Shown: positions 1 to 64,000 of the stretch, piece by piece
How positions within the stretch are numbered: position 1 is the stretch's first letter
Layout of the letters: each line of letters starts with the position of its first letter
Source: Diabrotica undecimpunctata
Taxonomy: Eukaryota > Arthropoda > Insecta > Coleoptera > Chrysomelidae
Assembly (NCBI RefSeq): GCF_040954645.1
Contig: NC_092809.1
Coordinates: 75,934,435-75,998,434 of the forward strand
Reading direction: 5' to 3'
DNA length: 64,000 nucleotides
The notes under the pieces: model-generated
Databases searched by the model: none
What the model saw: the letters and a program-made list of their open reading frames with translations, nothing else
What the model was told of the DNA's origin: nothing
Position numbers and translations under genes: made by a program

Positions 1-917
1 ATGTAGCATTTAACTAGTCGTAGTTTTAGGGGAAGAGACAAATCCCTGCTTATGAGGAGCTTTTTCATATTGCTGGATTTTGTGATATCTTTGTTTAACT
101 GTCTAAGTGTTATAAAATTATCTGTGTATTTGTCTTTCAATTCTCTTCTTTTGTTTATAAGATCTTTAGTAGCTTGAGTAAGTTTATCCATCTTGTTTTT
201 TCCTTTTTCCTTATATTTTCTATGAGCGTTTCGAATCGCACTATTTATTCGCATGTTTGTCACCTCTATATCTAATGCATTTTAATTTAGATGTTCTACT
301 TCTTTCAGTTCTGAAGTTATGAGATTCTGATCAGCTACTCTATCTTCTATCGATTTTCATTTATTAGAATACCTCTCTGTTATCATTGCTGTCCTCTCTC
401 GTCTAATGTTGATCATTATTTTTGCTCTAACCAACCGATGATCACTCCCAACAGTGATTTTATTAATTACTGTAGCATCTTGGACGATATTTTTTCTGTT
501 TGTGATGATGAAATCAATTTCGTTTTTTGTTATGCCATCTAGACTAGCCCACGTCCACTTACGTTGTTGGTTCTTTTTGAAAAATGTGTTCATCACATAG
601 AGCCGATGATGCAACAAAAAATGTAGTAGCACACCTCCTCTATCATTTCGCTCACCGTATCCAAATGAGCCCATAGCCACTTCTGCGTTATCTTCTTTAA
701 ATCCAAGTTTAGCGTTAAAATCGCCCATTAAGATTAGATGGTGGGTTTTATCTTTTTCTATAGCTCTATTTATATCTTCATAAAAGTTTTCGATTTCTTC
801 ATCGCTATGGCTCGTCGTGGGTGCATATACTTGGATAATTTTAATAGAGCGTCTCTCGTTCAGTTTTAATATGAGGTACACTACTCTTGAGCTTACACTC
901 TCTATTTTTATAATTCA
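1..917 (-). pseudogene. RTE-like LINE fragment: endonuclease domain joined to distal RT (internal deletion)
   Basis: Reading on the minus strand from about 917, one frame encodes an apurinic-type (EEP) endonuclease half: IIQVYAPT, GDFNAK, EIDFI and SDHRL carry the usual metal-binding and catalytic Asp/Asn/His residues of LINE endonucleases of the 'craniofacial development protein 2-like' RTE group. After a stop near 357, a second open stretch from about 260 down to 1 reads through a basic linker (LTQATKDLINKRRELK) and then passes straight to LISRDLSLPLKLRLVKCY. In these elements that last motif lies far downstream, after the RT palm. Most of the RT has therefore been deleted. The N-terminal part of the endonuclease is also missing, and the element continues out of the window on the left. 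It is a dead copy; family assignment is by motif only. Confidence 0.8.
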
Positions 918-1095
918 CCATATAATTCACCCTGGACCATTAATTCAACCTAATTATGGTAGCTTTACTGGAGGAGGTAAGATTATATAGAAAACATATT
1001 TATACGTCAGGAATATTGTCTTTTTTATTACAGCTCTGAATACAATATCAAAAAACTCAAAATAGTTTTCCAGATTGACGTGGCGTAATCGCTAA

Positions 1096-1380
1096 ATGGT
1101 GCTTGGAAAAAGATGCAGATTGGCTGTAACTGGCGTTGAAAAAAGAGCGGTATATCAAGTTGCTGATGAACGTTTTGATGGTGAAAACCATTTTCCAGTT
1201 TGGGTAATTAGAAAAGGAAAGAAGAGGTGTAAGCTGTGTAAAAAATCTGATACGCAGCTTGTCTGTTTCAAATGTGACCTCCACTTATGCGGTACAGTCG
1301 ATAAAAATTGTATACTCATTTCTCTCAATAAAACGTGTTTTATAATAAACATCTACCAAAGTTATTTTTTACTCATCTAG
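1096..1380 (+). pseudogene. piggyBac-type transposase C-terminal fragment (zinc ribbon)
   Basis: The 94-codon frame contains RFDGENHFPVWV followed by KKRCKLCKK, then CFKCDLHLC and KNC. This matches the end of PGBD-type piggyBac transposases: a short basic stretch followed by a Cys-rich zinc ribbon just before the stop. The DDD catalytic core is absent upstream, the terminal Phe-His part of the ribbon is lost, and no TTAA-flanked TIR was seen. It is a relic of about 280 bp whose true start is lost, so the first Met has no meaning. Confidence 0.6.
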
Positions 1381-2189
1381 CACTCATACTAGACAAGATT
1401 TTTAGCAAAGAATTTAAAAGTAAGTCTTTTGCCTATATTTACTTGAAAAAAAAAAAAATATCAACTTCAACAAATCATTTTTAACGATCTTGATTATAAG
1501 GCTTAATATTGTCATGACGAACTATTCAAAAATGTACAATTAAACGCTAATGATCTTTTTGTCCCAATGGCAGGTCATGATCTACTACTAAAAATTTGCA
1601 GAACAATTCCCTATTGACGTTTTAATTGTTTCAACTAAAATTTAACTAAAATTGGATTAATACGTCTCATGTGGCAATTAAACTTCATTCACTCTTTAAT
1701 TGGTTTGTATTCGCTATTCAACAAACAGCGAAACAAAACAGAATCAGATGCAGCTTCGTTAAAAAAAAATATCCACCGGCCATGACGAAATACCCATCGA
1801 AACGTTTTGTAAATAATCCAGTCAAAATAGACAAAAATAGTTGTAATCTCGAAAAAATTCGCAATAAAGTTGAAAAATGGTACAGAACAAACACACTCTT
1901 GCAAAATAAATTTTGATTGAAAACTTTCCACCGAACCTACTTAATTTTTCTTAGGTTATGCAGATAAATTGCTCGTCAAAAGTTAAGTATATTGATAATA
2001 TTCGTATAAATGTTTTTGGGTATTTTTAAATGAAATGATAATAAACAAACTCATTAAATGCTTTTTATTCACAAAAACCAAATGTATGGCAATAACTGGA
2101 AGTACAAATCTTTAAAATATTGAAGATGTTCTAGTGTAGAGCGAAGGTAACAAGAAAATTAACTACCGTAGAAGCAAATATCGTCATTG
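1381..2189. other. No recognisable gene (about 810 bp)
   Basis: AT-rich sequence with short open frames on both strands around 1671-1931. They overlap antisense and show no family motif. I see no TIR, LTR or splice-bounded exon. Confidence 0.4.
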
Positions 2190-2983
2190 ATTCCGGCTAG
2201 GGTAGACAAGCGGATTTAGGTGAATCTTGTGATGCAAGTGTCGTCTCTAGGTTAGTTAATCGTACACCCAGACAGTTTGGCACATACGATGTTGGAGGGC
2301 AACAGAAACGAGCGGAATGGAAAGAGAGACAGGTGTGAATTTTGTGACAGTGAGAAAAATTAATAATAGAATAATTAAAAAGAAAGCAGGTTGAACTAGT
2401 GTGCACAACTACATCCGTGCATTACTAACAAAAAAAGGATATGAAGAAAGAGAGCTGGACCAACGACAAGAGGGTTGCTGAGGACCAAAAGTAAGAGGGA
2501 AAGATGTCGTAAGTTGAAGGTATACGCAACACGTTTTGATAAGAGGCAAACAAGTGAGTCAGACTATGTGTGCCAAACTGTGGGGAAGGAGGAAATGCCT
2601 GGCTGGGAGTGATGCCGTTCTAGGAGCGATGAGGGTCTTTCTACGCGCAATCTGGAATGGGGTTCCCCTAAAAAAGCGCAATTTTTGGAACTAAGATAAG
2701 GGAAAATAGGGAAAAGGGAGGCCTTCTTGCTGACAGTCTGGAAATAAATGCTTCGGAACTGTTGCTCGGCCTTACAGAAGCCATTCCGCTTCCAGAGCGC
2801 TGGATGACAGAGGAGGCTATGTTTGAGCAGGTAGGTATTTGACGTAATCTCAGCCTTTTAAAGTATCTCGGGAACTCTCGCTGGGTCCACGAAGAATGAA
2901 TCCTTCAGTAAGGTGGGTCAGGTGGCGGCTTGAACTGAGATGTCTGTTAAAGAATTGAGACTCCTCTCTATAAAGATATAAAG
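2190..2983. other. GC-richer unassigned stretch, probable old repeat
   Basis: Base composition is visibly richer in G and C than the surroundings, especially 2540-2960, with many in-frame stops in all frames. This is the look of an old coding mobile element or pseudogene, but I could not match any motif. The frame starting at 2984 (118 codons, basic) has no recognisable domain. Confidence 0.3.
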
Positions 2984-3591
2984 ATGAAAAAAGAGTTAGT
3001 TAATCGTTACACCAAAACAGGAACTGTTTCGAAACGGGTTAAAACTAGAATGTCGAAAGTTCGACTTCCTCAGACTAATGTTACTTTTACATCAATCAGT
3101 TTAAAGACTCCCTTTAAGTTGCAAAATCTTGAAAAGACGATTATTTACTCTACAAGAACTGCGATTTCAGTAGCAGATCTAAGTCGAAACTTTCTGAGGT
3201 CAATACATTTAAAAAGAGTTTTGTTTTGGAAGGTATTCTGGTATGTGTATGTGTTATACATGTATATGTATAACACATACGTCTACGTCCTGTCTAAGTT
3301 AACCTACCAAGGACTTATATACATTTCGACATATTTTTAAAAATCTTCCTAACTTTTGATGAGCAATTCATTATAGGATATGCAGCTAACTGAGATGGAC
3401 AAATTAGTGTTTGCACTTGAATATTTCCTATCCATTGGAGCTAGTCTGGTTACTACTATTAAGAAATCCTCAAATCAATGTTAAGTATTACCAATAATGA
3501 TACTTTTTATTTGTTTTATTGAAATACTCTATTAATTTGTTCTAATGCTGACTCCCTTATAACGACAGTATTATTATTTTACTTAAATTAG

Positions 3592-3651
3592 GCAGAAGGC
3601 CAGGGATCAACGCAGAAGGCCGGGGATCAACGTAGAAGGCCGGGGACCGAA
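3592..3651 (+). repeat. 20-bp tandem repeat, three units
   Basis: Three adjacent 20-bp units at 3592, 3612 and 3632 share the core AGAAGGCCGGGGATCAAC with 1-4 mismatches. They form a GC-rich island immediately upstream of a GC-rich 40-bp segment. Confidence 0.9.
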
Positions 3652-3829
3652 TCCCAACGCGCGCTGTCGAGAGCATCCAGATATTTTTAAATATCTACAG
3701 GCATCAGGTCGACTCAGTTTGAATAAAATGAATACCTTAGGTAAAACCAGGCGTAATAATAAGCGGTCAGACCCACAAACGATTGTAGCGCCAAAAGTAC
3801 CAACAGTTAAAAAGAGCTATATATAGAAG

Positions 3830-3831
<2 letters not shown>

Positions 3832-3890
<59 letters not shown>

Positions 3891-3914
3891 TATATATATA
3901 CAATATATATATAT
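3832..3914. repeat. (TA)n microsatellite with one AAA interruption
   Basis: About 80 bp of TA dinucleotides that directly precede the solo LTR at 3918. Confidence 0.95.
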
Positions 3915-3917
3915 TAA

Positions 3918-4659
3918 TGCGATATTAAAAGTCAGAGGTGCGCCAAGCAATTAATTAGCTAATTAATTAATTAATTAAATATTTATGCTTTACATATGAT
4001 AGGTAAGGTCTAGAGAATACCGGAACAATAAAAAACATATAATGATATAAAATTATATATTGAAATAAAATTCACACTCAAATATCTTCAACAAAAAATA
4101 TCTCATATAATGATTATCAAAATTTTGTTCTACGTACGTGAACCTTCAAAAATTAATGTTATATACTATATAAATTAAAATTTCAAATCAAAATTGTTGT
4201 TCTATATCTCCTGATAAATATCTCTATCTTTTCTGAAACAATTAAAAAAAATTTGTTGATAAAGAAAAACTGACGAATGGTAAAAAAAAACTATCTCTCT
4301 GATGATGAGTTGTCCAAATCCTTGTTCCTTGTAGCCTACACTATCTATTCTAAGAACTAACGGAGAAATATAATTTCTAAATTCTACCCTATTGTCTTAT
4401 TCACTGTACAAGTCCATTTGGAAAACCCGGTCGTATTGTTCATTTCACTTAAGCTCTGTCACTCGAATATATTTTACAAAGAAAATAATTTATGCATATC
4501 TTTAACTTTTGTTTACTACAGGTAATCCAAAGATAATGGACTTTCATTTCTTCGAAATATCTTTTATAGTTTATTAGGTGAATTATTTGACTTATATTTT
4601 GTACTATGAAATATTTTAAAAGCAAATCAATATTATTCTCAATTTTACATAGCATAACA
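3918..4659 (-). mobile_element. Diverged solo LTR of the 47-52 kb LTR family
   Basis: The left end (TGCGATATT, then GTGCGCCAAGCAATTA and TAGCTAATTAATT) and right end (TTTTACATAGCATAACA) match the two ends of the 1.4-kb LTRs at 47067-48463 and 51311-52704. Shared internal blocks include TAAGGTC..AGAGAATACCGGAA and GATGATGAGT.GTCCAAATCC. This copy is shorter (about 742 bp), clearly diverged, and has no internal region. Like the young copy, it lies between (TA)n tracts (3832-3914 and 4746-4809). Strand is given as that of the coding element. The 85 bp after the LTR end are unassigned. Confidence 0.85.
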
Positions 4660-4741
4660 ACTCTCCAGAATATCTTGAAAATTTATTTAGATGGTCTATT
4701 TAGTAATTTTAATTTTATCTTTGGCTGATAAAATGAATCAT

Positions 4742-4745
<4 letters not shown>

Positions 4746-4809
<64 letters not shown>
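4746..4809. repeat. (TA)n microsatellite
   Basis: About 64 bp of pure TA, preceded by CATAACA, the same last bases as the LTR end of the 47-52 kb element. Confidence 0.95.
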
Positions 4810-4811
<2 letters not shown>

Positions 4812-5392
4812 GTGAGATTCCTACAGACTGCCGCTTCTCGCATTTCGACCGCCATCGTTTTCTGTCCATCCATTCGTCTTCTTTGATGGCTCTGTCTCTC
4901 ATTATGTGCTGGACAGATTCGAACGTAGATTTGAGTTTCGAATCGGTTTGTAAATGCCCCTTTGTTCGCTTCTTGTCGATCGACGATGATAGATATAATA
5001 AAAGGTTGAAGTTGTAAAGTAAAAGTGTTGATTTATTGACAGGTTCTGGTAATTACACAATATGTGCACAATATGATTTGAGCTCATTTGTGCTCAAATG
5101 AGCTCAAATCCCCAATTTATAATCTTACAAATATTTCATACCTCAGCACAGAGGTTATTGCTTCTATGATACTAACCAACTTTTGAACTATTAGCTTACA
5201 TTACAATTTAATCTAGACCATCATTGCAACACTTAGGAAGTTCAATTAGAAACAATATATTATTCGACAATTCATTAACAGGTGAATGGACTTTAATTAT
5301 TAAAATATTACTCGATATCATTTTCACAATGTCACTTATACACGGTGAAACTATAATTGATTAAGAAGTTAAGAATAATGTGACATTACAAA

Positions 5393-6150
5393 TTAAGGGG
5401 TTAATTTGTGATTGAACATGTGCCGTACATTTTCTTCCCAGGCAACTGAAGGCCTCTCCCTTCTTCTTCTTTATTGTGGTATGTAATTGAAAGCTTTCTT
5501 TGGCCATATATCTTCATTCATTCGCTTCACATGACCATACCACACTAGTTGTCTCGTTTCAATTCTGTCTACACTGGAATATACAATATTTGTCCTCCTT
5601 CTAATATCTTTATTCCTGGTATGATCTTCTTTGGATATGCCACACGCTCTCCTTAGAAAATCCATTTCTACTACTTCTATTCTTTTTCTATCTTTTTGCG
5701 TGATCTGCCAAACTTCTGCCCCATAAGTCACAATAGGCTCAACCAAGGTTCGATAAATGGTCAATTTCGTTTCTTGTCTAATATCTTTAGACCATAGCAG
5801 AGAGTTTAGAATGTTTACCGCTTTTTTTTCCTGCTGCGTTCTGTTTTCGATGTCTCTTTTGGGAGTGCCTTTTTTAGATATTAACGATCCGAGATGTTTG
5901 TATTCATTGCATGTTTTTGTGTTTCTAATTTCTAACTCTGGATCTTCTTCATCATCTCCTATTTTAAGATACTCTGTCTTTGACATATTCATATTGAGGC
6001 CCCATTTTTCATATTCTTTCTTTAGTTTTCTAAACATGTAGTCCATGTCTTCCTGATCATTCGCTACGATTACCTGATCATCTGCGAAAAATAAAGTGGT
6101 TAGATATTTACCACCGCCTATGTCTATTCCCATTTCGGATACTTGTTTCC
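5393..6150 (-). pseudogene. LINE reverse transcriptase C-terminal half, one nonsense codon
   Basis: The minus strand reads from RT motif C (TLFFADDQVIV; FADD is the catalytic box) through the thumb (WGLNMNMSKTEYLKIG, YKHLGSLI) to the post-RT region (PIVTYGAEVWQ, LVWYGHVKRM). After NYIPQ there is a TAA at 5468-5470. The same frame then continues with RRRRERPSVAWEENVRHM, the usual tail of this LINE group, to a natural stop at 5393. So a single nonsense change truncates an otherwise open C-terminus. The copy is 5'-truncated at about 6150. Confidence 0.85.
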
Positions 6151-7874
6151 TAAACTATTGTATGTACTGTAAAAGATTTAAAAAGTATTTTCCCTTACGC
6201 AATTAAGCTCTTCTGATTTGTATAAAAAGTGTTATTATAAACAAAGTCAAATTTATATTTAATTCAACGTAATACTTTTCTTATTATTTAAAAATCCCTA
6301 TAGACTAAACTATTTTAATTTTTGTACTTGAAGTCGAGAGCTAACAAGCTTATTTTATTCAGAAGCAGTTTACATTCAAATTAGAAACTTTCTTGAAAAA
6401 ACGAAAAATCCCGAGCACGGCAAATTCTTGCTCCAGATGTTTTCAGATGCTCTGGAAACAAAATTATACGATAGGTAATTGTACCGCAACTAAGGAATAC
6501 CAATTGTTTTCCCCAAGGAAAACGTTTCTTTAGTTTACTTTGTGTTTATTGACCTAGTTAGGGATTCTGTGGTTTCTTTTATTTCTTTTTATTTTGAAGT
6601 TGTCAGGATAATGGCACTGGACAAATAAAGCTAATTGTTTGGGAGACAGAGAGAGAGGGAGAAAACAACTGTTTCGGATTAAATTTGTAGTGTTTACAAA
6701 AGTCTAAAAACACGAACTTAGACTGAGAATAATAAAGATGAAGGTATTACATTTTGTATACGAAGTTAAGAACAAACACTAAATATTATAAAACTAATTC
6801 ATTGATATCCTTAGTGCACCTTGATCAGTTCCAGGATCAATTTCCATTTCAGTCTATTCTTTATCTTGGTTTTCCAGTGTCATAATCCTAATGTTTTTAG
6901 GGTTTTTTCCACTTTATCCTTAATGTTTGTCCTTTGAAACAAACAAAGCGTTAACAATTGTTTGATAATATTCAACGACTTGATATTAGCGTATAATAAA
7001 TATGCAAAAAGTAAAAAAGATCATTCTACTAAAATACAAAATATAGTACATGCAATCAACTTACACCTCTAAACTCTAAACGATTAACGGAATTCACAGA
7101 AAACCTTTCGTTTTAGTAAAAGGCACGGTAAACTGAACTTGTGTTCTCGATAATGTTTAAACACTTGGCTAAATTTTAAGTATAAAATAAATATGTGTCA
7201 TTAACTCGTTGTTCATAGTTATGCATATTGTGTTACATTTTTTTTATAAATAGTATTCTTGCATAATGTTATTTAACGTAAATTTCTTTCACGTACTTGT
7301 TTAAAAAATTTTTTCTGAAGTAAATTACCGTGCTAAGGATAATTTATATTATCATATAACACGTATAAGTAGATATACAAAGTACTAAAATATCACTTCC
7401 AATTTTTGTTAAAAAATACTTCGGAGAAAACTAGAACATTTTGTCAATTTAAATAGTGGTAGTTAGATTGACCATATGTCTGTTAGAGCGTACCGTCTTT
7501 GAGTCTGCGATTACGGGTTTAAGTTAGGGTTTTGGTAAATATATTTAATTTTTCATTTTCAAACGAAAATACTTCGAAAAGTACTAAAAATAAAATAATT
7601 GTGGGAAACATTTTAATTTATTTATGTACGGTTACCAACCAATTCTAAACTTTTTATCAAACATAATTAAATTACAATCGGCATTCCTAATGATCATTAG
7701 GTTAATTTCCTTAATGTGTAAGATCTGTAGTAGTGTATATCTGTGTAGAATATAGGATCTTTGTAAGCGGTTATATTATATTTTACCTCTCAAGCACAAC
7801 AGTTCGAAAGTTTCTGTTATATTGATCTAAACTCAGTATATTGTAATTCAAACGTGTAGTCTTAAGTGACCATC
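6151..7874. other. No recognisable gene (about 1.7 kb)
   Basis: AT-rich, no frame above 60 codons, no family motif on either strand. A short purine run (GAGACAGAGAGAGAGGG) lies near 6645. Confidence 0.4.
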
Positions 7875-8718
7875 ATGCCTAGACGTAAGTTGCATATTGA
7901 TGAATTAATTGCAAATGTGCATAAATACTTTACCATGGAAAGAGACAATGACGGACCTTTAAAATTTTTGAGAGAATATACTAGACTTGAAATGCAACAT
8001 TCGTATACTTAGATGAGACATGGATATTTGCAAAGGGTGGAATTAAAATAATTTGGCAAGAAGAAGTATAAAATCAATAAAACACACATCATTCTTCATG
8101 CAGGAGGAAAAGTAGGCTTTATAGAAAACGCAGATTTGGTTTTTTCTTCAAAATCAACATCTGCTGATTACCATGGAAACATGAATGTAGATATGTTTGT
8201 TAAATGTCTTGAGGAGAAACTATTATCTAGTCTGAGTGAACCATCAGTTATAGTTTTAGATAATGCACCTTGCCAGTCGGAGATTTAGGAGAAATAACCA
8301 AAACAGTCGTGGAACGTACCGAGCATAAAAAATTGGTTAGTTAAAAATAATATCAATTTTCCGGATTTCGAAACGTAATAACAGTTTATATAGTTGACCA
8401 AATTGTATCAAGTTATGGACATCAAGCACTACGGTTACCGTCGTATCACTGCCAGTTTAATCCGATCGAACATATCTGGGATATATGTAAAACGTATTAT
8501 AAAAATCACGTTGGATGCAGTGGATACAGTGACGATGCAGTTAGCGAAATGTGGTAAGAAGCTCTTAAAACTGCAACTCCAGAAATATGGGCCAAAACTG
8601 TAAATAAATGTGAAAAATTAATGCAAGGGAAAATAAAATTAGTGTAATTAATCCGGTGATTATAGATTTACATAATGATAGCGATAGTGAATTTAGTGAC
8701 GATGATGATGATTTATAA
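7875..8718 (+). pseudogene. IS630/Tc1-like DDE transposase pseudogene
   Basis: The plus strand opens with MPRRKLHIDELIANVHKYF, breaks after a few dozen codons, then in other frames gives FVYLDETWIFAKGG (first catalytic Asp region), IILHAGGKVGF, VIVLDNAPCQ (second Asp), YHCQFNPIEHIWDICK (third acidic residue, NPIEHIW) and ENIW-type helices. It ends with an acidic tail SDSEFSDDDDDL and a stop at 8718. Motif order is correct for insect IS630/Tc1 transposases with a DSD-rich tail. At least two frameshifts, several stops, and a deletion between the HTH and the catalytic core make it inactive. No TIRs were identified. Confidence 0.85.
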
Positions 8719-9151
8719 ATTTAAATAATCAGTAAGTAGACTAAGTACACTATTATAATGTTATTTACAAAATAATTGTACAGCAGGTTAACCATTATAT
8801 TTATACATTCATTATTAGCCAAATAAACAAAAATATTTAAAACTCCGTTTGAATTTTTACTCCTCATTGTATACAAATTAACTGTAACTGATAAGACAGG
8901 CAAACATATTCTAAACAAAGTAAGTAATTAAAAAGATTATGGAGAACTCCAGTGCAGTTTACTGTGCCTGTTACTACAACGAAAAGTTTTCTGCGAATTC
9001 CATTAATCGTTTAGAGGTTGGTTGGTTAAAGTTGGTTGAATGTACTGTATCTCCGGAGTGTAGGCCTTTGCAGCCGGTGTTTTGTAACAGTGCATTGTTC
9101 TCGGTTCTACAGACCGTAGTTTGGAATTATTTGTTTTAATTAAAAGTAATA
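8719..9151. other. No recognisable gene (about 430 bp)
   Basis: Nothing beyond short random frames; ends at the TA target of the Tigger relic. Confidence 0.4.
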
Positions 9152-9830
9152 CAGTAAAACCTCTGTACGCGACCACTCCTAAAAGTGACCACCTGCATAT
9201 AACGACCAATTCTGAATTCCCGGTCATCAGAAAGGGAAATCCCCGTTATTTTATACCTCTTTATACCGACCAATTCCTAGTACCCGTCAATGATAAAAAC
9301 ACCCGCAATAAAGGGCAATCAAATTCGACCATTCTTAAGACATATAAACAGGGTACAAATTCCTTAAGGGTAGGCTGATCCATATAATTTATTTCACAAG
9401 CTTTTAAGATCTGCTTTTAACATTCAGTTTAATTTTAAACTTTTATGTGTGGACTAGGATTGTCTTTTGCTTATTCATTTTTTCCCCTTCTCGCGCAATA
9501 GTCTATAGGCATTTTACCGTAGTATTAGCGATTTTTTGAAACTAATGAGTATGGCGGCAAAAAAGAAACGCCTCTATATCAAAGAAAAAATGGATATAAT
9601 TAACGAATGTGAAAAAAGTGGCATAAGTACCAGGAATTTGGCCGAAATATTTAAATTAGGCAAGACTCATGTGACCATATTGCTGCAAAATAAAGAAGAG
9701 ATGAAAAAATTTGTTTCAAGAAAGTGGTAACGTTGACCAAAAAATAAAATTTCCTAAAACCGAGAGACTTGTGGATCAAGCTGTGTTTAACTGATTTTGT
9801 AAGACTCGAAACATGAAGTTTTTTCAGATT
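9152..9830 (+). mobile_element. 5' end of a pogo/Tigger-type DNA transposon with HTH fragment
   Basis: A TIR-like start (CAGTAAAACCTCTGTACGCG) follows a TA target dinucleotide at 9150-9151. It is followed by repeated GACC-type motifs typical of Tigger ends. The frame at 9536-9730 encodes a CENP-B-N/pogo helix-turn-helix: KKKRLYIKEKMDIINECEKS, then ISTRNLAEIFKLGKT. A +1 frameshift near 9720 leads into ERLVDQAVFN, a TGA where Trp is expected, then FCKTRNMK. The sequence stops resembling the family near 9830: the DDE core and the 3' TIR are missing. Confidence 0.75.
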
Positions 9831-10088
9831 TTCTAAATTTGACCCTTCGCTTTTTTCGTCTTCTCCATATGGTATTATTCAGATTATTACTTCATTTATC
9901 CTGCTTTACTTACTTACTTTACTTAAATAGCAGTGTAATATTAAACTTAATTCGAATAGTATAACGAAAATCATAATTTAAAAATACAAAATTAAAAAAT
10001 GAATATTTTCTTCTTCCAAAGTAATTGCATATTTGTTTTTTAGCACCCTCTTTAAAAGATTAAAATAAAAAGCTTATCAAACACTTAC

Positions 10089-10363
10089 TCTGCAATTCTT
10101 TCACCGTTCCAACATTGTTGATCCTTTCGTTCGGCGAAGGACTCGTCCTGGCAAAGGGTGTTTGCGAGATTCGCGTAGAATCCTTTCGTTTTCGCGATAG
10201 CAGACAGAAAATGCGACAGTTCGTTTTCGGGTAAAGGCGAGAAGTTCCTGGGATTGGTGCTTCGGGGTTTGCCGCTGGCTGCTGAGGGGAACGGGGTGCT
10301 GCTCTCCCCCAGAAGAGGATTTTCCTTTTGAGAGAATTCGGCGGAACCGCAAATTTGCCTGAC
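10089..10363 (-). CDS. Internal exon of a glypican-like (Dally group) heparan sulfate proteoglycan core protein
   Basis: A 275-bp, 91-codon open exon lies between a polypyrimidine tract with CAG acceptor (exon starts at 10363) and a GTAAGT donor (exon ends at 10089). Entry phase is 0; two bases of the last codon carry over. The protein begins VRQICGSAEFSQ and ends FYANLANTLCQDESF..QQCWNGERIA. The pattern of a 'FY..LA..LC.DE' helix followed by CWNG is diagnostic for the cysteine-rich ectodomain of glypicans, GPI-anchored co-receptors that modulate Wnt, Hedgehog and BMP/Dpp signalling at the cell surface. The Pro/Ser-rich middle is consistent with an insect Dally-like loop. Base composition is GC-richer than its surroundings. 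No other exon of the gene was recognised, so its neighbours must lie in long introns or outside the window. It is the only host protein-coding segment seen here that appears functional. Confidence 0.8.
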
Positions 10364-10389
10364 CTGAAAAATAAAAAAAAACATGTCAA

Positions 10390-10714
10390 ATATTTTATGT
10401 ATACTGAAATATGTATCTAGAGACTGGTGTTTCAGAATATGCGAAAATTTTAATATATCACGATCTAAAGAAAATTATTATTGTATGTTATCTCTTTTGT
10501 TGCAGGTTGTAATTCTTAATTTAAATACGTATAATGTGAATTAACTGTAAGATCATAGATTATAGATCAGCGGTTTTTAATTGTAAATATTATTCCAGCG
10601 TGCCAATATATATCTAAATATATGTACAATGTCATCATTGATCAAGCACAGACATACAAATAACTTACTATGTAGTTAATCTCTACAATATGGCGCTAAT
10701 TGAGGCCATACTCG
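10390..10714. other. Intron-like sequence without features
   Basis: AT-rich, upstream (on the minus strand) of the glypican-like exon; no motif seen. Confidence 0.4.
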
Positions 10715-10717
10715 TTA

Positions 10718-11278
10718 AGTCTGTTTTAGACTATAACATAAAATGATATAAGAAAATGGTATAACAAAAACTTACATAAAATGATTGTGTACAATATTAA
10801 TACAAGAAGTTTTGTGTATTACATTGTCACATTTTGGTATCAAAATATGTTATGTGATTCTGCGCATTACATGCTAAAAAAGTCCTTTTTTTTTAATTAT
10901 TTGGTGTACATGTACTGTTAACCTCAATGTTCTTATTCTTCTTTTTGTTATTGTAACGTAACCTCATGTTCTCCAACATTTAACCTAGTTTTTTACCCAC
11001 GCAAATACCTAGTTAGTTTTATCCACGTTTTACTTTTGCTTTAACAAATTTATGATGGATAAGAAAATTCTCCTATTATCTGTTTCTGGTTCCAAAGGCG
11101 AAAAAAGAGGAAGAACCTAACTGCGCATGCGTGTGTACTAATAATTGGCATCAAAATATGACATGTTCTAATATATATAACATTTTTTGTTAACAGATTG
11201 TGTTTTCTGTTTTACGTTATGACAAAACTTAGTATACCATTTTCTTATATCATTTTATGTTATAGTCTAAAACAGACT
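10718..11278. mobile_element. 561-bp non-autonomous TIR element (MITE), TSD TTA
   Basis: Inverted ends AGTCTGTTTTAGACTATAAC at 10718 and its complement ending at 11278 continue for about 50 bp (TAAAATGATATAAGAAAATGG also pairs). The element is flanked by direct TTA repeats at 10715-10717 and 11279-11281. A 3-bp TTA/TAA target duplication is typical of PIF/Harbinger elements, so that superfamily is inferred. There is no coding capacity, and the interior is AT-rich. Confidence 0.85.
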
Positions 11279-11754
11279 TTAGGGTTTGCATGCACAGTTT
11301 TGCTATTAACTCTTCTGTTAAGCTACGTGATGGTGTATGCAGGACGCCTACGGTACTTTGTGCGGTATATATAGTAGGTTCGCTAAGCCCAGTCCGGACT
11401 GTCTAGTGAATTTAGTAATTTTTTTTTTGCGAAGTTAGCTACTTTTTGACAGACTAGAAGTGGCTGGAAATGACTACACAACCAAGCACACGTGCTCATA
11501 GCGTATTTCATAAGTGTATTTCGTCGACCTTTTGTTGCAAACTTATACTTAATATTCTATTATTCCTATCAGAAACTAGTTTTGGACGACCCAAGATTTT
11601 ACTTTTTTTTATCTAACGGACTTTATTATGTGAATTATATAACACAATATTGAGTACGTTTTGTGATTATATATAATTTAAAATATTGCTTATTCAGCGT
11701 TATTATCATGACTTTTAATAATATAAAACTTTAATATAACGATTATAAAACGAT

Positions 11755-12164
11755 AGTATTAAACTTTATTCGTTTATTGAACCTATTCTCAAGAAACTCA
11801 AGCTAAATGCTACCAAAAACTTTAAGATGGTTGCCTACATTTGGCACAATTTAACGATATAAACTAAATTAGCTTAAATTGTTTATAAAATATATTTTTT
11901 TATATATAACAGAAACTTACTTTCTTCATACATGTGATAAATTTCTAAGATAATTTGATTTTTGTTGCTATCATTTAAGTCAGTCGTTAATTTCCTTTTG
12001 CGACTTTTCTTCTTTAAAGTGAGAGTTATATTAGGTCCAACTTTATATTTACGCACACTTTTTTCTGAGAGTTTCAGACATTTGGATGTTAACTGAAATG
12101 TTTTTTTATTAAGAATATTTGTAACATTTACATAATTCGATAAATATATTTTTCCGTCGATCAT
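11755..12164 (-). pseudogene. Tc1/IS630-like transposase first-exon fragment
   Basis: The minus-strand frame contains EKSVRKYKVG..ITLTLKKK, then LTTDLNDSNKNQIILEIYHM and YEESK, ending at a GTAAGT-like donor. This matches the N-terminal HTH exon of insect IS630/Tc1 transposases, which are often interrupted by an intron after this region. Downstream, 11755-11890 is non-coding sequence shared, in opposite orientation, with 16240-16545. No catalytic core follows. Confidence 0.55.
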
Positions 12165-12908
12165 CCACTTATGATCAATTTTAACACCCTCTAAATCAAT
12201 GATTAATGACCCCTATTAATAAATAATTTTCTATTAATGAACGATTTCATTATAGGCAACACAACATACATTGCTTGCATAAATTAATTAAACGCTCTGT
12301 GATTGGCAGTGGCGTGGTGTAGGCAACGAAACATATACCTATTTTTATTCGCACTAAAAAATTTAAAATGAAGTAGCCGCTGTTAGTACTATCTGTCATT
12401 GTATGTCATTATTTACTTTATTGTAAACATGTAAACATATTTAATGAACATGTAAATAAAATTTATTTCATTATAATTTTGTGCTCAATTTTTACTATTG
12501 AAAAAACTCATTTTTTGTGGTATTTTTATGATGGTAATAATCGCCGAGTCGAAGAATTTAGGTTTGTATGACCATAATTGCTATTTGTGAACACTGTACG
12601 GCTGCTCGTGGTCAAGTCTGCTATAGAGAAGCACAAATAAATGTACTAATTATATATTCTGTGAATTCTCATGACAAAACGCAAATTAAACGGTAGTTTT
12701 CGGGGCCGCTGTGTACGTTTAAATTTGAAGATATTCGGCGTTTCAACGATGAAATCACTCTTTCAAATAGTTTAATTTTACTTTAAAATAAATCGAAACA
12801 AGTTCACTTTGTATTAAAACTGTTCAAAAAACTGTTTAAAAATCGCAAAAGCCGAGAAATGGTCTCTTTTCCTCTAACAACGTGAATTCGGGCAGAATGT
12901 TGCAGTTT

Positions 12909-12911
<3 letters not shown>
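12165..12911. other. No recognisable gene
   Basis: AT-rich, no motif. Confidence 0.4.

Positions 12912-12972
<61 letters not shown>
12912..12972. repeat. (TA)n microsatellite
   Basis: About 61 bp of pure TA. Confidence 0.95.
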
Positions 12973-12975
<3 letters not shown>

Positions 12976-15676
12976 ATTTATAAAATACTAACAGACTTGT
13001 ATTAGTTTTGATTCTCCCGTATGTATAGCCACGCCAAGATTGCGTGTACAAAAATACAGCTGTGTTAAAAACTACGCATTACAAGACGAGCCATCTGCAA
13101 AATGATATAGACGTGTGTTAGAGATAAGGGACGATTTCATTATGTCAAGGGCTACAGTCGAGTTTTATCTTCCAACCAACACAGATGTGCATGGGTGTGC
13201 AGCGCTTCCTAGGGGACTTCGCTTGAGTGTTTTGAAAAAGGCTAGTTTTGTTCCTGAATTTCACCGAACCAGAGGGTTCGCAATCCATTCGTGACTGAAG
13301 CCGTTTCACGGGGTCAAGTACAACTTATATAAACCATTACATTGATGCTGATATACACGTACGTTTACTGTGTAGAATCGTTACATTATTATTTAATTAT
13401 TTGGCAAGTTGAAATTGTTTGTGCTAAACTATATTTCACATTATATCGCGTGTTGAACATTTTAACCGTTTGAGAACATTTTACGTTTGGTTAAACGTTA
13501 TTACCTTTATAGATTTGTATATTTATTAGATTGTAATAATTTCACTATTCTTTTTTTTTTCTATGTATATCACAGCGTTTACGTGATGTGTTTACTAATT
13601 GTATTAATTTCGTTATTAATTTAATGTGTATTTTATTACCGATTATACTTTTGAATTGAGCTTATTAATATTTGTATTACGTTCAATATAATTCATATAT
13701 TTTATGTCTGATTGCATTTTGTGTACCTTTTATCAACAAGGTTTGTTCATTTTACCACGGATTAATTATATTGTTATATGTGTGCATATGTTTTACTCTT
13801 TAACGTCTAATATGAATTTATGCGTTATTTCTAATCATACTCAACCATAGCAATCAAAATCTCAAATTCCTTTGTTTTGTGATGTGTTTTTAAAAATTAT
13901 TCATCGACATCTTGCATCCAGATATTCTTGTTTAATTACAATTGTATGTTTGTTTATGTATATTTATGTTTGATTTTACTTCTTTTTTCAAATTTTTATA
14001 TAGTCTACTCGTTTATTATTTTTCTATAGGAATATACATACCCAATGCGAAAGGGGGAAACCGGTGAATTCTAGATTGAACATAATATATTCTCTCTCCT
14101 TTCTGATGACTCCAATTGTTATATTGAGGTTATCGTATGTGCAGAACGCAACACAGAATATGGATAAAATAGATCAACAAAATTCCACAAAATTATACAA
14201 CAAATCAGTTATATTTGTAAGTTAATTGAACAATATATCAATAATTCTGGTGTAAGGATATTTACCAAGTATTTTTTTTAATTAAGTAACTTATCGATTT
14301 TTTAGAGGGATTTTAGTAACTCAGACAGAAGGAAAAGTTGCGAGTGACAGAGGGGGATCCGTGGATAGACAAAGGAAAGTGACAATTAAGTATGCAAATA
14401 TTTAAAAAATGTTATTATCTATATATTATAATCCAGAAAATAAAAAATTAAACGAGTCATACGCGTAATCACTTAAGTTATCGTATCATATAGCTGTCCC
14501 TATGAGCTTTAGTAAGCAACGTATCAGTAGAGAATTTATTTTTTATTTAGCATATGACATATATTGATTCGTCAGTGTTTTACACTTACAAAAATACTTT
14601 TCTTTTCCATTCTGTGATTTGTCATAAGTGTGTACAAAAACATAAAAGTTTTTCTATGTAAAACTGGCCGGATCCAACCAGCCGCAATACAAAGTGAAAG
14701 ATTACCTAAAGAAGTGAAACAGCGCCAAAATGAAAAACCTCAACTTATTCACTGTCCGCACTGCCTAGCATCGTTCTTCCATACTCAAAAAGTAAATATG
14801 CCTTAAATAACAGATCAAATAAACGAGTGTCATCAACTTCCTAGCTTAAACAAAGCATCCGCACATTACTGAGTTAAGTTCTTTGATACCTGAAAGGTCT
14901 CTAAGGTAAAAGATATCAAAGTACTCCTTAAAAAAATTACCACCAAAAAAAAAAACAATGACCCAAATATTTAAATCATCGGCAACGTTTTTTCTCACTG
15001 ATTTCATATTAAATAATTAAAAAACTTCTTGTTCGCTACATGTTTTATGTTTTTAAAGACCTAAAATTTGTGTTGTAACATCCGATACATACCGAAAATT
15101 CTGTCGATACATAAGTTAAAATCAAAGAATTGGAGATTGTGAAAAAATAATTAAGCATTCACTTATTCTCTAATCCAAGCATATGTCAACACCTTTTGTA
15201 TTAATTTACAACACATTACAATCATCTACTGTAAAGTTTATCACGTGAGAAAAAGTAATAATATTTATATTACTTTAAAAGTTAAAAGATTCATATACAT
15301 ATATACATTCTTTATTCAGAAATCGCGGACGACTACAATGTTACGTTAAGTCTTAGTGGGCGTTCTTTCCTTTATAAGGTAACCAATTTACTAGTCAACA
15401 TTTTGTACTACACACCTAGACCGGTGTTTTTTGTCTTTAGTTTAATTTGTATTCACATTTACACATTTAAACCTTTTTAATTCAGGCGAGTTTATTACAC
15501 ATCTTCAATCAACGGATTTCGAACGACGGGCTACTATAAATTGATTCCACCAAAAAATGTGTAAGGGTATTTCCCTAATTGTATAGTTTTATGTATTTTA
15601 AATTCCTCACTGATAATTATCAACAAAATAAAATTATATTTCAATGAAATTAACAAGACGCTCTATGAAATTGTCA
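12973..15676. other. Unassigned stretch (2.7 kb)
   Basis: The first 350 bp (13080-13330) are moderately GC-rich and contain a TATATAAA-like motif at about 13327. They could be an LTR or promoter relic, but no partner copy is present. The remainder is AT-rich with no frame or family motif. Confidence 0.35.
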
Positions 15677-15721
15677 CTCAGCAGGAGTTGCTAGGTAACT
15701 CCTGCTGAGTTACCTAGCAAC
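15677..15721. repeat. Interlocked double palindrome (A-B-A'-B')
   Basis: CTCAGCAGGAGTT (15677-15689) pairs with AACTCCTGCTGAG (15697-15709). GTTGCTAGGTAA (15687-15698) pairs with TTACCTAGCAAC (15710-15721). The two perfect stems of 13 and 12 bp overlap, so they cannot form together. Confidence 0.9.
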
Positions 15722-16239
15722 ATTAACTATGAATTATCACCAGTTACTGCATGTATATTCGCAAATCTACTGAAGAAATGTGTTAAGGACCATTCATTCG
15801 CTTAGCTCGGGCATATTTTGACAAATTCATAATCTGAAAACTACAACACAAAAATTGCTACCTCTCAGTATTACTAGCTCAAATATACTTACTATTGCAG
15901 ACTTCTTCCTTTGAAAAAAGAAGAATTATTCTAAATACTAGAAAAATATACTAAACCCATAAAATTTTTTCCACTTGTTCCATCAAGTCAAAGTCAATAT
16001 AGTCAAAGATATAATCAAGATAGTCAAAGTTTTCCACTTGTTCCATCAGCTAACGCGATGGTAAGTTTTTTTTTTAAATAAATATGATAAATGTTCTTTA
16101 AAAGTTAATATTTTTAGATGAATAAGGATGCTGTTAAATTACAAAGTAATGAAACTGCACAAGGTTTATTCAAAATACCTTTGTGCCTTTTTTTAAATTA
16201 TTTGGATGATACCTATATATAAAAAAAAGTTGATCATTA

Positions 16240-16545
16240 AAATGCATTTATCGAATTATGTAAATGTTACAAATGTTCGTTATAACAAAAACATTTCAGT
16301 TAACATCCAGTTCAGCTTGAAATAGCGTCAAAAATCAAATTAGCCTTAAATCAAATTTATACCATTTATGAAGAAAGTAAGTTTCTATTATATAAAAAAA
16401 TATATTTTAAAAAAAAGTTAGGCTAATTTAGTTTATATCGTTTAGTTGCGCCAAATTTAGGCAACCAACTTAAAATTTCTGGTAGCATTTAGCTGGAGTT
16501 TCTTAAGAATATTTTCAATAAACGTTTAATACTTTCCAGTTAATT
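16240..16545 (+). repeat. Diverged inverted copy of the 11755-12164 repeat
   Basis: Blocks such as TTATCGAATTATGTAAATG, AACATTTCAGTTAACATCCA, TATGAAGAAAGTAAGTTTCT and GCTAATTTAGTTTATATCG occur here on plus and in 11755-12164 on minus. The coding part has decayed and lost most of the HTH. Confidence 0.75.
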
Positions 16546-16554
16546 TATTATTTT

Positions 16555-16885
16555 TATAAGCTTATTTTGTAGAAAATTGAGCAATGTATTTTGAAGGATA
16601 AATACTTATTACTTACATACTGTCACTGTCACTGCCAAATCTTAAAATTTGTGAGATAAATTATTCTGTTCAACCTCAAAAAATGGCTCCACATACTAGC
16701 AAAGAACTAAAAGCAAAAAGCAATTGTAACGAAATTAGATGGTTGGTCAATATCTGCTGGAGCTAACCATTTTAACGACTAAAAATATATACCGCTTGTG
16801 AAGATCGTACGCTTCTGGAGAGATTAAAAGAAAATCCTTTTGAAGATATAAAAAATGCAAGAATTATGTCACAGTTTTCTGCAAG
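16555..16885 (+). pseudogene. 5' fragment of a Tc1 element related to 29838-31319
   Basis: Sequence from AAGCTTATTTTGTAGAAAAT through ACATACTGTCACTGTCACTG to GATCGTACGCTTCTGGAGAG is nearly the same as the minus strand of 30990-31290. It encodes the start MAPHTSKELK and the HTH piece LDGWSISAGANHFND. It breaks off before the catalytic domain and lacks a TIR. Confidence 0.8.
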
Positions 16886-17990
16886 TATTTTGATTAATGA
16901 ATGAGCTTCGATTTTCGATTGATCTGCATTTTCGATTTCAAATCTTTATTGATAGTTCGTCAAAGGATTTATTTATTGTAAATATTCAATTAAGAATTCT
17001 TTTTTTAGTCAAAATTATTGACCTAGTATAAGAATAATAATTTTATTTTCAAAAAATGCACATTTGTAGAAGATGCAGCTTTTATGGTCCAATTTCTGAA
17101 TATTGCAATGATTGAAACTTCTCCTGGCGCATTTCTGTCCGTTTCGACTACTTCTACTAGAAGTACTGACATACTGCTACCGCCACCCAAGCGTCAACAC
17201 GGTTAACAAGAAGTAAAATAGAAAAACTTATGTTTTTAAATGTCAATTTAGACGATTTGCGATTTAATAATAACGTGTAATGTAAATGTAAGTACGATTT
17301 ACTATTTGTATTGTTTAGTTTATTTTTCAAGTTATAATAAATATATCCTTCATTAGTTTCTTTCACTTCAATAAATATACACATAAACGATAATAGCCAT
17401 TATGTTTGTTTATGTAGGTACTCTCTTACTTGAAACTACTGTTAAACAATTATAGTTACTTGTTTACGAAAATCGGTTCAGTTGCGTTAACGATAAAAAC
17501 GTTAACGACCTACCTCTACTCGTTACCACTGTCCCTACTTTGATTCGGTGCTTTGACGACGCGAGACAAGACGTTGCCAAATAACTGCATAATGCAGTTT
17601 ATTTTTATTGGAAATAAGGCACAATGTGGCTTTAAAATAAGCTTATTTTGATGTTTAGATTTTTAATTCGAAAATCGTACTTAAAATACGAAACATTAAT
17701 AAATTTTATTAATATAAAACGATTTCCGAAGTGGAAATCAAAATGTTATATTACACTTATTGCAAAGTAAAATTGTGGCATATTCCCAATAAAAAACAGT
17801 AAGCTGCCCTTTAAATCCATTTGGCCCAAATTTGATTTTGATTATCTTAGAACATTGTTCAAATGCTTAAAAAACAACAGGTCAAATAAAACCAAAAAGT
17901 TTGGCAACGTTGAACTTCCCCTTTTTTATTATTTCCACTCATGCGTTTTCAGCGATATAAAGGGCGGACCTAATATACCTCTCTCTTTTT
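16886..17990. other. No recognisable gene (1.1 kb)
   Basis: AT-rich, no motif on either strand. Confidence 0.4.
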
Positions 17991-17995
17991 AAACA

Positions 17996-18310
<315 letters not shown>

Positions 18311-18350
18311 AACTCTTAAATATTGGGGAAATCTGCAAGAAATACTCTAA

Positions 18351-18354
18351 TGTG
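18351..18354. repeat. Left 4-bp target duplication of the gypsy element
   Basis: TGTG here and TGTG at 24679-24682 bracket the two LTRs. The uninterrupted inverted arm at about 25955-25975 has this TGTG once (read on minus), proving the insertion site. Confidence 0.95.
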
Positions 18355-18715
18355 TGTTGTGAATTTATTAAAAGGTTCAATATTTATAACACTTACGGAT
18401 TTAATTTATTTCTTTATTTATATTAACTTATCTAACAATAATTTATTATATCCGTACGTAACAAATTCGCGAGCGCGGGTCTTGAGAATTAACTGGCCCT
18501 CCATATAAAAATGTTGTATTTATATACGAAATCCTGATATACTAGAACAGCATCGAAAGATCGCATTGTCTTGCATCGAAAAATCGAGAAGCATCTAGTT
18601 GGAGAATTCACCATAATTTGAATCTAGAACCTCCGGCGAAATTTCTACAACAAAACAGAATATTAGTCATCATATATTTTACAGTTATTTTTAGGCCAGG
18701 ATTTTTATCGTAACA
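18355..18715 (-). repeat. 3' LTR of the gypsy element
   Basis: 361 bp, TGTT...AACA on both strands. Identical by eye to 24318-24678. The stop codon of pol lies inside it (18705-18707). Confidence 0.97.
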
Positions 18716-21700
18716 TTGCCCCCCTCTTAAAAGATGGTTCCTCCTGGAACCTTGTCGGGACTGGAACCGGAACTGTATGCTGGTATCGGCAACTGGACCC
18801 TCTTTTACAACTTCCAGTTGTATAAAAATGACAAGGGACGGTTTTCTCTCCGCACCAGTAACTATGCGGATTGCAACAGACTAACACCTGGACTTCGGTG
18901 TCTTTGAAGATCTCCTCCACCATATTTCGGATAACCCTCCAATCTAATTGGCGGCACTCCAACTTTGGCATGGCTAACTTTTGCACGTCGGACTCTAGTA
19001 CGTGCTCTCTCAATTGAAGTAAGGCTTCCCATACATCTCGGTAGGTAGGTTGGTCACGGGCAGTGTCTTTTGTTACCAGGTAGAAAAGGTAACGTGATGC
19101 ATCTTGGAGTTTCAAGGTTTTACCGGGAGCTGGCACCTGGCATTGAAGTTCTGCAACTCGACCAAACTTCCTTCGAAAGACGGATGCCAACCCTGGTGCG
19201 TCTTTGATACTGGCCGGGATGGTGAGGGCCAGCGAGTAGTCATCGGGGAGCGCGAGTAGATCTTGCTTTTCTTCAGTGGTAACACCATGTCTCGCTTTAC
19301 CGGTACCTCCATAGGCACCCATGAATTCCTCAAACGTGAGGTCAGACACATCGTGGACTTGGTTTACTTCCACTTCTTCATCTACGTCGTGGTCACCTTC
19401 GAAAGACGCCAGCCGGTTATGGTGTACTATCATCGGCTTTCCCTTCGGAATCTTGCTTATTCGGTAGATGACATCGTTGATCTTCTCCATAATGAGGTAT
19501 GGACCTTCCCAAAACTGCTGCAATTTGGGAGAACAACCTTTTCGCTTCTTGGGATTATACAGCCATACTTTGTCGTTCTTCTTAAAGCAACCCTTTTCGG
19601 CTTGTGTATCGTACCGTTTCTTCATTCGGTCGCTAGCGATCTGAAGGTGGGAACGGACCAACTCATGTACATCGTCCATTCTTCTTCGTAATTCGATCAC
19701 ATAATCTTCACCTGCTACATCTTCTCCAGGTCGACACCCAAACTCTAGATCACAAGGTAGTCGCATTTCGCGTCCGAATAGGACTTTCGCTGGTGTCTGG
19801 CCTGTTGATTCGTTAACAGCAGATCTGTAGGCCATTGTGAAGAACGGAAGGTATTGGTCCCAGTCTCGCTGATGATCGGACACCATCTTTGTCAAATATT
19901 TGCCAACTGTCCTATTCATCCGTTCTACCATACCATCAGATTGCGGATGATATGCTGTAGTTCTTGTTTTCTTCATGCCTAGTCTATCACATATTCCTTG
20001 GCATAGATCGCTTTCGAAGTTCCTGCCTTGGTCACTATGGATCTCCAAAGGCACTCCAAATCGGCTGATATATTCTTGGATCAACTTATCTGCAACGGTG
20101 GCGGCCTTCTGGTCTGGAAGTGCGTAAATCTCGACCCACTTACTGAAGTAATCCATTACTACCAGCATGTACTTGCCTCCATTTTCACTTTCTGGAAATG
20201 GCCCAGCGATGTCCAAAGCTATTCTTTCAAACGGGCTTCCAACATTATATTGTCTCATAGGAGCTCTCCTTTTTCGGTAAGGCCCGTTACTCGTGGCACA
20301 AATAGTACATTTCTTACACCAGTCTTTTACATCGTCGGAACTGTTCATCCAATAAAACCGTTCCCGAATTCGCTGAAGGGTTTTCCTTACACCAAAATGC
20401 CCTCCCGATGGACTGTCGTGTAACTGACGCAGTACTTCGGCTATTCTGCTCTTTGGGATCACCAACTGTCTTCTCTTCTCTGAACCGTCATCATTTTCCA
20501 GGACTCGTTTAAGCAAGCCATCTTCGATGATAAATGAGTCCCACTGGGCCCAATACGTCTTAACTACTGAGCATAGGTTTGATATTTCCTGCCAAGGTGG
20601 TCGACGGTTTTCCTCTTTCCATTTTCGGATTTTCTGTATAACTGGATCTCTCTCTTGTTCTTCCCTGATCTTAGTAGGCGTCCAGTCGTCGTTGACAATC
20701 GTCGTTCTTAGCACTGCTGCTTCCTTGGATTCCGTTTTGTTGCAGTGGGAACACTCTACTGAGCATGGCCTTCTGGAAAGAGAATCAGCGTTTCTGTGGC
20801 TAACTCCGGCCCGGTGCTCAATCTTAAAATCGTATTCTTGGAGTCGTTCGATCCACCTGGCTATCTGACCCTCTGGATTCTTAAACTGCATCAACCACTT
20901 AAGGGCGGCATGGTCGGTTCGGATTAGAAACTTTCTTCCATAGAGGTATTGATAGAAGTCGACGTTGATGAACTCTACTGATTTCACTACTGCCAGAAGT
21001 TCTCTTCTCGTGACGCAATAATTCCGCTCAGGTTTTGAAAGAACTTTACTAAAATATCCGAGGACTCGTTCCTGTCCTCCTTGAATCTGAGACAGCACTC
21101 CTCCAATTCCCACATTACTTGCATCTGTATCTAAGATGAACTCTCCTTCTGGCAGTGGATACCCTAAAATTGGTGCTGTTATTAAATGCTTTTTCAAGGT
21201 CTCAAAGGCATTTTGGCAGTCTATATCCCAGCGGTATTCTCTTGCTTCCTCTGTAAGTCGCGTTAATGGCTTAGCGATATCTGCAAACTTCTTAATAAAC
21301 CTCCGGTAGTAAGTACATAGTCCAAGAAAACTTCTCACTTGATGTTTGTCAGTTGGTTTTGGCCATTCCTTAATGGAATCGATTTTTCCCTTATCCACGG
21401 CCACTCCTTCTTTACTGACTATATGACCCAGATAATTGACTTTACCTTGAAATAGCTGGCACTTCTTGGGGTTTAGCATCAATTGGGCAGCTTTAAGTCG
21501 ATTAAAAACGTTTTCTAAATTCCTCAAATGATCTTCGAATGTCTCCCCCAAGACGATTATGTCATCTAAATAAACCAGGCATGTTTTCCAAGATAACCCT
21601 CTCAACACATTTTCCATAAGCCTCTCAAATGTCGCAGGAGCATTACAAAGTCCAAATGGCATAACGTTGAATTGCCACAATCCAGATCCTGTGGTGAAGG

Positions 21701-22874
21701 CTGTCTTTTCTTTATCGACTGGGTCCATTTCTACCTGCCAGTATCCAGACTTTAAATCTAAAGTAGAAAACAATTTACTTCCAGCCAATGTGTCCAATGT
21801 GTCATCGATCCGAGGCAGAGGATAACTATCTTTCTTGGTAACGTTGTTCAGCAAACGGTAATCCACACAGAACCTCGTCGTTCCGTCTTTCTTCTTAACC
21901 AGGACCACCGGAGAGACCCATGGACTCGTAGAAGGTTCTATCACCCCGTCTTTCTTCATTTCCTGAACAATCGTTTCAGCTTCCTCTCTCTTCGCCTGTG
22001 GTAATCGTCGAGCTGTTTGACGAATTGGCTTAGCATTACCAGTATCAATTTTATGCTTAACAACGGTAGTTCTTCCCGTCTTTCCTCCTTTCGGTACGAA
22101 AATATCACGATACTGCCGAAGAAATTCCCTTAATTTCCTTTTCTCCATCTGATTTAGAGACTGTCCTGCAACTGCAACCATTTGGTCGAATTTGTCGTTG
22201 GAATTATCAGATGTTGTCGCCTGACGAATTATGGATGTCACAGGTACACAAGTTCCTACTTTTGTCTCTTTCTTTATGGTCACTGGGTAGTCGTTGACAT
22301 TGATAAGTCTCACAGGAATTTCTTTAGCCGAAGTCACCAATTCCTTTCCAATTATGATTCCACGGCCAACCTCATCGTCGTGGTTCCAAGGCTCCATCAT
22401 AACAGGTCTCCCTTCGTCTACAATTCCCTGTAGTCGCGCTACTATGATCGTTTCGCTTCTCGCAGGCACGACTGTATCTTCTGTAATGGCTGCTTGCACA
22501 GTGTTGTCATTATGTGGATGGAGAAATACCTCCTCGTTGCCAACTTTGATTACCTTATTCTTAAAATCCAATTGGAATCCATGCATATTCATTACGTCCA
22601 TTCCTAATATAACATCCTCTTCGATGTCAGCAACTATAACAGTATGGACAAACTTTTCTGCCCCAATTCCCAATTGTACCTGGATTTCTCCATGAATGTT
22701 GGCATTTTCACCTGTAGCGGTCCGAAGTCGTAACCTCGTTGGTAACAGTTTCTTTCGGCTGTTTATAACTGTCGGGCGTATAATGGTTCTGGTCGCTCCG
22801 GTATCCACCAACAACGTATGCTTTTTACCATTTATGTCTCCATCTACATATACACTATCTTCACGACATTTCAA
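18705..22874 (-). CDS. Pol polyprotein: PR-RT-RNase H-integrase plus macrodomain and CCCH finger
   Basis: About 1389 codons counted from a TTG at 22874. The frame is open further upstream, overlapping the end of gag in -1, so the numbering start is conventional. Protease LLVDTGA (Asp24). RT with LDLKSGYWQVEM, MPFGLCNAPATF and YLDD (435-438). RNase H LDTDAS (from 581). Integrase zinc site H819, H826, C853, C856 and D,D-35-E core D888, D948, E984. GPY-like end FWEGPYLIM (1121). All catalytic residues are present. After a usual ending (HHNRLASF, 1151) come 230 extra residues. 1201-1331 matches the TARG1/OARD1-type macrodomain (DYSLAL, VFRRKFGRVAEL, RYLFYLVTK, QPTYRDVWEAL, LAMPKL, NMVEEIFKDTEV). 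1348-1366 is a C-x7-C-x5-C-x3-H zinc finger. The stop TAA is inside the 3' LTR. Confidence 0.96.
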   Translation of the reverse strand: MKCREDSVYVDGDINGKKHTLLVDTGATRTIIRPTVINSRKKLLPTRLRLRTATGENANIHGEIQVQLGIGAEKFVHTVIVADIEEDVILGMDVMNMHGFQLDFKNKVIKVGNEEVFLHPHNDNTVQAAITEDTVVPARSETIIVARLQGIVDEGRPVMMEPWNHDDEVGRGIIIGKELVTSAKEIPVRLINVNDYPVTIKKETKVGTCVPVTSIIRQATTSDNSNDKFDQMVAVAGQSLNQMEKRKLREFLRQYRDIFVPKGGKTGRTTVVKHKIDTGNAKPIRQTARRLPQAKREEAETIVQEMKKDGVIEPSTSPWVSPVVLVKKKDGTTRFCVDYRLLNNVTKKDSYPLPRIDDTLDTLAGSKLFSTLDLKSGYWQVEMDPVDKEKTAFTTGSGLWQFNVMPFGLCNAPATFERLMENVLRGLSWKTCLVYLDDIIVLGETFEDHLRNLENVFNRLKAAQLMLNPKKCQLFQGKVNYLGHIVSKEGVAVDKGKIDSIKEWPKPTDKHQVRSFLGLCTYYRRFIKKFADIAKPLTRLTEEAREYRWDIDCQNAFETLKKHLITAPILGYPLPEGEFILDTDASNVGIGGVLSQIQGGQERVLGYFSKVLSKPERNYCVTRRELLAVVKSVEFINVDFYQYLYGRKFLIRTDHAALKWLMQFKNPEGQIARWIERLQEYDFKIEHRAGVSHRNADSLSRRPCSVECSHCNKTESKEAAVLRTTIVNDDWTPTKIREEQERDPVIQKIRKWKEENRRPPWQEISNLCSVVKTYWAQWDSFIIEDGLLKRVLENDDGSEKRRQLVIPKSRIAEVLRQLHDSPSGGHFGVRKTLQRIRERFYWMNSSDDVKDWCKKCTICATSNGPYRKRRAPMRQYNVGSPFERIALDIAGPFPESENGGKYMLVVMDYFSKWVEIYALPDQKAATVADKLIQEYISRFGVPLEIHSDQGRNFESDLCQGICDRLGMKKTRTTAYHPQSDGMVERMNRTVGKYLTKMVSDHQRDWDQYLPFFTMAYRSAVNESTGQTPAKVLFGREMRLPCDLEFGCRPGEDVAGEDYVIELRRRMDDVHELVRSHLQIASDRMKKRYDTQAEKGCFKKNDKVWLYNPKKRKGCSPKLQQFWEGPYLIMEKINDVIYRISKIPKGKPMIVHHNRLASFEGDHDVDEEVEVNQVHDVSDLTFEEFMGAYGGTGKARHGVTTEEKQDLLALPDDYSLALTIPASIKDAPGLASVFRRKFGRVAELQCQVPAPGKTLKLQDASRYLFYLVTKDTARDQPTYRDVWEALLQLREHVLESDVQKLAMPKLECRQLDWRVIRNMVEEIFKDTEVQVLVCCNPHSYWCGEKTVPCHFYTTGSCKRGSSCRYQHTVPVPVPTRFQEEPSFKRGAMLR
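18716..18728 (-). promoter_or_regulatory. Polypurine tract of the gypsy element
   Basis: The minus strand reads AAGAGGGGGGCAA directly before the 3' LTR, the expected plus-strand primer. It overlaps the last codons of pol. Confidence 0.8.
18777..18833 (-). other. CCCH zinc-finger segment of pol
   Basis: Codes CHFYTTGSCKRGSSCRYQH, spacing C-x7-C-x5-C-x3-H, the standard RNA-binding CCCH finger. It lies 17 residues after the macrodomain and 23 residues before the stop. Confidence 0.88.
18879..19274 (-). other. Macrodomain-coding segment of pol (TARG1/OARD1-like)
   Basis: Codes pol residues 1201-1331. Compared from memory with the TARG1/OARD1 family, which removes ADP-ribose from glutamate: the S-L-A start, the F-[KR]-[KR]-K-F-G-x-V-x-E-L strand/helix, the Y-x-x-Y-L-[IV]-T-K block with its Lys (the family's substrate-attacking Lys), the P-T-Y helix and the M-P-[RK] strand all align. 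The glycine-rich loops have changed: GAGIA is APGLA here, and the GCGLD loop is shortened to ECRQLD, so the catalytic Asp is displaced or lost. Binding of ADP-ribose is plausible; hydrolysis is uncertain. Confidence 0.8.
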
Positions 22875-22945
22875 AGAAGCTATTAGTATGAGAGGGTCTT
22901 TGGAAAAGTTCTGGGTCGAAGCTGCCCCCCTAAGGCTGACCTGTT

Positions 22946-24241
22946 CTAGTTTTCCTGATGGTGAGTTTCTTGATTTGCGTCGTACCTAGGGTGCTTACAG
23001 GAGCTTCGTACGTGTCCTATTTCGCCACAATTCCAGCATCTGATGGTCTTCGTTTTCTTGTATGTCATGCTTTTCATCATATTAACGAGCTGGTCAAGTT
23101 TATCTTCATCTCCTTCCTCTTTTACAGTCCTAACTTTACTGTACCCGCCAGAGGCCTGCGTAGCTGACTCGTATTCGAGGGCGGCGGATAGGACATCAAC
23201 CAGCGTCTTGTGACGAGCTAATCGCAGTGTTCTCTGCATTTCATGATCACGAAGACCATCAATAAACGTTTGAACGGCCAATTTTTCCATCATGTCTTCG
23301 GGAGCTGTTGGATAAGCATATCGTACTAATCTGGCAATATCTACCTCACATTCTTGAAGAGCCTCATCTTTCTTCTGTCTACGATTTTTAAGCTGTGACT
23401 GATATACATGCTCCAAATGTTCGTGGCCATATCGCATATTTAACCTCTTCTTCAGTTGTTCGAAATCATCGGTCTCCTCTACGGCTATGGTCTGAAGCAC
23501 ATCTAAGGCATCTCCTCGAAGGGCGATAGTCAGGTTTACAGCCTTTTCTTTTTCAGACCATCCATTTGCTCTTGCGGCTGATTCGAACTGTTTCATGTAG
23601 TTGTTCCATGATGATTTTCCGTCGAAAGTTGGGACTTTAACATGAATAGAACCTCCACTTCCTTCAAATTTCGGCCGTGTCTCCAACTTAAATTTCGTCT
23701 CGTCTTCTTTTATCTCCACTGTAATCGGATTGTTACCTCTCTCTGCTGTCCCTGTTTCCTCCATCTTCTTTTCCATCTCTTTCCATATCTTTTCTTCGAA
23801 GGCTAACATATCGGTAGCAACTTGGTTTTTTAATGAAGATATTCTATCGTCCAGGGCAGACATCTCAGAAGTGACTTTAGAGATTTCCGAAGAGATGTTA
23901 GCAGAGACTTTGCTTTCCAGCGAAGAAATCTCGTTAGAAACTTTGTCTTCCAACGAAGCGATGTCGCCGGAAACTTTGGCTACATCAGAAGAAACTTTCG
24001 AAATATCGTCAGAAACTTTGTTCTCTAATGATGCGATATCACCGGAAACTTTGTTCTCTAATTTCGAAATCGACGAGATGACAGCATCTTCAAATATATA
24101 AGTCTCTGGATCTAGTCCTTCTTCTAGCAAAGCGTTCTTTAGTCGTTGGACTAACTCAGCCTTTTTTCCGGTAGAAGCTAATTCTCTGTCTTCAAGATGT
24201 CTTCTTAAATTAGTCACTGTCAGCTCATAAATCGTAGCCAT
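22946..24241 (-). CDS. Gag with N-terminal SAP domain, coiled coil, capsid and CCHC knuckle
   Basis: 431 aa. The start is taken as the ATG at 24241, 57 bp after the PBS; an in-frame GTG lies two codons earlier. Residues about 4-40 (LTVTNLRRHLEDRELA, then GKKAELVQRLKNAL) fit the SAP fold, a helix-loop-helix motif known to bind AT-rich scaffold DNA in nuclear proteins. Residues 57-160 are a repetitive coiled coil built on variants of LENKVSGDIAS. Residues 200-365 form a retrotransposon capsid-like region (VPTFDGKSSWNNYMKQFE, LRGDALDVL, YAYPTAPEDM). CWNCGEIGHVRSSC (402-415) is a complete CCHC zinc knuckle binding RNA. The frame ends in the region where the pol frame (-1) is already open, so a -1 frameshift is the likely way Gag-Pol is made. 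A SAP domain is not a normal part of Gag as far as I know; it could help chromatin attachment (inference). Confidence 0.93.
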   Translation of the reverse strand: MATIYELTVTNLRRHLEDRELASTGKKAELVQRLKNALLEEGLDPETYIFEDAVISSISKLENKVSGDIASLENKVSDDISKVSSDVAKVSGDIASLEDKVSNEISSLESKVSANISSEISKVTSEMSALDDRISSLKNQVATDMLAFEEKIWKEMEKKMEETGTAERGNNPITVEIKEDETKFKLETRPKFEGSGGSIHVKVPTFDGKSSWNNYMKQFESAARANGWSEKEKAVNLTIALRGDALDVLQTIAVEETDDFEQLKKRLNMRYGHEHLEHVYQSQLKNRRQKKDEALQECEVDIARLVRYAYPTAPEDMMEKLAVQTFIDGLRDHEMQRTLRLARHKTLVDVLSAALEYESATQASGGYSKVRTVKEEGDEDKLDQLVNMMKSMTYKKTKTIRCWNCGEIGHVRSSCKHPRYDANQETHHQEN

Positions 24242-24297
24242 TTTCACAATTTATTTTATATTCACTTGTATTATTATTATAAGTCTAATTTATGTTC

Positions 24298-24315
24298 GAT
24301 CTCACTCTGACACCA
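24298..24315 (-). promoter_or_regulatory. Primer-binding site, probably tRNA-Leu
   Basis: Two bases after the 5' LTR the minus strand reads TGGTGTCAGAGTGAGATC. TGGTGTCAGA is the usual complement of tRNA-Leu 3' ends; the remaining bases were not checked against a tRNA. Confidence 0.7.
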
Positions 24316-24317
24316 TT

Positions 24318-24678
24318 TGTTGTGAATTTATTAAAAGGTTCAATATTTATAACACTTACGGATTTAATTTATTTCTTTATTTATATTAACTTATCTAACA
24401 ATAATTTATTATATCCGTACGTAACAAATTCGCGAGCGCGGGTCTTGAGAATTAACTGGCCCTCCATATAAAAATGTTGTATTTATATACGAAATCCTGA
24501 TATACTAGAACAGCATCGAAAGATCGCATTGTCTTGCATCGAAAAATCGAGAAGCATCTAGTTGGAGAATTCACCATAATTTGAATCTAGAACCTCCGGC
24601 GAAATTTCTACAACAAAACAGAATATTAGTCATCATATATTTTACAGTTATTTTTAGGCCAGGATTTTTATCGTAACA
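24318..24678 (-). repeat. 5' LTR of the gypsy element
   Basis: 361 bp, identical to the other LTR by eye; on minus it starts TGTTACGATAAAAATCC and ends TTCACAACA. Confidence 0.97.
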
Positions 24679-24936
24679 TGTGTATCAATTGTTTCGCCGA
24701 ACGTTTTCGCCAAAGAGAATTAATTTGGCTTCTTCAGGGCTGAAAGAGAATAAATTATAATTAGCTACCATATATTATCTATTAAAACATTATTGATCTT
24801 ACCGTAACTTAGAATTGTAGAGTTAGAATATTAAAAAACTTTGCTAGTAACATAGTGGTGTTTTTTGTTACTATGTGCAAAAAAAGTTTTTTATAAGGAT
24901 TGAAATGTATGGTAGCTTTGAACTTGACACGTAAAG

Positions 24937-25294
24937 GCTTACCCAAGGTTAATCGAAAAACCCAATGCAACTACATTTAAAAGGAGGTAATTCTTTGAAA
25001 TGTCGGCAATAACTAAATTTTTGATTTTTAGATAGTTAAAAGTGAGGTTCTGTTTAAGCCAGAACGCAAGCGCTGACAACTTCATTATTAGTTCGTATGA
25101 ATCTTTATGTCGTTAAGGTTCATTGGTAAAAAACGAATGAATTTAAATCCAAGTAAAGGGAAATATTATTTTGATTTTCTTTATTTAATTATATTATATT
25201 ATTCATGTATTATTAAGTCTTATTGAGACGTATCTAAGAAAAGCAAGGGAATGTTATATATTTTTTGTTAATGAAAATTAATTATAAAGGTATG
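24937..25294 (-). other. 3' non-coding region of the Penelope-like element
   Basis: Contains blocks (e.g. CCTCCTTTTAAATG on minus, TTAACGACATAAAGATTC) shared with 52795-53150, which defines this as part of the element rather than host sequence. Confidence 0.7.
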
Positions 25295-25703
25295 TTAGTT
25301 GTTAATGGATATATCAGTCAAGTTAGTAATCTGTGATATAGTATTGTTCTTGGTATCTGATTTAAGTAACAGGTGGTATATATCGCTTAGATTCTTGATG
25401 TCACTCTTAACATTAATGGAGAAATCGTTAAGGAAAATATAAGACATTTCAATGAACTCTCTTTTAGATTTATTGTTCTCACGGTGGAGAATTGTGGTGT
25501 TAGTATAGTCCATGAGATGACCAGTGGAATGGACATGTTTGGCTAATGCACAACGGTCAGGGTGAAGTCGAGAATCACTTTTGTGTAGTGTAATACGTGA
25601 TTTCAATAATTGAGATGTTTGACCGATGTAGGAATTGTTGCAAGAGAGACATGGAATGTTGTAGACAATATTACTAAGCCTATCTATGGGAGTCTTATCT
25701 TTT
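25295..25703 (-). pseudogene. GIY-YIG endonuclease domain of a Penelope-like element
   Basis: The frame reads LSNIVYNIPCLSCNNSYIGQ, then TSQLLKSRITLHKSDS, then CALAKHVHSTGH and REFIEMSYI. VYNIPC..C...YIGQT corresponds to the GIY-YIG core with the Cys pair typical of Penelope endonucleases. ALAKH..STGH matches the conserved helix, and the Glu in REFIE fits the metal-binding Glu. The frame is open without stops from about 25703 to 25295. The RT that should precede it is absent because the inverted arm begins at 25706. Confidence 0.85.
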
Positions 25704-26038
25704 ATCTTTACGTGTCAAGTTCGAAGCTACCATACATTTCAATCTTTATAAAAAACTTTTTTTGCACATAGTAACAAAAAACACCACTATGTTACTAGCA
25801 AAGTTTTTTAATATTCTAACTCTACAATTCTAAGTTACGGTAAGATCAATAATGTTTTAATAGATAATATATGGTAGCTAATTATAATTTATTCTCTTTC
25901 AGCCCTGAAGAAGCCAAATTAATTCTCTTTGGCGAAAACGTTCGGCGAAACAATTGATACACATTAGAGTATTTCTTGCAGATTTCCCCAATATTTAAGA
26001 GTTTACTATTTAACTAATCTGCAAAGATTAAATTTCTT

Positions 26039-26041
<3 letters not shown>

Positions 26042-26117
<76 letters not shown>
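26042..26117. repeat. (TA)n microsatellite
   Basis: About 76 bp of pure TA, 32 bp beyond the right inverted arm. Confidence 0.95.
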
Positions 26118-26122
<5 letters not shown>

Positions 26123-26387
26123 AGGACTAAGCTCAGTGAAGACTAGATATTTCTTGTTACAAAAGATAGGGAAGCGTTTAAAGAAGCCATTTTCGTAGGT
26201 AGACGATACGACAGGAAAAAAAGGACAAAAAGTCTCTAAAAAATGAAAGCTTACAGCACTATATAGCCCAAAACATATTAACTTATGTAACCAGAAATAA
26301 TCTTGACTCTTTATTAGTTTGATACATGTTAATGAACACCTCCAAATAAAATGGTTCGATATCTACCTTTTCCTTTCCAACGTGGAA

Positions 26388-28470
26388 CTAAATCTGTCGA
26401 TTATAGTTACCTAACCTTACTTCGTGCACTACAGACCTTAAATGAATGCAGCCTGCCTCATGACTCTCGTCATTCTTCGCCGCTATGGACTCCTGCATTC
26501 CGTTTTCTTCTACTCCCACTCCGTTTTCTCCCGGACCACTCAGAAACACTTTATTGATGTTTTTTTCCTTCCCACTCTGAGCGCTTTTTCTTTCTTGCTG
26601 AACAAAGTTGATGTCTTGCTTCCATACTGGACGGACCACGTTTAGATACAAGATCTTATTTGTGTTTCTATTCACAACTCTGGACTTGCAGAATTGCAGT
26701 AGACTGAAATAGCTTTTTCTAACCGCTGTCATCTTGGCTTTAATCTCCTCCATCATAGAATTGTTTTTATTCACTACTACATCCAGGTATTTAAAACTTG
26801 TCACTCTCACCTGTGTCTATTTATGATGACTTCTTGATCTTTTGCTTCTGCTTCCCTTTGGTTCTTTGACATAGACATGGACTTGGTTTTTTCTCTGGAA
26901 ACTCCCTGTCCTGCCACCCAGCATGGCGTTCCAGATCTGTATAAGACTTTTTCTATGGTAATAATTTTGCCCACTTCGTTTTCTCCCCGACCACTCAGAA
27001 ACACTTTATTGATGTTTTTTTCCTTCCCACTCTGAGCGCTTTTTCTTTCTTGCTGAACAAAGTTGATGTCTTGCTTCCATACTGGACGGACCACGTTTAG
27101 GTACAAGATCTTATTTGTGTTTCTATTCACAACTCTGGACTTGAAGAATTGCAGTAGACTGAAATAGCTTTTTCTAACCGCTGTCATCTTGGCTTTAATC
27201 TCCTCCATCATAGAATTGTTTTTATTCACTACTACATCCAGGTATTTAAAACTTGTCACTCTCACCTGTGTCCATTTATGATGACTTCTTGATCTTTTGC
27301 TTCTGCTTTCCTTTGGTTCTTTGACATAGACATGGACTTGGTTTTTTCTCTGGAAACTCCCTGTCCTGCCACCCAGCATGGCGTTCCAGATCTGTATAAG
27401 ACTTTTTCTATGGTAATAATTTTGCAAGTTTTCTTATCACATCTATAAAAGCTAGGTTTTGGAGCATTCTTCTAAGCAGAGTTTCACTTGGGTTACCTGG
27501 TAACGTTCTCATGATTCTTCCAAAAATCCAGTTAAATAACATAGTAGGTATTACATCCGCTTAATTTAAACTGATTGTTATTTCTAGAGGTTCTAAGAGT
27601 TCTTCTCCTATTTTAACCTTACTGCTTTCGAATTCAACAGTAATTTTGATCAGCCGTACATATTTCTGCGAAACGTCAAATTCACTCAGTATTTTATACA
27701 GGTATTCTTTATTTACGTTATTCTCGTAAAAAATTTCTAATATCTTCCCTCAGTGTGAGTATTTTGTCAGTATGAGAGAGTGATTGGTTAGCAAACCACA
27801 TCAGTAGCAGTATCAATCAGTAATAATTACAGTAGACAATATTCATAATTTCGCACAATGATTCTAAAATACTGTTTTTATTACTTTACTGATGTTCATA
27901 TTTTCGGTTTCTTATGTAGTAAGATGATCCATGATCGTTTAATTAGTATTCCAAGAAACCCTAAGCAAGCGGCAATAGCAGCACATTTCGAATAATTTCA
28001 GTAGATTACATGAGTCATCAGTCAGAGTCCAGGCCTAAACGTCGTATAAGAGTATAGAAAAGACATATTTTAATTTTAATTATAACTTAAAGCTCGTTGA
28101 ATTTTTCGTGGTGGTACAAAATTGATTCAAGATGTTATTGTGACGAGGTTCAGTTGTTTGTTCTCTAAAAGTAGCATTTCTTCATGTGGTCCCGGTGTCT
28201 TATTAGTTTTTAGTTTTGTTATTGTTATGAAAATTTCGTCGTGTATTATCATCTTTGGACCGTTTATGTCCACAATGTTGTTTACGAGTTTTTGATTATA
28301 ATCGAAAAGCTAACTCATATATTTCTTCCATCTGTTTAGTTTTTGTCTTCTTTAACAATTTATTTGTTTTCTTTTTATCTTAAATTACATCGACGCTGTA
28401 GGTTTTTCTTATGTAGGTTATTTCTTTCGTTCTTCTAAATTGAACTAGGGAATAACCAACCACATGTGGT
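26388..28470 (-). pseudogene. Decayed LINE reverse transcriptase with internal tandem duplication
   Basis: Reading on minus from 28470: pre-RT linker (EITYIRKTYSV, KLKTNKTPGP, the last matching the K.GK.PGPD.I motif), palm pieces (YVRLIKITVEF, VKIGEELLEP), a destroyed catalytic box (NLAFIDVI in place of a FADD/YADD motif), then thumb VTSFKYLDVVVNKNNSMM and VVNRNTNKILYLNVVRPV twice. Several stops and frameshifts occur. Motif order is correct, so this is one element from linker to post-RT region; the endonuclease is absent. The thumb region is doubled by a 447-bp tandem duplication. Confidence 0.8.
26523..27424. repeat. 447-bp tandem duplication inside the LINE
   Basis: 26523-26969 and 26978-27424 (period 455, 8 bp between) both run from GTTTTCTCCC/CGACCACTC to ATGGTAATAATTTTG with only a handful of substitutions by eye. 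Confidence 0.93.
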
Positions 28471-29837
28471 TCACAAAATAGTCTGTAAACATTGAAATAT
28501 TTACCTATTCATTGCTGCGACGTTTAATTTCTTTTATTTTCTCTAGAAATCGTGGTGGAAAAGTTCTGGAAAATAAACGAATTAATGATCAAAACTCCTA
28601 CGGATTAAGAAATATAGTATTTATGTCAATCCGTGTACAAACAAACAACCAAGTTGCCTTACATCTATCATACATTAAGTATAAAATCGCCCCGAGTCAT
28701 ACACAGATATGCTTATCCGAGTTATCATGTTGATTTAATATTGAGGTGCTACAAACTTAACCTATGCAAACAGATAATATAAATTCTCAGGGAATACAGT
28801 AAAGCATAAGTGTACATTTTCTGCGATTAATATCCTTCGTATTGCAAAAATTTGTTTGCAAGGGTATAAAAAATGTTTAATCGAAGTTTAATGATGTGAA
28901 AAATAACCGCAATTACTTAAACAGTTTAAACGATTTTATAGCAAAAAATGCTTTTTACTTTATTATTTTAGTCAAAATTCTCAATAAACATATCTAACAA
29001 AAAACGAAATATTTTAACCAATAACAACTTATGATCTTTTTATTTTACGATCTTTTTATGATGTGTTTTTTATGGTGAAATTTTATGTAAAATCAAAGAA
29101 ACTCACTTCACATTTGCTTCAAATTTACATTTCTTATAAGCAAGAACAAGCAGAAAAAGTAAAAAAAAGGAAAAAACTCTTATACATAAAGAATCATTAT
29201 TCTGAAAAAGGGGATTGTTACGAGACCAAAACCTCTACAGGACAATTTTTCATCCTGCTTTCGCGGCACAACCCTAAAATCAAAGTTTATACCCTTCAAC
29301 GTTCTTGATCCTGTGGGATAAATGCGAAAGCATTCCTTTTTGTTTCTTTTACCTAACCTTTCAATCTTATTTTTGTATCACGACTCCCAAGGTTCAACCC
29401 CCTAATTGTTCCTTATAGATTTCTTATTGCATTGTTTCCATTCGTCTATTGTTAAAATTTCGTTTGTCATGGAACGCAGGAGAATTCTTTGGGGTTTACA
29501 GTATTGGGGAAACATAAATATATTTTCATTTTGCGTGTCGACGAGATTTTTTTGTATTAGGACATTTCCTTTTTATTTTTCATTTTCTAACCCCTCGATA
29601 GATATTTTAGAAAATAATTTTTACCTTTATGTATGACAGGCAATATACATAGAATCTTTTGATATTTTCAACGTTGTAGATTACATAATATCATAGATTG
29701 AAGAATAGAAAATAACAATATCAATAAATAAAAAATAATATAGTTCAAACCAAACCGTTCTTTCATAACTACGTAGGTACGTCCTAGTTTATAGAATTCT
29801 CTCTAACGCATAAGTTTGAAGTGACAGAGAAAAGGTA
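28471..29837. other. No recognisable gene (about 1.4 kb)
   Basis: Short frames at 28512, 29063 and 29406 show no domain. 29063-29308 is Lys-rich with no family signature. Confidence 0.35.
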
Positions 29838-30144
29838 CAGCTGTTTCCTAAAAAAACTGATACGACGTGGATACGACTCTTAAGATTTGAACATTTTGAG
29901 CAATGTACTTAATTGGTCTGACATTAAATTATATTTATTATGACAGACAAATAATAAAATAAACAAACAACAAATAATTGATTACATATGTTAATTTATA
30001 AATAATTATTATGGTCTAATTTTGATGATTTTGAATTAGTGCATTTTATAAAGAGTGTATAAATGATAGTTTTTACATAAAATAGGGTTGTTGTTATTAT
30101 TTTTATTATCATTAAGGAATAAAAAAAACAACTTAACTCAACAA

Positions 30145-30290
30145 TACATTAAAGCAAGAATTGTAACCAAATTAAAAGATAAATGGGCACTATCAGAGGC
30201 AGCAAAACATTTTAACATAAGCAGAACCACAGTTTTTCTATTAATAAAAAATGGAGGGAACAAAGAACACGCGAAAGAAAGCAAGGGTTT
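30145..30290 (+). pseudogene. Tc1-like helix-turn-helix fragment in the opposite orientation
   Basis: The frame reads IKARIVTKLKDKWALSEAAK and HFNISRTTVFLLIK, the N-terminal HTH of a Tc1 transposase. It is only moderately similar to the minus-strand HTH at 31066-31155, so it comes from a different subfamily or an old inverted duplication. No catalytic core follows on plus. Confidence 0.75.
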
Positions 30291-30471
30291 GGAATACCAA
30301 AACTATACTAAATTTAGGTATGTAAAAATGAAATTAATATTTTGTAATATTTTCACCAGCATTGATAACAGCTTGTAGTCTTTGGTCCATCTGTGTGAAA
30401 GGAAATATGAAATTGTCTTTCACAGAGAGCTCATTTCAAACCTGTTGTATACCGTGCCACAGCTCTGCAGC

Positions 30472-31160
30472 ATTTTAAGGTATAAAATTACGCCGATACA
30501 ACCGTTTTATAATGACCCCCCACACATTCTCGATTGGGTTTAAATCTGGACTGTAGCTGGGCCATGGTAAGGTTTCGATGTTGTTATTCTGGAGCCACTG
30601 GTTTATTATATTTGCAGTGTGAACAGGACAATTATCTTGTTGATAATTGAGGATAAAATTATTTTCTGGATACAACTGTTCTACACTGGGAAACATGATG
30701 TTTTCTAGAATATTCAGATAAGTATGCCAAACAAACCTGCCATCAATAGGCCATACCATTCCCATTCCTCTAGATGAAATTCATCACCTGTATGGTGATG
30801 AATTTCACCTGTATTGGCGCTAAAATGACCAGCTGCTCGATATCTATCTAAAGCAAATATGACTTGATTGCTTCTGTTGTGGTGTAGGAGCTTGTTTTTT
30901 TGCTGCAGTTCTGTACCTGAGACGCAATGCTTTAATTCTGCGCCTAGTTGTTGTCTTTCTTTCCGGAAACTGTGACATAATTCTTGCTGTTTTCGCATCT
31001 TCAAAAGAATTTTCTTCTAATCTCTCCAGAAGCGTACGATCTTCACGAGCGGTATATATTTTTAGTCGTTAAAATGGTTAGCTACAGCAGATAGTGACCA
31101 ACCATCTAATTTCGTTACAATTCTTGCTTTTAGATCTTTGCTAGCATGTGGAGCAATTTT
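30472..31160 (-). pseudogene. Tc1 transposase pseudogene
   Basis: On minus: HTH KARIVTKLDGWSLSAVANHF (31066-31155), then ERKTTTRRRIKALRLRYRTA (second HTH), a damaged middle with stops, then NYQQDNCPVHTA (second catalytic Asp) and SYSPDLNPIENVWG (third acidic residue, Glu in PIEN) near the C-terminus. The first catalytic Asp block (DE.F) is disrupted around 30780-30860. Frameshifts and stops make it inactive. Closely related to the fragment at 16555-16885. Confidence 0.88.
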
Positions 31161-31321
31161 TTGAGGTTGAACAGAATAATTTATCTCACAAATTTTAAGA
31201 TTTGGCAGTGACAGTGACAGTATGTAAATAATAAGTATTTATCCTTATATAAAATACACTGCTCAATTTTCTACAAAATAAGCTTTAAGAGTCGTATCAG
31301 TTTTTTTAGGAACCAGCTCTA

Positions 31322-32081
31322 CATCTGTGATTATTATACATAATAAATACTATTGATTTGTTTTTATTACAAATTACAGTGAAAGTGTTAGAAGCAACAA
31401 CCTTTTCATATTTGGCTGAATGCGATTCTGGCAACTGTCAGATTTAACTAAAATGTCATGCAATGATTCGCGACATTCTTCGTAAAATCCTAAATGACTT
31501 CAAAATTAATGACAAACTGACAGAAGGGTTTGGTTTGAACGTGGTAATATATTTTAAATATATTTAATATGTTCAAAAACCAGAAAATAGTAACAATAAT
31601 GGGAAACGTATTCCTCTGTAATTTGAATTTAAAAATGTACCCTTTTCGTTTACCTTAGTCAAAGTTCTATCGAGTGTTTATTTCTACTAATACCACCAAT
31701 TGAAATATTCTTTACTCAAAGATTTTTTTCTTCAAATAGAACTTTTTGCTCTAGAATGCGGGCTTCGTTGTCCAGAAATATGTTCCTATGGAACAAGCTG
31801 CTCTTATACCAACAAAAGAATTGCAATCGACAACTAAGCTCTTACAGTAAAAACAATTTTATCCTGCAGGGCGTATCGGATGCTACTTGCCCTTTAATAT
31901 GGATTCGCATTCTTTCACGATCGGCATTTCTTTACTATCCAGTTCAAATCGAGTATCCGAAACGGCTACCATATGTTCGAGATGGGATTTACCTGGTAAG
32001 AGTCAATTACGATAACGTATGTTACAACTGGTTACTTTTTAATAAAAGGGACTGAATTTAGACCGGAAAGAAATAAAAAAC
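31322..32081. other. No recognised gene; one 99-codon frame
   Basis: 31756-32055 (+) is open for 99 codons (QGVSDATCPLIW, FLYYPVQIEYPKRLPYV) without a recognised family or splice context. It could be a decayed coding element. Confidence 0.3.
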
Positions 32082-32912
32082 CTATCCGTTTCGGATGTTG
32101 GCGACCATCATGGCAATCTGTATTTTGCAAACTGCGGCTCTGAAAAGATTTGTAGTTGTTGTGTTGAGCCACGTACGTACATTTTTTAGCCAGGAAATTC
32201 TTCGCCTTCCTGATTTTCTTTTTCCTTCTACTTTTCCTTGAAGAATTAGTTGTAGCAACCCATATCTTTCGCTGTTCCTCATGATGTGACCGAGGTATTC
32301 AATTTTGGCTGTTTTTATGGTTAACTCTTTTCCTTTTTGCATTATTAATAAAACGTCCTGGTTAGTAACGTGATCGGTATAGGATATCTTCAGGATTCTA
32401 CGATAAAGCCACATTTCAAAAGCCTCAATTTTCTGGCAGGTAGGGTCTGTGAGAGTCCACGACTCAACTCAGTACAATAGTTTAGGAAAGATATAACATT
32501 AATTAGATTTTATTTCTAGAGAATGGCCCCAATTTTCGTTAGTACCAAGGTTGGTGTATGTTTCTACTCTTTCTATATGTTGACCACTCACACTGATTTT
32601 TTCAATTTGCTGTTCATTCTTAGAGATCATCATACATTTTGTTTTCTTAATGTTCAGTGAAAGTCCATACATCTGACTCACTTCTGTGATTCTATTCATT
32701 AACTCCTGGAGGGCTTCATAACTGTCAGCGAATACTATCGTGTCATCCGCGTATCTGATGTTATTGGTATGTTCTCCGTTAATTCGAATTCCGGCTACAA
32801 CATCTACTGCTTCTTGAAAGATATCCTCAGAGTATATATTAAACAGCAAGGGTGACAGTATACATCCCTGTCGCACCTTACGTTTGATTTTGATATAACC
32901 ATAAAAATCTCA
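32082..32912 (-). pseudogene. RTE-like LINE reverse transcriptase, C-terminal half
   Basis: On minus: KVRQGCILSPLLFNIYSE (motif B region), NNIRYADDTIVFADSY (catalytic YADD), LSLNIKKTKCMM (thumb), then after a frame break ESWTLT, IEAFEMWLYRRILKISYTDH and EYLGHIMRN. This order and wording fit the HmRTE-type endonuclease-RT family known from butterflies. 5'-truncated at about 32912; a piece of the thumb between 32414 and 32499 is deleted or scrambled. Confidence 0.87.
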
Positions 32913-33142
32913 AGTATTCCATATTAAGTACGTGCCTCCTAGTAGCGGGATACGGGCAACAACACATGGTTTATAGAGCAGTCCTTACAGTAGGTATCTT
33001 GGGCTATACAGAAAAATGTTAACGGGTGTTGAGTAATACAGTACTTTGGTTATATTGGTGGTGTGCTGGCTATCGTGTAGGACTTGTCTATCTATGTCGA
33101 TCTATGTCGATAGAAATGCATCAAATGTCCGAAAATCTTTTT

Positions 33143-33712
33143 ATAATAATGAAAATACCTTCTCAAATATAACAAAAATTATACTGAAATGATACCATCT
33201 CTTGAGGTAAAATGTTCCTGAAGCAAAGAGCGTCTTCTTTCGAATTTCCGAGTGATGACTATTTCAGGAGGAACACCATTACAAGTTCATGAAAAATCGG
33301 GATAGGGTCCTAGAACGTTTAAAGTCTTACATCTAAGAGGATGGCGTTGGTAGATTCCCTTAAAAAAGCAGGGTACAAATTGCTTGCATTCAAGAGATGA
33401 GATGGAACGTAGAAAGGGTGAAAAAAAAGTGTTAGGCCATAATAATGAAAAAACCTTCTCTAATGTGACAAAAATTATACTGAAATGATAGCATGACCGG
33501 AGGTAAAATATTCCGGAAGCAAACAGTGTCTTCTTTCGAATTTCCGAGTTAGGACCTTTACAGGGGAATACCATTACATGTTCATGAAAATCGGGGTAGG
33601 GTCTGAGAACGTTTAAAGTCTTAAAACTAAGAGTAGGGTGTCGGTATATCCCTTTAAAAATGTAGAAAGGCTGAAAGAACTAGGTGAAGGATACAAATTG
33701 TGGTATGGAATC
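33143..33712. repeat. Diverged tandem duplication, period 296 bp
   Basis: Two units beginning ATAATAATGAAAA (33143 and 33439) share CAAAAATTATACTGAAATGAT, GTCTTCTTTCGAATTTCCGAG and AACGTTTAAAGTCTTA, roughly 80 percent alike by eye with small indels. No coding motif. Confidence 0.85.
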
Positions 33713-33954
33713 CATATCTTTAATTGCTTTTTCTATGTCTTCTCCGGATAGTTACTAATTGATTCATTTTTATTTTTTTTTATTTATCTTTTAAGCTGTT
33801 GAGTAGTATTACTTAGTTTGCTTTTACCGGATGGAGCTCTAGTGTACTGCCAGATCCTGCTGAGTTTTCTGTACTCCACGATAAGTTTTCTAATTTCTTT
33901 AGGGTAATTATTACCTGAACTCTATGGATGAGTACTCACATTAAAAATACAAGA

Positions 33955-34340
33955 GAACAGCTTAACATCGAGTACAATAAAATGTATTGTCTATTATGAA
34001 GACAATTTACCCTGTCAATCTACAACAAAATACTTTTTGTATAAACAGATTCTAAAACCTATATGGACGTATGACATTCAGCTTTTGGGGTTGTTTTCAT
34101 AAGAGTAATATAAACTACATCCAGCGATTCCAAAACAAAGTGCTTAGCAGCATTGTCAACGCTGTTAACAAGACCATTGAACATTTGCCTACCAAGTGTC
34201 ATTAACAGCGACTTCTTGAACACTCAATGTTGAGGCAATCCAGCTCTTTGACAACACGTATCTGGCAAGAAGACTAAAGATAAGAAACCCTTTTGAATTA
34301 GTTAAGAGAAAAGAGGAGTATAGTGCAGGTGTTGATATAG
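33955..34340 (+). pseudogene. Jockey-type LINE C-terminal fragment
   Basis: Plus-strand pieces in two frames: LNIEYNKMYCLL, KQILKPIWTYDIQLLG, then YIQRFQNKVLSSIVNA. 'YK.ILKPIWTYGIQLWG ... IQRFQNK.LR.I..AP' is the signature of jockey-clade RT C-termini. Two stops and a frameshift; 5'-truncated. Confidence 0.75.
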
Positions 34341-36910
34341 GTTATAATTTGTGCAATAAATTAACAGAACGTAAGGGATACTAGTGAGTTTGTCCTTAGT
34401 CTTAAGTCTATATTATAATAATCTTAGCATAGTATAGGTGGTTGCATGGGCAGTAGTGGCTCTAATACTTTAATCGTTGACTAAAAATGGGTATGAGCTA
34501 AAGTTTGCGCCACCTGTCAAACGTCCTTTGTCACTTTTTAAACAGTTCCAATCGTCTTCGTTAAGCATGTCTCTCTGTTACTTTGCGTTTGTCAATTTGT
34601 CTTCTTATCTGTCATCTGGCACTTCTTAGGCGTTCTATATCAATTTAAAATAACGTCGTAAAGGGACGTGAAGATAATTTTGTAATAACAGTTAATTTTT
34701 TTAAATTATCATCAATTATCAATTTATATAATAAATCGATGAAGTGGCATTACTTTTCTGCTTGAAAAAGATACTTAAATAAAAGATATATAAACAATGT
34801 ATTGAAGAGGACACAGGTATAAAATTTATAAACTTTTCCGCGGTTAACCCCACATTTGTGTGGTCATTTTTATAAAATTGAACATTTTCAATATTAAATA
34901 CCCAACTGTTTTTGACATCAAATAGTCGTTTGACTGTACATTGTCATCTTATTGCTGCTTATTAAACAAAAAAATGTACTTATTATGATTTACTTCCAAC
35001 TAGAATCTATTTGATCAATGTAAACTTTAATTCTTGTAATTTTCCACATCTCTACATTTTCTTTAAATATTTGTTTAATAAAGCTCGCAGATAAATCATT
35101 AAATTGGCTACTACCAGTAATTGAGTTCACAAAATAACAAAATATTAAATATTGATCCATCTCTACTAAAAACCACCATCACGTACGACGGACGATCTCT
35201 AGACCTACCTATATGGATATCATCAAACAATGCGAATTGGCAATACAGCACGTTACACTAGAAACGACAATAAGGGCTCCAACAAAGGGTAAAGCATTCT
35301 ATACAAAAGGTCGACAGGACGATGGCATTCCTGCGAATTCTATTTAAACTTGTTAAATTTGCGAAATCCCCCAGGTATTGGTAATTGCAGAAGTTTTGAA
35401 AATATTAATACCTGATGGAACGCTTTGTACTAATGGCTTTGTATGTTACAGGGAAAAGAGGATCATTTGTACTTTATTTTCATGTGAATATAAATACCAG
35501 CATTTAATGCTATTTACAAATTTTGATATATGTAGTATATTATGCATGTATACATGAATTTAACATTATTCGTAAATTATTTTACCCTTTTTCCAAATGT
35601 TTGGAAGGATAAATTTCTGATTATGTTAACTGTATAACTGAGCTTGGATTCAAAAAAAGTGTAATAACCTCAACTAACTGAAAACATAAAACAAATTGTA
35701 GAAATAAAGGAGCCATACCACTATCGGGTTGAGGCAATCAATGTAAATTATTAAAAAAGAACATCGTAAACATCCAAGATCCATTCTGGTAATTATTCGA
35801 TATTCTAAATTTAAGCCTGGTAACTTAACACCTCAACTGATTGTTATAGTTCGATGATATATAGGGTAGATTTAGAGAATACGTAAGTCTCTTTAATTTG
35901 ATATGTCATATTATTGCAAGGGGAGCCTCACGTGCGATTATTCATCAAGCCTGATCCCTTCTTGTAATAAGGGTACGGGGGTGAGACATTAAATTTGCTT
36001 GTCAGTCATACAATAAAAAGAGACAGAAACAGAGGTCATGAAGAAACGTACAAAGATAATATATCATTTGTGTTATATCAATATGACAGATAATGTTGCA
36101 GTGAAAGTAGTAGCAGTAAAGAGTAGCAGTGAAAATAATGAAGAAAAAAATTAATATGTCATTAAACACACATATTACACACCGAAAAATTTGCACCTCT
36201 TTTCGTACGTCCACAAGAATATTAGAAAACACGAATAAACTTGCGTGTACTTTTGCAAGTATTGTTCTGAAGCTACTTTCTTGTGGAATTTTACTTATTA
36301 TTATTATGTTATTTTGTGGAAGTAATTACTATTTAAATTGGAATAAGCCACAATTAAAGGTTAAAGTAAATTTATTGACGTTTCAATTGATTTCCGAAGT
36401 GGAAATTGAAAAGTCAATAAACTGTCAAAAATTAATTACTATTAATTGAATTAAAAGACAACCTAGCATATCATTGTATTCTCCTTATTTTAAATTTGAT
36501 TAAAAATGTGAGTTTGATGAACTACGTTATGAACTTAGTGATCCTGCAGTGGAATATTGCACTATTAGCAATTTAGTTTTATAGTTTTCGAATTTTATAA
36601 TTTACAGCTGGTATCATTCATTATATTATATTTTCTAGTTAGAAACTACATTAATAAATGAGACCAACTTTATTACACCAAAACAAACCACTACAGCCGT
36701 GAAACGAAGAGGTCGTTATGAGGCTATTGTTTTTGAAATTTGGAATTTGGAAGTTGGAATTAAATTCGAAAGTCCAGTAATTGAAAAAGTTTTACAAATC
36801 ACAATAAAAATCAAAATTAATTTCTACACTCATTAAATAATATTTTAAAAGATAATATAAATTGTTCAATAATACGTACTGAATTTGAGCACAATTTTTG
36901 CCGTCTATTT
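34341..36910. other. Unassigned stretch (2.6 kb)
   Basis: AT-rich; no domain in the short frames at 36002-36449. No TIR, LTR or exon-like structure found. Confidence 0.35.
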
Positions 36911-36911
36911 T

Positions 36912-36915
36912 ATTA

Positions 36916-36985
<70 letters not shown>

Positions 36986-37015
36986 ACCCAACACCTTAGG
37001 GTAGAAGTGTTATTG

Positions 37016-37101
<86 letters not shown>
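36912..37101. repeat. Two (TA)n tracts separated by 35 bp of unique sequence
   Basis: TA runs at 36912-36983 and 37019-37101 around CCACCCAACACCTTAGGG. The second run touches the foldback-related fragment. Confidence 0.95.
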
Positions 37102-37105
<4 letters not shown>

Positions 37106-37265
37106 AAAATGTAATGGCATGTCTCGCAAAACAGAAAGCCAAAAAAGGTATATCCATGGAAGGCAACTGTATATACGTCTACTATTTCTGACTATTGGTC
37201 GTCTTCAGTACGGTGCAACCAAGTTAGAAAATGGAGCATGTTAACTTGGGAAAGAATCACTACAG
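37102..37265 (-). repeat. Half-copy of the foldback repeat at 53401-53600
   Basis: AATGGCATGTCTCGCAAAAC, GGTATATCCATGGAAGGCAA and ACTATTGGTCGTCTTCAGTA match the minus strand of 53480-53605 with some divergence. It lies between a (TA)n tract and a LINE fragment, as the related copy also abuts (TA)n. Confidence 0.8.
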
Positions 37266-37432
37266 GAGTGATCAGGAGTGGTTTGCAATTTCAATTGTTG
37301 CCGTTTGGTGCCAGTATAGTTCTGAGATAATTCGCAAGTCTTGTTCGTCAACTCCAGTTGTTCTCAGAATTTCGATCATCTTTTGATGGTTAACGTAGTC
37401 AAATGCTTTTCGATATTCAATAAAACATGCCA

Positions 37433-37503
<71 letters not shown>

Positions 37504-37850
37504 ACATTCATGTCTCTGCATCGTTGCGTTAACACCTTTAAAGCAAAAAGAGCCTCTCGTTGCGTTCCCAATCCGTTTCGAAATCCGAATTGAGTGTCAC
37601 TCATCTGGAACTCGCGCTTCTTGTAAATTCGTGTATGGATAATTCTGAGAAAAGTTTTAAGGACATGAGACATCAAGCTTAATATTCGATAATCATCGCA
37701 TTGTGAGGAACTCGAGTTTTTTGGTAATGCTACGAATGTTGATTTTAGCCAGTCTTAGTATTTTACCTGTGTCATAATATATCTTATTGAATAGTGTTGT
37801 TATTAAGTCTAGGCTTTTACTTTCGTTATCTGCAATTCGTTGTGTGCAAT
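37266..37850 (-). pseudogene. RTE-like LINE RT fragment containing a (TA)n expansion in its reading frame
   Basis: On minus: LMSHVLKTFLRIIHTRIYKK, FGFRNGLGTQREALFALKVL (RT motif 1-2 region), RDMNVD, then a run of TA read as (Ile-Tyr)n from 37434 to 37501, then ACFIEYRKAFDYVNHQKM (motif A, F.D.RKAFD type) and GVDEQDLRIISELY. The microsatellite sits exactly between two residues that are neighbours in the family and keeps the frame. Upstream (37680-37850) the element continues in another frame (LDLITTLFNKIY, SLMSHV). The 3' end is cut at 37266 by the foldback fragment. Confidence 0.85.
37434..37501. repeat. (TA)n inside LINE coding sequence
   Basis: About 68 bp of pure TA. Confidence 0.95.
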
Positions 37851-37925
37851 ATCATGTACAGTGGTCTCTAATAAAAATCTTTGTTTTTTCTAAGAAAATA
37901 TCAATATCGAAATAATCACTTTTAA

Positions 37926-38559
<634 letters not shown>

Positions 38560-40200
38560 ATGTTTGAGTGGGAGAGAGACGCAAGGCATTCGCCGGTCCG
38601 GCGGGCCTCTCTCTCGTTCGGTGACTCATCGTAACAGACGTGAGCGGGCGTTACACTTTTTCATGAGTGACTCCGAGCCACAACCTAATTTAAGACGTTG
38701 TCACGTCAAAAACATTCAAGGGTGCACAAAGTTTTACAATTGTGGATCGGTGGGCCACCTTCAACGTGATTGCAGACAACGTATACTAGAAGAGAACAGA
38801 AAATCGACCGCCAGGCCATTTCCATAACAGCAACGCTATATCCCAGATTCTCAATATCCACAATAAGACGAAGTAGCGGCAGTTTAGATGCCGATGGACA
38901 ATAGTCACCAAACACGAAGAAGTCATGGGAATGCCGACGGCCTCTCGAGAAGACCATGCGAGGAGTGCATGCCGATTCTGCGGGCGCCGAGGAGAAAGAG
39001 GGGACCAGATTCGATAGTTGGGAACCATAGAGGGCGGAAGTAACGAAGAATATCTAACACCAAGGAAAAACTTTAGGCTCAGCAGAAGAAGTCCAGATCC
39101 AAAGCTAGTCCGTGAGCAAAAAAAAAGATCCAGATCTAAAGGTAAACCGTGAGCAGAAGAAAGATCAAGATCTAAAGATAGTCCGTGAGTTGCTAGAAAA
39201 AGGACCTAGGCCACAGTAGGAGGAGACTGCCAAATATGAGCAAGCAGTGAAGAGCTATTTACCTCAGTGGGACTCCATCCGTATGCGAGATGACGTCATC
39301 ACTCGTCAATGAGAGTCCACGTACAACAAGAACAGTGTCCTAGGTTGTTCTCTAAAGGTCATGTGTTAAGAACATGCTTGCATAACTTCATGAAAGCCGC
39401 TCCGGCGGGTAGTTTGGGATCAATAGAACTCTGTCCCGAGTCCGTGAGAGTTATTATTGGGTTAATTGTCGGCAAGATGTGGAAGAATGGTGCAAACGAT
39501 GTGACCTCTGTGCATCCAAGAAGGGACCCAAATCAAGACTTAGGGGGAAACTTCAACAACAAACCACCGGGACTCCATGGAAACGAGTTGCTGTTAACAT
39601 TTCTGGGACCATTTCCAGTAACAACATCATATGGAATATTTTTTCAAATAGCCAGAAGTAGTTGCCCTAGCCAGCCAAGAATCAATCACAGTTTCCCGAC
39701 ATGGGGTTCCATTTATGCTTCATTCTAACCAGGGGCGCAACTTCGAATCGGAAGTTTGGAATATCATGATGGCTTTGCTGAGAATTAAGAAGACCAGAAC
39801 GGTATCGTTTCATCCTTAGTCCGACGGCATCGTAGAAAGACATAACCGGACCATCAGCAACTACCTGTCCCAGTTTGTACACGAAAACCAGAGAGACTGG
39901 GACAAACTGGCGCCTCTGTTTTTGATAGCCCAAGATTTATGATATCACCAGGAATAAGCTACAATTCACCAGTGACCGGGTGAAGATTAGGTTTGATTAG
40001 AAATCCACGCCCGTTAGTTTCAAGGAAGGTGATGCTATTTGGCTCTACCAACCAACTAGAAGGAAAGGTGTAAGTCTGAAATTGCAGCGGCCCCGGGAGG
40101 GATCGCACCTGGTCACTAAAAAGATAAACGACCTTATATAAAGTATGCAACTGACGCCACGGAGTAAGGTCTTTCACCTAAAGAGACTCTGTCATTAAGG
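38560..40200 (+). pseudogene. Decayed Ty3/gypsy element (gag knuckle and integrase remnants)
   Basis: 38720-38820 encodes a zinc knuckle KFYNCGSVGHLQRDC whose first Cys is Phe. From 39300, frames give the integrase zinc part EEWCKRCDLCASKKGP, the start of the core (VAVNISG, where Asp is normal), HSNQGRNFES (the second catalytic Asp is Asn) and SDGIVERHNRT with the Glu kept. Then come QRDWDKLAPL and a C-terminal region with many stops. Protease and RT-RNase H are deleted. The segment ends with purine-rich AAGGAAGGATGATG at about 40199, a possible polypurine tract. Old and inactive; different from the young gypsy at 18-24 kb. Confidence 0.8.
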
Positions 40201-40309
40201 AAGGATGATGTTATGTGACCACTAATTACGACCACCCCATCACAGCCTAGTTCGAGTAGCTCCTTATCGCTAACTTTCTAGAAAAGCCAAGGCTTCATAA
40301 GTAAACAAT

Positions 40310-40970
40310 ATTATTTTTGAGATCAACTGCCTAAATTAAGTTCAAACCTTCTTTATCAACTTTCTATAAGTATTTTGGGCGTAGTTTATTCTAAAACATT
40401 GTTTTTTAACTGCAAATGAAGCGCTTTTTATATACAAAAAGTTCAAGTTCGTTAAAAAAAATTTCACGAGATATTTTTGGATAATCACATTCATGGAACT
40501 CCGCAGAATAAGTCGCCCATTCAAAAAGTGGCCCAATTTTTTTATTATACAATTTTTTTTTAATTGTAAAGTCAACTTTTTTGACTGGATTAAGTTTCTG
40601 TTTGTTTTTTCGATCCTTTTGATCAAAAAAGGTATCTTTTAATGAACGTTTTCGAGTTGTAAACCATTTTGAACTGAAAACAAACAAAAAAATGACGATT
40701 ATCTAGGCTAAAAACACAAGTAAAAAAAATATTATTTTTGAAATATCCATATATATCTACAGGACGTGTGCTCCGTAGTTATAGATTTACGAATATAAAT
40801 ACCACTAAGTGCTTTTGGCCTTACCTAATAAGCACTTAATTAAAAATTTTTAAAAAACAATGTTTTAAAATTAAAATAAGCCCAAAATACTCATAGGGTG
40901 CTGACAGAAGAAGGTTTGAATTTAAATGTACGTACATTTTTAGTTGTGTTTTTGAGCTTTGAAAATCATA
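40310..40970. repeat. Imperfect inverted repeat
   Basis: AAGTTCAAACCTTCTTTATC..AGTATTTTGGGC..AAAACATTGTTTTTTAA at 40340-40410 pairs with the complement of about 40840-40925 (roughly 70-75 percent by eye). The interior is AT-rich and non-coding. Possibly an old TIR element; ends not defined. Confidence 0.45.
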
Positions 40971-41984
40971 ATTTTTCGTTGTTTTTTCAATTTTAAATTG
41001 TTTATAATAACTCGAGAACAATGAAATTTAAAAAATTGCAAGATATATTTTTTTTTCAGAAAAATCCAATAAATATAAAAAAATATGCCATTAGTTGATT
41101 TGTTAAATTTGTTTAAAAAAAATGTAATTATGCAAAAAAATCTCATGGGAATATTTTTTAGAACGAACTCGAGCTTTTCGGCTTGTCTAGAAGTACATTT
41201 TATTGGCAAAGCAAATTGCGTTTATGACAGCCCGTACACATTTCTTATTGACTTATTGGCTACTAAACCCCTATTTCAATTAAATGGAAGAAAATCGGCA
41301 AGGTTAAAAGTAGCGTGAAGCAAGGCTTTTGCCAATTTATTGTAGTGCCATTGATTATCAAGACCCTGATGTTCAGGAAATTAATTTTTAATAGTTACAA
41401 CTGGTAGTTATTTTCCGTTGGTGGGTTTAGAACGGACGAACAGAAGTACGTTTAAGTGTAATCTAGCAAGATAAAAGAAAAAAAGATTTCAATATAAATT
41501 TATAACAAGAATTGAAAAATAATGAGGAAATTGAACATAAACGATTAATTTTATTGGCGAAAACATATACATAACTGACAATAGTGCCATAAAAAAGGTG
41601 GATATTTACATAAATACCAGGGATCAAATCATAACCATAGATACCTTAAACTCGGGAAACGGAAACAGGAATTAGTCTGGTCTAGGCAACCTACTGTAGT
41701 AGTAAAAACCTACAAAGAAACAGAAGCTCCATATTGCCATGGGAGGTAATGCGAAGACTGGCGAAGGAGAACAGGTCTGGGAATACGAAACGAAAGTGGA
41801 GATTGATTGACGTCTTTCTGTTTAAAGAAGCAACTAGTAATTACAAATACAATTTTTAAACTTACAAAGCATCTGAACGAGTGGCCTGTAACCAAATTGA
41901 CTACCTATGTATAAATAAAATATTCAAAATTTCAGTAATACCAGTAAAAATCTAGTCAAGTGCAGATATACCGACAGATATGAT
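40971..41984. other. No recognised gene (1 kb)
   Basis: AT-rich, short frames only, no motif. Confidence 0.4.
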
Positions 41985-42240
41985 ATTTTGGTACGAAAAA
42001 TTAGACTGAAACGTACAGAACGTCTAATGCTCGTACAGAACGTCCAATGTAGCATAAGCTGTATGGTAAGCAGCATATCATCTAATTAACGCCAAAAGAA
42101 GTTGATAATCATCGCGCTCGCCGTTAACGTTATTAGTTTGGCTAACGTCGTTCTCAAAGAAATATGGACCGATGACTTTGTCGGAATGATAGCAAATACG
42201 ATAGTCTGTCATGAAACAAAAATAAAAAGAAGAAATAAAC
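41985..42240 (-). pseudogene. Mariner/IS630-like transposase fragment
   Basis: On minus: KVIGPYFFENDVSQT and VNGERDDYQLLL, followed in another frame by TAYATLDVLYEH. GPYFFE...VTVNGERY and HTAHATLD are conserved around the second catalytic Asp of an insect transposase group. The QDGA block between them is deleted. Dead fragment. Confidence 0.65.
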
Positions 42241-42659
42241 AGATCAGGTATGCGAAGTTTTAAGGAAAGGTTTGTTTGCTCCACAAATAAGCTCTTTAGA
42301 TTTGTTCTAAATAAGGTCAAGGTAGCCTAAATGATTTCAATTCTTCGTTACAAGAAATATAGGACAAATAAAGCCATATATTAAGATATTTTATTCTCGA
42401 GAGTAGGAGTGCTCAGACTTGTAGTGTCTGCGATCTACCACAAAATATTTAGAAGACAAACAATCGGCTACCGACTACTCTAAAATACGTAGATTTATGA
42501 TATTGCTTTTATTGTAAATTTTTATAAATACAAAATATAATTAAGGTATCTAATCAAACATCTAGTACTAATAGTTGGAATTTCTTTTAAATCACAATTA
42601 CCTTTCGATGTTGATACATAGCACTGCATATCATCCACAAACTTCTACTAAGACGGTAC

Positions 42660-43447
42660 TTAATTACTGACTGCCAACCACAAGCACGATTTGAGATATT
42701 CGTCCGTTAGCCGATTGAGATATTCTGATAGTTTTATTAATGAAAATGCAGATTCGCAGAAGTATGTTGATGAAAAGATTCCTGTTAACTGAAGAGCTAT
42801 TTGTTTAAACATAAATATTTGTTTTCGGATATAAAAGACCAAAATTTGGTATCAAATACTCTGGCATTGAGATAGAATACATCTGAAATTATCTGTAATA
42901 CTTGAAAATAAAGGAAACTCATCGTTGGCTCCACACAGTCCAACAAATCCATTTTTATTGCCAGCCATAGAAAGTGTACCATCTGTTGTAATGCGCACGA
43001 GTTTGTAACTCGGTAGCTCATGTTGCTTTACAAAATTTAGAAAGTCTGTGTAATTATTATCTTCTCGACTTTTTCCTTTCAGAGGTAGCACTGTTAATAA
43101 TTCTTCTTTAGCCAGCATATTAAAAAATATCATCAATGAAAATACATAATTGGCAGTATCAGTTATACCGGTGGACTCATCAAACGAAAAAAAACTATAT
43201 TATATTCCATTGTATCAGATGAGATTCTAAATCTTTGATCATGATCTCAATTCGTCTGGTTACAGTTGGGCGTGCTAACTCATCATAAAGTCATCAAGTA
43301 AGATATAAGGCGCTTCAATAAATGCCTCTTTAACAACTGTTTTCCCTTAGAAAGGTTTCTTGTGTTCCGTCACTCTTTAGGAAATTTTAAAAGACTCTCC
43401 CTTCAAACTACTATACCAATCTTGCAATTTTCGACTTCTTAACTCAC
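42660..43447 (-). pseudogene. hAT transposase (GTF2IRD2/ZBED-like), central and C-terminal part
   Basis: On minus from 43447: SELRSRKLQDWYSSLKGESF, GKTVVKEAFIEA, FDESTGITDTANY (first catalytic Asp region), LLTVLPLKGKSRED, NFVKQHELPSYKLVRITTDG (second Asp) and GFVGLCGANDEFPLF. After a large deletion come FSSTYFCESAFSLIKL and NRLTDEYLKSCLW, the hAT dimerisation domain. Several frameshifts. The N-terminal BED finger lies at 44141-44315, separated by a LINE insertion. Confidence 0.87.
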
Positions 43448-44132
43448 TTGTGGATCTTAAAACAAATATCTCCAAAACAAAATTCATGACAAACCTAGTA
43501 CCTAGCGGAAATATCAATATGGAAGACAAAGAAGTAGAGCTGGTGAAAAAATACATATACCCTGGACACGAAATAAAAATCACAAGAGACAACCAAACAT
43601 GCGAACAACGAAGAAGAATAAACCTAGCATGGCAGCCTATGGAAAACTCGAAAGACATCTTTAAAAGCGATATACCAATTTCTTTAAAACGTAAAACATT
43701 TGACAACTGTGTGTTGCCTGTGATGACCTATGATGACGAAACTTTGACATTGACAGCTACAACTTCTAAAACGCTGCAAATAGCTCAGAGGAAAATGGAA
43801 AGTTAAATGTTAAGAGTATATCGCTTCGTGACCGAGTTAGAAATGAAGACCTAAGACGATGAACAGCAGTTACCGATGTAATTTCCCGAATTGCCTCACT
43901 GAAATGGAACTGGACCGGACACGTCGCCCGAATTAGTGATGAAAGGTGGACGAAGAGATTGCTTGAGTGGAGGCCGAGTTTAGACAGAAGAAGTAGAGGA
44001 AGACCTTCTAGTCGTTGGACTGACGATCTCCAGAAATTGTCAAGAAATTGGATGAAAAGTGCTCAAAATAGAGCACAATGGACAAAAACGAGGGAGGCCT
44101 ATGTCCAGCAGTGGATGCAAAGGGCTTGGTTA
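43448..44132 (+). mobile_element. 5'-truncated LINE inserted in the hAT gene, 8-bp TSD
   Basis: 685 bp flanked by TAACTCAC at 43440-43447 and 44133-44140. The plus strand encodes RT thumb and tail: LKTNISKTKFMTNLVPSG, YIYPGHEIKITRDNQTCEQ, CVLPVMTYD, then in other frames WNWTGHVARISDERW, LLEWRP and the usual end AYVQQWMQRAWL with a stop at 44132. There is no poly(A) tail. At least two frameshifts and a stop. Confidence 0.9.
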
Positions 44133-44140
44133 TAACTCAC

Positions 44141-44315
44141 CCTTTGGCAAAAAATCATTTTCATACTTTTTATGCAGAGTTTTATATTACCTTTCTAAAT
44201 TTCCATGTTTCGGCAGTGTCATTGAAGATCGACAAATGAAGCAAACGCACTTATCCTTAAACATAGCATACAAAAGTTGTTCCTTCCAATCACTATTAAA
44301 ATGTTAAGTTTTAAT
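44141..44315 (-). pseudogene. hAT transposase BED zinc finger (N-terminal part)
   Basis: On minus: MSASKKIKT, DWKEQLLYAMFKDKCVCFIC, then LPKHGNLER, YKTLHKKYENDFL. C-x2-C...H-x-H spacing and wording match the BED finger of GTF2IRD2-like hAT proteins; the first zinc His has become Tyr-adjacent/stop (LER* for LERH). It continues across the LINE into 43447. Confidence 0.8.
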
Positions 44316-44839
44316 TTTCTTCGACGCACTCATTTTGCGTTTAAAATATTGCTATATTCCATAGAACTTCTACTTATCGCAACTTCATAAAAACTGACAT
44401 AATGCTCCGTCGCCGCAGTCTATCATATATTAAACACACATTTGAGCAGAATCGGTAACAATATCTGAACGTTGCTCGTTCGGAATGCTTCAGAACTATG
44501 GAATGTTATAACCATGACCTAAGTCATTTTTAATTCTTTCGAAAACGACTTCAGAAGCTGTAGCGATCGACTGGTCGATCGCGATCGACCATTTGGACAC
44601 CGCTACTCAAGAGTCTTAAACATAAGCTTTTTAACGTATTTTTTCGTGCAAACTTACGCAGCAGAAGCTTTGAGGTCGGTATAATAGACTGCTGAATAGC
44701 TGTAACGCTGAAAGTAAGCAATACACCAAAACAAGAATGAGAAAATAAGAATAATTGGAAAATAAAAAAAATACCAACTAGACACTGACGAAGAATTAAA
44801 TGAATAGAAAAAACATAACACAGGAATTTAGAAGATTTA
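44316..44839. other. No recognised gene
   Basis: Unassigned; the short minus frame 44551-44967 is Phe/Leu-rich antisense of LINE sequence. Confidence 0.35.
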
Positions 44840-45200
44840 TAATAGAAATAGCAACCATATACAACCAAAATTGACAAGATTGCTGTGGTGAACCCATATA
44901 TAACCCTAACATATGGATTCGAATCTTGGACATTAAGGCAATCAGAAAAGGGAAAGATATACGCCACTGAAATGTTCTGCTAAAGAATAATGTTGCGAAT
45001 TCCATGGACCGACTATAGAACAAATAATTCTATTCTAAAAGAACTAAAGATCTGTAAGAAAATCCGCGGAAAAATCCAATTACAACAATGAAAATATTTT
45101 GGACATGTCATGAGGTCAGACATAGACAATATGAAGAGATGAAACATTTATCAACGCAGAGGACAAAATGGAAGAGCATAGCTAAAAGTAGCTCTAAAGC
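44840..45200 (+). pseudogene. RTE-like LINE C-terminal fragment
   Basis: Plus-strand frame: TLTYGFESWTLRQSEKGKIY, ATEMFC (stop), RIMLRIPWTDYRTNNSILKE, then KYFGHVMRSD. This is the post-RT region common to RTE-type LINEs (YGSE.WT, EM..YRRML.I.W, GH.MR). Stops and a frameshift. Confidence 0.8.
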
Positions 45201-46477
45201 ATTTTATAGGTCCTAAGGAGACAAAAAAAGAAGTAATATAAATTGTGTGCATTCCTAGAAGCTAACTAATGAATCACAATTACGAATCTCAAATAACAAA
45301 ATCTGAATATTTTCAAATAATAAAATCTGAAAACTTTCTTATACATACAATCATAAATCGTTTAGAATACACTAGCAATATTGAACCATCCGGTAGCTAA
45401 AACCGTTTGTCTCAATCGTCTTTGTCTACAGAACATCGTAAAATCTCTGAGTAAAATACCATTCCCATTGCCTCAGCGAGTAGACCGTCTGAAATTCGAG
45501 TCGAATGACCAGAACTAATTCGAAAAGTTTAGCTCGAATTTTCGACTTGTTATAGACGAAACAGAAACAAAAAGTTTTTGCTTGAATTGCTGTAATAAAC
45601 ATGTAGCAGCGTGATTGGTCGAGTGTGTGTGAGCGATATTCCGCTAAGGTATTGGAAATAGCACTAGATATTTTGTAATGGCATTGTTAAGTATGTACAA
45701 TAAAAATACAACTGTTTAACTGTCACGTTGTTAACAATATAAATTTCGCTTGAATGGGTTACAGTTATTGCTAATCGGTTTTAAATCCAATTTCACCCTA
45801 TAACCGTTACATTTGGTGTTGAGGACTGCTGAAACTAAGTGTTCAATAAACAATAATACTATCTAGTGTTATGATATACTAAAATATGAATATAAATCTA
45901 TTTGTAAATGTATAAATACAGAGACAGTGTAGGCAACCGGTCCTTAATTTGATCGAATATTTGTTAATTAAAATTTGGCGAAGATTCTTTGACTTTCGAC
46001 AAGAGCCAACATATACCTACGTCTCTACGTCATGAACAGGTTTCGCTGACTGAAAACACTGCTCGTCCCCTAAACATAAATTTACCATATTGGACTCGTA
46101 CACAGAAGATTAAAAATGAGAAGTAACTATCGTGAGATGATTTTTTAGATGGCCTTATAAATATCATTTGTATAGTTATTAGTCAGTCAGTAATGACCGC
46201 TTTATTTATAAAAGTCAGAGTCCTTGTTTTGCTGAAATTCATCGCTCGGATATAATAGTCAGGCGTTGATACTGAATAGTGAGACCTGATACGTTATATA
46301 AGGTCTCACTATTATGATAAACCATATTGAAGATGATTCAGGGATTGAGCTTAATTTTACCACTTGTTTCTTTCAGCAGTTTCTTCAAGACTTTCTACTA
46401 TCGTATTAACAATCTACTTAAGAAATATTTTAATACTTCGTAATCCGAACTAATAGGCTCTGGACACTGATACAAAT
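45201..46477. other. Unassigned (1.3 kb); possible LTR/PBS-like site near 45812
   Basis: At about 45805 the sequence reads GTTACATTTGGTGTTGAGGA, similar to an LTR end followed by a TGGTGT-type primer site. No paired LTR or coding region follows, so this is only a possibility. Confidence 0.25.
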
Positions 46478-46712
46478 AATATTAAAATAAAATAATATAA
46501 AATAGAATCAAATAGAATAAAATGAATAGAATAAAATAAAATTAAAAATAAAATAAAATAGAATAATTAGAATAAAATAGCGTAAAACAAAGAAAACAAA
46601 ATTAAAATAAAAGATTAATAGTATAAAATGGAATTAAGAAGAATAAAATGGAATAAAATAAGGTAAAAATAAAAATAAAATAAAATAAAAAGAAATAAAA
46701 CAAAATAAAATA
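46478..46712 (+). repeat. Degenerate (AATAA)n low-complexity tract
   Basis: About 235 bp made of variants of AATAAAAT/AATAGAAT with almost no C. Simple-repeat expansion. Confidence 0.9.
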
Positions 46713-46989
46713 TCCAATTTGTGGCGGCATGTAAAGACGCTTCAATTTACAAATAACATGCGAGTGTTTTTGCAACAAGATGCAATCAGTGCGATTGTGT
46801 TTTCGAAGCAGGTATTAGATATTGGAAATGGTAAAGTATTTTGCTATTGACAACTTGACCTGATTTATTTATTTGCCCAGAGATTTGTTACTTAACAGAC
46901 TCGAAAGAGGATCTTATTGAACTTTAAGATGGTATTTAATTTTAACGCAATACTGAGTTAGGAAGATCAACTAGTATTATACATATATA

Positions 46990-46993
46990 CATA

Positions 46994-47066
<73 letters not shown>
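46990..47066. repeat. (TA)n microsatellite at the left border of the young LTR element
   Basis: TA run ending TATTAT directly before the LTR at 47067. Confidence 0.95.
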
Positions 47067-47069
<3 letters not shown>

Positions 47070-48463
47070 GATATTTAAAGTCTTGGTGCGCCAAGCAATA
47101 ATTAGCTAATTAATTTTTTTGATTAATTAAAATTATTTAAATGATATAATGATTATGACTCTATCACAATTTTTAATTCTTTTATCTCAGGGTTAAATTC
47201 GTGCTTCAATATCTATGCTATTACATGTGAAAGGTAAGGTCCAGAGAATACCGGAATAATAAAAAACACATATGATCTAACACTATATATTGAAATAAAA
47301 ATAGTGAAATAATTCACACTCAAAAGTTTTCAATAAACAAATCTCATATAAGGATTCTCAAAATTTTGTTCTCCGTACGTGAACAATCAAAATTAATGGT
47401 ACAAACAATATTAATTGAAAACTCAAAATCCCAAACTATTCTAACTCTCCTAATCAAAATATTTATATCCTTTCTAAATTACGTGTAAAAATTGTGTTAT
47501 CAATAAAAGAAAAAAAACTGCAGAAAACAAAAATATCTCTCTCTGATGATGAGTGGTCCAAATCCTTGTTCCTTGTAGACTGTATTATCTCCTCTCAACC
47601 GCTCCCTATGTAATCAGCAATCTTACAACAGATTGTTGCAAGTATATCGTCCTTAATGATCTCCTTCAAAAGCAACAATCATTCAAATTATGATAGCCTT
47701 TCTCCTCTCGATAAACTGAATCTCTCGTTGGCCCGAGTGAAAAATTGACTCTTGGAATATCTTCTCTTTACGATAAACTGAATCTCTCGTTGGCCTGAAC
47801 AGTGACTCTTGGAATATAAGTAGGAAAATATGACTTACAATATTTTGCTGCTTCAGCTTCTGTCAGATACACTAACTCCACAAAAACTCACTAACATTCA
47901 ACACTACTGCTTGCTACTTCTTGGGAACCACCAGAGAACAATCCCTGTTCGTCTTACAGACTTGGAAAACCAACTGATTATCTTTTCTCTCTCCTCAATC
48001 TCGCTAAACTTTTTCCTACATACTTATCCCACCTTTTTCAATCTCCGCCAATCAAAACTCGTCACAATTCCCCCATTTTTTCATTTCGATAACAAACAAA
48101 TTTTTACCTATAATTATAAAATTTCCTAAAACTTATTTACAAATAATATTTTCTATAATTCTTAAAAACTAACAAAAACCTCTTTCTAAAATCTCTTCTA
48201 TTTGTCTCTAATCACTGCATTAATGTGGTTCAATTGTCTTTGGATTTCACTTAAAATTATGCGGGTCACTCAAGTATAACAAAGAAATAATTTATGCAAA
48301 GCTTACATTTTGTTTAGTACAGGTAATCCAAGAATTTAATAACTTTCCTTCTTCGAAATGTTTGTTGGTTATTATCCTACTTATCTGAATTATTTTAATG
48401 TTTTTGAACTTTGAAATATTTTTAAACAAACCAATATTTTTCTCGATTTTACATATCATAACA
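47067..48463 (-). repeat. 3' LTR (1397 bp)
   Basis: Plus strand starts TGTGATATTTAAAG and ends CATATCATAACA. The open frame at 47830-48129 is duplicated identically in the other LTR and is not considered a gene. Confidence 0.95.
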
Positions 48464-48476
48464 AATCCCCGCCATT
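48464..48476 (-). promoter_or_regulatory. Polypurine tract
   Basis: The minus strand reads AATGGCGGGGATT immediately before the 3' LTR. Confidence 0.6.
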
Positions 48477-48558
48477 TGATCTGCCGAAAACTCTTTGTTA
48501 AATTTTAAAAATGACAAAAGTTTTCGAGGATCAAATTATTTCACTATGTTATTAAAAT

Positions 48559-50904
48559 CTACTTATGATACTGATAAATGTCGTGAATGTTAAAATACCC
48601 CGTATATTGCCTGTCTTTATACGGGATTGGATATATTTTCGTTTTAAATTTTTCCAAGTATTTTCCCTTAAAAGAAAGTTCATAATTTTTAGCCACTCGG
48701 TTTACTTCATTAACAAAATCTCCATGGTTTCCTAAAATCTTCTCTATTTTCTTTCCCATGTTTTCTCCACAATTTATTTTTCTTTCATCCTCCTTTTGTT
48801 CACATGTGTTCACTGTCCATAATACTTCTTCACAAAATTCTGGATTCTCGTCCATCAGTGCCATTTTTTCTTCTGTTTTCTTTTTATCCTCTAATTCCCT
48901 TTGGTATTCCGAGCACCATGTTTCTATTCCTTTCATTTCTCTGATGATACCTTTTTTTTCTTCCTGCTTCCATTCTGTTTTATCGTCGGTTGCCAACAAT
49001 TCTTCTGTACCTTCTATTTCCTGTTTTTCTCTGGTCTCCATCTTATTTTCCTGCTTTCTTTTCGAACTCTTCTTCTTTTTCTTCCTTCTCTTTTTCTCTT
49101 CTGTTAGATCTTGTTCTTGTATTTTCGGTTTATCCTCTACAGTCATATCGATTTCTTTGCGTTTTTCCTGTGCATTGATCCTTCCAAAATTTGTTTTCCT
49201 ATCTGTTTGCATTTCTTCTCCTGTGTTGTCTGGTTCTGCTCTGATTTCCAGTTTATTTTCCGAAAAATTTATGGTGATATCTTTTTTTCTCAATTCATCA
49301 ATTCCCGCTATCATATCATGATTTAAATCTTCAATCACCACACATTTCATACTATGGAATTTGTTTCCCACTCTTATCTGTACTCCCAAACCTTCGTTTA
49401 CTGTCGTCAAATTTTTATTGTTTGCACCCACTAAATCAACCCTAGGAATCTTATACACAAATCTGTCCAAATTTAATTCTTTTACTAGTTTTTTATTGAT
49501 TAGCGATATCTCCGAGCCAGAATCAATCACAATTTTAATCGCTTTATGTTTTATAAATGCATCTAAAAATATTAGATTAGAATTAGAAATTTGTCTTTCG
49601 TTTCCTATTGCTACATGATTCATCTCCCTTCTATTTTGTTGTTGGAAGCTCTGGTTATTTCTATCGTCCCTTTGTTCGTTAGTATTCCTATTCGGAGGAT
49701 TTTGTGCATCTCTATTCCTGTTGTGATTTTCATTTGTTCTATTTTGTGTATCATTCCGGTTATCGTAATTTTGTTGTCTATTGTAATTATTGTAATTTCT
49801 CGGCCTATATTCGTTTGTTGATCTGGGATGTTGGTTTCTCTGGTCATAATTTGATGAATACCTTCTTTCCGGTCCATTATATTGGTCATGTTGTCTTCTA
49901 TTTCTCATTTCTTTTCTTTTCGCTTCTTTTAATTGAAGGAATTGGCACAAACTATCAATATCTTGATAGTTTCTCAAAATCACGTGATCTTCCAACGTTT
50001 CCTCAAAATGTCTGCTGATCATTTCTACCAGCTGTTCGGTAGAATATTTGTATTCTAGATATTTTGAAATGTTATATATCTGCAAAGCATATCTTTCTTC
50101 AGATATTCCCATTTTTTCGTGATATTTTCCATTCTGTAGCTCTTGGTTGATTTCTCTCTGTTTATTTTTCCCCCAGAAATAGTTGAGAAATTTATTTTCA
50201 AAATCTGTCCAATTTTCAAACTCATCTTCCTTGCTTTCATACCATAACGCTGCTCCTTCTTTCAAATGGTTTCTAATTGTTTCTTTGCAATCGTCAAAAT
50301 ATCTAATATGTTGTAATTTGGTTTTCAAATTTTTAACAAACGGTACTGGGTGTGTTTTCCGAATATCCCCGCCAAACTGTATTTTTATGTCACCCGGACT
50401 TTGGATGAGTACTTCTCTCCTGTCTCCCATCTCTCGTTGTTTTCTGATATCCTCAATTTGTTTTTCTATTTCTTTCTTGTCTTCTTGTAAAGCCATTTCA
50501 AATTTTGTTTCTAACTGTTCTAATTCCTTTTTCTGTACAGTCTTAATATCTTTTATTTTCGTTTCTATTTCTTCTCTCTGCATCTCTAGTTTCCTCTCTG
50601 TTTCTTCTCTGATTTTTTCTAAACAGACTTTTACCTCATTTTCATATTTGTCCAAACGCTTTTCCATTTTTCTATCATTTTCTTCTAATTTTTGTTCATA
50701 GTTTTCCAAACGCTGCTCTATATTTCTGTTATTTAGTTCTATTGTTTGTTTTGTTTCTTGTTGATTTCTATCCATTTTTAGTGATGTTTCTTGTTGGTTT
50801 TTCTCTATTGTTTGTGTCTGTATTTGCATCATTGCTAATAATTTTTCCAGCATTCCTGTTTCTTTTCTTTCTTGCGTTTTACTTTGACTCCTTGTGGTCG
50901 ACAT
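48559..50904 (-). CDS. Gag-protease protein with truncated pol remnant
   Basis: 781 aa from the ATG at 50904; the frame is open upstream without another ATG. Residues about 15-160: long, highly charged coiled coil. About 175-330: capsid-like region (IQFGGDIRKTHPVPF, EGAALWYESKEDEF, GISEERYALQIYN). 338-423: Asn/Arg/Gln-rich basic region taking the place of a zinc knuckle, as in some gypsy Gags. 455-560: retropepsin with IKIVIDSGSEISLIN (Asp461-Ser-Gly) and HDMIAGIDEL. Then a Lys/Glu-rich linker (KKRRKKKKKSSKRK). The last 40 residues, YLEKFKTKIYPIPYKDR, resemble the segment just before the RT of gypsy Pol. There the frame ends, so the RT-RNase H-integrase part was deleted precisely after this point. 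The frame itself is uninterrupted, suggesting it is maintained or very young. Confidence 0.88.
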   Translation of the reverse strand: MSTTRSQSKTQERKETGMLEKLLAMMQIQTQTIEKNQQETSLKMDRNQQETKQTIELNNRNIEQRLENYEQKLEENDRKMEKRLDKYENEVKVCLEKIREETERKLEMQREEIETKIKDIKTVQKKELEQLETKFEMALQEDKKEIEKQIEDIRKQREMGDRREVLIQSPGDIKIQFGGDIRKTHPVPFVKNLKTKLQHIRYFDDCKETIRNHLKEGAALWYESKEDEFENWTDFENKFLNYFWGKNKQREINQELQNGKYHEKMGISEERYALQIYNISKYLEYKYSTEQLVEMISRHFEETLEDHVILRNYQDIDSLCQFLQLKEAKRKEMRNRRQHDQYNGPERRYSSNYDQRNQHPRSTNEYRPRNYNNYNRQQNYDNRNDTQNRTNENHNRNRDAQNPPNRNTNEQRDDRNNQSFQQQNRREMNHVAIGNERQISNSNLIFLDAFIKHKAIKIVIDSGSEISLINKKLVKELNLDRFVYKIPRVDLVGANNKNLTTVNEGLGVQIRVGNKFHSMKCVVIEDLNHDMIAGIDELRKKDITINFSENKLEIRAEPDNTGEEMQTDRKTNFGRINAQEKRKEIDMTVEDKPKIQEQDLTEEKKRRKKKKKSSKRKQENKMETREKQEIEGTEELLATDDKTEWKQEEKKGIIREMKGIETWCSEYQRELEDKKKTEEKMALMDENPEFCEEVLWTVNTCEQKEDERKINCGENMGKKIEKILGNHGDFVNEVNRVAKNYELSFKGKYLEKFKTKIYPIPYKDRQYTGYFNIHDIYQYHK

Positions 50905-51287
50905 GTTGTTTCTTTTCGTTACTGTTTTTGTCCCCGCCAAATGTGAAATTTTACAACACTCTATATGTTTCAGAACACGACAATATTTCTCCCCAAATGT
51001 ATTAAATTTTCACGACAAATATCAAATATGCAATCAGTCAATTCAAATAATTCAAAATAAATATCAAATGTACGATTGGTAAAGAAAATAAAATCAAATA
51101 ATTCAATAGCAGTAAATATCCACTAACTACGATCAATCAATAAATCAAATTTATATTCCCTGGAAAAATTGTCAAAATACTTTCAAATTCAAATTCCCTC
51201 AATGTTATATGTTTTTATCTCTGGATCACCTGTACTTATTCCAGATCTCTTTCCCTTCCTTCAAATGTAAAGCTGCGATATTTTCAA

Positions 51288-51305
51288 GCCCCACGTTGGG
51301 CGCCA
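51288..51305 (-). promoter_or_regulatory. Primer-binding site for tRNA-Lys
   Basis: Five bases after the 5' LTR the minus strand reads TGGCGCCCAACGTGGGGC, the full 18-nt complement expected for tRNA-Lys(CUU)-type primers. Confidence 0.88.
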
Positions 51306-51310
51306 GTTAT

Positions 51311-52700
51311 TGTGATATTTAAAGTCTTGGTGCGCCAAGCAATAATTAGCTAATTAATTTTTTTGATTAATTAAAATTATTTAAATGATATGATTATGAC
51401 TCTATCACAATTTTTAATTCTTTTATCTCAGGGTTAAATTCGTGCTTCAATATCTATGCTATTACATGTGAAAGGTAAGGTCCAGAGAATACCGGAATAA
51501 TAAAAAACACATATGATCTAACACTATATATTGAAATAAAAATAGTGAAATAATTCACACTCAAAAGTTTTCAATAAACAAATCTCATATAAGGATTCTC
51601 AAAATTTTGTTCTCCGTACGTGAACAATCAAAATTAATGGTACAAACAATATTAATTGAAAACTCAAAATCCCAAACTATTCTAACTCTCCTAATCAAAA
51701 TATTTATATCCTTTCTAAATTACGTGTAAAAATTGTGTTATCAATAAAAGAAAAAAAACTGCAGAAAACAAAAATATCTCTCTCTGATGATGAGTGGTCC
51801 AAATCCTTGTTCCTTGTAGACTGTATTATCTCCTCTCAACCGCTCCCTATGTAATCAGCAATCTTACAACAGATTGTTGCAAGTATATCGTCCTTAATGA
51901 TCTCCTTCAAAAGCAACAATCATTCAAATTATGATAGCCTTTCTCCTCTCGATAAACTGAATCTCTCGTTGGCCCGAGTGAAAAATTGACTCTTGGAATA
52001 TCTTCTCTTTACGATAAACTGAATCTCTCGTTGGCCTGAACAGTGACTCTTGGAATATAAGTAGGAAAATATGACTTACAATATTTTGCTGCTTCAGCTT
52101 CTGTCAGATACACTAACTCCACAAAAACTCACTAACATTCAACACTACTGCTTGCTACTTCTTGGGAACCACCAGAGAACAATCCCTGTTCGTCTTACAG
52201 ACTTGGAAAACCAACTGATTATCTTTTCTCTCTCCTCAATCTCGCTAAACTTTTTCCTACATACTTATCCCACCTTTTTCAATCTCCGCCAATCAAAACT
52301 CGTCACAATTCCCCCATTTTTTCATTTCGATAACAAACAAATTTTTACCTATAATTATAAAATTTCCTAAAACTTATTTACAAATAATATTTTCTATAAT
52401 TCTTAAAAACTAACAAAAACCTCTTTCTAAAATCTCTTCTATTTGTCTCTAATCACTGCATTAATGTGGTTCAATTGTCTTTGGATTTCACTTAAAATTA
52501 TGCGGGTCACTCAAGTATAACAAAGAAATAATTTATGCAAAGCTTACTTTTTGTTTAGTACAGGTAATCCAAGAATTTAATAACTTTCCTTCTTCGAAAT
52601 GTTTGTTGGTTATTATCCTACTTATCTGAATTATTTTAATGTTTTTGAACTTTGAAATATTTTTAAACAAACCAATATTTTTCTCGATTTTACATATCAT

Positions 52701-52704
<4 letters not shown>
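51311..52704 (-). repeat. 5' LTR (1394 bp)
   Basis: Pairs with 47067-48463; lacks 3 bp at about 51390 and has CTTACTTTTTG for CTTACATTTTG near 52545. Confidence 0.95.
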
Positions 52705-52770
<66 letters not shown>

Positions 52771-52791
52771 ATATATATATACAAATAAAAT
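52705..52791. repeat. (TA)n between the LTR element and the Penelope copy
   Basis: TA run with GTATGTGT interruption; begins at the last base of the LTR. Confidence 0.95.
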
Positions 52792-52794
52792 AAT

Positions 52795-53398
52795 TTTCAT
52801 TAACTAAAAAAGATAACATTCCCTTGCTTTTCTTAGATACATCTCAATAAGATATTAGTATAATAATAGAACAATATAATATAATTAAAAAAGAAAATCT
52901 AAAATAATATTTCCCTATACTGGGATTTAACTTCATTCGGTTTTACCAATGAACCTTAACGACATAAAGATTCAAAAGAACTACTTGAATTGTCAGCACA
53001 TGCGCTCTGGTAAAACAGAACCTCACATTTAAACTTTCTAACAATCAAAAGTTTAGTTATTGCCGACAATTCAAAGAATTACCTCCTTTTAAATGTAGTT
53101 ACATTGGGTTTTTCGATTAACCTTGGGTAAACCTTTGAGTTTTAAGTTCAAAGCTACCATACATTTCGAACGTTAAAAAAATTTTTTTTTGCACATAGTA
53201 ACAAAAAAACCACTAAGTACCTATGTTGTTACTATCTAAGTTTTTTAACATTCTAACTCTACAATTCTAAGTTACGGTAGGGTCAATAATGTTTTTAATA
53301 GATAATATATGGTAGCTAATTATAATTTATTCTCTTTCAGCCCTGAAGAAGCCAAATTAATTCTCTTTGGTGAAAACGTTCGGCGAAACAATTGATAC
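52795..53398 (+). mobile_element. 3' terminal fragment of the Penelope-like family
   Basis: Matches, in the order of the minus strand of 25280-24683, the 3' non-coding region and arm: AACATTCCCTTGCTTTTCTTAG, ACATAAAGATTC, AATTACCTCCTTTTAAATGT, GAAGAAGCCAAATTAATTC, ACGTTCGGCGAAACAATTGATAC. More diverged than the two arms are from each other. The match stops at CAATTGATAC, which probably marks the true 3' end of the family. No coding part. Confidence 0.87.
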
Positions 53399-53400
53399 TC

Positions 53401-53584
53401 AAAACAGAGAACCAAAAATGGTATATCGATGGAAGGCAACCGTATATACGTATTTCTGTTGCTCCTGTAGTGATCCTTTTCCAAGTTTTCTAACTTGGCT
53501 GCACCGTACTGAAGACGACCAATAGTCAGAAATACGTATATACGGTTGCCTTCCATCGATATACCATTTTTGGTTCTCTGTTTT
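53401..53584. repeat. Perfect 58-bp foldback
   Basis: 53401-53458 (AAAACAGAGAACC...) is an exact inverted copy of 53527-53584, with a 68-bp spacer that itself contains CAAGTTTTCTAACTTG. It lies between the Penelope end and (TA)n. A diverged half-copy is at 37102-37265. Confidence 0.95.
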
Positions 53585-53607
53585 GCTAGACATGCCATTA
53601 CTTTTTA

Positions 53608-54149
<542 letters not shown>

Positions 54150-54995
54150 ATCAATAGAAAAGACTAACAAATACAATCTCCCATTATATCTGGCTTTTCT
54201 AGATTATGAAAAGCTTTTGATAGCGTAGAACTGTGGGCAATAGAAGAAGCATTAGTCAACAACCGGATCGACTACAGGTACAGAATATTAATACATAATA
54301 TTTACGACCAAGCTGAAATGATAGTGACCTTGGGTAATGGAATCGAAACAAGACCAGTAAAAATCAACCGAGGCCTAAGACAAGGAGACACAATATCTTC
54401 AAAATTATTTACAGCTGCCCTAGAAGATATCTTAAAGTCAATAGACGGGGAAAATAAGGAAATCCATATTAACGGAAGATACTTGAACCATCTTAGATAT
54501 GCAGATGATATAGTACTAAATAGCCGACACGCGAAATGCACTGAATACGATGATTGAGGAGCTACAAACTAATGTCAAACAAAGATGACAAGCCTATGAT
54601 AAATATCCAAGGGGCAGAGATAGAACACGAAGATGAATATACATATCTGGGTCAAAATGTCAATGTAAGCAAAGAAAATCAAAGAAATAAGCCGACGTGT
54701 AAAAATAGGATGGGCAGCCTTTGGAACACTCGCATACGTACTTGTAAAAGATGCTGTCGAACAGGCAGCTAAACTGAAATGAAAATGGGCTGGACATAAC
54801 GAACGTCTTAAGGATGACCGATGGAATAAAGAAATCGGGAATTGGCGGTCACATGAAGCCAAAAGACCACGAGAAAGACCACGCAAATGCGCTGGAGCGA
54901 CGATACTAATAGAAATGCAGAACCAATGTGGAAACGTCTTACAAACAACAGAAATAGATGGCCAGAATTAGGAGAGGCCTATATTCAGTAATCCG
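54150..54995 (+). pseudogene. LINE reverse transcriptase, palm to C-terminus
   Basis: Plus strand: YNLPLYLAFLDYEK (motif A), WAIEEALVNNRIDYRYRILI, INRGLRQGDTISSKLFTAAL (motif B), NHLRYADDIVLNS (YADD box), then after frame changes YTYLGQNVNV, KIGWAAFGTLAYVL, KWAGHNERLKDDRW and RPRERPRKC. This order is typical of an insect RTE/CR1-like endonuclease-RT. Frameshifts near 54190, 54555 and 54690; 5'-truncated. The 3' end runs into (TA)n at 55013. Confidence 0.87.
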
Positions 54996-55009
54996 AATAG
55001 AGAGAAGGG

Positions 55010-55174
<165 letters not shown>

Positions 55175-55379
55175 TAAGGGGTAGTATCTTAAGTTGAATT
55201 AATATGTATTTAAAACATATCAAAGAAAATATCTAGGAGTATCGGAACCTTTTATTGGCATTATTTTTTTGCGAAGCAGTCATAAAATAAAAATAGTGTG
55301 GAACCAGAGGAAGTATACGACTGTGCAAGGAATGTATACGAAATGTCACGAGCATAAAAAAATAAAAAGATTAAAACGT

Positions 55380-55530
55380 AGAAGCGTTCCAACACGTTTC
55401 CTCCAATGGAAGTAAAATACCTCGGAATTACACTGTCCACTGTCACAGTGATGGAGACTTGGATAGATAATTTAGAAATCAGTTACAAAAAACAGATAGA
55501 CTTAATACAAATAACAAAGTACTAAATTTC
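55380..55530 (+). pseudogene. Short LINE RT fragment
   Basis: The frame FPPMEVKYLGITLSTVTVME, then DNLEISYKKQI matches the RT thumb motif VKYLGITLS of several insect LINEs. Only about 50 codons survive. Confidence 0.6.
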
Positions 55531-55969
55531 AAAGCCTCTTCGGAAAATTCAATTACTCCGATTGATGAATCGGTTACATAGCGGTTTTATTGAAAACATA
55601 TTTAAAATAAATGTGCATTTGTAGTTGAGTAAAAAGAATTTTTAATATCTACCAACCTTTCATGTTCGATAACCTATTTTTTCGTAATTGAATTTAACGT
55701 AACTCTACTGGGAATAAAGTTTCAGTTTGGAATCTTATAACGCATATTTAGAGATGTAGAAGGAAAACTGTTAAAAAATAATGTTTTTAATCGATGCTAT
55801 TGTACGTATGCTATTTGTGGTATATATAAGTATGTGGTACATAGGATTATAATCAACGTCTTGAGTGGATAACTCACCTCAACTCAACAAAATCTAGTTT
55901 TAGAAGAGTAAGGTATGTAGATTGTAGTATTCGTTACTGTGATGTTTTAAGACGTTGTGTTTTTGTTCA
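55531..55969. other. No recognised gene
   Basis: No motif. Confidence 0.4.
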
Positions 55970-56330
55970 TTAGATGGATGAAGTGGAAGGAAACGAGTGG
56001 CGTGTTGTGTGACAGGAAAAATCCAATGGAACCAAAAGGAAAATTTTATACAACTGCCATAAGACCAAATATGATGTACGGAACTGAATGTTAGAAGAAG
56101 AATGAGTATGTTAGAGAATGTCTCACCCATAACGAAGAATTGCTGATTTACTTTAATTGCTGATTCTATAGGAAAGGAAGACCAAAGCAGACCTGTGGGA
56201 GACATTTAACTAGGATATGTCGTTAAAGTTAAATGATATTGAGATATCCCAAAATAGAATCTTAAGGAAAAATATAATTGGGAAAACTGACCCCGCATGG
56301 GGATAAGGCAATGGGGCAATGGGCAATAAT
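55970..56330 (+). pseudogene. LINE RT C-terminal fragment
   Basis: Plus-strand frame [35 protein letters not shown] (stop), then RKGRPKQT and ILRKNIIGKTDPAWG with a stop at about 56307. These are the post-palm and terminal motifs of an RTE-type LINE; the middle (EMRMLRW region) is deleted. The element ends with a short direct repeat, GGCAATGGGGCAATGGGCAAT. Confidence 0.75.
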
Positions 56331-57449
56331 CTTCTTATTCTATGATTCCAAATATACTAGAAAATTTGCAAAATCATTGATAATTATAGTTTAAATCGGA
56401 ACGGATCATGTCCAAAATAGTATTAGCTTTAAACATAGCAAAATTTTTTTTCCTCAAATTTGAAGCACATCAATGTACTAATAAGCGTTGTCTCACACAA
56501 CTCGTTTTTAAAAACTGATAGTCACTAGTAGTGTTAAAATACTAATAGGCGGCCCTTAATGTAATAAGCCAGTTTTGAACAATCAAATGCTTTTACTACA
56601 GTTGTAATTTATAAGAGGTAAACAATTTATAGGGTAAACCAGCACTCAGGCGGCAGTGTGGAAAGTTATATGAGGTCAAACGACTCCTTTACGAGCGTAT
56701 ACAATTCAAAGATTGTGATTTGCCAAATATCTAGTAAGAGAATCGAAAAGTCACCAAGTCATTGGAACGAGGAGGATTCATTCGTGTATACAGGAATCAC
56801 TCCAACGCGCCCCAATGCTCCAGATCATTCCTTTCCCTTGTAGCACTCATCAAAGTACTTGATGTGTCGTCAAAGTCGTGTGAAAGTCTTGGATACAAGG
56901 ACTTTCACATGAAATCCCACCGCAATCAATGCAGAATAGAGTGAGGCACTTTTGTCATGCCCATCTGGTGACTTCATTATCGAATCCGAATTGCTTGCTC
57001 GCCCTTAAGTCGCCGCTTTAGGCTCGAGCATTTGAGGGCCTCTTGCCGATTCTTTAGGTTTGGTTAGCGTTTTTTGTGATTTTCTTTTTTTTTGATTGTA
57101 TTTTTTTTGGTGGCCAAAGCCGTTTCTTATAATTGTTTTTGAAATATGCTGATATAGGCCGATGTATTGCCTTTTTATGTATTTTGGGGACGAGAATTAT
57201 TGGTTAATGCAAAATAATACGGGCTCCGACCTAAATGGGTAGATTATTCAGAGATCTAACATTAACCAAGGTGAGCATTTATGCAACCGTCATTGAAAAA
57301 ATGTCTAGGCTCGTAGACTCCCATTTTCAACCATAATTATGTGACACAGTAATTATTAAATAATGCAGTACGTTAGACCAATCTATGCAAGTTTAAAATG
57401 GGTTTACATCATTCCTCATGCCACAAATTCCTCTCATTTCGCTGAAGAT
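56331..57449. other. Unassigned stretch (1.1 kb)
   Basis: Two overlapping frames at 56658-56944 are open but show no domain. 56940-57060 is GC-richer. No splice or TE structure proven. Confidence 0.3.
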
Positions 57450-58367
57450 TTAGAGTTAGCTTTAGAATTAACCAATGCCCAGAGAAAACTGATAATAATT
57501 GCTGAAGATGTTGATGGAGAAGCACTGATCACACAACAGACTCCGTATTGGTCTACAACTTGTTGCCGTTAAAGCACCTGGTTTCGGTGACAATAGAAAG
57601 GTTACCCTGCAAGATATCGCCATTGCAACTGGTGGTCTCGTATTTGGTGATGACGCCAACATTTTTAAACTAGAAGATGTAAAATTATCAGATCTAGGTG
57701 ACACTGGAGAAATTGTTATTACAAAAAATGATACTCTCATTCTTAAAGGTAAAGGCAAAACGGAAGACATTGACAGAAGAGCTTATAAACTCCGTGAACA
57801 AATCGAAACAACAACATCAGAGTATGAAAATGAAAAGCTCTAAGAACATCTTGCCAGGTTAGCATCAGGTGTAGCAATATTAAAAATCATTGGAAGCAGC
57901 GAAGTAGAAGTAAAAGAGAAAAAATATAGAGTAACAGATGCTTTAAATGCAACAAGAGCAGCTATTGAAGAAGGTATTGTTCCCAGAGATGGTACGCCAC
58001 TTTTCAGATGCAGTCCTAGTTTGGATTCACTCAAATCTGCAAATAAGGACCAAGAAGTTGGTATACAGCTTGGACCATTGCTGCTAATGCAGGAGTAGAT
58101 GGTGTATCTGTGGTAGCTAAAGTAGAACAACAACAAGAAGATTGCGGTTATGATACCCTCAAAAATGAATATGTAAACATGTATGAAAGGGCAGATATTG
58201 TTTCTATCAAGGTTGTCCGAACCATCATTGTAGATGCTTCTGGTGTTGCCTCTCTCTTGACCACAGCTGAAGCCGTAATCACAGAAATTCCAAAGGAAGA
58301 ACCAGCTATGCCCGGTGGCATAGACGGCGGAATGAGAGGAATGGGTGGCATGGGGAGAATGATGTAA
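57450..58367 (+). pseudogene. Processed pseudogene of mitochondrial chaperonin Hsp60
   Basis: Intronless and 5'-truncated. The frames read [135 protein letters not shown] and the Gly-Met-rich tail [13 protein letters not shown] with a stop. GroEL/Hsp60 folds proteins in the mitochondrial matrix; this copy cannot, because it has frameshifts (about 57535, 58080), a stop replacing Gln at 57841 and a ~15-residue deletion before TIAANAG. An in-frame substitution gives PRDG for the usual PGGG. A 3' UTR follows with AATAAA near 58557. Confidence 0.93.
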
Positions 58368-58815
58368 ATGAAGTATATATTTAAAATCAATATTATGCCA
58401 AAACATTGTGTAAATCTAATAATAGGCAGTAGTAACAGAGGAAGAGTCTAAATCCCTTCATTTTACCGCTTTTAATTTTGTTACTCGAATTTTGATTTCG
58501 ATTTTTTGTCAGTTCCATGCCTTCTTTACTATAAAACCAATTGTTTACTTATTTAAAATAAAGTGCGTTTTGTTTAAATTATTCTTTTTTTTCACTAGGA
58601 ATTAAACTGTGTCTGTACTGTCTTAACAAGATTAATTAATATAATCACTTTGATCGTGATCTTTCTGTATATCTGTTCCGTTTGAATTCTAATCGATTGT
58701 TTTTTTAGTCTTTAATTTTTTTTAAGTATATCTTCATTTATCTTTGTATCAGCTTAAAATTTGTCATTTAAAGCGTGTATATTTAGTTATGATTCGATTT
58801 TTTTGATTCGTTTTG
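58368..58815. other. 3' UTR remnant of the Hsp60 retrocopy and spacer
   Basis: AATAAAGTG at about 58557-58566 could be the retrocopy's poly(A) signal. No poly(A) tail is preserved. Confidence 0.5.
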
Positions 58816-59149
58816 ATGGAACGAATCATGCTTGGAATATCACTAAGCGACAAGATTAAAAACACCGAGATAAAACGTAAAACGAAGATTAGGGATATTA
58901 TGGAAGAAATTACAAAAATGAAATAGCGCTGGGCAGGTCACGTAGCCCGATATAATGAACAGGTGGACACGGAGAATTCTAGAATGGAGACCAAGGACGA
59001 CAACAAGAAGCATGGGAAGACCTCAAAAAAGATGGGTAGATGACATAAGAACAGTGGCAGGCAAACAGTGGATTAGATTGGCGCAGGATAAAGAAAGATG
59101 GAAGCAATTGGGAGAGACCTACATTCAGGAGTGGATAGAAAATGGTTAA
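58816..59149 (+). pseudogene. LINE 3' end
   Basis: MERIMLGISLSDKIKN, IRDIMEEITKMK (stop in place of the usual residue before RWAGHVAR), then after a frameshift RRILEWRPRTT, RPQKRWVDDIRTVAG and ETYIQEWIENG with a stop at 59149. Typical C-terminus of an insect LINE RT protein. Followed at once by (AAG)4, its likely simple-repeat tail. Confidence 0.87.
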
Positions 59150-61647
59150 CAAAGAAGAAGAAGAGATATTTAGTTAATTGCCGATGATGCTTTTTCTTTC
59201 GGTCGCCGTTCGATTGTGCTGCACGCAATTGTTTGATAAATCAGTACCATAACTACTGCGAACGATCGTCACCAACTATGACATTATGAGCGAGTTTTGT
59301 AGCTTATAATCAAATTTATGAAGACATATTCATACATGTTTAAGTAGAACTTTGACATCAATACTTAGAAAATTACAAAAATTTGTAGCAGTTTGGGCCA
59401 TCTTTTCATAGTTTAGTTAAATTTAACGTAAGATAAATAATTTTACGAAACTTTCTCAACTTCACTAGGGTTCAAAACTAATACAATTCCATCTCTATAT
59501 CGCCCTCTACCCAATATCAAATTATTTCCAATGCTGTTCCAGTCTCTTGGTCTTCCTCAACGACGACGTTAGGACTGCGAGGCTCTTTTCTATTTTGTAC
59601 AGTTACTTGCGATATGAAAGGGATCCAGAATCCAGAAGCTAGAAACAGGAATTCATCCGGACGCGGACGAAGCTCCGGGCTCCTTTTTATTTTATTAGAT
59701 TCTTTTAGGCCAGTTGTCGATGGTCTTAGATTTATTGAAACGACTGGACACGAATAATCTATTTGCTTTTATTATATATAGTTTCGCCTGCATGCTTCTG
59801 TTATATTCTACTTACATTAAGGATATTCACTGCACTTTTTCTTGATCTGTTAAGCTACATCCCTTTTATTGTTACTCTGTTTTACTTACTCTCTCCTAGT
59901 GTGTATCCTTGATGTTACATTGTTTCATTGATGTGTTATTATGTTTATATATTATAATAGGATCGTTAAATCTAGTAGTATTTTCTACACTGCGTTTAAG
60001 CTACTGGTTCACACATACTTAAATCATTGCTGCGTTGCTAATTGTCGCTCATTGAATCAGAACTTTATCACGATTTTGCTGACTACTTTTCAGTTTTTCC
60101 TCGTCAAAAAATCAAAAGTATGGTTTGAAACGGTATTCATTTCCATCGTGTTCAAATGACTTAAATTGCTTCATTTTGTTCCATTATTGTCTCACGTGAC
60201 GCTAGTTACTCCCGACACAGCCCCAAAGGGAAGGCTAATGAAATCTGGGTTAGTTAAATCATCCTTAAAAACTTAGCAGCCACCAACGACCATGAAGAAC
60301 CACTCCACAACAACAAGATCCCAGGGCATTCAAAGGGACAATTTCGTCATTGTTGTGTAGTTGGGGTAGTTTTTTCCGTCAGCTATATTCTTTCACCTAT
60401 TAGTTCTTTGATATTTTGGGTTAGTTTTACTCTATATATCACGACGGTGGGCAACACTCCCTTTCTGTTTCTTTTAGTTTCTTCTTGGGTTCCCATATTA
60501 CTAGTTTATTAACATTACTGTAACATTTGCGACAAAAAGTTTTAAATAATTTTTAAATTCTTCGTCGCTAGTTTATAAAATGTGCGATCAATAATTTTCA
60601 AACGGATTATAGTCTTACGTTTTTCACACAGCACAGACGATCCTCAGAAAACTAAAGTACCAAGTGTTTTCTTAATTGTTGTTTTGATCCAATAGAAAAT
60701 CAAAAACTTATAATAACACATTCTTTAATAATTATGTTACCATCTGATCAGAATTTTTTTCCTAAGAAGGGACCAATATTCATGACCAATACTGTAAGCA
60801 GAAATTAATCCCACAAACAAAGAAAATAAACATTGATATATGTTTTGTATAAAACTTAGAGGTCGCTGGTTAACTAAATTAAGAGATAATAATGAAGAAA
60901 AAAATGCAATACTTTCACTGTAAATAAATTAGTGAAAAATAGCAAATACAACTGTCAATAAATTACGAAATTAACTGGTCTTAATCCATACTGTTGTCTG
61001 TACAAAGAATATAGACTCACCTTTTAAAATATTGATGTATTCGTGGCAGGCAGAAGAATTGGTCGCGGTGCGCCACGACGCCAGCCGAGGCACAGAAGGA
61101 AAGAAAGTGTTACTGTTCGCTGTTTCGATGTTGAAGTCGAAGAGTCGTCTCCAAAATTAAGATGGTCAGAAAGAACCCTCTAACCGTTACTTAAAACATA
61201 ATAAATGAGACAGCCAGTTTAACAATTCGATTTTACGAAATAACAGGAAGCGATATATTTTAACAAAGTCGTTAGAATACAACATTGAATTAGATCACAT
61301 TAGAGTACAACAAAAGAAAAATATTAAATGTAAAACATGAAAATAAATACCACATACATTCCCAAACAATATATGATTATGACATTCTGCGATTGTTGGA
61401 TAGCCAAAAATTGACGAAGTAAGTCTAAAACGTTAATCACAAAAAACGTTTATCATCCATTAACTAGTTTTTATCGAAGTTAATCAATCTCTTCATTTAA
61501 AAAAACGTTTCTTGGTTTATTTCAGATGCCCCTGAAGATTCTCTAGGGAGCGAAAGTACTTGGGCAAGATTTAATTAAAAAAACTGTGCTCGATATCTGC
61601 CTTTATTTTTCAAAAATGAATATTCCTCTACTATAGAGGGCACTATA
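59150..61647. other. Unassigned stretch (2.5 kb)
   Basis: 59480-59720 and 60190-60340 are GC-richer and may be old SINE- or LTR-like pieces, but I see no A/B boxes, TIRs or paired ends. No host exon recognised. Confidence 0.35.
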
Positions 61648-61885
61648 GTTGAGGATATTGAGAGAAAACAACTCATATGGTATGGGCATGTGAGCCGAAT
61701 GGGGGACGAAAGATTGCCTAAAAAAACGATGATGTGGCAACCCCCAGAGAAGAGGAAACGAGGAAGACCACCACAGAGCTGGAACCTGGGAGTTAGGAAA
61801 GCGATTAGCGCTCGAAATCTGGACGAAGACCTAACTCAAGACAGAATACAGTGGTGTTTGGGAGTCGGACGTTATAAAAAAAACC

Positions 61886-61888
<3 letters not shown>
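61648..61888 (+). pseudogene. RTE-like LINE 3' end running into (TA)n
   Basis: The open frame VEDIERKQLIWYGHVSRMGD, ERLPKKTMMWQP, RKRGRPPQSWNLGV and TQDRIQWCLGVGR is the C-terminal tail of the same LINE group as 5393-6150. 5'-truncated. The coding end passes directly into (TA)n at 61889, so the natural stop is lost in the repeat. Confidence 0.88.

Positions 61889-61952
<64 letters not shown>
61889..61952. repeat. (TA)n tract at the LINE 3' end
   Basis: About 64 bp of TA. Confidence 0.95.
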
Positions 61953-61956
<4 letters not shown>

Positions 61957-62929
61957 GAATATTACTCGAAATAGTTTCAACTGGCCTAATCAAATAAACC
62001 TAGAAAAGCCAGATCCTGTTACATAACGTTATTTTTAAACAGTAATATATTTTGACACTTTAGGTTTATTTAAATTATTTTATCCTTTCCAAGCATTTTC
62101 AAGCGTATAAGCCAAAAATACTAATGTTTGTAAAACGTGTGTGACAGCTAGAATTATAAATACGAATATACGAGAAATTCTAAATGGAAGTATGTTTTAT
62201 CAGGATTTGTTATTTTGTCGACATAAAAACAGAAACTACTTTTTTCTATAAATGAAACTATATCGTCGTAGATCAACTTAATTATTCTACTACTATTATT
62301 TTAATTAATGCTATTATCTATGGCAGAAATAAAAGATCGATACGTCAGGAGAGGAGGTCTGGCAGACGGGAAATATCGAAACAATTTTTAACAGAAAATA
62401 TGCATAAAAAATTGTTTATTAAAGAAAATAAATATATAAAATAGGGAGAGTTGAAAAATTGCAAGCGGGCGGCAATTTCAATCGCGATTTTGTTAGTCTA
62501 ACTTCTTTCTAATCTTATCTAATCTCGCGTCTCTAATAAATTAAATTATGAGATGTTACTTATAAAACATTACTAGAAACTATATACTGTTGACCCGTTT
62601 GCAGAGAAAGTAATATTAAGTTTAATTATAAACACAATATTTACGTTAAGAGGTATACATGAAAATTATTTTGGCTATAACATTCCAATCTATGACTTGT
62701 ATATCCATATGAAGCATGTGTATGATTGAAAATGGAGTGAGCAAGGCCTTGTTAGAAGTGCTTTTCAATTTAACTTTAGAATCAGTCAATAAAAAAATTA
62801 GATTTTACCGGCTGTATAAATGCACGATTTGATGAAATAAGCATATTTGTGGATATTGCTACAGTAATTCACACCGGTTAAAACGAAAAACCTCTAAATT
62901 TGATATCTGTAGATTAACGAGGTATAAAC
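61953..62929. other. No recognised gene (about 1 kb)
   Basis: AT-rich spacer. Confidence 0.4.
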
Positions 62930-64000
62930 AAAATATATGGTACTTGTACTGGTTCTAGCTTGCGTGGGAGAAGAGCTCTGAACTGAGTAGGGCTTTTCAG
63001 TACTTCACGGAAGACGGACGGGGTCGGGGCAGTCCTCAACCCCAACACAGCAATGGCTGATAGGGAACGTTCCTGTAGATATGCAGGACAGGTGCGACTA
63101 AGGTCCAACCAAATAAGTACCCGCAGATCAACTGAGACATGATATAGGGCAGTAGCTATGTCATTATTGCACTGGGGCTGTATGATCCATACAGGTCTAG
63201 TGTAAATTAGTCACAGGCGACAACTACATCTTGCTGTGAGACTGCGATCAGGCAACGGGAAACCACCAGATTATCTTCCCCGAGAGTATTATGAAATGAT
63301 GACTAAGCAAGAAAATTCTGTGGTCTGCAATTCGGCTAGCAAACGGCGCCATATCGATTCCGGGTCGAATGGTGTCAAATGGGCGACCGGGAAAATGATT
63401 GTGGACGACCAGGCAATATTTGCGAAATGGGATACTGGAAGATCAAACTTAACATTACGTAAAAAACATCGAAACACCGTAAAAAATGCCCTACAGCCAG
63501 ATACATTGTATATATTATAAAATGAACTCATCAAAGAGAAGATAGATATCTGTGGGATATCTGAAACACTGAGAAGGCCAAGGACATTGGGAGATCACTC
63601 AATACAAAGTATTCATGTCAGGAGCTAACAAATTAAGACAAAAAGGCGTAGCAATATTAATTAAAAAACTTTGGGCAAAATATGTACATGAATAACTTCC
63701 AGTAAATGATCGAATAATCAAAATAACTCTAAACGCTAAACCAGTCAAAATGCATATTATACAGGTATATATGCCAACATCCGAAGTGGCAGATATAGTA
63801 GAAGAAACATACCACCTGATACCAATAGTGATAAGACGAGATTAGAATGCAAAAATAGGAACAACTAAAATAGATGACCATCTGAAAGGAACGATAGGTA
63901 AGCATGGCTTGGGCGATCGAAATTAACGAGGGGAACGGCTCCTTCAATTTGCCATCGATATGGATCTTAGTATAGTAAACACAATATTTAAACATCATCG
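62930..64000 (+). mobile_element. 5' end of an RTE-like LINE (leader and endonuclease), cut by the window end
   Basis: A GC-rich leader (62940-63240) leads into a frame at 63236 (LPREYYEMMTKQENSVVCN, WATGKMIVDD) and then, with a few stops, EKIDICGISET (start of the EEP endonuclease, catalytic Glu), GVAILIKKLWAKYVHE, HIIQVYMPTSE, NAKIGT and RLLQFAIDMDLSIVNTIFKH. These are the conserved blocks of the 'craniofacial development protein 2-like' endonuclease. TAA/TAG codons at about 63693 and 63843 and a CGAGATTAGAAT in place of GDFNAK show inactivation. The RT would lie to the right of the window. Confidence 0.85.

Follow-up and report, generated by a model that had tools for sequence, protein, structure and literature searches.

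The best-known macrodomains of mobile entities are those of RNA viruses. TARG1 (OARD1, C6orf130) is a cellular, ALC1-like macrodomain hydrolase, and the DarG macrodomain is that of a bacterial antitoxin acting on ADP-ribosylated DNA. Among retrotransposons, the chromoviruses, which are Ty3/gypsy elements, carry a chromodomain at the integrase C-terminus; the element described here is like them in having an extra domain fused past the integrase, at the end of Pol (available part of PMC3605345), but bears a macrodomain and a CCCH finger at that place. The first-pass annotation of this DNA knew of no described LTR retrotransposon with such an architecture, and none was found by searches on macrodomain or TARG1 together with retroelements in the titles and shown abstracts of open-licence PMC papers. 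What appears to be new is an abundant and recently active LTR retrotransposon lineage, present in several beetle families, with a probably captured TARG1 domain at the integrase end.

The window, i.e. the whole analysed stretch of 64,000 nucleotides from Diabrotica undecimpunctata, contains the element with the following features:

18355-24678, minus strand: LTR retrotransposon, whole
24679-24682, minus strand: target duplication of 4 bp (CACA), upstream copy
24318-24678, minus strand: 5' LTR, 361 bp, same letters as the 3' LTR
24298-24315, minus strand: presumed primer-binding site (TGG...), read from the sequence, starting two bases past the LTR
22946-24250, minus strand: gag frame, with a CCHC knuckle close to its end
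18705-22985, minus strand: pol frame (protease, RT, RNase H, integrase and tail)
19944-20234, minus strand: integrase core (Pfam rve)
19407-19505, minus strand: Integrase p58 C-terminal domain (Pfam Integrase_p58_C, 5.3e-13), the normal integrase end
18870-19292, minus strand: TARG1-type macrodomain, approximate ends, Lys84 equivalent present and Asp125 loop (GLD) absent
18777-18845, minus strand: CCCH zinc finger, C-x7-C-x5-C-x3-H (Pfam zf-CCCH)
18719-18728, minus strand: presumed polypurine tract, read from the sequence, within the coding end of the tail
18355-18715, minus strand: 3' LTR, containing the pol stop codon (18705-18707)
18351-18354, minus strand: target duplication of 4 bp (CACA), downstream copy
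25860-26065, minus strand: empty site, an uninterrupted paralogue of the insertion target

The presumed primer-binding site may resemble tRNA-Leu. Gag and pol lie in different frames, which overlap by 40 bp (22946-22985, measured from stop to stop), and the pol open frame comprises 1426 codons from stop to stop. Past the integrase domains it continues for some 230 residues (about 18708-19406), and its stop codon ends 11 bases inside the 3' LTR, just as the first-pass annotation had described this tail. The coordinates proposed there, 18777-19274, cover most of the tail but coincide neither with the macrodomain itself nor with the frame after the integrase. The repeat detected in the window measured 362 bp with 100% identity, while the LTR proper, delimited against other copies, has 361 bp and TG...CA ends. 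The insertion target is a repeat, and the joined flanks, with one copy of CACA, match the empty site across the junction. The identical LTRs bear out the earlier view that the element moved recently with its tail. Near the insertion target repeats, a tandem duplication of 456 bp was observed (26515-27425, copies 98.7% identical). Elsewhere in the window, an 816-codon frame (48559-51009, minus strand) looks like gag and aspartic protease of a different LTR element, and no RT was seen by eye in the same frame.

On its sequence features, the element was classified as a Ty3/gypsy (Metaviridae) LTR retrotransposon. The Pol order protease, RT, RNase H and integrase was found between the LTRs, with rve and Integrase_p58_C recognized by Pfam in the window and the upstream domains placed only through a relative, P0009, to which the upstream Pol pieces align in order with 80-87% identity. 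The precomputed Pfam domains of P0009 include PF00078 (RVT_1), PF17917/PF17919 and an aspartic protease family. LTRs with TG...CA ends and a target duplication in the range of 4-6 bp, also traits of Ty3/gypsy elements, were present. The chromodomain of chromoviruses was absent from the Pfam matches of the piece past the integrase.

The tail matched human C6orf130/TARG1/OARD1 (PDB) in a plain phmmer search with an E-value of 2.2e-22 over about 140 residues, and TARG1 was its closest match in sequence and in structure; no match to the Pfam Macro model appeared among the families reported for the tail at E-values up to 1. The TARG1-like domain proposed from the letters alone was in this way recovered both by sequence and by fold. 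The finger reads as had been reported, is in accordance with the pattern C-x7/8-C-x5-C-x3-H, and was recognized as zf-CCCH (1.2e-6, 28.7 bits against a Pfam cut-off of 20.5). The finger is not universal in the lineage: of 26 proteins that have the integrase C-terminal motif, 11 show the finger pattern after their macrodomain, and several of the others are truncated. Lys84 and Asp125 were both present in 26 of the 31 element sequences aligned, from several beetle families. Asp125 was absent from the window element and four relatives, one of which also lacked Lys84; a second rootworm family (family B, see below) has Arg at the Lys84 position, as read by eye. In the window copy the Lys84 equivalent is kept and the loop with the catalytic Asp125 (GLD of GCGLD) is deleted, and the fold model stays good despite the incomplete pair. 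Because the Lys is kept but the Asp loop is missing, this copy is regarded as a TARG1 homologue and is not classed as a TARG1 hydrolase; the earlier assignment to the hydrolase family stands for the homology but had left the deletion unremarked.

The genome (1.743 Gb, 2867 contigs) was searched with the tail, and at least 150 matches, 99-100% identical, were obtained, 149 of 150 without internal stop. This number is a lower bound, as 6152 places passed the first look and not all were scored. The pol open frame had 1400-1430 codons in 68 of the 150 scored copies, at least 1750 in 55, less than 1400 in 25 and an intermediate length in two; the copies below 1400 codons indicate that not all tails sit in an intact pol. 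The gag-pol layout varies, the copies of 1400-1430 codons being as in the window, with gag in another frame, and the frames of at least 1750 codons being long enough for gag and pol together. With the Aromia tail as query, at least 150 places (of 5723) were found in the same genome, and the 30 loci read from them constitute family B; this set of 150 places and that obtained with the window tail may share members, and the 50 loci read comprise 20 of the window family (family A) and these 30. A family B locus (L027) and a family A locus (L002) were 42% identical in the tail and 68% in the integrase. Both LTRs were full in 17 of the 20 family A copies, and all 17 showed a 4-bp target duplication (ATAT in 9, GTAT in 4, ATAC in 4) fitting RTAY, the window copy itself having CACA. 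LTR identity was 98.9-100% in the 18 family A pairs compared, one of them (L002) over 187 bp, with a cut 3' LTR and no duplication; two of the 20 copies had no 5' LTR within the fetched stretch. Family A copies have moved recently, tail included. In family B, the 5' end overlapped the 3' LTR in 8 of 12 fetched copies over 66-168 bp, always with 100% identity, and the upstream target letters of these 8 were GTAT, ATAT or ATAC; the other four gave no LTR match. In this single genome, elements with a TARG1 tail number at least in the hundreds. Gypsy-like LTR elements are among the causes of genome-size differences between Diabrotica groups, according to the available part of PMC8982398, in which no word beginning with 'macro' occurs.

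Relatives of the tail were sought by protein searches, the last of which gave the 120 best of 134 matches. Among the matches listed, tail and integrase C-terminal domain occurred together in Aromia, Molorchus and Leptinotarsa; Pyrocoelia had the tail with the integrase-end motif; tail pieces were found in Gonioctena, Brassicogethes, Callosobruchus, Acanthoscelides, Psylliodes, Aquatica and Diabrotica virgifera; and the planthopper Nilaparvata had a tail piece in which no finger was seen. Aquatica belongs to the Lampyridae and Brassicogethes to the Nitidulidae, and the lineage therefore extends across distant beetle groups, owing either to its age or to horizontal transfer. P0009, a Pol of 1339 residues from another source, has the domain order of the window element and the tail; the window element is 80% identical to it in the protease piece, and the values for RT-RNase H, integrase and tail are 87%, 83% and 68%, the tail alignment having one gap position. 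The tail is the most changed part of Pol, less similar than the integrase and RT-RNase H, so that it is under weaker constraint than the enzymes. Four entries named 'ADP-ribose glycohydrolase OARD1-like' from Diabrotica and Leptinotarsa (P0003, P0037, P0041, P0068) fall in the element lineage by similarity, and P0041 has an integrase domain; several beetle entries with this name are retrotransposon pieces or close relatives thereof. In a metagenome protein of 356 residues (P0032), a retroelement-type protease is fused directly to the macrodomain-CCCH tail and both RT and integrase are missing; the protein is either a deleted derivative or a chimera. Scans of viral contigs and prokaryote genomes gave no relative, which says little about insects.

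In a midpoint-rooted tree of 59 macrodomains, among which no sequence is known as a beetle host TARG1, a branch with support 100/98, present in all 200 bootstrap trees, separated the 32 rows labelled as elements from 27 free-standing TARG1-like proteins, including those of flies, mosquito, cockroach and human. By our own reading, 27 of the 32 element rows carry integrase, protease or finger; P0006, P0016, P0029, P0063 and P0070, with neither integrase motif nor intact finger, were labelled by similarity and host. This one tree points to one capture of TARG1. Tail distances followed those of the integrase C-terminal domain (Mantel test on 11 proteins, r 0.72, a value reached by none of 2000 permutations; three of the 14 proteins given were dropped where the cutting motif was not found), as would be expected if both travel together. 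At fourfold sites, the proportion differing between families A and B was 0.64 in the integrase (74 sites) and 0.80 in the tail (35 sites), and the two families still kept an alignable tail, which neutral sequence would not do. Within family A the tail showed pS 0.0098 and pN 0 (20 copies) and the integrase pN/pS 0.16 (20); within family B pN/pS was 0.28 in the tail (28 of 30 copies, of the commonest length) and 0.95 in the integrase (29, positions compared without aligning and broken copies included). We draw no conclusion from these within-family values: selecting copies on their tail match builds the zero amino-acid change of family A into the sample, and the integrase value of family B has the flaws just named.

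The reading that we tentatively prefer, with a probability of roughly 0.45, is the capture of a TARG1 that was originally an eraser, followed in the rootworm families by a shift to binding or to a Lys-only route. A Ty3/gypsy lineage of insects, mainly beetles, would have picked up the coding sequence of a cellular TARG1 (OARD1) behind its integrase, with the CCCH finger gained probably together with it or later, and the module would have been kept under selection. As the C-terminal part of Pol, it may be expressed and packaged with the integrase, travelling in the particle and the pre-integration complex. At first the module most likely removed host-placed ADP-ribose from element proteins, cDNA ends, RNA or integration-site chromatin, to the benefit of the element, with the finger holding the module on nucleic acid. 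Because the Asp half of the pair is gone while fold and Lys remain, the module of the window family probably binds ADP-ribose or nucleic acid, or alternatively uses a Lys-only route as in DarG. Most likely, an ADP-ribose eraser was acquired beside the integrase; in the rootworm families standard catalysis would later have been lost and a binding role retained. The tail may counter host PARP-type responses or help integration, as the first-pass annotation proposed, but for this element the incomplete Lys84/Asp125 pair speaks against a simple hydrolase. Also weighing against the preferred reading are the residues missing from the four relatives and replaced in family B, the patchy occurrence of the finger, the RTAY target preference, which can be explained with no macrodomain, and the weaker constraint on the tail. 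In Drosophila without PARP-1, of eight significantly changed mobile elements five were up and three down, and ten more, nine of them gypsy-type, were up without passing correction; the authors allow an indirect cause (available part of PMC7712786).

A bolder form of this proposal seems doubtful, namely that the lineage encodes a working, integrase-fused hydrolase of host origin that defeats an ADP-ribosylation-based restriction of cDNA or integration, and that the two abundant rootworm families each lost a different catalytic half and became readers or decoys. If true, the lineage would be a retroelement counterpart of viral macrodomains. The natural series of full pair, Lys only, and Arg plus Asp would allow one to ask if retroelements are restricted by ADP-ribosylation, and if it is the reading or the removal of the mark that counts.

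The tail could instead be a targeting or tethering module, reading ADP-ribosylated or PARP-bound chromatin and steering integration, with hydrolysis unneeded. Its position at the integrase C-terminus, the same as that of the chromovirus chromodomain (available part of PMC3605345), and a catalytic pair incomplete in both rootworm families while the modelled fold stays good are consistent with such a role; we consider it rather unlikely, as a pure reader would not need the full pair kept in 26 of 31 rows and no targeting was seen beyond the short RTAY site. It is unlikely that the tail is a structural passenger, kept since its removal harms Pol folding, cleavage or the overlapped polypurine tract and not for ADP-ribose. 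Its coding end overlaps the presumed tract and the LTR, the rootworm families have lost catalytic residues and the other Pol domains change more slowly than the tail, but the overlap touches the last codons only, and Lys84/Asp125 kept across several beetle families would be unexpected of a passenger. A single-copy transduction of a host gene, the case in which related elements would lack the tail, or an assembly artefact is practically excluded by the 150 or more genomic matches, and also by the 17 of 20 copies with full LTR pairs and target duplications, the second family, the relatives in other beetles and the P0009 Pol with the same tail.

Compared with known systems, the element tail shares sequence and fold with TARG1, and the Lys84/Asp125 pair in 26 of 31 rows; it differs in being fused to the integrase of a mobile element, with a CCCH finger after it, and in the missing Asp125 loop of the window copy. 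Identity to the DarG macrodomain is lower (24%). The best structural match among predicted viral proteins was A0A8E0KJF2, the VP8 of Kadipiro virus, a virus of insects, with 34% identity to the tail (Foldseek E-value 2.0e-15), which suggests another TARG1-like capture, by a virus. With the RNA-virus macrodomains in general (alphavirus nsP3, insect viruses), the element has in common that a mobile genetic entity carries a macrodomain of matching fold.
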